In this document: positions 1-31,093 of the stretch, piece after piece
Position numbering within the stretch: the first letter of the stretch is position 1
Layout of the letters: each line of letters starts with the position of its first letter
IMG/VR virus record: IMGVR_UViG_3300030380_000250
Coordinates: 1 to 31,093 of that record
Direction: 5' to 3' (one strand)
DNA: 31,093 bases
From: a virus
Notes under the pieces: model-generated
What the model was told of the DNA's origin: nothing
What the model saw: only the letters and a program-made list of their open reading frames with translations
Databases searched by the model: none
Made by a program: the position numbers and the translations under genes

Positions 1-2
1 TT

Positions 3-380
3 AGTGGTAGTGACGCAGACAGTAAGACACTGACCTACGCAGATAGCCTGTACGTAGATGTGTATCAGAATGGTGTGCTGCTCAAGCCGGGTACTGACTA
101 TGCCGCTACAACAGGCACTAGCGTTGTGCTGGTTACAGGGGCATCCCTGAATGACATAGTTGAGATGGTAGTCTACGATGCGTTTAGTATTGCAAACTCG
201 TACACCAAGACTGAATCAGATACACGCTATCCATTCAAGGGTAACAACAGTATCATCCGCTTGAACGGTCAGACCATCAGCGCAGACATTACGATTGACA
301 GCGATGAGAATGGCGTAAGTGCAGGGCCAATCACACAGTCTGCTACCGTGACTGTTAACGGATATTGGAGCATCGTATGA
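3..380 (+). CDS. C-terminal part of a tail fibre-type protein (cut by window start)
   Basis: The reading frame is open from the left edge, so the true start lies outside the window. The visible 125 residues contain a segment reading DVYQNGVLLKPGTDY followed by a hydrophobic/charged stretch ending in VVYDAF, a module common in phage fibre and neck-fibre proteins. A short YTKTESDTRYPF stretch follows, and then a beta-rich C-terminus that ends in GYWSIV. It is the first of five consecutive fibre-like genes. Its last codons contain GGAG (367-370), the probable ribosome binding site of the next gene, whose ATG overlaps this stop as ATGA. The module assignment is from memory of the pattern; the exact role (receptor binding or structural shaft) cannot be told. 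Confidence 0.75.
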   Translation, partial: SGSDADSKTLTYADSLYVDVYQNGVLLKPGTDYAATTGTSVVLVTGASLNDIVEMVVYDAFSIANSYTKTESDTRYPFKGNNSIIRLNGQTISADITIDSDENGVSAGPITQSATVTVNGYWSIV

Positions 381-802
381 CCAGTATACTGAATGTAGAT
401 ACTATTGCAGCAAAGGACGGCACGTCTGCAGCTACGTTGACTAAGCAAGTTGCTGCCAAGCATCTTGCAAATTATGATGCAGTAAATCAAACAGTGGATT
501 CTAGCTTCAATAGCAGTTCAGTAACGGATTCGTCAACAGGTAAATTTCAGTTTAATTTTACAAACAGCTTTAACGCTTTGCACGACAAAGTTCCGCAGTT
601 TTCTTTGTGGGGTTCAGCTAATGATGGTGCAGCCAGATATAACGCTAGCACTAGAGGTATGAGTACCGAAGAAAATGGTGCTGTTGCTCATTCTACAAGT
701 CAGGTGTCTGGTGAGTTTAGAGATAGTTCTAGCGCAACTGGTGATTCTGCCGTTAATGATTTAAGTGGAAACTACGTTACAGTATTTGGAGACCTCGCAT
801 AA
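377..802 (+). CDS. Small fibre-type protein, tandem paralogue 1
   Basis: This encodes 141 residues. The ATG at 377 is preferred over the upstream TTG at 365 because it overlaps the previous stop (ATGA) and has GGAG six bases upstream. The N-terminus MTSILNVDTI and the C-terminus FGDLA match the next two genes. The centre carries the shared pattern D-S-x-F-N-x-x-S-x-T-D-x-x-T-G-x-[FY]-x-x-N-F (about residues 41-62), also present in paralogues 2 and 3. The remainder is Ser/Asn/Thr-rich and differs from its neighbours. This type of domain occurs at the ends of marine phage fibres. A role as an exchangeable fibre tip or decoration is inference. Confidence 0.7.
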   Translation: MTSILNVDTIAAKDGTSAATLTKQVAAKHLANYDAVNQTVDSSFNSSSVTDSSTGKFQFNFTNSFNALHDKVPQFSLWGSANDGAARYNASTRGMSTEENGAVAHSTSQVSGEFRDSSSATGDSAVNDLSGNYVTVFGDLA

Positions 803-1191
803 TGGCAAGCATACTTAAAGTAGATACAATTACGGGTGTAGCCACTGCTGGGTCTATTGCGGTCACAGGCGAAGGCAACTCAACCACTACTAATCTTCAA
901 CAGGGGTTGGCGAAGATGTATGGATTCAGCAATTCAGGAGCAACTCCTGACTCTAGTTTTAATGTTGCGTCTATGACAGACAACAGCACTGGAAATTATG
1001 ATTTTAATTTTACGAGTAGTATGTCAAATGCACTTTATCAGGTGTCAGCAGCAGCAACAGGGGCAAATAAAGTAAACGGAACCAGCACTAATAATACTGC
1101 TTCGGAGGTTAATATTCAGACTAGAGACTTGGGTAGTAACACTTTGGTTGATAATTACGCGTCCCCAGCAATTCACGGAGACCTAGCATAA
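802..1191 (+). CDS. Small fibre-type protein, tandem paralogue 2
   Basis: This encodes 129 residues. It begins MASILKVDTI and ends HGDLA, and it carries the shared DSSFNVASMTDNSTGNYDF centre. Start and stop both overlap the neighbours as TAATG. The ribosome binding site GGAGA lies in the GDLA codons at the end of paralogue 1. The protein is Asn/Thr/Ser-rich with no cysteine and no signal peptide, as expected of a beta-rich fibre protein. The fact that both ends are conserved and the middle diverges suggests duplication of a whole cassette followed by divergence. Function beyond fibre association is unknown. Confidence 0.7.
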   Translation: MASILKVDTITGVATAGSIAVTGEGNSTTTNLQQGLAKMYGFSNSGATPDSSFNVASMTDNSTGNYDFNFTSSMSNALYQVSAAATGANKVNGTSTNNTASEVNIQTRDLGSNTLVDNYASPAIHGDLA

Positions 1192-1562
1192 TGGCAAGCG
1201 AACTGAGAGTAAACACCCTGAAGGATGCCAGCGGTAACAACAGTATTGCCACCAGTTTTGTTGCAGGGGGAAGTGCGAAAGCGTGGGTAAACTTTAATGG
1301 AACAGGCACTGCTGCTATTAGAGATAGTTTAAATACTGCATCATTAACAGATAACGGTACAGGTACATTTGGTGTTAATTTTTCAAGTGCTTTTGTAAAT
1401 GATGATTACGCTGCTTCTGGGTCATTTAATTGGAGTAATAATGCAAACCAACTTTACGTTATAGCTGACTTAACTACTAATGGCGAGTGTAACACATATG
1501 AAGCAAATTCTGCTGTTGATAGGTCAGAAGTTTACGCAATTTATCACGGAGACCTAGCATGA
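1191..1562 (+). CDS. Small fibre-type protein, tandem paralogue 3
   Basis: This encodes 123 residues beginning MASELRVNTL and ending YHGDLA. Residues of the stretch AKAWVNFNGTGTAAIRDS, followed by LNTASLTDNGTGTFGVNF, match a domain I recognise from many marine phage fibres. This is the clearest member of the three and identifies the family. The start overlaps the paralogue 2 stop as TAATG with GGAGA at 1177-1181. The stop overlaps the next gene as ATGA. The other two paralogues have lost the AKAWVNF segment or diverged from it. Confidence 0.75.
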   Translation: MASELRVNTLKDASGNNSIATSFVAGGSAKAWVNFNGTGTAAIRDSLNTASLTDNGTGTFGVNFSSAFVNDDYAASGSFNWSNNANQLYVIADLTTNGECNTYEANSAVDRSEVYAIYHGDLA

Positions 1563-2665
1563 GTAAAGCAGCAGAACTAGCCGCACTGATAGGTTCGCAA
1601 ACAGCCCTGTCAAACAGGAATCTGATTATCAATGGTGCGATGCAGATTGACCAAAGAAATCAAACAACCACTGCAACTAGCTATTCAATAGATAGATGGA
1701 TTATTGTAAAAACTAATTTTGATGAATTGGTTATAGCTGTAACACAGGATACAGACAATCCCTCTGGTAATGGATTTTCAAATTCTCTTAAGGTTGCAGT
1801 TACAACGGCAGAAAGCGCACAAGCTGCTGATGAAAATATGTGTCTTATGCAAAGAATAGAAGGGCAAAATCTGCAGCAATTAGCTTACGGCACATCTAGC
1901 GCAAAAAGCCTAACGCTATCCTTTTGGGTAAAATCTCCTGTAGCTGGAAAACACTCCCTACTTTTTTATCAATCAACACCCAATCGTAGCAACTTGCAAA
2001 GTTATACAGTATCATCTGCAAATACATGGGAATATAAAACTATTACTGTTGAAGGGGATACATCAGGTAATATAGCAAACGACAATACTAATGAACTTGA
2101 AGTGTTTTGGAATTTGTCTTCTGGCACAGATTTTACTGGCACTCCTCATACTGGTTGGGGTACGCACTCAAACACAGATGATTTTGCACACAGTGACTCT
2201 GTTAATATTGCTGCACAAACAGGAAACTTTTTTCTCACAGGCGTACAGCTTGAGGTAGGCGAACAGGCTACACCATTTGAGCATCGTTCGTTTGGAGATG
2301 AGTATCAAAGGTGTTTACGTTATTATTATAAAACACCAGCACCTAATGGTGGTATGTCAGCAAACGAGACTTTCCCTTGTATTGGTAACATGGATGGTTC
2401 TACAACAGGTGCTTACATGCTTCAATTTCCAGTTACTATGAGAGCAGCACCATCAGCTTTTGAACAGAGTGGCACAGCAAGTGATTACTCAATACGAGTT
2501 ACATCAGACGCTAATGGCACAAGTGTACCAACAGCAGGTGGGTTTACTGCTGAAAACGCAATAATAAATTTAGTTTCAAGTGGTGCAGGATTTACAAGCG
2601 GAGATGCTTGTTTTATGAGGGCTGAAAGCACCGATGCGTTTTTAGCATTTAGTGCGGAACTATAG
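1559..2665 (+). CDS. Tail fibre / receptor-contact protein
   Basis: This encodes 368 residues. The N-terminal stretch SNRNLIINGAMQIDQRN and the later stretch FLTGVQLEVGEQATPFE, followed by an RSFGDEYQRCLRYYYK-type segment, are a well-known signature of phage fibre proteins with a carbohydrate-binding-like beta sandwich between them. The C-terminal ~110 residues form a separate beta-rich tip that reads TMRAAPSAFEQ. The ATG overlaps the previous stop (ATGA) and uses GGAGA in the GDLA codons of paralogue 3. It is the largest protein of the fibre cluster and the best candidate for the host-contact protein; that last point is inference. Confidence 0.8.
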   Translation: MSKAAELAALIGSQTALSNRNLIINGAMQIDQRNQTTTATSYSIDRWIIVKTNFDELVIAVTQDTDNPSGNGFSNSLKVAVTTAESAQAADENMCLMQRIEGQNLQQLAYGTSSAKSLTLSFWVKSPVAGKHSLLFYQSTPNRSNLQSYTVSSANTWEYKTITVEGDTSGNIANDNTNELEVFWNLSSGTDFTGTPHTGWGTHSNTDDFAHSDSVNIAAQTGNFFLTGVQLEVGEQATPFEHRSFGDEYQRCLRYYYKTPAPNGGMSANETFPCIGNMDGSTTGAYMLQFPVTMRAAPSAFEQSGTASDYSIRVTSDANGTSVPTAGGFTAENAIINLVSSGAGFTSGDACFMRAESTDAFLAFSAEL

Positions 2666-2674
2666 GAGATATCT

Positions 2675-2878
2675 GTGAAAACATATACCGTAGATTATGA
2701 ATTAGAAGATGGTACACAGATGTATGCTAAAGTTGATACCGATGATAAAATAAGACTTCATGCTACAGACGAGTATCCGCCTTTTCAAGCGTGGCTTAGT
2801 GCGAACAGAGACAATTTGCCTTCAGACATTCAAGCTAAGATTAATGCTGGCGAGTTAACAATAGCGGATGCAGAATAA
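2675..2878 (+). CDS. Small conserved-looking protein, unknown
   Basis: This encodes 67 residues starting with GTG. AGGAG at 2664-2668 sits six bases upstream and decides the start. The protein is acidic with a beta-rich first half (TYTVDYELEDG) and a helical second half (FQAWLSANRDNLPSDI). It lies between the fibre gene and a putative holin in the same operon. No family is recognised; a chaperone or fibre-assembly role would fit the position but is only a guess. Confidence 0.6.
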   Translation: MKTYTVDYELEDGTQMYAKVDTDDKIRLHATDEYPPFQAWLSANRDNLPSDIQAKINAGELTIADAE

Positions 2879-2879
2879 C

Positions 2880-3026
2880 ATGAAGCCAGATGACTTTGCT
2901 ATTGCCATTGGTGGCATCTCTGCACCCATGTGGCTACCCGCACTTAACCAGTGGGTAGCACTTGCTGTAGGTATCTTATCAATTTGTTACTTGGCAATTA
3001 AAATATATAATTCCACAAGGAAATAA
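2880..3026 (+). CDS. 48-residue membrane peptide, candidate holin
   Basis: This encodes 48 residues, translated by hand in the gap between two genes. Residues 7-22 are weakly hydrophobic and residues 25-40 (WVALAVGILSICYLAI) form a clear membrane segment, followed by a short basic tail ending STRK. The ATG lies one base after the previous stop (TAACATG), so translation is probably coupled; there is no good Shine-Dalgarno sequence. Short membrane proteins beside the fibre genes are often holins in podoviruses. No endolysin is visible nearby, so the holin call rests on size, hydropathy and position only. Confidence 0.5.
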   Translation: MKPDDFAIAIGGISAPMWLPALNQWVALAVGILSICYLAIKIYNSTRK

Positions 3027-3029
3027 ACC

Positions 3030-5054
3030 ATGATGCAGTTCAAGGCATTTAAGCCACAGGCACTTAATAAGATTGCAGGGGCTATGGGATATCAGGGTGA
3101 TATGTCACAGTTCCAGCAGTTTATTGAGGAAGACCCACAACGTAAAGCACAGATGGATAGGTACACTAATGCTGCACGTATGATGGCTAAAGGCGGTGTG
3201 GTTAAGATGCAGACAGGTGGTACAATAACACCCGGTGGTGGTAGTGGTGGTCTTCAAGTACCTACTACACCCGGTTTTTATTCACCTAATATACCGCCAC
3301 CATCTACTGCTAACCCACCAGCACTTCCTCCTGCTTCAACAATGCCTGTTCCTAATCCGCCAACAAATACAAGTAATGCTAGGGCTAATAATGTTCAAGC
3401 ATTTTCTGTAGAACAAATGTATAATCCTTCCTTACCACAAGGTGGTGTTACACAGGCTGCAATGACACCACTAACTGCTGGACAAGAGATAGCTTCAGGT
3501 ACAGCTTCAATAGGACCACGGCAGGGAATTAGTACTCAACTAGCTGGAACAGCTACAGCTACACCACAACAAGCAATACAAGCTAACTTGGTACAGGCTG
3601 ATACATCTGCACAAGCTGTAGACACTGCATTGCAAGCCACTCAAGCAGCACAGGCTAACCCTCAAGACCCTCGCGCACAGGTAACTGCTGCACAGCAAAC
3701 AGCCTCGTCTGTGGGCAACCTACAAGCTGCACAGGGAAATGCTATTCTGATGAGCAATTCTCAACAGAGGCAGATTCAACAGGGTGAACTTATTAGTGGT
3801 ACTGGTATTGATGCAACAAAAGCTGCACAGGCTACTGCTCAAACACAGGCTGCTGCTGCATCAGCACAGCCATCACAACAAGCATTAGTACAAGGGCAGC
3901 TTGCTAACTTAGCTAATCAGTTTACTGGTGCTAACCCACCTGCATGGGCTGCTGGTGCTATTCGTACAGCTAATGCACAGATGGCTGCTCGTGGTTTGGG
4001 TGCTTCATCATTGGCTGGTCAGGCTATTGTGCAAGCAGCTATGGAAGCATCGCTTCCTATTGCACAGGCAGATGCAGCTATAATTGCACAGTTTGAACAA
4101 CAGAACTTGTCAAATCGTCAACAGTCAGCAATGCTTGCTGCAGAGCAACGTGTTAAGTTTTTAGGTCAAGAGTTTGACCAATCATTTCAAACTAAAGTAC
4201 AAAACGCTGCTAAAATTTCTGATATAGCAAATCAAAACTTTACTGCTGAACAACAGATACAATTAGAAAACTCACGTGCTGCTAATACAATGAACCTACA
4301 AAACCTGTCTAATACACAGGCTCTTACAATGTCGAAAGCTGCAGCACTTGCTCAACTAGACACAGCTAATTTAAATAACCGTCAACAATCTGCTGTACAA
4401 AATGCACAGAACTTTTTGCAGGTTGATATGGCTAATCTATCTAACGAACAGCAAGCAGAGATGTTTAAGTCTCAATCTATTATTCAGTCATTATTTACTG
4501 ACCAATCTGCAGAAAATGCATCACGTCAATTTAATGCTACATCACAAAATCAAACAGACCAATTCTTTGCTAACCTTGCTAATCAAGTATCACAGTTTAA
4601 CGCTACTCAGATAAATGCACAGGAACAATTTAATGCAGGTCAGGTCAATACAATAGAGCGTTTTAATTCTGAACTAAACAACCAACGTGACCAGTTTAAT
4701 GCACAGAACCAGCTTGTAATTGCACAAAGTAATGCACAGTGGCGAAGAGAGATTGCTACTGCTGACACTGCTGCAGTTAATCGTGCTAACGAACTTAATG
4801 CAAGTGCCGTGCTTGATATGTCAAAACAAGCATATGACAATTTGTGGACATATTATGCAGACACTATGGAGTGGGCATGGACATCTGCAGAAAACGAATT
4901 ACAACGCATGAATGATTTAGCTGTGGCACAACTTAGCGCACAAACACAAAAAGATGTAGCTGCCGCACAGAAGAAATCATCTGCTGGTTCAGCCATTGGC
5001 AAGTTACTTGGTACACTTGGTAGTGCTTATATTAGTTCTGTATTTGGGAAATAA
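3030..5054 (+). CDS. Gln/Ala/Asn-rich structural protein, probable internal virion protein
   Basis: This encodes 674 residues. An AGGA just upstream favours the first of two ATGs. Residues 1-50 look folded (GAMGYQGDMSQFQQF), then comes a glycine-rich motif MAKGGVVKMQTGGT. Residues 70-120 are Pro/Thr-rich. Residues ~150-640 are an extremely Gln/Ala/Asn-rich, almost entirely helical region with repeated AQFN, QFNA and NLSNxQQ phrases. Aromatic residues appear only near the end (NLWTYYADTMEWAW). The last 25 residues are Gly/Ser-rich and hydrophobic (IGKLLGTLGSAYISSVFG). The composition fits a long coiled coil or a protein ejected with DNA. The gene heads a run of virion-type genes; the function is inferred. 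Confidence 0.65.
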   Translation: MMQFKAFKPQALNKIAGAMGYQGDMSQFQQFIEEDPQRKAQMDRYTNAARMMAKGGVVKMQTGGTITPGGGSGGLQVPTTPGFYSPNIPPPSTANPPALPPASTMPVPNPPTNTSNARANNVQAFSVEQMYNPSLPQGGVTQAAMTPLTAGQEIASGTASIGPRQGISTQLAGTATATPQQAIQANLVQADTSAQAVDTALQATQAAQANPQDPRAQVTAAQQTASSVGNLQAAQGNAILMSNSQQRQIQQGELISGTGIDATKAAQATAQTQAAAASAQPSQQALVQGQLANLANQFTGANPPAWAAGAIRTANAQMAARGLGASSLAGQAIVQAAMEASLPIAQADAAIIAQFEQQNLSNRQQSAMLAAEQRVKFLGQEFDQSFQTKVQNAAKISDIANQNFTAEQQIQLENSRAANTMNLQNLSNTQALTMSKAAALAQLDTANLNNRQQSAVQNAQNFLQVDMANLSNEQQAEMFKSQSIIQSLFTDQSAENASRQFNATSQNQTDQFFANLANQVSQFNATQINAQEQFNAGQVNTIERFNSELNNQRDQFNAQNQLVIAQSNAQWRREIATADTAAVNRANELNASAVLDMSKQAYDNLWTYYADTMEWAWTSAENELQRMNDLAVAQLSAQTQKDVAAAQKKSSAGSAIGKLLGTLGSAYISSVFGK

Positions 5055-5065
5055 GAGAGGTAATA

Positions 5066-5293
5066 ATGTCAAGAGGTATGAATCCCGGTATACAAGCATA
5101 TAAAAACTACGCTAATGCACCACGTGCAAAGAAAGTTGAGCCAGACAATAATGCAGGTTTAATGCAATCTATTAAACGTATTAAAGATGACTCTACTAAT
5201 ATGCCAAATGTTAGGCAAAGAGCAGCAGCTTATTTTCATGCAATACAAGACGCACACGAAAAAATAAAGGCAGATAAAAATGGAGCAGCTTAA
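5066..5293 (+). CDS. Small basic protein in virion operon, unknown
   Basis: This encodes 75 residues, starting MSRGMNPGIQ at an ATG with GAGAGG upstream (5055-5060). It is basic and probably helical (QRAAAYFHAIQDAHEKIKAD). Its end overlaps the next gene by 14 bases, so the two are likely translated together. Nothing is recognised; the position between two structural-type genes suggests a minor virion or assembly protein. Confidence 0.6.
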   Translation: MSRGMNPGIQAYKNYANAPRAKKVEPDNNAGLMQSIKRIKDDSTNMPNVRQRAAAYFHAIQDAHEKIKADKNGAA

Positions 5294-5786
5294 TAAGCCA
5301 GACTTAAATGCCGCCATGTTTAATGCTCCTATTCCGGGGCAATCATTGACACATGAACTAGGCGCAAGACCGTGGCAAAGCCCATCACGTTTTAGTACAC
5401 TTGAAGAAGTAGTAGATTACTATATTAAAAAACTAAACGATGATTCTGTTGCACAGCAAGTTCTGACAATTATAGAGCAAAAAGATTTCTCTGTTTCTGA
5501 CATGGCAAATGTTATTCAGTTAAGTAGCGTAATGCAGGGTGTACATAACATTGACTTGGGTGTTCTTGTTATGCCTATTATTATGGAATTTATTATGATG
5601 ATGGCAGATGCTGAAGGTATTGAGTATGAAACAGGACTTGATGATGAAAGCCCAGAATTAAAAGATGCTGCTGTAAACAAAGCACTAGCTGACTTTGCAA
5701 AACAAAAAGATGCAGGGGAAGCAGAAGAAGAAGAGCAAGAGCCAGAAGAAGAACCCGTAAAAGGTCTGATGTCTAGGAGAGCATAA
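5280..5786 (+). CDS. Conserved phage virion-associated protein, unknown
   Basis: This encodes 168 residues. The N-terminus NAPIPGQSLTHELGARPWQ is a phrase that recurs in T7-like and T4-like marine phage proteins of unknown function from the structural region. The middle (about residues 36-120) is helical with a hydrophobic stretch VLVMPIIMEFIMMM. The C-terminus is a long Glu run (about residues 147-160) ending GLMSRRA. It overlaps the previous gene by 14 bases and shares TAATG with the next. A scaffolding or internal virion role is possible; I recognise the N-terminal phrase but not a function. Confidence 0.65.
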   Translation: MEQLNKPDLNAAMFNAPIPGQSLTHELGARPWQSPSRFSTLEEVVDYYIKKLNDDSVAQQVLTIIEQKDFSVSDMANVIQLSSVMQGVHNIDLGVLVMPIIMEFIMMMADAEGIEYETGLDDESPELKDAAVNKALADFAKQKDAGEAEEEEQEPEEEPVKGLMSRRA

Positions 5787-7093
5787 TGGGATTTTTTAAT
5801 GTAGACTTTGACGATGTTCTTGTAGGTACTATTGAAGGTATTGATGAGGGGCTTACAAAAGATATAGCTAGAACACGAGAGAATGAGCAGCGTCTTCGTG
5901 ATATTACTTATACAACACGTAAAACAGAACTGCAACGTTTTAATAAAGATGTGAAAGACAATGCTAAAAAAATTGATGAAGCTGCAGCAATTTTTGAAGG
6001 TGATGTGGATGCTATATATTCTTTAGTTAAAAGTGAAGGTAGTTTAGATGCAGCAATAGAAGCAGCAAACGTATTGAAAAAACAATCTCAAACTTTAGGT
6101 ATATCTCCTAAACAAACACTAGGTCTTGCTGAAGGTGGTACAGGAGTTACTGCTATGCAGCTTGCTAAGTATACAGCGACACCTGTAAACTTTACTGACA
6201 CAAAAATACAAGCAAGTGATACTGCTGTAGGTCTCATGAGAATTTTGCCCGGTGCGGGAGAGGGTTCAGTAGCACGTATTGAACAGGGCATAACTGCTGA
6301 CTTAAAAGCTGCTGGCTTAGAAATGAGTTCACCAGAAGAAGCATTAAAAGATGTTAAACCAGCTTTAACAAATAAACTTCGTCCTTATATGCTTGGACGT
6401 GTTGCAGACCCAAGTGCTGAAATAAAAAGACTTGCTATTGTTGCACAGAATTTAAAAGCAAATGGTAAAAACGATGAGGCTACAGAAGTTAATGCAGAAA
6501 TGCGTAGGGTTTTAGCGTCAAAAGCATCTGGTGAAATTGATGAGATTACACCTAGCTTTTCTCGTTTAACAAAAGCTGATTATACAAAGTCTATCTCAGA
6601 TGCTATGGGTTTAGGTGGTAACTTTGTAGGAGATGCTTACCAGCCAGATACAAATCAAACAGAAATACTTATGGAGACAGACAGAGTTTCTGATGTAGCA
6701 AATGAACTGCAACGTCAAGCAGTAGAAGCTGGCGTGGATTATGGTATTGCTTCTAGGAGAATCAGACAAGCCATTAGAGAAAATGTACTTATTACATTTG
6801 AAGCAAGCGAAGACGGTTTAGGTGGTCAGTTTGAATTAGTTGAAGGCACTCAGTTCTTTAATACAAGCGTTATTCGTGGTGCTGGTGGTGGTGATACTTT
6901 AGTAGGAGACCAATCTGCTACTAGCGTAGCTGGTGGTTCGGGTGCTTCTGCTGGAAGCATTAATTCAGATGCTCTAAACTCAGCTATTAATGAGTTAAGC
7001 GGTTTGCCAGACGGAGAGAAAGAAATAAGAAAACGTCAAATATTAAAAATACCGGGAGGTAGGCAAGCCCTAGAAGATGCGGGAATGCTATAA
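5786..7093 (+). CDS. Probable internal virion protein
   Basis: This encodes 435 residues, with the ATG overlapping the previous stop as TAATG. It is largely helical and charged in the first 120 residues (coiled-coil-like, TRENEQRLRDITYTTRKTEL) and mixed alpha/beta after that. There is a Gly/Ser-rich linker at about 365-395 and a short helical tail (GEKEIRKRQILKIPGGRQAL). There is no signal peptide and no membrane segment. It sits directly before, and is coupled to, the 1103-residue virion-type gene, the same arrangement as the paired internal core proteins of podoviruses. The assignment is by position and composition. Confidence 0.6.
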   Translation: MGFFNVDFDDVLVGTIEGIDEGLTKDIARTRENEQRLRDITYTTRKTELQRFNKDVKDNAKKIDEAAAIFEGDVDAIYSLVKSEGSLDAAIEAANVLKKQSQTLGISPKQTLGLAEGGTGVTAMQLAKYTATPVNFTDTKIQASDTAVGLMRILPGAGEGSVARIEQGITADLKAAGLEMSSPEEALKDVKPALTNKLRPYMLGRVADPSAEIKRLAIVAQNLKANGKNDEATEVNAEMRRVLASKASGEIDEITPSFSRLTKADYTKSISDAMGLGGNFVGDAYQPDTNQTEILMETDRVSDVANELQRQAVEAGVDYGIASRRIRQAIRENVLITFEASEDGLGGQFELVEGTQFFNTSVIRGAGGGDTLVGDQSATSVAGGSGASAGSINSDALNSAINELSGLPDGEKEIRKRQILKIPGGRQALEDAGML

Positions 7094-10000
7094 TGGCTAC
7101 ACCACTGTATCACATGTACGGAGATGATGAGTTAAACAAAGATACTCTTATCAAAGATGAATCATTTATTGACGATGCTGCAAACTTTCTCATTGAAAGA
7201 GAAGGTAAAAAAGCTGTTGAACTAGATACAAATGAAAAAGTATATGATGCTTACATGGAGCATTTTAGATTTCAAAATGTAAATGAAGTTACAGCTATAC
7301 GTGACATGACCTATGCTCAAAATGCTAATGATGAGCAACGTGCTAGGTTTGGTAGGTTGATGGATACCTATGACCGTATGGATAGTGACTTAGGATTAAA
7401 TGCCGCATTGGATTATGCAGAGGGTGTGTTTACTGCTCCATCCACATATGCTGGCATTTTTTCTTTTGGGGCAGCTAAAGCAGGTGCTGTTGCTGCTAAC
7501 CAAGGTATCAAGGTAGGCATACGACAGGCAATAAAAAATCAAGCACTAAAGAGTGCAGCCGTTGGTGCTATGATAGATGCGCCTGTAGCTGCTGCTACTG
7601 TAGCTGCACAAGAACAAACACGTGTAGAGACAGGTATAAAAGAAGATATTGACATGACGCAAGTGGGTGGTGCAGCAGTGCTATCCACTCTTACTGCTGG
7701 TGTTATGGGTGGTGTAACAGGTTCACTAAAGTATAAGTCAAGTGCTGCCGCACAAGAGATTGTTAATACTGCTACCAAAGTAGAAACAGAAGCAGTAGAG
7801 GAAGCAAACAAACTATCAGTAAAAGTGTTCAAGGATAAAGGCACTAAAAAAATTGCACTCAATTTGGAAAAGAAACTTTCTTTAGAAGAAACAATTCCTG
7901 AAGAGTTAAAGCGTGGTGAGAAGATAAAAGAAATGTTAACGCCTGAACAGGCAAAGCTACGTGGTGAACTTAATGATAAGATTATGCAGAACATTGCTGC
8001 TGCTAGTGCAAGAATATATAAACTTATACCACCACGTGAAGGCATTGTAGCTGGTAGTGCAGAAGATTTACAAGAGCGTTTTGTTTCTCGTATAACAAGG
8101 GGTATTCGTTCTGGTGTGTTTCCAAAAGCACAGTTAAAAACAATACTCAAAGACCACAATGTTTCTATAGAACAGATTGGTGTTCATTTTTATGCTGACT
8201 TAGGTGCAGTTGTTGCTGAAGAAGCATCTCGTGCTGGACGTACATTAGGTGCATTTGGTAAGGGTAAAAAAGAAGCTGAAAAATATCTGATGGCAGAACT
8301 TAATTTGCTTGATGATGAACTGCTATCTATGACTAACTTTTCTAATAAGGCTCGTATTAAAGCACTAAGAAAGCTGGAAGAAGACACAGGTATTAATCTT
8401 CAAGGTAGGATAGGAGATGCAATACGACATGTAAACAAAGCACGTGTTGGTTTGATGACTGTACAAACAGCAACCACAGTACGTAACACTACAAACGGTT
8501 ACATGCGTAATTACATATATGCTTTGGATAATTTAGGTTCTGGCCTCTTTAATATGGCAAAGGGAAATGTAGCTAAATTAGGAAACTTGTCTACAGAAGA
8601 AGCTGTACAGGCAGCAGATAATGCAGTAAAACTAGGCAAGGCTCAGATGAGAGTTGCTGCAGATTCTGCTCGTATGAAAGACTTGGTGTTTGGTATATCT
8701 AGTGCAGAGTCTCTTGCTTTAGAACGCATATTTAGAGATGGTGTATTTGGCAACTCTGAAAAAGCGCAGAAATTGTTTCTGGATATGGGTGATGTAGCTG
8801 ACCAGACAGGTGCAGAGGGTGGGCTTATGGGTGTTGCTCGTAAGTTAAACACACTTAATACTATGTCAGATAACATGTTCAAACGTGCTATATTCTCTCG
8901 TGAACTTGACAAGCAAATTAGACAACTAAATCCAGAAAGAAGTTTGCGTAGTGTTCTTGAGGAAGGTAACTTTAGTAGTATACCACAAGAGAACATAGCA
9001 GATGCTATGGAAAAGGCACTAGACTTTACTTATCAAACTGGTAAGTTTAAAGGTAAAGAAGGTGGATTTAATACTTTTGCAGATGCATTTATTAAATTTG
9101 GACAAACAACTGGTGGTTCTATACTATTTCCGTTTCCAAGATATATGGTAAATCAGTTTAGATTTATGTATGAACATATGCCTGTATTTGGTTTATATGA
9201 TTTTGCTGGTGTTCTAAATAAATCAGAAATGTCTGACCGTATAGGCAAACAAATGACAGGCTTGACTATGTTAGGTACTTTCTTTGCCCTACGCTCTCAG
9301 TTTGGTGATGAGACAACAGGTCCATATGAGTATAAAGACCCGACCAGTAATGACCTGTTTGACGCAAAAGCAACTCTAGGTCCGTTTTCTGCTTATGCAA
9401 TGCTTTCTGATTATTTCTACAGGTCAAATTTTGGAAAGAAGCTGCATGACAATGAAAAGGTTGCCACTACAATGCCGTATAGCGTGAGAGAGTTTTATAG
9501 TGCTATTACAGGTGGACAAGGACGGGCTGGAACACAGCTTGCAATGATAGATGGGATTGCTGAAGTGGCTATTAATGGTATGCAGTCTGGGTATTCTGAA
9601 GAAAGGTTGTGGGAAAATATTGCAGCAGCAGCAGGTGGGTATTTAAGTACATACACAGTTGGTGCAGGTGTTTTGAAAGACATGGTAGCAACCATAGACC
9701 CTGAGTTTAGATATGTTCCTGACAATACAGATGTAGAACTATTGCCATATATGTTAAAACAAGCAACTCGTTCTTTTCCACAGACAGTTGACCCAGAGGC
9801 TAATGGTTTTCTTGGAATGACAGGTATTGGGCCACAGCGAACTGCTATATCACAGAGTCCAACACGTTCTGGTGGGTTAAAATATGTAAACCCTTTTATT
9901 AAACAGCTTACTGGTCTTACCCCAAAAGAAGGCAAGACTTATATGGAAAAAGAGTTAGGGCGACTAGGCTTTGATTATTTTGAAATATCACCTGCTCGTA

Positions 10001-10404
10001 TTAAACTTGACAAGCCATTGTCAAATGAAGCAAAAGGTCTGATGGGTAAGTACATGGAAAGAAGAGTAGCTTCTTATGTAAGTAGTCGTGACTATAAAGG
10101 TTTGCCTAATGATAAAATAAAAAGAATTTATCTAAAGCAAATGATTAATAAGTTTAGAAGTGAAGCCAAAAGCCTCGCACTAGACCCAGATAGAATTAAT
10201 ACAGGTATGACATCTAAAGAAAGAAATAGACGTTTTAAAACTCTATATTATAATAAAGTACCTGCAGCACAGAGAACTCTTATAGAAGAGAATTACAAGA
10301 TAAAAAATAATGGGCGAACGATTGATGAAGATGGTGCTTATGAATTTGCTTTGTCAAGAGCAGAGGGAAGAAAAGAGTTGAAGAAAGAATTTGGGGGCAA
10401 TTAA
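7093..10404 (+). CDS. Large internal virion / DNA ejection-type protein
   Basis: This encodes 1103 residues, the largest protein in the window. The start shares TAATG with the previous gene. Residues ~110-215 contain three Ala/Gly-rich hydrophobic stretches (for example VGGAAVLSTLTAGVMGG), which could be membrane-active. Residues 220-450 are charged helices, and 730-750 carry another hydrophobic stretch (GLTMLGTFFAL). The C-terminal ~150 residues are basic. Size, low complexity, hydrophobic helices and position at the end of the virion operon match podoviral ejection proteins such as the T7 gp16 type. No lytic transglycosylase motif is evident. Its TAA sits in the loop of the terminator that ends the operon. 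Confidence 0.65.
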   Translation: MATPLYHMYGDDELNKDTLIKDESFIDDAANFLIEREGKKAVELDTNEKVYDAYMEHFRFQNVNEVTAIRDMTYAQNANDEQRARFGRLMDTYDRMDSDLGLNAALDYAEGVFTAPSTYAGIFSFGAAKAGAVAANQGIKVGIRQAIKNQALKSAAVGAMIDAPVAAATVAAQEQTRVETGIKEDIDMTQVGGAAVLSTLTAGVMGGVTGSLKYKSSAAAQEIVNTATKVETEAVEEANKLSVKVFKDKGTKKIALNLEKKLSLEETIPEELKRGEKIKEMLTPEQAKLRGELNDKIMQNIAAASARIYKLIPPREGIVAGSAEDLQERFVSRITRGIRSGVFPKAQLKTILKDHNVSIEQIGVHFYADLGAVVAEEASRAGRTLGAFGKGKKEAEKYLMAELNLLDDELLSMTNFSNKARIKALRKLEEDTGINLQGRIGDAIRHVNKARVGLMTVQTATTVRNTTNGYMRNYIYALDNLGSGLFNMAKGNVAKLGNLSTEEAVQAADNAVKLGKAQMRVAADSARMKDLVFGISSAESLALERIFRDGVFGNSEKAQKLFLDMGDVADQTGAEGGLMGVARKLNTLNTMSDNMFKRAIFSRELDKQIRQLNPERSLRSVLEEGNFSSIPQENIADAMEKALDFTYQTGKFKGKEGGFNTFADAFIKFGQTTGGSILFPFPRYMVNQFRFMYEHMPVFGLYDFAGVLNKSEMSDRIGKQMTGLTMLGTFFALRSQFGDETTGPYEYKDPTSNDLFDAKATLGPFSAYAMLSDYFYRSNFGKKLHDNEKVATTMPYSVREFYSAITGGQGRAGTQLAMIDGIAEVAINGMQSGYSEERLWENIAAAAGGYLSTYTVGAGVLKDMVATIDPEFRYVPDNTDVELLPYMLKQATRSFPQTVDPEANGFLGMTGIGPQRTAISQSPTRSGGLKYVNPFIKQLTGLTPKEGKTYMEKELGRLGFDYFEISPARIKLDKPLSNEAKGLMGKYMERRVASYVSSRDYKGLPNDKIKRIYLKQMINKFRSEAKSLALDPDRINTGMTSKERNRRFKTLYYNKVPAAQRTLIEENYKIKNNGRTIDEDGAYEFALSRAEGRKELKKEFGGN

Positions 10405-10417
10405 GCCCCCTCTTTTA
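10393..10417 (+). terminator. Intrinsic terminator of the rightward structural operon
   Basis: GGGGGC (10393-10398), loop AATTAA, GCCCCC (10405-10410), then TCTTTTATT. This is a perfect six-pair GC stem followed by a T-rich run on the plus strand. The stop codon of the 1103-residue gene lies in the loop. On the minus strand the stem is followed by AAATTCTTT, a poor U-tract, so it mainly serves plus-strand transcription. Confidence 0.85.
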
Positions 10418-10499
10418 TTGTGTAATGTACTATTATACCTACATAATACATGTAATAACAAAGTAGTGATAAAATAAATAGCTTACCTATTGTCTCCAT
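10401..10499 (-). CDS. Possible 32-residue membrane peptide after MazG
   Basis: This short minus-strand frame starts at an ATG inside the last codons of mazG and stops in the loop of the shared terminator. The peptide starts METIGKLFILSLLCYYMYYV and is nearly one continuous membrane segment (residues 7-25). It would be translationally coupled to mazG, with only a weak GGTGGTG upstream. It is the last possible gene of the leftward operon. Its reality is uncertain because AT-rich sequence often encodes hydrophobic residues by chance. Confidence 0.3.
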   Translation of the reverse strand: METIGKLFILSLLCYYMYYVGIIVHYTIKEGA

Positions 10500-10863
10500 C
10501 ACCACCAAGTGTGCCTCGTTTACTTCTCCCTGATAGCTTAGAATAATTTTCAGAAGCAATATCAGAAAGATTATAACCCAAGTCGTGTGCCAGATTAGCG
10601 CAGTACCATAGAACATCTCCAATCTCCGCTGCTATTTCAATCTTCTTCACTTCAAATAACTCTTTGTCTGCACCATCCCTGATAAACTTCTTTACCTTGT
10701 TAGCAACCTCACCTGCTTCACCTGCAAGTCCAAGTGCTGGATACAGAATACGGTGTGTTGCTGGATAGATAGCAAACTCAATTGATTTACGTTGGTATTC
10801 GTCAAGCTGCATGTCTTTGTACCGTTGCTGTAACCATTCCTTCGCTTCTTGTTCCAAACTCAT
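10483..10863 (-). CDS. mazG: MazG-type nucleoside triphosphate pyrophosphohydrolase
   Basis: This encodes 126 residues, all-alpha NTP-PPase. The metal-binding pattern EAGE (49-52), then 27 residues, then EIGD (80-83), is the MazG EXXE-EXXD signature. The enzyme hydrolyses (d)NTPs to monophosphate and pyrophosphate. Phage copies are thought to sanitise nucleotide pools or adjust host physiology; the exact substrate is unknown. The start MSLEQEAKEW is chosen over an upstream ATG at 10920 because AAAGGAG lies seven bases before it and the longer form would overlap the upstream gene more. It lies downstream of the ribonucleotide reductase in the same operon, fitting nucleotide metabolism. Confidence 0.88.
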   Translation of the reverse strand: MSLEQEAKEWLQQRYKDMQLDEYQRKSIEFAIYPATHRILYPALGLAGEAGEVANKVKKFIRDGADKELFEVKKIEIAAEIGDVLWYCANLAHDLGYNLSDIASENYSKLSGRSKRGTLGGDGDNR

Positions 10864-11359
10864 CAAACAACTCCTTTGTTTTCTTCTGCGAAATTTTGAA
10901 CCATTCCAGCTTTCGCTCACTTGCTTCTATCTCAAACAAGCTGTGCAAATCTTTTTCTGCTTTAGCATTATCTTCTACACGTAATTTACATAACAGCTTG
11001 TACTCTCTAAATGGGTCAGCAGTTTGGTAACTTCCAAGTCTGTTCTCAGCAACCATTGCCTTACCTATTTTTACCCAACCCTTACGCAAGGGGTGTATAA
11101 TTGCATACACATCACCTGCTTTTTCTTGGTGATAAAGACGTGTGACAAGTTCGTTGATGTCATTAACAGATGTATTTTGAAACACAATCTTGTCCATTTT
11201 ACCACCCTGCTGTAAATAACTTTCTAATGTTCTGTGCTTACGCTTGTAAAAGATTAATCCAATAGGACTCATGTGGTGGTTCTTTCCGGGGTTACGCCAA
11301 GTTGTACCATCAAAAACCTTACCGTCTTCTCTAACATCCCAATTCTCAGGTTTTTTCAT
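10802..11359 (-). CDS. T5orf172 / GIY-YIG superfamily protein
   Basis: This encodes 185 residues. The C-terminal half carries GDVYAIIHPLRKGWVKIGKA, followed by an NRLGSYQT segment, then AEKDLHSLFE and EWFKIS. That is the T5orf172 variant of the GIY-YIG nuclease fold, with the usual Lys-Ile-Gly, Arg and Glu positions. The N-terminal ~70 residues (WDVREDGKVFDGTTW, then HMSPIGLIFYKRKH) look like a short DNA-binding or HNH-associated region as seen in phage mobile-type genes. The start at 11359 is preferred over 11383 because AAGGAG lies six bases upstream. It overlaps mazG by 62 bases. It could be a homing-type endonuclease or a host-directed nuclease; catalytic activity is unproven. Confidence 0.75.
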   Translation of the reverse strand: MKKPENWDVREDGKVFDGTTWRNPGKNHHMSPIGLIFYKRKHRTLESYLQQGGKMDKIVFQNTSVNDINELVTRLYHQEKAGDVYAIIHPLRKGWVKIGKAMVAENRLGSYQTADPFREYKLLCKLRVEDNAKAEKDLHSLFEIEASERKLEWFKISQKKTKELFDEFGTRSEGMVTATVQRHAA

Positions 11360-11588
11360 TTTCTTCTCCTTCTGTCTGTTCAAGGGGGAAATATTTTGTA
11401 AGTATTTCTAACTTATCATGATAAGCTGCGGCTTTGTCAAGTTCTAAGTCTATAGTTTCTATAATATCAGAGTGTTCTCCAATGCCTACGGTCTGATTCA
11501 TGTAGACTTCTATGTTAGCAAGATGTTTATTTATACCACCAACTAAATAAGAACGAGTTGCATTTATCATAACATTTTTTATACTCAT
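11346..11588 (-). CDS. Small conserved phage protein, unknown
   Basis: This encodes 80 residues. The phrases NATRSYLVGGINKHLANIEV and GIGEHSDIIETIDLELDKAA recur in small proteins of marine myo- and podoviruses, where they have no known role. The protein is helical and acidic at the C-terminus. Its start overlaps the stop of a hand-found membrane peptide as ATGA and its end overlaps the T5orf172 gene by 14 bases. Nothing in the sequence points to catalysis. Confidence 0.7.
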   Translation of the reverse strand: MSIKNVMINATRSYLVGGINKHLANIEVYMNQTVGIGEHSDIIETIDLELDKAAAYHDKLEILTKYFPLEQTEGEENEKT

Positions 11589-11710
11589 AATTTTTCCTTT
11601 CTAAATCTGTGTTTAAAGAACACTACTAAATTAAGCAGAGTGTTTGTTGTAATCATTACAAGTATCCACCACTGCCACCATAGCAAGTCTAGTCCACTAC
11701 ACTCTATCAT
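11585..11710 (-). CDS. 41-residue Trp-rich membrane peptide
   Basis: Translated by hand from the gap after the reductase. It begins with MIECSGLDLLWWQWWILVMI, continues TTNTLLNLVVFF and ends with a basic tail (KHRFRKEKL). It has one membrane segment (about residues 8-31) with the positive end predicted inside. The start overlaps the reductase stop as TAATG and the stop overlaps the next start as ATGA, so it is coupled on both sides and fills the gap exactly. This fit is the main evidence that it is a real gene. No family is recognised. Confidence 0.6.
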   Translation of the reverse strand: MIECSGLDLLWWQWWILVMITTNTLLNLVVFFKHRFRKEKL

Positions 11711-13653
11711 TATGCAGCAGTTAAGTCAACTACTTCACAAACTCCTGCGGTACATGCTAACTCACGACCACCTGATGTAGTGTCTTCTTTTTCAAACTCT
11801 TGCAACGCAGACCAATTAATTGATATAGGCATTTTTGTTTTCATTTCTGCATACTCTTCTTTAGTGCAGTCCTGATATGGTGCTTGCTTATATGTGTGTT
11901 CACTAAATGGCAAGAAACTGATACCTGATACTTCATCAAAGTTATTGTAAACCCAAGCACCCACAAGCATCCACTCATGTTCTTTTACGCTAATTGTAAC
12001 AGATGGTTTATGTTCACACCAGTGACGTTGATACTTTAACCACAACTCAAGCTGCTCAATAGCAGACATGGCAGTACGTGTTACAGCACGTGTGGGTGAC
12101 TTCATAGGAAAGCTAAACACCGTAGTGCTATCTGGCTTCATAACATCTGGCTCTGCAGGAATACCCTGTGATATCATAAACTGTGTCAGTGGGTCTTTGT
12201 TATCACCACGAACAGTACGAATGTAGTAAGGGTTGTGACGAGCGTGTATACCTGATGCACTGTCTACCAATTGTGACACCGTACCAGATGGCTTAACACA
12301 TGTGATAGCAGTTGACTGTGATATACCTAGCTGGTCAGCCATAGCTTTGTTAGCATCAATAGCTGCATCACGTAATGCTTCAAGGGTATGTCCAATGTTC
12401 ATTCCCAGATGAGCAGAACGACCTGATGTTAATTCATTATCCATGATACCTGTTAGTGATACACCTAACAGACGTTCTTCCTCTGTATTCTTTTTCCAAA
12501 TACTACGTAGGTATTTAAAATCTGTAAGAGTAGATTGGAATGTACCCAAGATAGTAGCTAGTCTTACCTTTTCTGTTAGTGTCTGCTGCGTGTCTGTTTC
12601 ACGTACAACAACCTCAGACAAGTTGCAGAACTGATATGGACGTAGGATAATCTCACTACAAGGATTACATCCAAAATCTTGTTCAGCATCTCTACGACCA
12701 TTCTTAGCTGCTTGCTTATGTGCAGACTGACGATTGAAGATACCACGCTCACCTGACTTACTCTCGTATAGCGATAGCCATTCACGCATGAATGTACCCA
12801 TCTGTGGCTTTTCTTTATAGGCAACGCTGTTGTTTGCAAGCGCACGTTGTCCTTCATTTTCCCACCACATACCTGCTTTTGCATGACTCATCTGGTCATC
12901 ATTCAGGTTTGATAGGCTGATGAGTGCGCTGCGTCTGACCCCACCGACAACTACAACCTCACCAATCTTACACATAATGTCGTGACACTCAATGGGGTAG
13001 AGCCTACGACCTTTCGCACCCTTAAACTTTTCAATGATAAAATCAAATAGTTCTTCCAACGGGGCCGGGCCACTGGCTCTACCACCAAAGGTTTTTAACC
13101 TAGCACCTGCTGGGCGTACTTCTGATACATCCCATAGTGGTATTTGCCCTGCGTAGAGAAGGGAGATAAGTTCACGCAGTGATTTGGCCCAGCCCGGACG
13201 TGAATCGCCAACCTTGATAACAGTATCCGTTACATGCATATCTTCGTTGACGATTGGTAGCTTCTCAATATGATGACGTTCTACTGAAAAGCCTACACCT
13301 GTGCCGCACATAAGAATGTACATTGTCTCATCAAATGCACGTGGATTATCCACAGGTACGTATGAGCAATTGTATCCGCCAACATGGCAACGGTCTAGTG
13401 CTGGACCTGCTGTCATTAAGGCTCTCATGCTTGGCATAATATGTTGGTCAAGAACAGCAGTCTCTAACTCTGCTCTTAGTTCATTAGATAACTTGTAATT
13501 ATGCTTATTGAGCAAATGCCCAGAAAGATAATCAAAGTATCGTGTGACTGTTTCACTCCAAGTCTCTCTTCTTTGTTCATCCTCTTTCCACCTCGCATAA
13601 CGAGACAGTGCTATAAAGTTTTGATAGTCTGTAGGTAATTGATTGCTTATCAT
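11710..13653 (-). CDS. nrdJ: Class II (adenosylcobalamin-dependent) ribonucleotide reductase
   Basis: This encodes 647 residues and reduces ribonucleotides to deoxyribonucleotides for phage DNA synthesis. It is the monomeric Lactobacillus-type form. The active-site set is visible: C96, N330, C332 and E334 in NPCSEI, and C343 in FCNLSEV. The 11-residue gap between C332 and C343 equals that between C408 and C419 of the L. leichmannii enzyme. The C-terminal pair C634/C639 (ACTAGVCEV) is the re-reduction pair. No intein is present. The start has AGGAG nine bases upstream, inside the end of the preceding small gene. The enzyme needs no oxygen but needs B12, which the host must make or import. It is the main nucleotide gene of the leftward operon. 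Confidence 0.93.
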   Translation of the reverse strand: MISNQLPTDYQNFIALSRYARWKEDEQRRETWSETVTRYFDYLSGHLLNKHNYKLSNELRAELETAVLDQHIMPSMRALMTAGPALDRCHVGGYNCSYVPVDNPRAFDETMYILMCGTGVGFSVERHHIEKLPIVNEDMHVTDTVIKVGDSRPGWAKSLRELISLLYAGQIPLWDVSEVRPAGARLKTFGGRASGPAPLEELFDFIIEKFKGAKGRRLYPIECHDIMCKIGEVVVVGGVRRSALISLSNLNDDQMSHAKAGMWWENEGQRALANNSVAYKEKPQMGTFMREWLSLYESKSGERGIFNRQSAHKQAAKNGRRDAEQDFGCNPCSEIILRPYQFCNLSEVVVRETDTQQTLTEKVRLATILGTFQSTLTDFKYLRSIWKKNTEEERLLGVSLTGIMDNELTSGRSAHLGMNIGHTLEALRDAAIDANKAMADQLGISQSTAITCVKPSGTVSQLVDSASGIHARHNPYYIRTVRGDNKDPLTQFMISQGIPAEPDVMKPDSTTVFSFPMKSPTRAVTRTAMSAIEQLELWLKYQRHWCEHKPSVTISVKEHEWMLVGAWVYNNFDEVSGISFLPFSEHTYKQAPYQDCTKEEYAEMKTKMPISINWSALQEFEKEDTTSGGRELACTAGVCEVVDLTAA

Positions 13654-13659
13654 TTGGGG

Positions 13660-13806
13660 TCACTCCTGTATAGTTCTAATGTTACGTATTGTTATTCCTT
13701 CAATATCATATAGATATTCTTCTACACTTTCTTCTAGTTCTTCTGCTACATTTTCATCTGCAGGAACTGGATAATCTTCCGGGTCTACGTCTAATGTAAG
13801 AAACAT
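13660..13806 (-). CDS. 48-residue acidic protein, unknown
   Basis: This was found by translating the gap upstream of nrdJ. The protein starts with MFLTLDVDPEDYPVPADEN and continues with an acidic helix (EELEESVEEYLYDIEG) and a short basic end. The ATG lies one base after the previous stop. Its last codon and stop contain AGGAG, which serves nrdJ. Similar small acidic proteins with an EDYPxPAD-type start occur in marine phages as far as I recall; the function is unknown. It fills the gap exactly and is probably coupled to both neighbours. Confidence 0.6.
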   Translation of the reverse strand: MFLTLDVDPEDYPVPADENVAEELEESVEEYLYDIEGITIRNIRTIQE

Positions 13807-13807
13807 T

Positions 13808-14098
13808 TTAACTCTCATCATCATAGCAGCCCTCAACTTCAGTAATCAATTTGTCAAGATACCAACTGGCTTTCTTCAAGTCTTCAGTGCCATTCTTATA
13901 GCGATAACGCCATATATACTTCATGATGTTACCCTGTAAATAGTATTCAAAACCATCTCCTGTTGCAGCAGCAATAGCTTCTATACACTCTATTTCTGTA
14001 GAGTTATAATGAGGTGGGCTATCAATCATGTTTATATTTCCATATACTTTTTTTTCACCCCTCTCTATTTTTTCCATTATGTTTTTATAACTTGTCAT
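13808..14098 (-). CDS. DUF3310 family protein
   Basis: This encodes 96 residues. The signature SPPHYN, then IECIEAI, then YLQGNIMKYIWRYRYKNG, then EDLKKASWYLDKLI is the DUF3310 pattern (formerly called SaV-like), common in phage replication regions. Biochemical function is not established; a nucleotide-related role has been suggested from context in phages. The start shares TAATG with the upstream gene. An alternative start at Met24 (MIDSPPHY) would remove a charged leader and cannot be excluded. Confidence 0.85.
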   Translation of the reverse strand: MTSYKNIMEKIERGEKKVYGNINMIDSPPHYNSTEIECIEAIAAATGDGFEYYLQGNIMKYIWRYRYKNGTEDLKKASWYLDKLITEVEGCYDDES

Positions 14099-14439
14099 TA
14101 TGCACTCCCTTTTGTATTTGTTCCAAAGTTTATGGAGATTACATTATCATCTCGCCCAACAATACTACCATATCCTCTTTCTTCTACTATGTCAAGTTTT
14201 TCTTCTACAAAATTATGTGCAAGTTCTCTGATGTCTTCATTAAACTCCATAATAGGCACACAGGATGCAAGCATTTTACAAAAATGCATGAGTTGCCCAT
14301 AGTCGTCATCATTTATCTCATTTCCTTCTGATGTAATAACAGCGATATCTACACCACCTGTCCACACACCTTCTTCATTTAAGTCTGGTCTTACTCTTAC
14401 TATAAAATCAGATGATTCTAATCCTTGTTTATCTTCCAT
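14098..14439 (-). CDS. Conserved phage protein, unknown
   Basis: This encodes 113 acidic residues with a beta-rich first half (DFIVRVRPDLNEEGVWTGGV) and a helical second half (LMHFCKMLASCVPIMEFNED). TAATG overlaps occur at both ends. It lies between the resolvase and DUF3310 genes in a replication and recombination operon. I do not recognise a family or catalytic motif. Confidence 0.65.
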   Translation of the reverse strand: MEDKQGLESSDFIVRVRPDLNEEGVWTGGVDIAVITSEGNEINDDDYGQLMHFCKMLASCVPIMEFNEDIRELAHNFVEEKLDIVEERGYGSIVGRDDNVISINFGTNTKGSA

Positions 14440-14903
14440 TATTTATTTCTCCTTTCTATTTTTTTACCAGTAAAAGAAATAAACGATGGATGTTTATTCT
14501 TTCCACGCTCTTTTAACCATTCCTCTGGAATAATACGGTCATAATAACTAAAAGAGTATTTGATACACCACTCTGCATATGTAGACTTTGCACCCTTGCG
14601 TAGCTTACGTTTACTATTTTCAAATACAAATCGTATATCTAACTTAGGATGTTGCTTTTTAATAGCAAGGTGTTTGCGTCTGTCAGAAGCAGTAAACATT
14701 CCTTTTGTTTCTATTATAATTCCATTAGGTAACACAAAGTCTGGTGTATAAGTACGATATGCTAGGTCTTCCCATTCTATCTTAATACATTCGTAACCAA
14801 AATTAATTTTTAGTTCTTTTAAATAATCTGATAGCTTGACCTCTAAGCCTGACCGATAACCATATTTACGTGCTGCTCTAAACTGTTTAAAGTTAGGCGG
14901 CAT
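14439..14903 (-). CDS. T7 endonuclease I-type Holliday junction resolvase
   Basis: This encodes 154 residues, close to the 149 of T7 gp3. The catalytic residues are in the expected places: E21 (SGLEVKL), D55 (YTPDFVL) and E65-x-K67 (IIETKG). These match D55, E65 and K67 of T7 endonuclease I exactly in position, with the first Glu shifted by one. The enzyme cleaves branched DNA to resolve replication and recombination intermediates before packaging, and in T7 it also breaks down host DNA. It overlaps the upstream exonuclease gene by 11 bases, fitting a shared recombination task. Confidence 0.9.
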   Translation of the reverse strand: MPPNFKQFRAARKYGYRSGLEVKLSDYLKELKINFGYECIKIEWEDLAYRTYTPDFVLPNGIIIETKGMFTASDRRKHLAIKKQHPKLDIRFVFENSKRKLRKGAKSTYAEWCIKYSFSYYDRIIPEEWLKERGKNKHPSFISFTGKKIERRNK

Positions 14904-15753
14904 TGTATTTCTCCGCTAGTTCTACGTAGTCTATTATCTTTGGTTGTTTAGCCTGTGACATAACAGCAGGTAGCCGTGTTAGGTTAGGCCAGCAGTCATT
15001 TCTATATGAACAGAAGGAACATGTTTTGCTAAGAATTTTATTTCCTGTTTCTTTTCCTCTAAAAGTTTCAACCTCTGGTTCAAAACAACGCTTGAACTTA
15101 TTCTTATTTACATTGTCTACAGTGGACTGTATCTTTTCTATCTCAGTATCAACATCCATACCACTAGCAGGTACGTATTTAAACTGACCATTTGCTTTGT
15201 TTACTACCCACCAGCCACCAGCTTTTTTGCCAGATGCTTTTGCATACCCAGCTAATTGTGCAACGTATCCAAAGGCATCGCTGCTTGCCAGAGTACTGTA
15301 GGATTCAAACTTATTTTTGTATGACCAGTCTGAAGCAGATTTAATATCATCAACTGCATCTTGAATGACAATATCATATGAACCGTTAATGCTAGTATTA
15401 CCAATGTCTAAGCTAACTTTTTCAGTATCTTTATATTTTACTCCTGCTTCTTTTAACAGACCTTTAAACACTGCCTCAACAATATCACCAAGCATCATGT
15501 TCATTACAAAAGTAGTTGGTTTAGGAAGAGCAACTTCAGGCTTGTTTTTCTCATACCAAAGTTGGCACGCTGGTCTTCCAACATTTGACATGCGAAACCT
15601 AAAGTCACCCTTCTTGCCCCCACCGAACTGGCGTTGCAATGCTTCTGCTACATCATTAGCTACTTGTTTAATAGTGCTTTCTGACATTTTAGTTTTGCCA
15701 TGTGTTGCGTCTTCCATATATTGGTGCAACGCTAGTTCAGCCGGGTGATTCAT
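14893..15753 (-). CDS. PD-(D/E)XK exonuclease with Cas4/RecB-type Fe-S cysteines
   Basis: This encodes 286 residues. The nuclease core shows D127 (GSYDIVI), D136-x-K138 (DDIKS) and Q166-x-x-x-Y170 (QLAGY), the motifs II, III and QxxxY of the RecB/Cas4 family. One cysteine before the core (C63, ACQLWYE) and three after it (C245, C248, C254 in TCSFCSYRNDC) match the four ligands of the Cas4/AddB iron-sulfur cluster. It probably acts as a 5'-3' ssDNA exonuclease in recombination or host DNA degradation, the place taken by gp6 in T7. No CRISPR genes are present, so a Cas4 adaptation role is not implied. Confidence 0.85.
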   Translation of the reverse strand: MNHPAELALHQYMEDATHGKTKMSESTIKQVANDVAEALQRQFGGGKKGDFRFRMSNVGRPACQLWYEKNKPEVALPKPTTFVMNMMLGDIVEAVFKGLLKEAGVKYKDTEKVSLDIGNTSINGSYDIVIQDAVDDIKSASDWSYKNKFESYSTLASSDAFGYVAQLAGYAKASGKKAGGWWVVNKANGQFKYVPASGMDVDTEIEKIQSTVDNVNKNKFKRCFEPEVETFRGKETGNKILSKTCSFCSYRNDCWPNLTRLPAVMSQAKQPKIIDYVELAEKYNAA

Positions 15754-16649
15754 TACGCTACCTCGTCTTCCTCAATGTCTACCAACTCAGCAACCATAAC
15801 CTCATCATCTTCTTCCATAGAAGAGTTTGCTTTCTCTGCCCATGTGTTTGCAATGTACGAGTTATAGTTATCTACCCACGACATAAAGTCCATAAACATT
15901 TCTTGGTCTTTGTCTGTGATGTTGATAGTTTTTGATACATCCAGCGATACTGTTGGAAGGTAAAAGGCATTGCCGTTTGGCAACTTTCTTTCCTGAGTAT
16001 TAGCCGTAATGATATGCTGCAGTGGCATCCGTTGCATCTTCTTAAGAGAAACAAAGCTATCGCCCACAATTTTAAATGCATCACGATTATCAATCTCCCA
16101 GATAAACGGGGTAGGCTCAACGTCCACTGCATCTCCATTTGAAGTTACAGCATCGATTAGTTCAACCGTACCTAATACCACACGAACACGTTTAATCTGC
16201 CGTATCAAATCCTGTGTCTTCTGAGGCAGTGCCTTAAAGTCTTGGATATAACCAGCAGGTTTACCGCAGTTAAAACCACCATCATTATCCTTGAGGTCTA
16301 CATTCAAGTCATCATTCATGAGTGTCTTAACATAACGATTTGATTTATCACCCACACCCTTTACAAAACGCTTGTACATAAAACGCTGCAGGAATGGGCG
16401 AAGTTTAATTGACGGAGCATATAGAGTATCACCATCAGGTATTTCTAGTTTGTATGTACCACCAGATACAACTTCCATGTTTACTGTCTTACCCTTTACT
16501 TCTGTCTGACCCATGATAGCTGAGTGATTAATCCGAAGACGTGCAAGACTACTAGACTTTTGCTTCTGGGCTGGGCCTTCGCCAGCAATACCCATTGCCT
16601 TTGCCATAGCTGCATAATTGTTGGTATCAATAGTAGTTAATTGTGTCAT
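15753..16649 (-). CDS. Probable ssDNA-binding protein
   Basis: This encodes 298 residues. AGGAG lies upstream of the ATG. The C-terminal ~25 residues are strongly acidic (SMEEDDEVMVAELVDIEED), like the tails by which SSB proteins such as T7 gp2.5 contact the polymerase and helicase. The centre is beta-rich and basic (LRPFLQRFMYKRFVKGVGD), plausible for an OB-like fold. It lies between the polymerase and the exonuclease, where related phages encode their ssDNA-binding protein. No sequence motif proves the fold, so the call is by tail, composition and position. Confidence 0.6.
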   Translation of the reverse strand: MTQLTTIDTNNYAAMAKAMGIAGEGPAQKQKSSSLARLRINHSAIMGQTEVKGKTVNMEVVSGGTYKLEIPDGDTLYAPSIKLRPFLQRFMYKRFVKGVGDKSNRYVKTLMNDDLNVDLKDNDGGFNCGKPAGYIQDFKALPQKTQDLIRQIKRVRVVLGTVELIDAVTSNGDAVDVEPTPFIWEIDNRDAFKIVGDSFVSLKKMQRMPLQHIITANTQERKLPNGNAFYLPTVSLDVSKTINITDKDQEMFMDFMSWVDNYNSYIANTWAEKANSSMEEDDEVMVAELVDIEEDEVA

Positions 16650-16687
16650 ATTTAATCTCCTTTTGTTACTAAAGTTTGGTAGTTATA

Positions 16688-18727
16688 TCAGATTACATCC
16701 TTAGTGTCAAGCCAATTTGGACCAATTTTTGCCTCTAATAGAAGCGGTACATTAAAGTCTATACCCCATTGTAGTTTAATTAGGTTGGGTAAGTCTTTGT
16801 TTGTACTGCTTATTGCTTCTACAACTGCTCTTTCTTCCTCTGGATGAACATCAATAACAATGCTATCATGCACTGTGTTTACCACACATGACCGCATGTT
16901 GTCAAGTAGTTTTTGTATATGCATAAGTGCTATTGGCACAATGTCTGCTGTAGCAAATGACTGCACAGGGTAGTTTTTTATTTGTGTAAAGTGTGATACA
17001 CGACCACTTGTTTTACGCACTACGTCTGGAAAGGCAAACTCCCGGCCAGAAGGTGTTCGTATTACACCTGTATTTAAAGCTTCTTTAGCCAATCTGGTAT
17101 GCCAAAACCCAATTCCTTCGTACTTTTCCGTGAAGTGTTCGTAGTATTTTGCTTCGGCAGGTGTGCGTCCGAACCCCGTTGCCCCGTAAAGGGGCGCAAA
17201 GGTATGCGCTTTCGCTTCTTGGCGACTCGTAGGTTGACCAGCATCAGATATAACTTTACTCGTATATGAGTGAACATCAAAACCAGTTGAAACTTCTTCA
17301 ATTGCTACTCCATCTTGTGATAAATATGCGGCAGTACGAAACTCTAACTGAGCAAAGTCAGCTTCGAGTATCTTGCCTTTGTTCCATCTTGATACAAACA
17401 CCTTCTTAACAGGAAATGTACCACCTCTTGGCATGTTTTGCATGTTAGGGTCAGCACCAGAGAACCTACCAGTAGAGGTGCGGTGCTGTAGCAGACGGAC
17501 ATGCAACTTACCGTCAGCCTTTGTGTGTATGTTAATGCCCTCTACAAAAGAGGATAGGTAAGTTTCTACTGCAGATAGTCTGCGTACTTTTGATAGAAAA
17601 TCAACTGCATCATCCATACCCTTTGCTCTTGCAGAAGTCTCAAGCAACTCTAGGTTCTGCTTACTTGTGCTAAAGCCATTTGCACTTGCCCACTTAGGGG
17701 ATGGTGGCTTAAACTTGAGACCAGCTAAATCAGAAGTAGGATTGAAAAGAAAACCCATATTACCGCAAGTATTACATCTATTCTCTTTTGCATAGGGTGT
17801 ACCATCTTTCTTGAGTTTTCTGACGTATCCCGTTCCATTACAATCCCCACATTTTTCTGCCTTTGTTTTATATATTCTATCTGTTCCAGATGCAATCAGA
17901 CTACGAAAGTCTGCGTTATCCATATAAGGGTCAATGCTGTTTGCCCAATAGGTCTTATCCTTTACTCTCCTACCATATATAACCCAAGACAATTGTTCTG
18001 GTGAATTAAGATTAATAGGTGTGTCACCCATAAGATTATGAATATGAGTCTGTAATCCATTTACCAGTTCCTCTCTTTCCTGTTCAAACTCCTTCTTCAC
18101 ACTGTCTAATGCATCTCTGTCAACTTTGAAACCTGTTTGATATATCCTTGCTAGAGATACACAAACTTGGTTAGTCAGTTGAACTGTATTCATTAGGCTT
18201 GCATCTTTGCTGTTAAGGCGATACACAAGTTTGTCAGCCAACTGCTGTGTAGCATTAAGGTCAGCAGACAGATATTCACATAGTTCATTGTATGGTATAT
18301 CACGTGTTGATAATCCTTTCTTAAAGTATTCTTTCAGTGTGTCTTGTTTCTTTGTATCTAACTCATAACGTTCTGCACAAGCCTCAAGAGACAGTGGCTC
18401 TTTGATACCACGCTGTAGCACATACTCAGCCAGCATTGTGTCAAACACAGGGCCATTATACTTGAAGCCTGACTCCCACAACCATAGTAAATCGTGTGCT
18501 GCATTATGCATGATGAGTACCGTAGCCTCATCTAAAAACCATTGCACACGTTCATGATAATCTTTTTGATTAGAAACATCAGCATGGTCAAACGGGAAGT
18601 GTTGCTCAACACCTTGGTCAGTTAACACACCTACCATGACCAGTGTATTCTCTGGCTCAAATGGGTCAAGGTGCATCTTACCATTCCGATGCGTTACTGT
18701 ATTTTCTACATCTAATACTATTTTCAT
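16688..18727 (-). CDS. polA: Family A DNA polymerase with DnaJ-type zinc finger insertion
   Basis: This encodes 679 residues, the replicative polymerase. The 3'-5' exonuclease (1-170) keeps the DEDDy residues D6, E8, D79, Y152 and D156. Residues 293-325 form a CxxCxGxG...CxxCxxxG zinc finger (C293, C296, C318, C321) like the DnaJ central domain, inserted between exonuclease and polymerase. Polymerase motif A is at D457 (EADFAQLEFR). Motif B is R502-K506-F510-Y514-G515. Motif C is H620-D621-S622. F510 aligns with E. coli Pol I Phe762. This insertion was described for phage HMO-2011 and supports that affiliation. The start shares TAATG with the helicase stop. Confidence 0.95.
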   Translation of the reverse strand: MKIVLDVENTVTHRNGKMHLDPFEPENTLVMVGVLTDQGVEQHFPFDHADVSNQKDYHERVQWFLDEATVLIMHNAAHDLLWLWESGFKYNGPVFDTMLAEYVLQRGIKEPLSLEACAERYELDTKKQDTLKEYFKKGLSTRDIPYNELCEYLSADLNATQQLADKLVYRLNSKDASLMNTVQLTNQVCVSLARIYQTGFKVDRDALDSVKKEFEQEREELVNGLQTHIHNLMGDTPINLNSPEQLSWVIYGRRVKDKTYWANSIDPYMDNADFRSLIASGTDRIYKTKAEKCGDCNGTGYVRKLKKDGTPYAKENRCNTCGNMGFLFNPTSDLAGLKFKPPSPKWASANGFSTSKQNLELLETSARAKGMDDAVDFLSKVRRLSAVETYLSSFVEGINIHTKADGKLHVRLLQHRTSTGRFSGADPNMQNMPRGGTFPVKKVFVSRWNKGKILEADFAQLEFRTAAYLSQDGVAIEEVSTGFDVHSYTSKVISDAGQPTSRQEAKAHTFAPLYGATGFGRTPAEAKYYEHFTEKYEGIGFWHTRLAKEALNTGVIRTPSGREFAFPDVVRKTSGRVSHFTQIKNYPVQSFATADIVPIALMHIQKLLDNMRSCVVNTVHDSIVIDVHPEEERAVVEAISSTNKDLPNLIKLQWGIDFNVPLLLEAKIGPNWLDTKDVI

Positions 18728-19947
18728 TATGCTTCATACCTCGCTGTTTTGTAATCTAGTTCACAGTGTACCACACCATGCCATCCTGTCAACTTATTTT
18801 TTACTACGTTCAGATGGCGTTGGTTATCTTCTTCGTCCTGCCCATCGACAGGTGGGTTCTTTGCAATCAGCACCATGAGGTCTGCCTCTGCTGCTTTACC
18901 TGTGCGTGACCCTTCCATCATACTCTGGTTCAAGAGTACCTTGCCCTCTGCCTCTGCCGATAGCTGAGACATATAGAAGACAGCGCACTCATGCTCCTTT
19001 GCAATCTGTCTTGCATGTACTGCATTAGCTTTCAATGCTTCATCTTGCCTTGCATAACCGCCCTTGGCAAACTTATCTCCCATGTCAAGCAGTACAATGT
19101 CTGGCTGGTATGTCTTACATATAGACTCTACCCAATTCATATCACGTCCTGTAGCATCCTTAATCTTAATGCGTTCCTTTACAGGTGCATATAGATTACG
19201 TGCCTTTGCTGGCTCTTTCTTTATCTCCTGCATAGTCATACCTGTAGCAGCAGTTAGATATCTTGCACCAACACGATGATACCCTTCTTCGTTACACAAT
19301 ATAATACAGTTAGCACCTTGATGTGCAAACCCACCGGGGCTGGCAATCAAACTCGCGTGGAAGGATGTCTTGCCTGTGTTTGGTCTCGCACCAATCTCAA
19401 TCAAGTGTCCAGAATTTACCCCCTCAACCTTACGTGTTAGGCTAGGTATATTGAATGTCCACCTTGCTTCTAGGTCTGCCTTTGCCATGAGTGTGTCAAG
19501 TTCGATGTCATCCCATTCTACATTGAGGTTAGGCGTAAAGTCATCTCCATATTGCTCAAGCAATAAACGCAGTGGCTCAAGGCTTGACTTCTCACCATTG
19601 ACATAATCGAAACCAAGGTTGGCAATGTCCTCTCCAATTACCTGTTGGAATAACTTGGACAACACCTCTTGCGATACATCACTGCCAAGTGGCTGTTCCT
19701 TTTTGATTGTATGAAACAACGCAGAGTATGCTTGCTTTTGTGCCGTAGTCAGTGTTGGATTGTTGGACATAAACAATGCCTCAATCTCATCTGGTGTTAC
19801 AGTACGTTCATATCTCTGCATTGCTGCATCAATGGCTTGTTTGATTTTACGGACATCTTTGCTGAACAATCTATCGGGGCAACGTGCGCCACGATGTTCA
19901 TCATAGAATGACTTGTTCATCAGACTCCTTATTAGTGATAGTTCCAT
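18727..19947 (-). CDS. DnaB/T7 gp4-type replicative helicase
   Basis: This encodes 406 residues. The RecA-like core shows Walker A at 186-194 (GARPNTGKT), the catalytic Glu at 220-221 (LCNEEG), Walker B at 283-288 (DIVLLD), the sensor MSQLS at 326-330, and a candidate arginine finger (R348) in EGSRTGKAAEADL. The N-terminal ~150 residues form the helical linker region and lack a zinc finger or TOPRIM, so the primase is on the separate upstream gene. It unwinds DNA ahead of the polymerase as a ring. It is coupled to polA by TAATG and follows the primase after three bases. Confidence 0.93.
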   Translation of the reverse strand: MELSLIRSLMNKSFYDEHRGARCPDRLFSKDVRKIKQAIDAAMQRYERTVTPDEIEALFMSNNPTLTTAQKQAYSALFHTIKKEQPLGSDVSQEVLSKLFQQVIGEDIANLGFDYVNGEKSSLEPLRLLLEQYGDDFTPNLNVEWDDIELDTLMAKADLEARWTFNIPSLTRKVEGVNSGHLIEIGARPNTGKTSFHASLIASPGGFAHQGANCIILCNEEGYHRVGARYLTAATGMTMQEIKKEPAKARNLYAPVKERIKIKDATGRDMNWVESICKTYQPDIVLLDMGDKFAKGGYARQDEALKANAVHARQIAKEHECAVFYMSQLSAEAEGKVLLNQSMMEGSRTGKAAEADLMVLIAKNPPVDGQDEEDNQRHLNVVKNKLTGWHGVVHCELDYKTARYEA

Positions 19948-19950
19948 ATA

Positions 19951-20718
19951 TTATTCTCCCATGCTGTTTAGGTTGGCTATATCAATACTACTACGATATT
20001 TCAAATCATCTGTCAACCGTAGAACCTTAACATTATCTACGTGACCTCTCAATTCTTTTGCAAACGCTAGAGTCTTTGGTAATGCATCTGGGTCTAGCGC
20101 AATGATTGCTGTCGAGAACTGTGCAAGATACCTCTTGTGTCCTTCTGATAATGATGTACCCAACACAGCTACACCAACAAATACATCATCACCTACAACT
20201 GCGGCACTCACACAGTCCTCAACAACTACAGCTACCTTACCACAACCAGATGAATAAGGCAAGCTACTTTTTCCGTATCGCTTCCATTTAGGCAATCTCT
20301 TCATCACAGCACGACCTGCTGCATCTACAATTTTGCCATCATGTACGACAGGAAATACAACTCTGTCTTCTTTGACATCATACATAAGATTATACTTGTC
20401 ATAATCTAAATCCCACATAGCACAAAACTTATTTGCATGATAGTTGGTATGATTTCTTACCACGTAGGGTGGCAACTCAAATGCTTCATCAGCAAAACGC
20501 TGAACGTCACGCATATTATCACGTATATCATCAACAGACAAGTGGACACGTGTACCACCCTTTGTACCACAAGATGCTTTGTAGCAATTCCATACAAGTG
20601 AACCCATGTTATTGGTCACTGTGAATGTCTTGTAGCCACCACACTCAGGACAATTCATCCTCTTTGTAGTTCCATTAGGTATATCCATATCACTTATAGT
20701 GTTATATATATTATACAT
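19951..20718 (-). CDS. DNA primase (zinc finger plus TOPRIM)
   Basis: This encodes 255 residues. The zinc-binding region has C23, C26, C45 and C50 (MNCPECGGYK, then WNCYKASCGTKG). The TOPRIM core has E167 (VVVEDCVSAA) and D209-x-D211 (IIALDPDA). It resembles the primase half of T7 gp4, here a separate polypeptide from the helicase. It makes RNA primers for lagging-strand synthesis. The start at 20718 follows the integrase stop by three bases. AAAGGAA lies upstream but about 12 bases away, so an internal start at Met11 (MDIPNGTTK) is also possible. Confidence 0.9.
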   Translation of the reverse strand: MYNIYNTISDMDIPNGTTKRMNCPECGGYKTFTVTNNMGSLVWNCYKASCGTKGGTRVHLSVDDIRDNMRDVQRFADEAFELPPYVVRNHTNYHANKFCAMWDLDYDKYNLMYDVKEDRVVFPVVHDGKIVDAAGRAVMKRLPKWKRYGKSSLPYSSGCGKVAVVVEDCVSAAVVGDDVFVGVAVLGTSLSEGHKRYLAQFSTAIIALDPDALPKTLAFAKELRGHVDNVKVLRLTDDLKYRSSIDIANLNSMGE

Positions 20719-20721
20719 GTA

Positions 20722-21639
20722 TTAATCACTTTCCTTTGCGGCACTTGTAATGCTTATATCATGATTTTTACGCTGTGTCAATGCATAATCTGCACTTGCC
20801 AGTGTATTTTTTATGTACGGTTGCACACTCTGTGGGTTAGCATGTCCTGTAACCGACATTATCTGTCCGATACCGACACCTGCCTCTACCATTTCAGTTG
20901 TTCCTGTCCTACGTAAGTCAGATAAACGTAACTCCTTGGGTAATCCCGCTACATCCATTATGTCACGTGCATGTAGGGGAAGTTTCTGTAACGAGTACGG
21001 TATAAACTTACCACGTATTGGGTTAGGTCTTGGTGCAACGTATGGTTGAAATCCAAAGTCTTCGTTTTGTTGTACTAACATTTGAAATAACTCATCTGAA
21101 ATAGGCAGTGATACTTCAGCCCTTCGCTTTGACTGCTCAATATGCACTGTCTGGTCAACAAGATTGATGCTATCCCATGTGAGCATACGCATATCACCTA
21201 ATCTCTGACACCATTCGTATGCCATCTGTGCTATAAGCCCTATGTTTCGCCATTTAAAGTCGCTGTAGGCGGTATCTAAGAACTTTTGTACATCACCCCT
21301 ACTCCAAACAACCTTGCGCCTCTGTGCGGCTCTTTTGCGGATGTTTGCAAATGGATTTGTTTGTATAAGTTCTTCACGTACACCATGATTAAAAACAATA
21401 CGTGTTACTGAGATGGTGTGATTCGCAAGATGCAGTCCTCTCTCGCACCAATCGTTGTATGCTGACTTTGCAATACGTGTTGTAATTTTGTCACAGTAAA
21501 AGTGACAGAGGGGTTTACCCTCTGCCTCAGTGTTAAGCAGCACGTTTATAAAGTATTTATACTGTGCTTTAGTTTCATCCCTTAACTGTTTGAAATCAAA
21601 GGAAGAAGTATAGTCATGGACTAGCTGCTGAAGTTTCAT
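20722..21639 (-). CDS. int: Tyrosine recombinase (integrase)
   Basis: This encodes 305 residues. The N-terminal SAM-like/core-binding region spans about 1-105. The catalytic domain has R146 (CQRLGDM), K171 (QSKRRAEVSL), R243 (DLRRTG), H266 (VTGHANP) and the nucleophile Y275 (QPYIK). The first His of the usual HxxR box is Ser (S240 in LSDLRRT). It would integrate and excise phage DNA at att sites. The gene is locked inside the replication operon: TAATG overlap with DUF932 upstream and three bases from the primase downstream, so no attP can lie directly beside it. HMO-2011-type and several pelagic phages carry a similar gene. Whether this phage is temperate cannot be told from this. Confidence 0.92.
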   Translation of the reverse strand: MKLQQLVHDYTSSFDFKQLRDETKAQYKYFINVLLNTEAEGKPLCHFYCDKITTRIAKSAYNDWCERGLHLANHTISVTRIVFNHGVREELIQTNPFANIRKRAAQRRKVVWSRGDVQKFLDTAYSDFKWRNIGLIAQMAYEWCQRLGDMRMLTWDSINLVDQTVHIEQSKRRAEVSLPISDELFQMLVQQNEDFGFQPYVAPRPNPIRGKFIPYSLQKLPLHARDIMDVAGLPKELRLSDLRRTGTTEMVEAGVGIGQIMSVTGHANPQSVQPYIKNTLASADYALTQRKNHDISITSAAKESD

Positions 21640-22493
21640 TATGCAGCCACCAATCTTTTGAAAGGCTCACTGTCAATCCACTGACCAACTTTGTTCTCTC
21701 TGTTGAACATAGTAACTGCGGCAGTATCGTGTCCAGTATTTCGCATTGTGAAACCGTTGCGTTCATCTGCGTATGTAGCATAGTTAGTAAACGCTGAGTA
21801 CAGAGCGAACACATTACGTCCACGTGTTGCTACCTCTTGATTGTACAAGGTAAACATCTTGTCTGCGGCACGGTCTGACTTCATTAACTTTTCCAAGAAG
21901 GCCCGGACATCTACGTTGACAAGGCTCTGATTAGCCCACTCTTGTAAGCGTCTGGTTTGCATCTGGAAGTCTTCGTTAGACTTACGCAGTTGTGTAGTGA
22001 ACCGTTCAACGCTGAATCCTGAAGTGTTCTTGCGTCTTACTTTGTCATGGTCTCCACGAATCATTCCGTTTGTACAGAAGAAATCAATAGCCCCAAAGAA
22101 CACTTGATTGGAACAGCTACCGTCCACGGCACGTAATCCTATGATACGCTGTGCTACAGTTGTCTCATGTCTGTCTGTCACAATCTTAGTTGTTACATTA
22201 GGCAATGTAATATCCATAGAAGCCCACGCATTGTTTCTGGCTGACTTCCAGTTGACCTCTGCACCTTGCACTTCATAGGGTGACAGCTTCTCCATCATGG
22301 TGTCCTGCACCTTGTTGAAGAACTTAGTATGGGTCTCTGTCGTGAAGTCGTTGCCAACTACACCAAGATACTCTCCTGTGTCTGCATTGATGACGTACTT
22401 CTTGTCCGTCACTTTGGTTGGTTCATAAGCCAGTTTGAAATCAAGGTTCTCTGGCACTTCATCAATTAGTTTCGATACATAATCCAATGGCAT
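21639..22493 (-). CDS. DUF932 family phage/plasmid-type protein
   Basis: This encodes 284 residues. The pattern LGVVGNDFTTETHTKFF, then NQVFFGAIDFFCTNGMIRGD, then FRQ-type helices and a C-terminal NRENKVGQWIDSE is that of DUF932 proteins found on phages, plasmids and near restriction or anti-restriction genes. Function is unknown. It is the first gene of a block starting at a consensus minus-strand promoter (22542-22570), with AAAGGAG before its ATG and a leader of about 40 bases. It is coupled to the integrase by TAATG. Confidence 0.85.
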   Translation of the reverse strand: MPLDYVSKLIDEVPENLDFKLAYEPTKVTDKKYVINADTGEYLGVVGNDFTTETHTKFFNKVQDTMMEKLSPYEVQGAEVNWKSARNNAWASMDITLPNVTTKIVTDRHETTVAQRIIGLRAVDGSCSNQVFFGAIDFFCTNGMIRGDHDKVRRKNTSGFSVERFTTQLRKSNEDFQMQTRRLQEWANQSLVNVDVRAFLEKLMKSDRAADKMFTLYNQEVATRGRNVFALYSAFTNYATYADERNGFTMRNTGHDTAAVTMFNRENKVGQWIDSEPFKRLVAA

Positions 22494-22531
22494 AATAAAT
22501 CTCCTTTCTCTGCCGTTAACTGATATTATCT

Positions 22532-22570
22532 TATAGCGTCAAATATAGCGACAACAAAGCATATTGTCAA
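22532..22570 (-). promoter_or_regulatory. Sigma70-type promoter with overlapping 12-bp direct repeats
   Basis: Read on the minus strand: TTGACA (22570-22565), a 17-base spacer, then TATATT (22547-22542). The start would fall near 22535, about 40 bases before the DUF932 ATG. On the plus strand the -10 region carries two adjacent 12-mers, TATAGCGTCAAA (22532-22543) and TATAGCGACAAC (22544-22555), a possible repressor or activator site. Confidence 0.6.
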
Positions 22571-22601
22571 GTACAAATAAACATACTCTGCTAATCCCAT
22601 A

Positions 22602-22631
22602 AGAATATCACCATAATAATTATAATGTCAA
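22602..22631 (-). promoter_or_regulatory. Possible second, weaker minus-strand promoter
   Basis: Minus strand: TTGACA (22631-22626), an 18-base spacer, then TATTCT (22607-22602). The -35 is perfect and the -10 matches four of six. It lies just after the stop of the upstream small gene and would add transcription into the DUF932-replication block. Confidence 0.35.
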
Positions 22632-22640
22632 GCACTGTCA

Positions 22641-22877
22641 TTACTCATCATCCTCATCTAGTTCCTCAAGAATCCAATTACAATATGGTTGGCGTTTGCC
22701 ATCTTCATCTTCAGGTGGAACAAACTTAAACACACTATGCAACAAACATTCTAGCTGTTCTAACTTACCTATATCAGACAACCATATATCCTGACAATCA
22801 TGTATTGTCATAAGCATACTGCGTATGTCATTGTGAGACTTTAATAATCTTACTCTTTCTTCGTGTGTTATGTTCAT
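22641..22877 (-). CDS. Small acidic protein, unknown
   Basis: This encodes 78 residues, helical with an acidic end (ILEELDEDDE) and a His/Cys-containing middle (MLMTIHDCQDIW). The ATG overlaps the upstream stop as ATGA. It is the last gene of the small-gene run before the DUF932 promoter. No family recognised. Confidence 0.6.
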   Translation of the reverse strand: MNITHEERVRLLKSHNDIRSMLMTIHDCQDIWLSDIGKLEQLECLLHSVFKFVPPEDEDGKRQPYCNWILEELDEDDE

Positions 22878-23377
22878 GCTACTTCTCCTTTCATCCAGTT
22901 AGGCATACTACGTCCTTTGTTATACCTTGCGAACTTCATCTTGTCAACTGTGTAGAACGCACGGTACGCTTCGATAGGCCAAAACTCATCTGTCTTTAAG
23001 TGGTCTAAGCCACTGAAACATTGTGGGTGTGGTGTAAGTTTCCCGTCAGGTATCAGGTCAATGCCGCCAGCTATTGCTTGGCTATGCTTACCTGCACCAT
23101 GCCACTTGCCATACCTGTGATGGTACTCGCATAGCATAGAGCAGTAAAGTTTATAGGCATACCTAAAGTTAGTTCGTGTCTCCACAGCCCACAGGGTACA
23201 TGGGTGTTTCTGATGCACAGGTTTGTACAGATTCCATGCTTCTGCATAGAATGGTGCATGATGCCACAGTGCAGTGCATAGCATCTGTGCCTCTTCCAGT
23301 GGCATCTTCACAATGTGTTGGTCACATAATGACTTGGCTATTGCGTCTACGTTATCCTCAATCAAAAATCTATTCAT
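22874..23377 (-). CDS. Conserved marine phage protein, unknown
   Basis: This encodes 167 residues. The start at 23377 (MNRFLIEDNVDAIA) is chosen because AAAAGGAG lies seven bases upstream; the longer frame to 23488 would run over the upstream gene. The pattern CDQHIVKMPLEEAQMLCTAL, then HPCTLWAVETRTNFRYAYKL, then YHHRYGKWHGAGKH is strongly conserved in a family I have seen in T4-like and other marine phages, always without function. The many His, Cys and charged residues in conserved phrases suggest an enzyme. No lytic or nuclease motif is certain. Confidence 0.75.
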   Translation of the reverse strand: MNRFLIEDNVDAIAKSLCDQHIVKMPLEEAQMLCTALWHHAPFYAEAWNLYKPVHQKHPCTLWAVETRTNFRYAYKLYCSMLCEYHHRYGKWHGAGKHSQAIAGGIDLIPDGKLTPHPQCFSGLDHLKTDEFWPIEAYRAFYTVDKMKFARYNKGRSMPNWMKGEVA

Positions 23378-23594
23378 TTGTACACTCCTTTTTACCTGCA
23401 CAATCAGTTGGATAGCACTGAATAAGTATCTTATAATACTTGTTCTGGTTCTCGTGATTCCACATCTCTTCATGCGATATGAACTCACACTGTTCTTGTG
23501 ATAGGGTTTCTTTCATAATGGATTGATTGCCAATAAACTCCCACTCCACACCTGTATGACCCCACATACTTATGACTAAGGCAAACTCTTTCAT
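23370..23594 (-). CDS. Small conserved phage protein with Cys pair, unknown
   Basis: This encodes 74 residues. The start at 23594 has AAAGGA upstream and overlaps the stop of the hand-found membrane peptide as ATGA. The pattern W-x-x-T-G-V-E-W-x-F-I-G-N-Q and the later IQCYPTDCAGKKEC recur in small marine phage proteins. Three cysteines near the end may bind metal or form a disulfide. Function unknown. Confidence 0.65.
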   Translation of the reverse strand: MKEFALVISMWGHTGVEWEFIGNQSIMKETLSQEQCEFISHEEMWNHENQNKYYKILIQCYPTDCAGKKECTNE

Positions 23595-23737
23595 CCTATT
23601 ATCCTTTCTATAATCCCAACTATAGCTACATAGAACATGTAGCCAAACGCAGACCAGATTACAATAAACCCAACAATGCTAGTGTCACAGTAGCCATAGT
23701 CATCCTTTAATCCTAGCTTTCTCAATAGTTTATTCAT
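23591..23737 (-). CDS. 48-residue membrane peptide
   Basis: Found by translating the gap. It has a charged N-terminus (MNKLLRKLGLKDDYGYC) and one membrane segment at about residues 20-43 (SIVGFIVIWSAFGYMFYVAI). GGAG lies ten bases upstream. It overlaps the upstream gene by eight bases and the downstream gene as ATGA, filling the gap exactly. No family is recognised; it may act on the host membrane. Confidence 0.6.
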   Translation of the reverse strand: MNKLLRKLGLKDDYGYCDTSIVGFIVIWSAFGYMFYVAIVGIIERIIG

Positions 23738-23903
23738 CGTGTGCTATCTCCTCTACGTATATTTCTTCGTCATAGTCACCATCATATTCTTTCCAGTGTA
23801 CACCACCAGTCACAGCTATTTCTTCTGCATCGTCATGTGTATCAGCCTCAACTGTGGCAACACAAATAACAGTATAGCTTCTAGTTACTTCGTATTTAGG
23901 CAT
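23730..23903 (-). CDS. 57-residue acidic protein, unknown
   Basis: Found by translating the gap. It starts MPKYEVTRSYTVICVATVEA and continues with an acidic half (DGDYDEEIYVEEIAHDE). AAAGGAG lies about ten bases before the ATG. The beta-strand start followed by ATVEADTxDDAEEIA is a recurrent small-protein pattern in marine phages. It overlaps both neighbours by eight bases. Function unknown. Confidence 0.62.
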   Translation of the reverse strand: MPKYEVTRSYTVICVATVEADTHDDAEEIAVTGGVHWKEYDGDYDEEIYVEEIAHDE

Positions 23904-24042
23904 CTTCTTCTTTCTCCTTTAGTTTTCTTTTACCATCTTGCCACCACTTAATCCGTGCCTTGATAGCTTCTTCTTCACATAGGCCACAGGTATGTATCAG
24001 CCTGCCACGTTCATCGTATGTGCAGTCTTTACACCTACTCAT
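23896..24042 (-). CDS. 48-residue zinc-ribbon-like protein
   Basis: Found by translating the gap. Two cysteine pairs, C4/C7 (RCKDC) and C19/C22 (TCGLC), are spaced as in a small zinc ribbon, followed by a basic helix (AIKARIKWWQDGKRKLKEK). It overlaps the membrane-protein gene upstream by eight bases and the next gene by eight. A nucleic-acid or protein-binding role is plausible; no family is recognised. Confidence 0.6.
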   Translation of the reverse strand: MSRCKDCTYDERGRLIHTCGLCEEEAIKARIKWWQDGKRKLKEKEEDA

Positions 24043-24316
24043 GCTCTCCACCATTGCCCCGGCCTAGTCCACCGAAATACTGTGGCCTACGCTTGGCTGT
24101 TTCAAACACGCTTACTGTAATGAAGACACCTGCAATCACAACTGCATGTATTGCGGCACTGATACCGAAGGCAACAATGCTACCAAGATACATGCTGAAT
24201 ATGATACACCACATCCATGCCAACACTTGCATAATCATGTGCCGTGTGTTCGTGTCAGGTATGTTACGCAACGGGTTGTGGCTACTGTCCATGATTAGTT
24301 TGTATAAGTTAGTCAT
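24035..24316 (-). CDS. Conserved two-helix membrane protein
   Basis: This encodes 93 residues. The start at 24316 (MTNLYKLIMD) is used because AGGAG lies seven bases upstream; an upstream ATG at 24391 lies within the neighbour. Two membrane segments are seen at about 27-46 (MIMQVLAWMWCIIFSMYLG) and 49-71 (AFGISAAIHAVVIAGVFITV), then a basic Gly-rich tail. The phrase NPLRNIP, then TRHMIMQ before the first helix recurs in cyanophage and other marine phage proteins. A holin role is possible by topology, but its place in the early operon argues against it. Confidence 0.7.
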   Translation of the reverse strand: MTNLYKLIMDSSHNPLRNIPDTNTRHMIMQVLAWMWCIIFSMYLGSIVAFGISAAIHAVVIAGVFITVSVFETAKRRPQYFGGLGRGNGGEHE

Positions 24317-24521
24317 GCTTATTCTCCTGTGGATATAAATACTCTGCCCAATAGTAAATAGTCTCCCAATTAACACCCACATTGGCATCATGTTTCTTAT
24401 CTAAGTGATGCAATACTTCATACGCCTGTTCTTCAGTCAGCCACTCACACTCTTGCATCACGTCATTTATAGACCATATGATAGCAATCTCGCCATCCTG
24501 AAGTTCAATAGTTCTAGTCAT
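24309..24521 (-). CDS. Small conserved phage protein, unknown
   Basis: This encodes 70 residues with TAAGGAG upstream. The pattern SINDVMQECEWLTEEQAYEVL, in which a helix pair is followed by HHLDKKHDANVGVNWETI, is common in small proteins of marine myo- and podoviruses. It is acidic and helical. Overlaps both neighbours by eight bases. Function unknown. Confidence 0.7.
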   Translation of the reverse strand: MTRTIELQDGEIAIIWSINDVMQECEWLTEEQAYEVLHHLDKKHDANVGVNWETIYYWAEYLYPQENKHD

Positions 24522-24645
24522 CTGTTTTCTCCTTACGCTTTATCTCATTGTTACACACATAGCATACCAGCTTGTGTGCATATAGCAACCATTCCACAGG
24601 TATGTACATCACATTTTTGCAATGCTCACAGGTATGTTTAGTCAT
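24514..24645 (-). CDS. 43-residue Cys-pair protein
   Basis: This encodes 43 residues. The start MTKHTCEHCKN at 24645 overlaps the upstream stop by eight bases, the same spacing as its neighbours; a longer frame to 24702 would run into the upstream gene. CEHC (6-9) and CYVC (28-31) could bind one zinc ion. The end is basic and then acidic (KRKEKTDD). No family recognised. Confidence 0.6.
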   Translation of the reverse strand: MTKHTCEHCKNVMYIPVEWLLYAHKLVCYVCNNEIKRKEKTDD

Positions 24646-24883
24646 GGTGATTGTCCATATACATAGAGTTAAAGAAACTGGTGGCACTATGTGCCAGTTC
24701 ATCTATATCATTTAAGATATACCCTGAATCTTGGTACTCATTAGCCTCTATCTTGTGGTCATCAATCCACGCAATCATAGTTTCATCATCACCTATTACA
24801 ATGTGGTCATCCATCATCTCTGTTAGGTAAAAGGATGATGCCCACTGAAATATCTTATCTTCTTCTGTTAACTTAATCGCCAT
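24638..24883 (-). CDS. Small acidic protein, unknown
   Basis: This encodes 81 residues with AAAGGAG upstream of ATG. It is strongly acidic and aromatic, with alternating helix and Asp-rich segments (MMDDHIVIGDDETMIAWIDD). It overlaps both neighbours. The acidic charge would suit a DNA-mimic or protein-inhibitor role, but nothing specific supports that. Confidence 0.6.
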   Translation of the reverse strand: MAIKLTEEDKIFQWASSFYLTEMMDDHIVIGDDETMIAWIDDHKIEANEYQDSGYILNDIDELAHSATSFFNSMYMDNHHD

Positions 24884-25079
24884 TTTCGTTCTCCTTTATT
24901 CTAGGTATAGTACCCTCATCAACAGGCATACCTATGTTCTCTACTGGGTAGTACACATCTACAGCACTGCCACAAGTCGGGCAGGACAAGTTTGTAACCA
25001 TGCAATAATAAGAATCCTCATTAGATATGTCATGGTCTCCACCCCATATCAGTTGTGTATCACAGTGCCAGCAATTCAT
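24873..25079 (-). CDS. Small conserved zinc-ribbon phage protein
   Basis: This encodes 68 residues. C3/C6 (NCWHC) and C33/C36 (SCPTC) form a zinc ribbon. The phrase CDTQLIWGGDHD, later VTNLSCPTC, is widely shared among marine phage proteins of unknown role. It overlaps the upstream gene by 20 bases. Likely a nucleic-acid or protein interaction module. Confidence 0.72.
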   Translation of the reverse strand: MNCWHCDTQLIWGGDHDISNEDSYYCMVTNLSCPTCGSAVDVYYPVENIGMPVDEGTIPRIKENENGD

Positions 25080-25242
25080 CTGTCATCTCCTGCATAAACG
25101 CATCAAGGCTGTCTGCTTTTGCTACCTCTGTGTAGTGATGATACATCTCATCGTATGCAAAGCGCAATAGTGTTTCCATATCCCAATCATCTACACACTT
25201 CACGCAAGCATTTTCTATTTGTTCATCTGTATATTTAGTCAT
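25060..25242 (-). CDS. Small acidic helical protein, unknown
   Basis: This encodes 60 residues. The start at 25242 (MTKYTDEQIENACV) has AGGGAGA upstream and is preferred to an ATG at 25278, which would lie inside the hairpin leader. It is acidic and helical, with a FAYDEMYHHYTE middle. It is the first gene after a structured intergenic stretch (25265-25318). Similar small DEQIENA-type proteins occur in phages, with no known role. Confidence 0.62.
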   Translation of the reverse strand: MTKYTDEQIENACVKCVDDWDMETLLRFAYDEMYHHYTEVAKADSLDAFMQEMTDELLAL

Positions 25243-25264
25243 CTGATTTCTCCCTCGACTATGG

Positions 25265-25318
25265 CTGTGGGGGGTCACAACTCCCTTCTATTCAGCGGGT
25301 GAAAGAACACCCCCACAG
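25265..25318 (-). promoter_or_regulatory. Structured leader with two alternative hairpins
   Basis: CTGTGGGGG (25265-25273) pairs perfectly with CCCCCACAG (25310-25318) across a 36-base loop. A competing hairpin, GGGTG (25297-25301) with CACCC (25308-25312), uses some of the same bases, so both cannot form fully. No U-run follows on the minus strand. The promoter-distal arm ends about ten bases before the ribosome binding site of the gene ending at 25060. Confidence 0.45.
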
Positions 25319-25330
25319 ACAAGGCATTTG

Positions 25331-25513
25331 CTACTGATGCAGTAGAACCCTGTTACTCCTTGTCTTGCCAATACCTTTCATGCTGTCCAGATGACGTTTG
25401 ATTTCATCAACGTGCATCCATGCCTCTTGAAAATGCCACTTGTGTTTACGCACCTGTTTCATCTCCATTGTCTTGCGCTTTTCTGTCTTTCGACTTAAGT
25501 TTGTTGCGGTCAT
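25331..25513 (-). CDS. Small basic protein, unknown
   Basis: This encodes up to 60 residues. AAAGGAG lies four bases before the ATG at 25513. An internal start at Met16 (25468) would shorten the overlap with the upstream NPVAKA-type gene from 68 to 23 bases. It is basic with Trp/His (KHKWHFQEAWMHVDEIKRHL), suggesting nucleic-acid binding. The 5' end shares DNA with the preceding gene in another frame, so the start is uncertain. No family recognised. Confidence 0.5.
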   Translation of the reverse strand: MTATNLSRKTEKRKTMEMKQVRKHKWHFQEAWMHVDEIKRHLDSMKGIGKTRSNRVLLHQ

Positions 25514-25607
25514 GTTTCTCCTTTCTCTTTTTGTCTGGCACTACTTGTGTGCGCCTTCGTGAAGATAGCATAGCCTTAGCTACTGGATTAACCTTTGAGA
25601 ACTGCAC
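25446..25607 (-). CDS. 53-residue basic NPVAKA-type protein
   Basis: Translated by hand. It starts with GTG at 25607, or possibly the ATG at 25571 (Met13). The stretch VNPVAKAMLSSRRRTQVVPD matches a small, strongly basic protein that I have seen repeatedly in marine phages. The rest is Lys/Arg-rich (KKRKEKHDRNKLKSKDRK). The end overlaps the next gene by 68 bases in another frame and the start overlaps the upstream membrane gene by 20. A nucleic-acid or ribosome-binding role would suit the charge; function unknown. Confidence 0.55.
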   Translation of the reverse strand: MQFSKVNPVAKAMLSSRRRTQVVPDKKRKEKHDRNKLKSKDRKAQDNGDETGA

Positions 25608-25749
25608 GAACACCTGCCCCCACCAGTAGTATAGCGATTGTGTACGCTACTAGCGGTGCTATCCCGGCTGACCAATAGATATCAGACCCAGCCATATATG
25701 TCAATATGCTACCTGCACATAAGCAGGTTACTGTCAAAACCTTTTCCAT
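25588..25749 (-). CDS. 53-residue two-segment membrane protein
   Basis: Found by translating the gap. It starts MEKVLTVTCLCAGSILTYMA (membrane segment about 4-20), then a short polar turn and a second segment about 28-50 (SAGIAPLVAYTIAILLVGAG). AGGAG lies nine bases before the ATG, inside the end of the upstream gene. Two bases separate it from the upstream stop. No family is recognised; it is one of several tiny membrane proteins in this operon. Confidence 0.6.
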   Translation of the reverse strand: MEKVLTVTCLCAGSILTYMAGSDIYWSAGIAPLVAYTIAILLVGAGVRAVLKG

Positions 25750-25751
25750 GT

Positions 25752-26093
25752 CTAGTCACTCCTGTAGATTTCTTCTACGTCAATTTCTACCAGTTCTTCT
25801 CTCTTGAAGTCCTGATACTCCTCGTGTAAATCTGCTATACTGTCCAGCCAATCATCATAGTGACTGTGTGAGCAGATATATTCTTTGTGTCCTATAGAAT
25901 TACAATCAGTGCCACCTTTCCTATTCAGGTAGGCATGAGCAAATGCCACCGCATCTGCCGCCCTGTCTAATCCCTTTATAAGATAGTCAGTGCCACCCTT
26001 GAATTTCCACCTAGCGTTGCCGTTAACGTAACGCCCATCCTCTGTATGTGCGCCATAGTTTTCCAGCACTTGTGTTGATATTACATATGCCAT
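25752..26093 (-). CDS. Conserved phage protein, unknown
   Basis: This encodes 113 residues. The N-terminus MAYVISTQVLENYGAHTEDG and the phrase RWKFKGGTDYLIKG are strongly conserved in many phage proteins with no function assigned. The middle holds HAYLNRKGGTDCNSIGHKEY and the end is acidic (EELVEIDVEEIY). It follows the next upstream gene by three bases. Compact alpha/beta composition suggests a small globular protein. Confidence 0.72.
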   Translation of the reverse strand: MAYVISTQVLENYGAHTEDGRYVNGNARWKFKGGTDYLIKGLDRAADAVAFAHAYLNRKGGTDCNSIGHKEYICSHSHYDDWLDSIADLHEEYQDFKREELVEIDVEEIYRSD

Positions 26094-26096
26094 TTT

Positions 26097-26357
26097 TTAT
26101 TCTTCCATCCAATTTTTAGCCGCATTAATTATTCTCTGTGTATATTGTATAGCATACCCAGTGCCAGCTTGCAAGTCCTCCTTTGATATAAGGTGTTTGT
26201 GCATATGCTCCACACTATCCCAGTTATCCAATAGACGCTTGGCTAGTTTATCAAACTCCTCATCTGTCAATACCTGCCTATCCTCTTTGTAGTACAGATA
26301 GCTAGACATCAGATAAAATGGCACTAGCCTGTTGATATTTAATGTTTCTATATTCAT
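26097..26357 (-). CDS. Small protein resembling an NAD-dependent ligase Ia domain
   Basis: This encodes 86 residues. The stretch FYLMSSYLYYKEDRQVLTDE, followed by EFDKLAKRLLDNW, resembles the helical Ia domain at the N-terminus of NAD+-dependent DNA ligases (YY...P.(S/T)DxEYDxL). The remaining residues (HKHLISKEDLQAGTGYAIQY) recur in a standalone phage family. No adenylation domain follows. The ATG directly follows the upstream stop (TAA ATG). The link to ligase is by pattern only; the protein may be an unrelated phage family. Confidence 0.6.
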   Translation of the reverse strand: MNIETLNINRLVPFYLMSSYLYYKEDRQVLTDEEFDKLAKRLLDNWDSVEHMHKHLISKEDLQAGTGYAIQYTQRIINAAKNWMEE

Positions 26358-26981
26358 TTACTTAATCCCGTGCATTCTGCGCCATGCTACCCATGTTACA
26401 GCTTGCAGTTCGTACGCCTTGAGACGCTTGTTCTGATACCGTAACTTCTTAGCGGCTTGGCGGTATGCCTCTTGCAATTCAGCATACTCCCTTACAGTAA
26501 TACTGTTAGCGTCAGATGTAAGCGTTACACGCTCATTATATGCAATGTTTCTGGCATGACCATCTATAGTGCAAGTGTCCTCGCCCATGATGTTTTCATA
26601 GAAACACGTAATCTTTTTGCCAGATAGCTTGACCTTCATGCCGTCATAGTCTGGCCTCTCTTGTAAAATACCCCACGCCTTTTCCTTCATTTTAGGATAG
26701 GTGCAGACTGAAAAGCTGTCGATGTTATCACCATTCATGAATGCAGTAATCATATCACGAGCATTACGCAAGTTCAATTCCCACCTATTGTTTGGTGAAA
26801 GAGCAGATATAACACCTGCCGCCTCATAATCGGCAATACCAAATTCCTGTGATATTTGCTGACACTCTTTGTGAGCGTCAACATACCACACGATACCGTC
26901 ACGCTTTTCTTGTGGCGTGGACAGCTTCCATATAGAAATGATGTTTGCCACCATTTCTACCATAGGTAACTTAGCAGTCAT
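26358..26981 (-). CDS. Conserved phage protein, possible HhH-GPD DNA glycosylase-like
   Basis: This encodes 207 residues. The start at 26981 (MTAKLPMVEM) is used because GGGGAG lies six bases upstream; an in-frame ATG at 27032 lies in the leader. The phrases AAGVISALSPNNRWELNLRN, CTYPKMKEKAWGIL, GKKITCFYENI and CTIDGHARNIAY are strongly conserved in a marine phage family. The order K-x-x-x-F-(Y)-x-N-(I) then (T)-(I)-D-G-H recalls the helix-hairpin-helix and catalytic Asp of HhH-GPD base-excision enzymes. That comparison is by eye. It may act on modified or damaged bases, or be a different enzyme. Confidence 0.6.
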   Translation of the reverse strand: MTAKLPMVEMVANIISIWKLSTPQEKRDGIVWYVDAHKECQQISQEFGIADYEAAGVISALSPNNRWELNLRNARDMITAFMNGDNIDSFSVCTYPKMKEKAWGILQERPDYDGMKVKLSGKKITCFYENIMGEDTCTIDGHARNIAYNERVTLTSDANSITVREYAELQEAYRQAAKKLRYQNKRLKAYELQAVTWVAWRRMHGIK

Positions 26982-27015
26982 AATAGACTCCCCTTGTGTT
27001 GGTTGATACAGTGAT

Positions 27016-27491
27016 GCACTTACTAGGTACAACCCACGTTAGCAGGTTGCACGCCTAGTGTCAAGCGGCTTGCTTGGAAGCCCTGCGGCCACGAGAAGCG
27101 CAACATAAATCCTTTATCGAAGTAACATCGAAAGAACCCATGTCGAGATTGTGTGGACGCTTTGACAATTCCTTATCAACCGCAGTCAATATCAATTCAA
27201 AGCAAGCAATAGAGTGTGACAAGATACGTCCACCGTATTCTGCTTTAAGCTGTCTAGCCGCATGACGTGAAGCCTTGTAAAGTTTCACCTTAGACAGATG
27301 CGTACCTGTCTTTTTGTGATACTTTTTGGCTACCCGACTAAACTTGAACTGATTACGCTCAGACAAGTTTTGACCAGTTAGACCTGTTGACTGCTTCCAA
27401 TAAGAAACCACGAATGATACATTAGCCATGAGAAAAACTCCCTTGTGTTGTAGGTTGGCAGGTTAGGCACAGGATTGTACCTAGTAAATGC
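27016..27491. repeat. 20-bp inverted repeats flanking one small gene
   Basis: GCACTTACTAGGTACAACCC at 27016-27035 and GGATTGTACCTAGTAAATGC at 27472-27491 are inverted copies of each other with 18 of 20 positions matching. They lie in the leaders of two consecutive minus-strand genes and bracket the gene at 27061-27429. Both leaders also share CAACACAAGGG(G)AG before the start codon. They could be protein-binding sites, recombination sites or relics of duplicated leaders. Confidence 0.6.
27061..27429 (-). CDS. Basic protein in early operon, unknown
   Basis: This encodes 122 residues with GGGAG eight bases before the ATG. It is strongly basic (FKFSRVAKKYHKKTGTHLSK, then KASRHAARQLKAEYGGR) with a hydrophobic helix in the middle (SIACFELILTAV) and a basic C-terminus (SRGRRASKQAA). 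It is one of the first genes of the leftward transcript and lies between 20-bp inverted repeats. Charge suggests DNA or RNA binding. No family recognised. Confidence 0.6.
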   Translation of the reverse strand: MANVSFVVSYWKQSTGLTGQNLSERNQFKFSRVAKKYHKKTGTHLSKVKLYKASRHAARQLKAEYGGRILSHSIACFELILTAVDKELSKRPHNLDMGSFDVTSIKDLCCASRGRRASKQAA

Positions 27492-27584
27492 ACCACTATA
27501 TATATAAAGCTGGATTTACCTGTTAAGCACCTAGCTTGGATGTAAGACAAGGCTAGCACCTTGTCGGATTTGTGTCAAGTGCTA

Positions 27585-27803
27585 TTAACCCTTAGCGGAT
27601 TGACACTTGTCGAATATGCAATCGCTAGGCCTAGGCTTTGCAATCGTACCCTTGATATTCTGGCACACCTTGCCCGAATAATTTTCCCAATACCTTGCAC
27701 GCATTGTGCTGGTGTGAATTTTAAAGCTGAAGTCTGTGGCATATTTATCACGCACTTCTCTCAGCTTGGCACGCTCGCGCTTGCCTAGTCTAGCTTTTGC
27801 CAT
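27585..27803 (-). CDS. Small basic protein, first gene of leftward operon
   Basis: This encodes 72 residues starting MAKARLGKRERAKLREVRDK with AGGGG seven bases upstream. It is very basic and helical at the N-terminus, with two cysteines near the end (DCIFDKC). It is the first gene after the divergent control region and thus likely expressed very early. It could be a DNA-binding regulator or host-takeover protein; nothing specific is recognised. Confidence 0.6.
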   Translation of the reverse strand: MAKARLGKRERAKLREVRDKYATDFSFKIHTSTMRARYWENYSGKVCQNIKGTIAKPRPSDCIFDKCQSAKG

Positions 27804-27846
27804 GGATTTACCCCTATAAAAAGCACCACTTGATTTTAATCCAGAC

Positions 27847-27871
27847 GGATTGCTCCCCTGAGCAGGTATCC
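27847..27871 (-). promoter_or_regulatory. Leader hairpin of the leftward operon
   Basis: GGAT-TGCTC, loop CCCT, GAGCA, bulge GGT, ATCC. A five-pair stem extended by four pairs after a three-base bulge. It lies in the predicted leader between the minus-strand promoter and the first gene. It is not followed by a U-run, so it is not a typical terminator. Confidence 0.4.
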
Positions 27872-27952
27872 ACGTGACAGAGTTATCGTATTCAGCCGGA
27901 TAGCTATTGTATGCTTTCTCTGTTGGCTTCGTAGCCGTCTGTTGATGATTGG

Positions 27953-27981
27953 ATTAGAACACAATGGGAAAAGAATGTAAA
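27953..27981 (-). promoter_or_regulatory. Sigma70-type promoter for the leftward early operon
   Basis: Minus strand: TTTACA (27981-27976), 17-base spacer, TCTAAT (27958-27953). Each hexamer matches the consensus in five of six. The start would fall near 27946, about 140 bases before the first leftward gene. Confidence 0.5.
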
Positions 27982-28051
27982 CACCCAATCTGTAAGCTAT
28001 TGATTTTATTCAATTCTTATATTCCAGCTGGATGATAATCATGTTTTGTTT

Positions 28052-28220
28052 CTGTTTCGTTCCTGTTTCGTTTTAGTATTCGAAGCATGGGTGAGAACAA
28101 AACGAGAACGCTATTCGTGTATATATATGGTGTCGATATCTGATAGGGGTATAGGCTAACAATGTAGACCGATACTAACAAAGTTAGTCTGTGCTAACTT
28201 TCTTAGCTTTTTCTTAGCTG
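28052..28220. repeat. Iteron-like repeats, candidate replication origin
   Basis: Three copies of CTAAC start at 28156, 28175 and 28194, exactly 19 bases apart, within 19-mers that also share AAC-AA-GT and TAG positions; the middle copy forms ACTAAC-AAA-GTTAGT. Two TTCTTAGCT copies follow, 11 bases apart (about 28200 and 28211). CTGTTTCGTT occurs twice, 11 bases apart (28052 and 28063). Repeats in helical phase in an AT-rich region between divergent operons are typical of protein-bound origins; this is inference. Confidence 0.45.
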
Positions 28221-28532
28221 GTTTTCTCGATAACTCATATGGTATCAGTTAACGGTTACAGTTTATCTATTTGTTTTTATTAGTTTTTATGCTGATTTAG
28301 TGGCATTTTTTACAACTAATGGTAGCAAAGCCAAAATCTTTTACAATTCAAGAGGGTAAGGCAGGATGCCACCCCCCACCCCTCTGTTACGTATACACAT
28401 AAATACACAGATTAGGAATATTAAGTGTTAACCACAGCGATAACTGTCAATAAGATATACGACTAGCTACACACGGGGTACATGGATATTGCACAAAAAA
28501 TGAGCAGAAAGATGTTAAATACATTTTAGGGG

Positions 28533-28561
28533 TTGACAAGTTTTATGAAATCGGTTATAAT
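28533..28561 (+). promoter_or_regulatory. Perfect-consensus sigma70 promoter for the rightward operon
   Basis: TTGACA (28533-28538), 17-base spacer, TATAAT (28556-28561). Both hexamers and the spacing are ideal. The start would be near 28568, about 165 bases before the first rightward gene. Confidence 0.8.
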
Positions 28562-28577
28562 TATAGTATAACAAAAA

Positions 28578-28680
28578 CACTTAAAGTGATATCACTTACA
28601 AATGTTTTTTACTATAATATATAATATCACTTAAGTGTTTATTACTTTACCTTGTTAAATACACTTACAATGTATCACTA
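28578..28680. repeat. CACTTA palindrome cluster downstream of the rightward promoter
   Basis: CACTTA starts at 28578, 28593, 28628 and 28662. Some copies form palindromes: CACTT-A-AAGTG (28578-28588), AAGTGATATCACTT (28584-28597, perfect 14-mer) and CACTTAAGTG (28628-28637). The first and third blocks are also inverted to each other and could form a long hairpin (about 28574-28640). TGTTAAATACA occurs at 28513 and 28653. The placement just after the start site suggests operators. Confidence 0.6.
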
Positions 28681-28734
28681 TAAATGATATCTTTGTACTG
28701 GTAAAATACGTGCAAATAAAAAAAGTTCTTGACA

Positions 28735-28950
28735 ATGGCGAAGAAATCAGTAAAACTATACACAGATAATGTACTTGATGCTTTCTATGAAGCTATCCGT
28801 ACCAATACACTTGACCGTTTACATATCCCCCATAGTGATGTCTTCTACGTACGACAGGCAGTAGAGGCACACTACGGGCGTTCATTTACATTGAAACATG
28901 TAGAGGACGCCATGAGAGCAGAGGGGTGGAAAGAACCAAAGGAACAATGA
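28735..28950 (+). CDS. Small protein, first gene of rightward operon
   Basis: This encodes 71 residues. The ATG at 28735 is chosen over an in-frame TTG at 28729. No Shine-Dalgarno sequence precedes it (AAAAAAAGTTCTTGACA), which is unusual here. The protein is helical and charged (AKKSVKLYTDNVLDAFYEAI, then YVRQAVEAHYGRSF) and ends EGWKEPKEQ. It overlaps the next gene as ATGA. It may be a small DNA-binding or regulatory protein; no family recognised. Confidence 0.6.
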   Translation: MAKKSVKLYTDNVLDAFYEAIRTNTLDRLHIPHSDVFYVRQAVEAHYGRSFTLKHVEDAMRAEGWKEPKEQ

Positions 28951-29174
28951 CATTCACTGCAATGATAATCGCATGTCACGTAGCTAACAATGCAATGTGC
29001 ATGACCATTACAGATAATCGTGGACCATATAAAACACCAGAACAGTGTGAGGTTCGCATTGAAGAAATGATTAAAGACCTAATCGGTATGTGGTCGCAAT
29101 ACAATATGCCTATGGTATTTAAGTGGACAGGTTGTCTTGACCCTACAGAGCAAGGTAAAGGTACATCTACGTAA
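28947..29174 (+). CDS. Small Cys-containing conserved phage protein
   Basis: This encodes 75 residues. The ATG at 28947 overlaps the previous stop (ATGA) and has AAAGGA upstream, so it is preferred to a GTG at 28926. A hydrophobic start (MTFTAMIIACHVANNAMCMT) may be a weak signal or membrane anchor. The phrase TDNRGPYKTPEQCEVRIEEM recurs in marine phage proteins of this kind. Four cysteines (10, 18, 34 and 62) could form disulfides outside the cytoplasm. Function unknown. Confidence 0.65.
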   Translation: MTFTAMIIACHVANNAMCMTITDNRGPYKTPEQCEVRIEEMIKDLIGMWSQYNMPMVFKWTGCLDPTEQGKGTST

Positions 29175-29467
29175 TGGCTATACCTGAACGTGTTAAGAAC
29201 AAGATGAAAGAAGAAGGCTTGTCAGGTGTGAACAAGCCAAAGCGTACTCCTAAGCATCCAAAGAAGTCACATGCAGTGATGGCATCAGAAGGTGGGAAGT
29301 ACAAATTTATTCGCTTTGGTCAACAAGGCGTTAAAGGTGCTGGTAAAAGTCCTACCACAGCGAAGGACAAGGCACGTAAGAAGTCGTATTATGCTAGACA
29401 TAATGCACAGGGCAAACCAACGACCAAGTTATCCGCAAAGTATTGGTCACATAAAGTGAAGTGGTAG
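29174..29467 (+). CDS. Conserved basic phage protein, unknown
   Basis: This encodes 97 basic residues, start shared with the previous stop as TAATG. The phrases GVNKPKRTPKHPKKSHAVMA, then FIRFGQQGVKGAG, then KARKKSYYARHN and AKYWSHKVKW are strongly conserved in many tailed marine and other phages. They usually sit near terminase or head genes. No function is assigned to the family that I know of. The high charge suggests DNA contact, perhaps in the head. Confidence 0.78.
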   Translation: MAIPERVKNKMKEEGLSGVNKPKRTPKHPKKSHAVMASEGGKYKFIRFGQQGVKGAGKSPTTAKDKARKKSYYARHNAQGKPTTKLSAKYWSHKVKW

Positions 29468-29478
29468 GAGACTAACCA

Positions 29479-30432
29479 ATGGCTGAAGATAGAAGTACAA
29501 AAGCATATAAAGGTCTTTCACAAAAAGAGACCAGAGAAAAATTAATCAGAGACCGTGCTGCACGTTTAGCACGTGATGCAGCAAAGCAAGGTATTACACC
29601 TGCTCAACTTGCAAAGAAAAAAAGAGATACTTATGTAAAAGTGGTGGGAGGTGCAGCCTCGCTGCTTCCTATTGGTAAAATTATTTCTCTTGCTGGTAAA
29701 GGTGTAAAGGCTCTGACCGCAGGTGCTAAAACAACTAAAGCTGCTACAAAGACAACAAAGGCAGCATCCAAAGCAAAGGCAGCTACAAAGAAACCTGCAG
29801 CTAAAAAACAAACTGCAGCTAAAAAACCAGCAGCTAAACCTACATCTAAAGCGGCACAAAAAACTGCAGCAGCTAAACGTACAATAACCAAAGCTGAAGC
29901 AGCAGGTCGTGCAGTAGCGGCAGGTGCAGCAAGAACAAAGGGTGCAGCAACCAGTGCCGCTTCTAAAACACGTGCAGCAGCAAACAGGCTGAAGTCACGT
30001 GCAACTGCAGCAGCTAAGAAGCCGGGTGCAGGTCAGAGAGCAAGAGATGCGCTTTTAGGTGGTGCAGCTACATCTCTTGCACTTAACGTAATTGACCAAT
30101 CTCGTAAATCAGGTAAGTCAGAAGCAAGCACAAGAAAAGCAACTGTAACAGGTCCAAAGTCTCGTCCGAAGCGTAGAACAGGTATGAGTGAAGGTAACAC
30201 CGTAGCTGGTTCATCAGGTAGAAACCCAAGAACTAGAAATGCACCTAATGTTGGCTTGGGCAAGATGCCTAAAAAGAAAGTTCCAAGCACAAAGTCACGA
30301 GATAAAGACGGACAGGGTACAGGTAAAATTAATTTGCCAGCAGGTGCAAAGCGTAAGTTCCAAGGTTCTTACAATAGCAAAAAAGAAAAACTGCGGAACA
30401 TCGGTGGCAAGACATACGTATTTAATAAGTAG
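29479..30432 (+). CDS. Histone H1-like Lys/Ala/Pro-rich protein
   Basis: This encodes 317 residues with AGGAG eight bases upstream. The N-terminal ~60 residues are charged and helical. Residues 52-78 include a hydrophobic Gly/Ala stretch (VVGGAASLLPIGKIISLAG). Residues ~80-185 are Lys/Ala/Thr/Pro repeats (KAATKKPAAKKQTAAKKPAA) like the tails of histone H1, bacterial Hc1 and AlgP. The last ~110 residues are basic with Gly/Ser and end RNIGGKTYVFNK. It should bind DNA by charge. It could condense phage DNA, enter the virion with it, or alter the host nucleoid. The repeated codons also make it prone to length variation. Confidence 0.7.
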   Translation: MAEDRSTKAYKGLSQKETREKLIRDRAARLARDAAKQGITPAQLAKKKRDTYVKVVGGAASLLPIGKIISLAGKGVKALTAGAKTTKAATKTTKAASKAKAATKKPAAKKQTAAKKPAAKPTSKAAQKTAAAKRTITKAEAAGRAVAAGAARTKGAATSAASKTRAAANRLKSRATAAAKKPGAGQRARDALLGGAATSLALNVIDQSRKSGKSEASTRKATVTGPKSRPKRRTGMSEGNTVAGSSGRNPRTRNAPNVGLGKMPKKKVPSTKSRDKDGQGTGKINLPAGAKRKFQGSYNSKKEKLRNIGGKTYVFNK

Positions 30433-30440
30433 AGGCGGAC

Positions 30441-30881
30441 ATGAACGCAGGTGAAAGAGCAAATCTTCAGGAAGCTGTCAGAGTATCTCGTGACCCTAAT
30501 GCTACAAAAGAACAGGTGCAGGAAGCAGGTAAAGTGCAACGAGAACTTCGTAAGAAGTATCCTGACACCTACGGTGCTATTCGTGGTGAGATGTTTGAAA
30601 ATGTAACAAACATGTCTGAAGGTGGAGACACTCCTAAGAAAAGAAAAAAGAAAGTACCAGCTATTGCTATCAGCATAGGCATGGTGGATGCACCTAAGAA
30701 TGGCAAAGGTAAAGCTGCTATGATGCGTGGAGGTATGGCAAACAAAAAAGAGCATATGTATTCTAATGGTGGTTCTGTTACAGATAATTTAAAGCCGCTT
30801 CCCAAAGGACTAAAAGGTAAGGGTGTAAGAAACTTACCAGACTCTGTTCAAATGAATATGGGCTTTGACCCTAAAAGCTGA
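30441..30881 (+). CDS. Basic Gly-rich phage protein, unknown
   Basis: This encodes 146 residues with AGAGG upstream. The N-terminal 45 residues are helical and charged (ERANLQEAVRVSRD). The rest is basic and Gly-rich with two related phrases, MSEGGDTPKKRKKK and MMRGGMANKKEHMYSNGGSV. These resemble the MAKGGVVKMQTGGT motif of the 674-residue virion-type protein at 3030-5054. It lies in the start of the head/packaging operon. Likely a minor virion or assembly protein; no family recognised. Confidence 0.62.
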   Translation: MNAGERANLQEAVRVSRDPNATKEQVQEAGKVQRELRKKYPDTYGAIRGEMFENVTNMSEGGDTPKKRKKKVPAIAISIGMVDAPKNGKGKAAMMRGGMANKKEHMYSNGGSVTDNLKPLPKGLKGKGVRNLPDSVQMNMGFDPKS

Positions 30882-31093
30882 TGGCTCCCAGAGTACCTAG
30901 AAAAAAAGGTCAGCCAGCAAAAAGCAAAAAGCACAGTGACCTGTACACAGACGAAGACCCAAAGGGTACAATCAAGGGTCTAAAGTTTGCTAACGTAAAA
31001 GATGCACAGGCATCTGTACGTAAGATAAAAGCATCTAGCAGAGGTCACAATCACAAGACACAGGCTGCTATAGCTATGGAGCAACGGGCTAGA
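30881..31093 (+). CDS. N-terminal part of a conserved phage protein (cut by window end)
   Basis: The ATG overlaps the previous stop as TGATG. The 71 visible residues start MAPRVPRKKGQPAKSKKHSD and continue LYTDEDPKGTIKGLKFAN, then VRKIKASSRGHNHKTQAAIA. This is a small family common near terminase genes in marine phages; function unknown. The frame is still open at the window edge. The position supports the view that packaging genes follow. Confidence 0.72.
   Translation, partial: MAPRVPRKKGQPAKSKKHSDLYTDEDPKGTIKGLKFANVKDAQASVRKIKASSRGHNHKTQAAIAMEQRAR

Follow-up and report, generated by a model that had tools for sequence, protein, structure and literature searches.

Ordered tail-fibre tip genes of an HMO-2011-type podovirus: probable slot-specific tags carrying exchangeable heads

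The window considered here is a whole viral record of 31,093 bases (a 31-kb contig), and the three tandem genes at its beginning are quite likely, in our judgement, to belong to an ordered array of small fibre-tip proteins, each built from a docking tag specific to its slot in the row and an exchangeable lectin-like head. We refer to these genes as slots B1, B2, and B3. The N-terminal tag probably docks the tip at a set place on the fibre base, for example on the MPYIG protein, as the sequences suggest, and the C-terminal head would probably contact the host surface; binding of receptors or carbohydrates and a location on the virion are probable properties of these tip proteins. When phages co-infect a cell, homologous or short-homology recombination probably swaps a head as one unit, with the K-x-W codons at its left edge and the GDLA codons at its right. 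Since the last codons of this unit would also be the ribosome-binding site of the next gene, a new head would leave the operon translated after the swap.

The window locus and the order of slots

By its sequence the window is an HMO-2011-type podovirus, an assignment based on a family A DNA polymerase with a weak DnaJ-type insertion (PF00476 match; DnaJ_CXXCXGXG at 20.9 bits, below the 32.7-bit Pfam cut-off) and on a fibre region matching that of Puniceispirillum phage HMO-2011 both by blastn and in synteny. The fibre-base protein at the window edge corresponds to HMO-2011 gp33, annotated there as 'putative tail fiber protein'. The three genes that follow are, judging from their sequences, real homologous tail-fibre genes: all match PHROG 11355, 'tail fiber protein' (E = 2e-10, 6e-12, and 9e-16 for B1, B2, and B3), and they match one another in phmmer comparisons within a five-sequence set (28, 24.5, and 15 bits). 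Their reading frames overlap, with TAATG, TAATG, and ATGA at the successive junctions. The coordinates, the N-terminus common to all three, and the GDLA end are as an earlier sequence-only reading of this DNA had given them. The core motif ascribed by that reading to all three proteins is exact in the first two (DSSFN...TD), but in the third it is RDSLNTASLTD. The supposed variable middle proved to be the C-terminal two-thirds of each protein, in which only a core close to the beginning and the terminal GDLA are conserved, and the N-termini, though alike across the three as claimed, are yet specific to each position in the row. The next slot bears a tag of its own and a larger head, and tags of the same MS[KR]A.[ED]LA type bear the small head in some relatives. 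Elsewhere in the window, a small ORF at 10802-11383 has several PHROG matches of unknown function and by eye resembles T5orf172/GIY-YIG type nucleases.

Coordinates of the fibre-tip slots and associated elements (window positions unless a locus is named)
Feature	Coordinates	Strand	Basis
MPYIG fibre-base protein, truncated at the window edge to its C-terminal part; found ahead of slot B1 in relatives	3..380	+	HMO-2011 gp33 match; PHROG 18345 tail fiber
Slot B1 fibre-tip gene, 141 aa	377..802; tag 377-457, head 458-799	+	ORF, PHROG, relatives
Slot B2 fibre-tip gene, 129 aa	802..1191; tag 802-912, head 913-1188	+	ORF, PHROG, relatives
Slot B3 fibre-tip gene, 123 aa	1191..1562; tag 1191-1277, head 1278-1559	+	ORF, PHROG, relatives
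Slot after B3: fibre protein with own tag (MSKAAELAALIGSQ) and larger head	1559..2665	+	PHROG 4492 tail fiber
GGAGACCTCGCA, encoding GDLA; putative Shine-Dalgarno for the next gene and right exchange boundary	788..799	+	codon bias, switch points
GGAGACCTAGCA, GDLA element at the end of slot B2	1177..1188	+	codon bias, switch points
GGAGACCTAGCA, GDLA element closing slot B3 and sharing bases with the next start (ATGA)	1548..1559	+	codon bias, switch points
Three-slot design with two companion genes, also in marine module A	L167 3998-5969 (Mel-JY33); L168 3998-5956 (Nsp-JY18)		

A scan of viral contigs with the third protein found at least 587 relatives, from which 80 loci were retained, and an independent second scan anchored on the downstream gene at 3030-5054 supplied 80 further loci; a scan with the downstream gene at 5786-7093 recovered nothing, and of two scans of genome contigs, neither of which gave an array, one yielded no relative and the other four isolated head-domain matches. 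Among the 39 anchored loci having at least 3 kb upstream, 22 carry the array and the rest carry other fibre genes; those array-less loci that were inspected closely have either MPYIG-type proteins and the same tag types with other heads, or single long fibres. In the relatives fetched, the order is fixed: slots A1-A2-A3 come first and B1-B2-B3, the slots occupied by the window genes, come last, with some 2-2.7 kb between them that holds further fibre genes, chaperone genes, and MPYIG genes. The same slots are found in HMO-2011 itself (GU557055, gp28-gp41 region), where some fourteen small tail genes stand in a row. Slot B2 is missing from two loci (L044 and L046), in which B1 adjoins B3, and an extra slot is inserted in some others. 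On the earlier question whether cassette number varies among relatives, the copy number is nearly fixed, usually at three per module. Genes for tail-fibre assembly chaperones sit between slots.

An MPYIG protein precedes each slot module, as seen in locus L001 (2664-3113, HMO-2011 gp41, and 5918-6379, HMO-2011 gp33) and at 3-380 of the window. Because the module-A protein resembles the T7 tail fibre N-terminal domain (HMO-2011 gp41, 23.7 bits against a cut-off of 25.2), the MPYIG proteins may be the fibre bases on which the tags dock. A conserved companion gene in the same locus (L001 4674-5147, FQGTHLFDRLCWAKENLEG...) comes after slot A3 in marine phages and after the three slot genes in cyanophages; it has no PHROG or Pfam match, and its role is possibly in tip assembly.

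Tags, heads, and exchange between slots

Identity comparison of 273 proteins with a recognisable core separates the two parts of these proteins. Over the first 22 residues identity is 0.45-0.86 within a slot and mostly ~0.3 between slots, reaching 0.50 for A2 against B2, which are corresponding slots. The variable C-terminal region stays at 0.18-0.20 both within and between slots, and the core (~0.45-0.5) and the last eight residues (~0.5-0.6) likewise show the same figures within slots as between them. As identity drops between slots for the first 22 residues only, the tag, a slot-specific stretch of ~27-37 N-terminal residues, identifies the slot, and the head carries no such mark. Closely related loci behave similarly: in 71 locus pairs whose MPYIG genes are at least 0.85 identical, the tags are 0.73-0.89 identical and the heads 0.55-0.57, equal to the 0.55 found for random heads taken from other slots, and in one such comparison (L053 with L042) MPYIG identity is 0.97, tag identity 0.91-0.93, and head identity 0.54-0.57. 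Across the family, G+C is lower in heads (0.41) than in tags (0.47), a difference that might stem from a distinct gene pool or from a codon constraint. We also considered selection for distinct heads within each genome; none of 583 within-locus pairs reaches 55% identity, and this count is uninformative because only ~0.7 such pairs would be expected by chance.

Two freshwater cyanophage isolates repeat the pattern. On either side of a three-gene row, Microcystis phage Mel-JY33 and Nostoc phage Nsp-JY18 agree closely (97% identity upstream, 96% downstream); the three tags match one to one, and the heads differ. The presence of the three-slot design in these phages means that the system is wider than the HMO-2011-type group. 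Their recorded hosts belong to different genera, which is no more than suggestive of a tie between the head difference and host range; our search of the open-access literature found no paper on the pair.

Since both marine modules and the freshwater cyanophages have three slots with distinct tags, one might suppose that the three slot proteins are chains of a single heterotrimeric tip, the row then representing one fibre and not three. The contents of slot B2 speak against this. In HMO-2011 it is occupied by gp31, a C1q-domain protein (PF00386 match) on a B2-like tag, and in relatives further unrelated heads occur on B2, A1/A2-like, and MALTKV tags; no PF00386 match was found by Pfam in the window's own B1-B3. 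With B2 at times replaced in this way or missing altogether, we reject an obligate heterotrimer, and with an extra slot inserted in some loci, we regard the heterotrimer in any form as unlikely.

Near-identical heads do occur on different tags: 7 of 18 head pairs at least 95% identical sit on different slots, 20 of 35 head clusters have members from several slots, and two genomes (L058 and L061) have two heads in common, each in a different slot. The interchangeability of cassettes proposed in the sequence-only reading is therefore upheld, with near-identical heads on different tags, slots, and genomes, and unrelated heads between near-identical flanks and tags; the alternative that it had allowed for, relatives free of mosaic variation, is contradicted by extensive mosaicism. 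DNA alignments change abruptly from unrelated tags to near-identical heads. Local DNA alignment of 20 cross-slot head pairs at least 75% identical placed the left switch near the K-x-W codon block in 16 pairs; in 18 pairs the right switch fell at the last codon, no more than 2 nt from where the gene ends. The recombination between cassette ends first imagined needs correcting for the left exchange point, which lies inside the gene. This evidence comes mostly from metagenome contigs; assembly chimeras are nevertheless an unlikely source of it, because the cross-slot pairs were drawn from different metagenomes, the switch points agree, and the two cyanophage isolates have the same tags with different heads.

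The within-slot head identity at background level would also be produced by rapid point mutation in place under host pressure, without any exchange. Near-identical heads on different slots and DNA that switches abruptly at defined points make this explanation very improbable. We give still less credence to rewriting of the heads by a diversity-generating retroelement. The classic target of such an element is the variable C-terminal part of a tail protein, in keeping with the position of the heads; however, no reverse transcriptase was found in ten records, comprising among others seven HMO-2011-type contigs of 50-59 kb and the window's own incomplete 31-kb record, and whole heads differ, length and fold included, rather than scattered positions. 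For the exchange of heads that we favor, the window encodes a Cas4-type exonuclease, a Holliday junction resolvase-related endonuclease, and an integrase, so ordinary phage recombination is available, and these functions are candidates for the enzymes of exchange.

The GDLA end and the predicted head fold

The right edge of the putative exchange unit has a distinctive codon usage. GDLA terminates 325 of 349 unique array members, and its glycine codon is GGA in 319 of the 325, GGG in 6, and never GGT or GGC, against 23% GGA and 66% GGT plus GGC for glycine elsewhere in the same genes. The remaining three codons are similarly skewed relative to the rest of the genes (GAC 86% against 32% for Asp, CTC 39% against 4% for Leu, and GCA 92% against 40% for Ala). 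The resulting GGAGA is spaced from the next start as a ribosome-binding site would be. In 331 members that start shares bases with the stop codon (TAATG or ATGA); GDLA is present in 312 of these 331 coupled genes and in 13 of 18 uncoupled ones (Fisher p = 0.005). From this codon pattern we read the element as a coding-embedded ribosome-binding site that would move with the head and form the right edge of the exchange unit. A requirement of the fold for GDLA was also considered and set aside, as seven head-domain proteins from array-less phages end differently.

One may go a step further and suppose a socket system, in which the tags would represent three to eight sockets per tail, each socket would accept any head out of a shared pool comprising several unrelated folds, and swaps would stay in frame and translated with the right exchange point serving as the ribosome-binding site. 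We put this extended model forward tentatively, as a possibility that we lean slightly against. Were it true, one virion would display six or more different lectin heads simultaneously.

In the AlphaFold model of the third protein, pLDDT mostly exceeds 90 from residue 31, where the exchanged unit starts, and residues 1-30 are weak; in the first protein pLDDT falls to ~52-57 at residues 81-100, within the variable region. The closest solved structural neighbours of the third protein are the C-terminal tips of the phiAB6 and Pam1 tailspikes, R-pyocin fibres, AP22 gp53, and H-type lectins (Z of 5-7.5; Helix pomatia agglutinin 5.4, R-pyocin fibre 6.0, AP22 gp53 5.8), and the first protein shares several of them at lower Z. 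Unrelated folds, which would have spoken against the cassette idea, are not what the models indicate: both proteins are predicted to be beta-sandwiches, and the solved structures nearest to them are the same fibre and spike tips. As all Z-scores are below 8, the likeness of the two modelled heads to a lectin-like beta-sandwich is suggestive only; the H_lectin profile has no Pfam match in B1-B3, and a sequence search against solved structures gave no match.

Among predicted viral structures, the same domain terminates cyanophage tail fibres. This bears on whether the heads are adhesins at all. Such small tips could instead decorate the surface, for example as protease shields or antigen-like covers, with variation that is neutral or serves escape from something else. 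Against decoration stand the use of the same heads as C-terminal ends of other phages' long tail fibres and the proximity of tail-fibre assembly chaperones and of C1q or other fibre heads, and we consider it distinctly improbable.

Known systems and what the array may mean

The nearest parallel known to us is the TSP1-TSP4 branched tailspike complex of Kuttervirus (Ackermannviridae), in which several receptor-binding proteins are encoded in one cluster (PMC8432352, PMC11414711). These tailspikes have conserved slot-specific N-termini and diverse C-terminal modules, with 91-100% identical modules on different TSPs and a conserved junction motif, GTTAVSL (PMC8432352). The array, known here from its genes alone, resembles them in its slot-specific N-termini and in the exchange of modules between slots. 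In contrast to the up to four spikes of the myovirus-type Kuttervirus, it comprises three to eight proteins of ~120-145 aa in a podovirus, and it differs further in having one head domain per protein, tags of ~27-37 residues, a ribosome-binding site embedded at the right boundary, and essentially no slot memory. Because the window fibre proteins have no Pfam match to the XD or T4 gp10-like hinge domains and those of B1-B3 are only 123-141 aa long, the array is not classed as a member of the Ackermannviridae type, although it works like that system.

Other systems share single features. In marine metaviromic islands, tail fibre, C1q, and lectin-like genes vary between otherwise similar phages, and in the part of that source considered here neither slots in a set order nor tags nor a defined unit of exchange are described (PMC3909814). 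The gp28-gp41 region of HMO-2011 (GU557055) is the same locus with the same slots, annotated merely as separate tail-fibre, tail-related, and C1q proteins, and the main text of a genomics paper on HMO-2011-type phages (PMC9038755) does not contain the term 'tail fiber'. Fibres of the cyanophages Syn5, S-CAM7, and S-TIM5 and the phiAB6 and Pam1 tailspikes have a similar predicted head fold at the C-terminal tip of a long fibre or spike, whereas in the array the head is a separate small protein. Module swapping among fibre slots is thus known from the Ackermannviridae tailspikes, and its small version with many slots, present in an abundant group of marine phages, seems not to have been described in the open-access literature.

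The phages that carry the array belong to a group of very common ocean bacteriophages, and swaps of heads would probably alter their grip on the host. With the slot giving the place of a tip and the head what that tip may bind, the host range of uncultured viruses becomes testable head by head. A ribosome-binding site inside the last codons of a module would be a simple means to keep swapped genes translated, and with the array, recombination among marine viruses could be measured in a clean natural setting.
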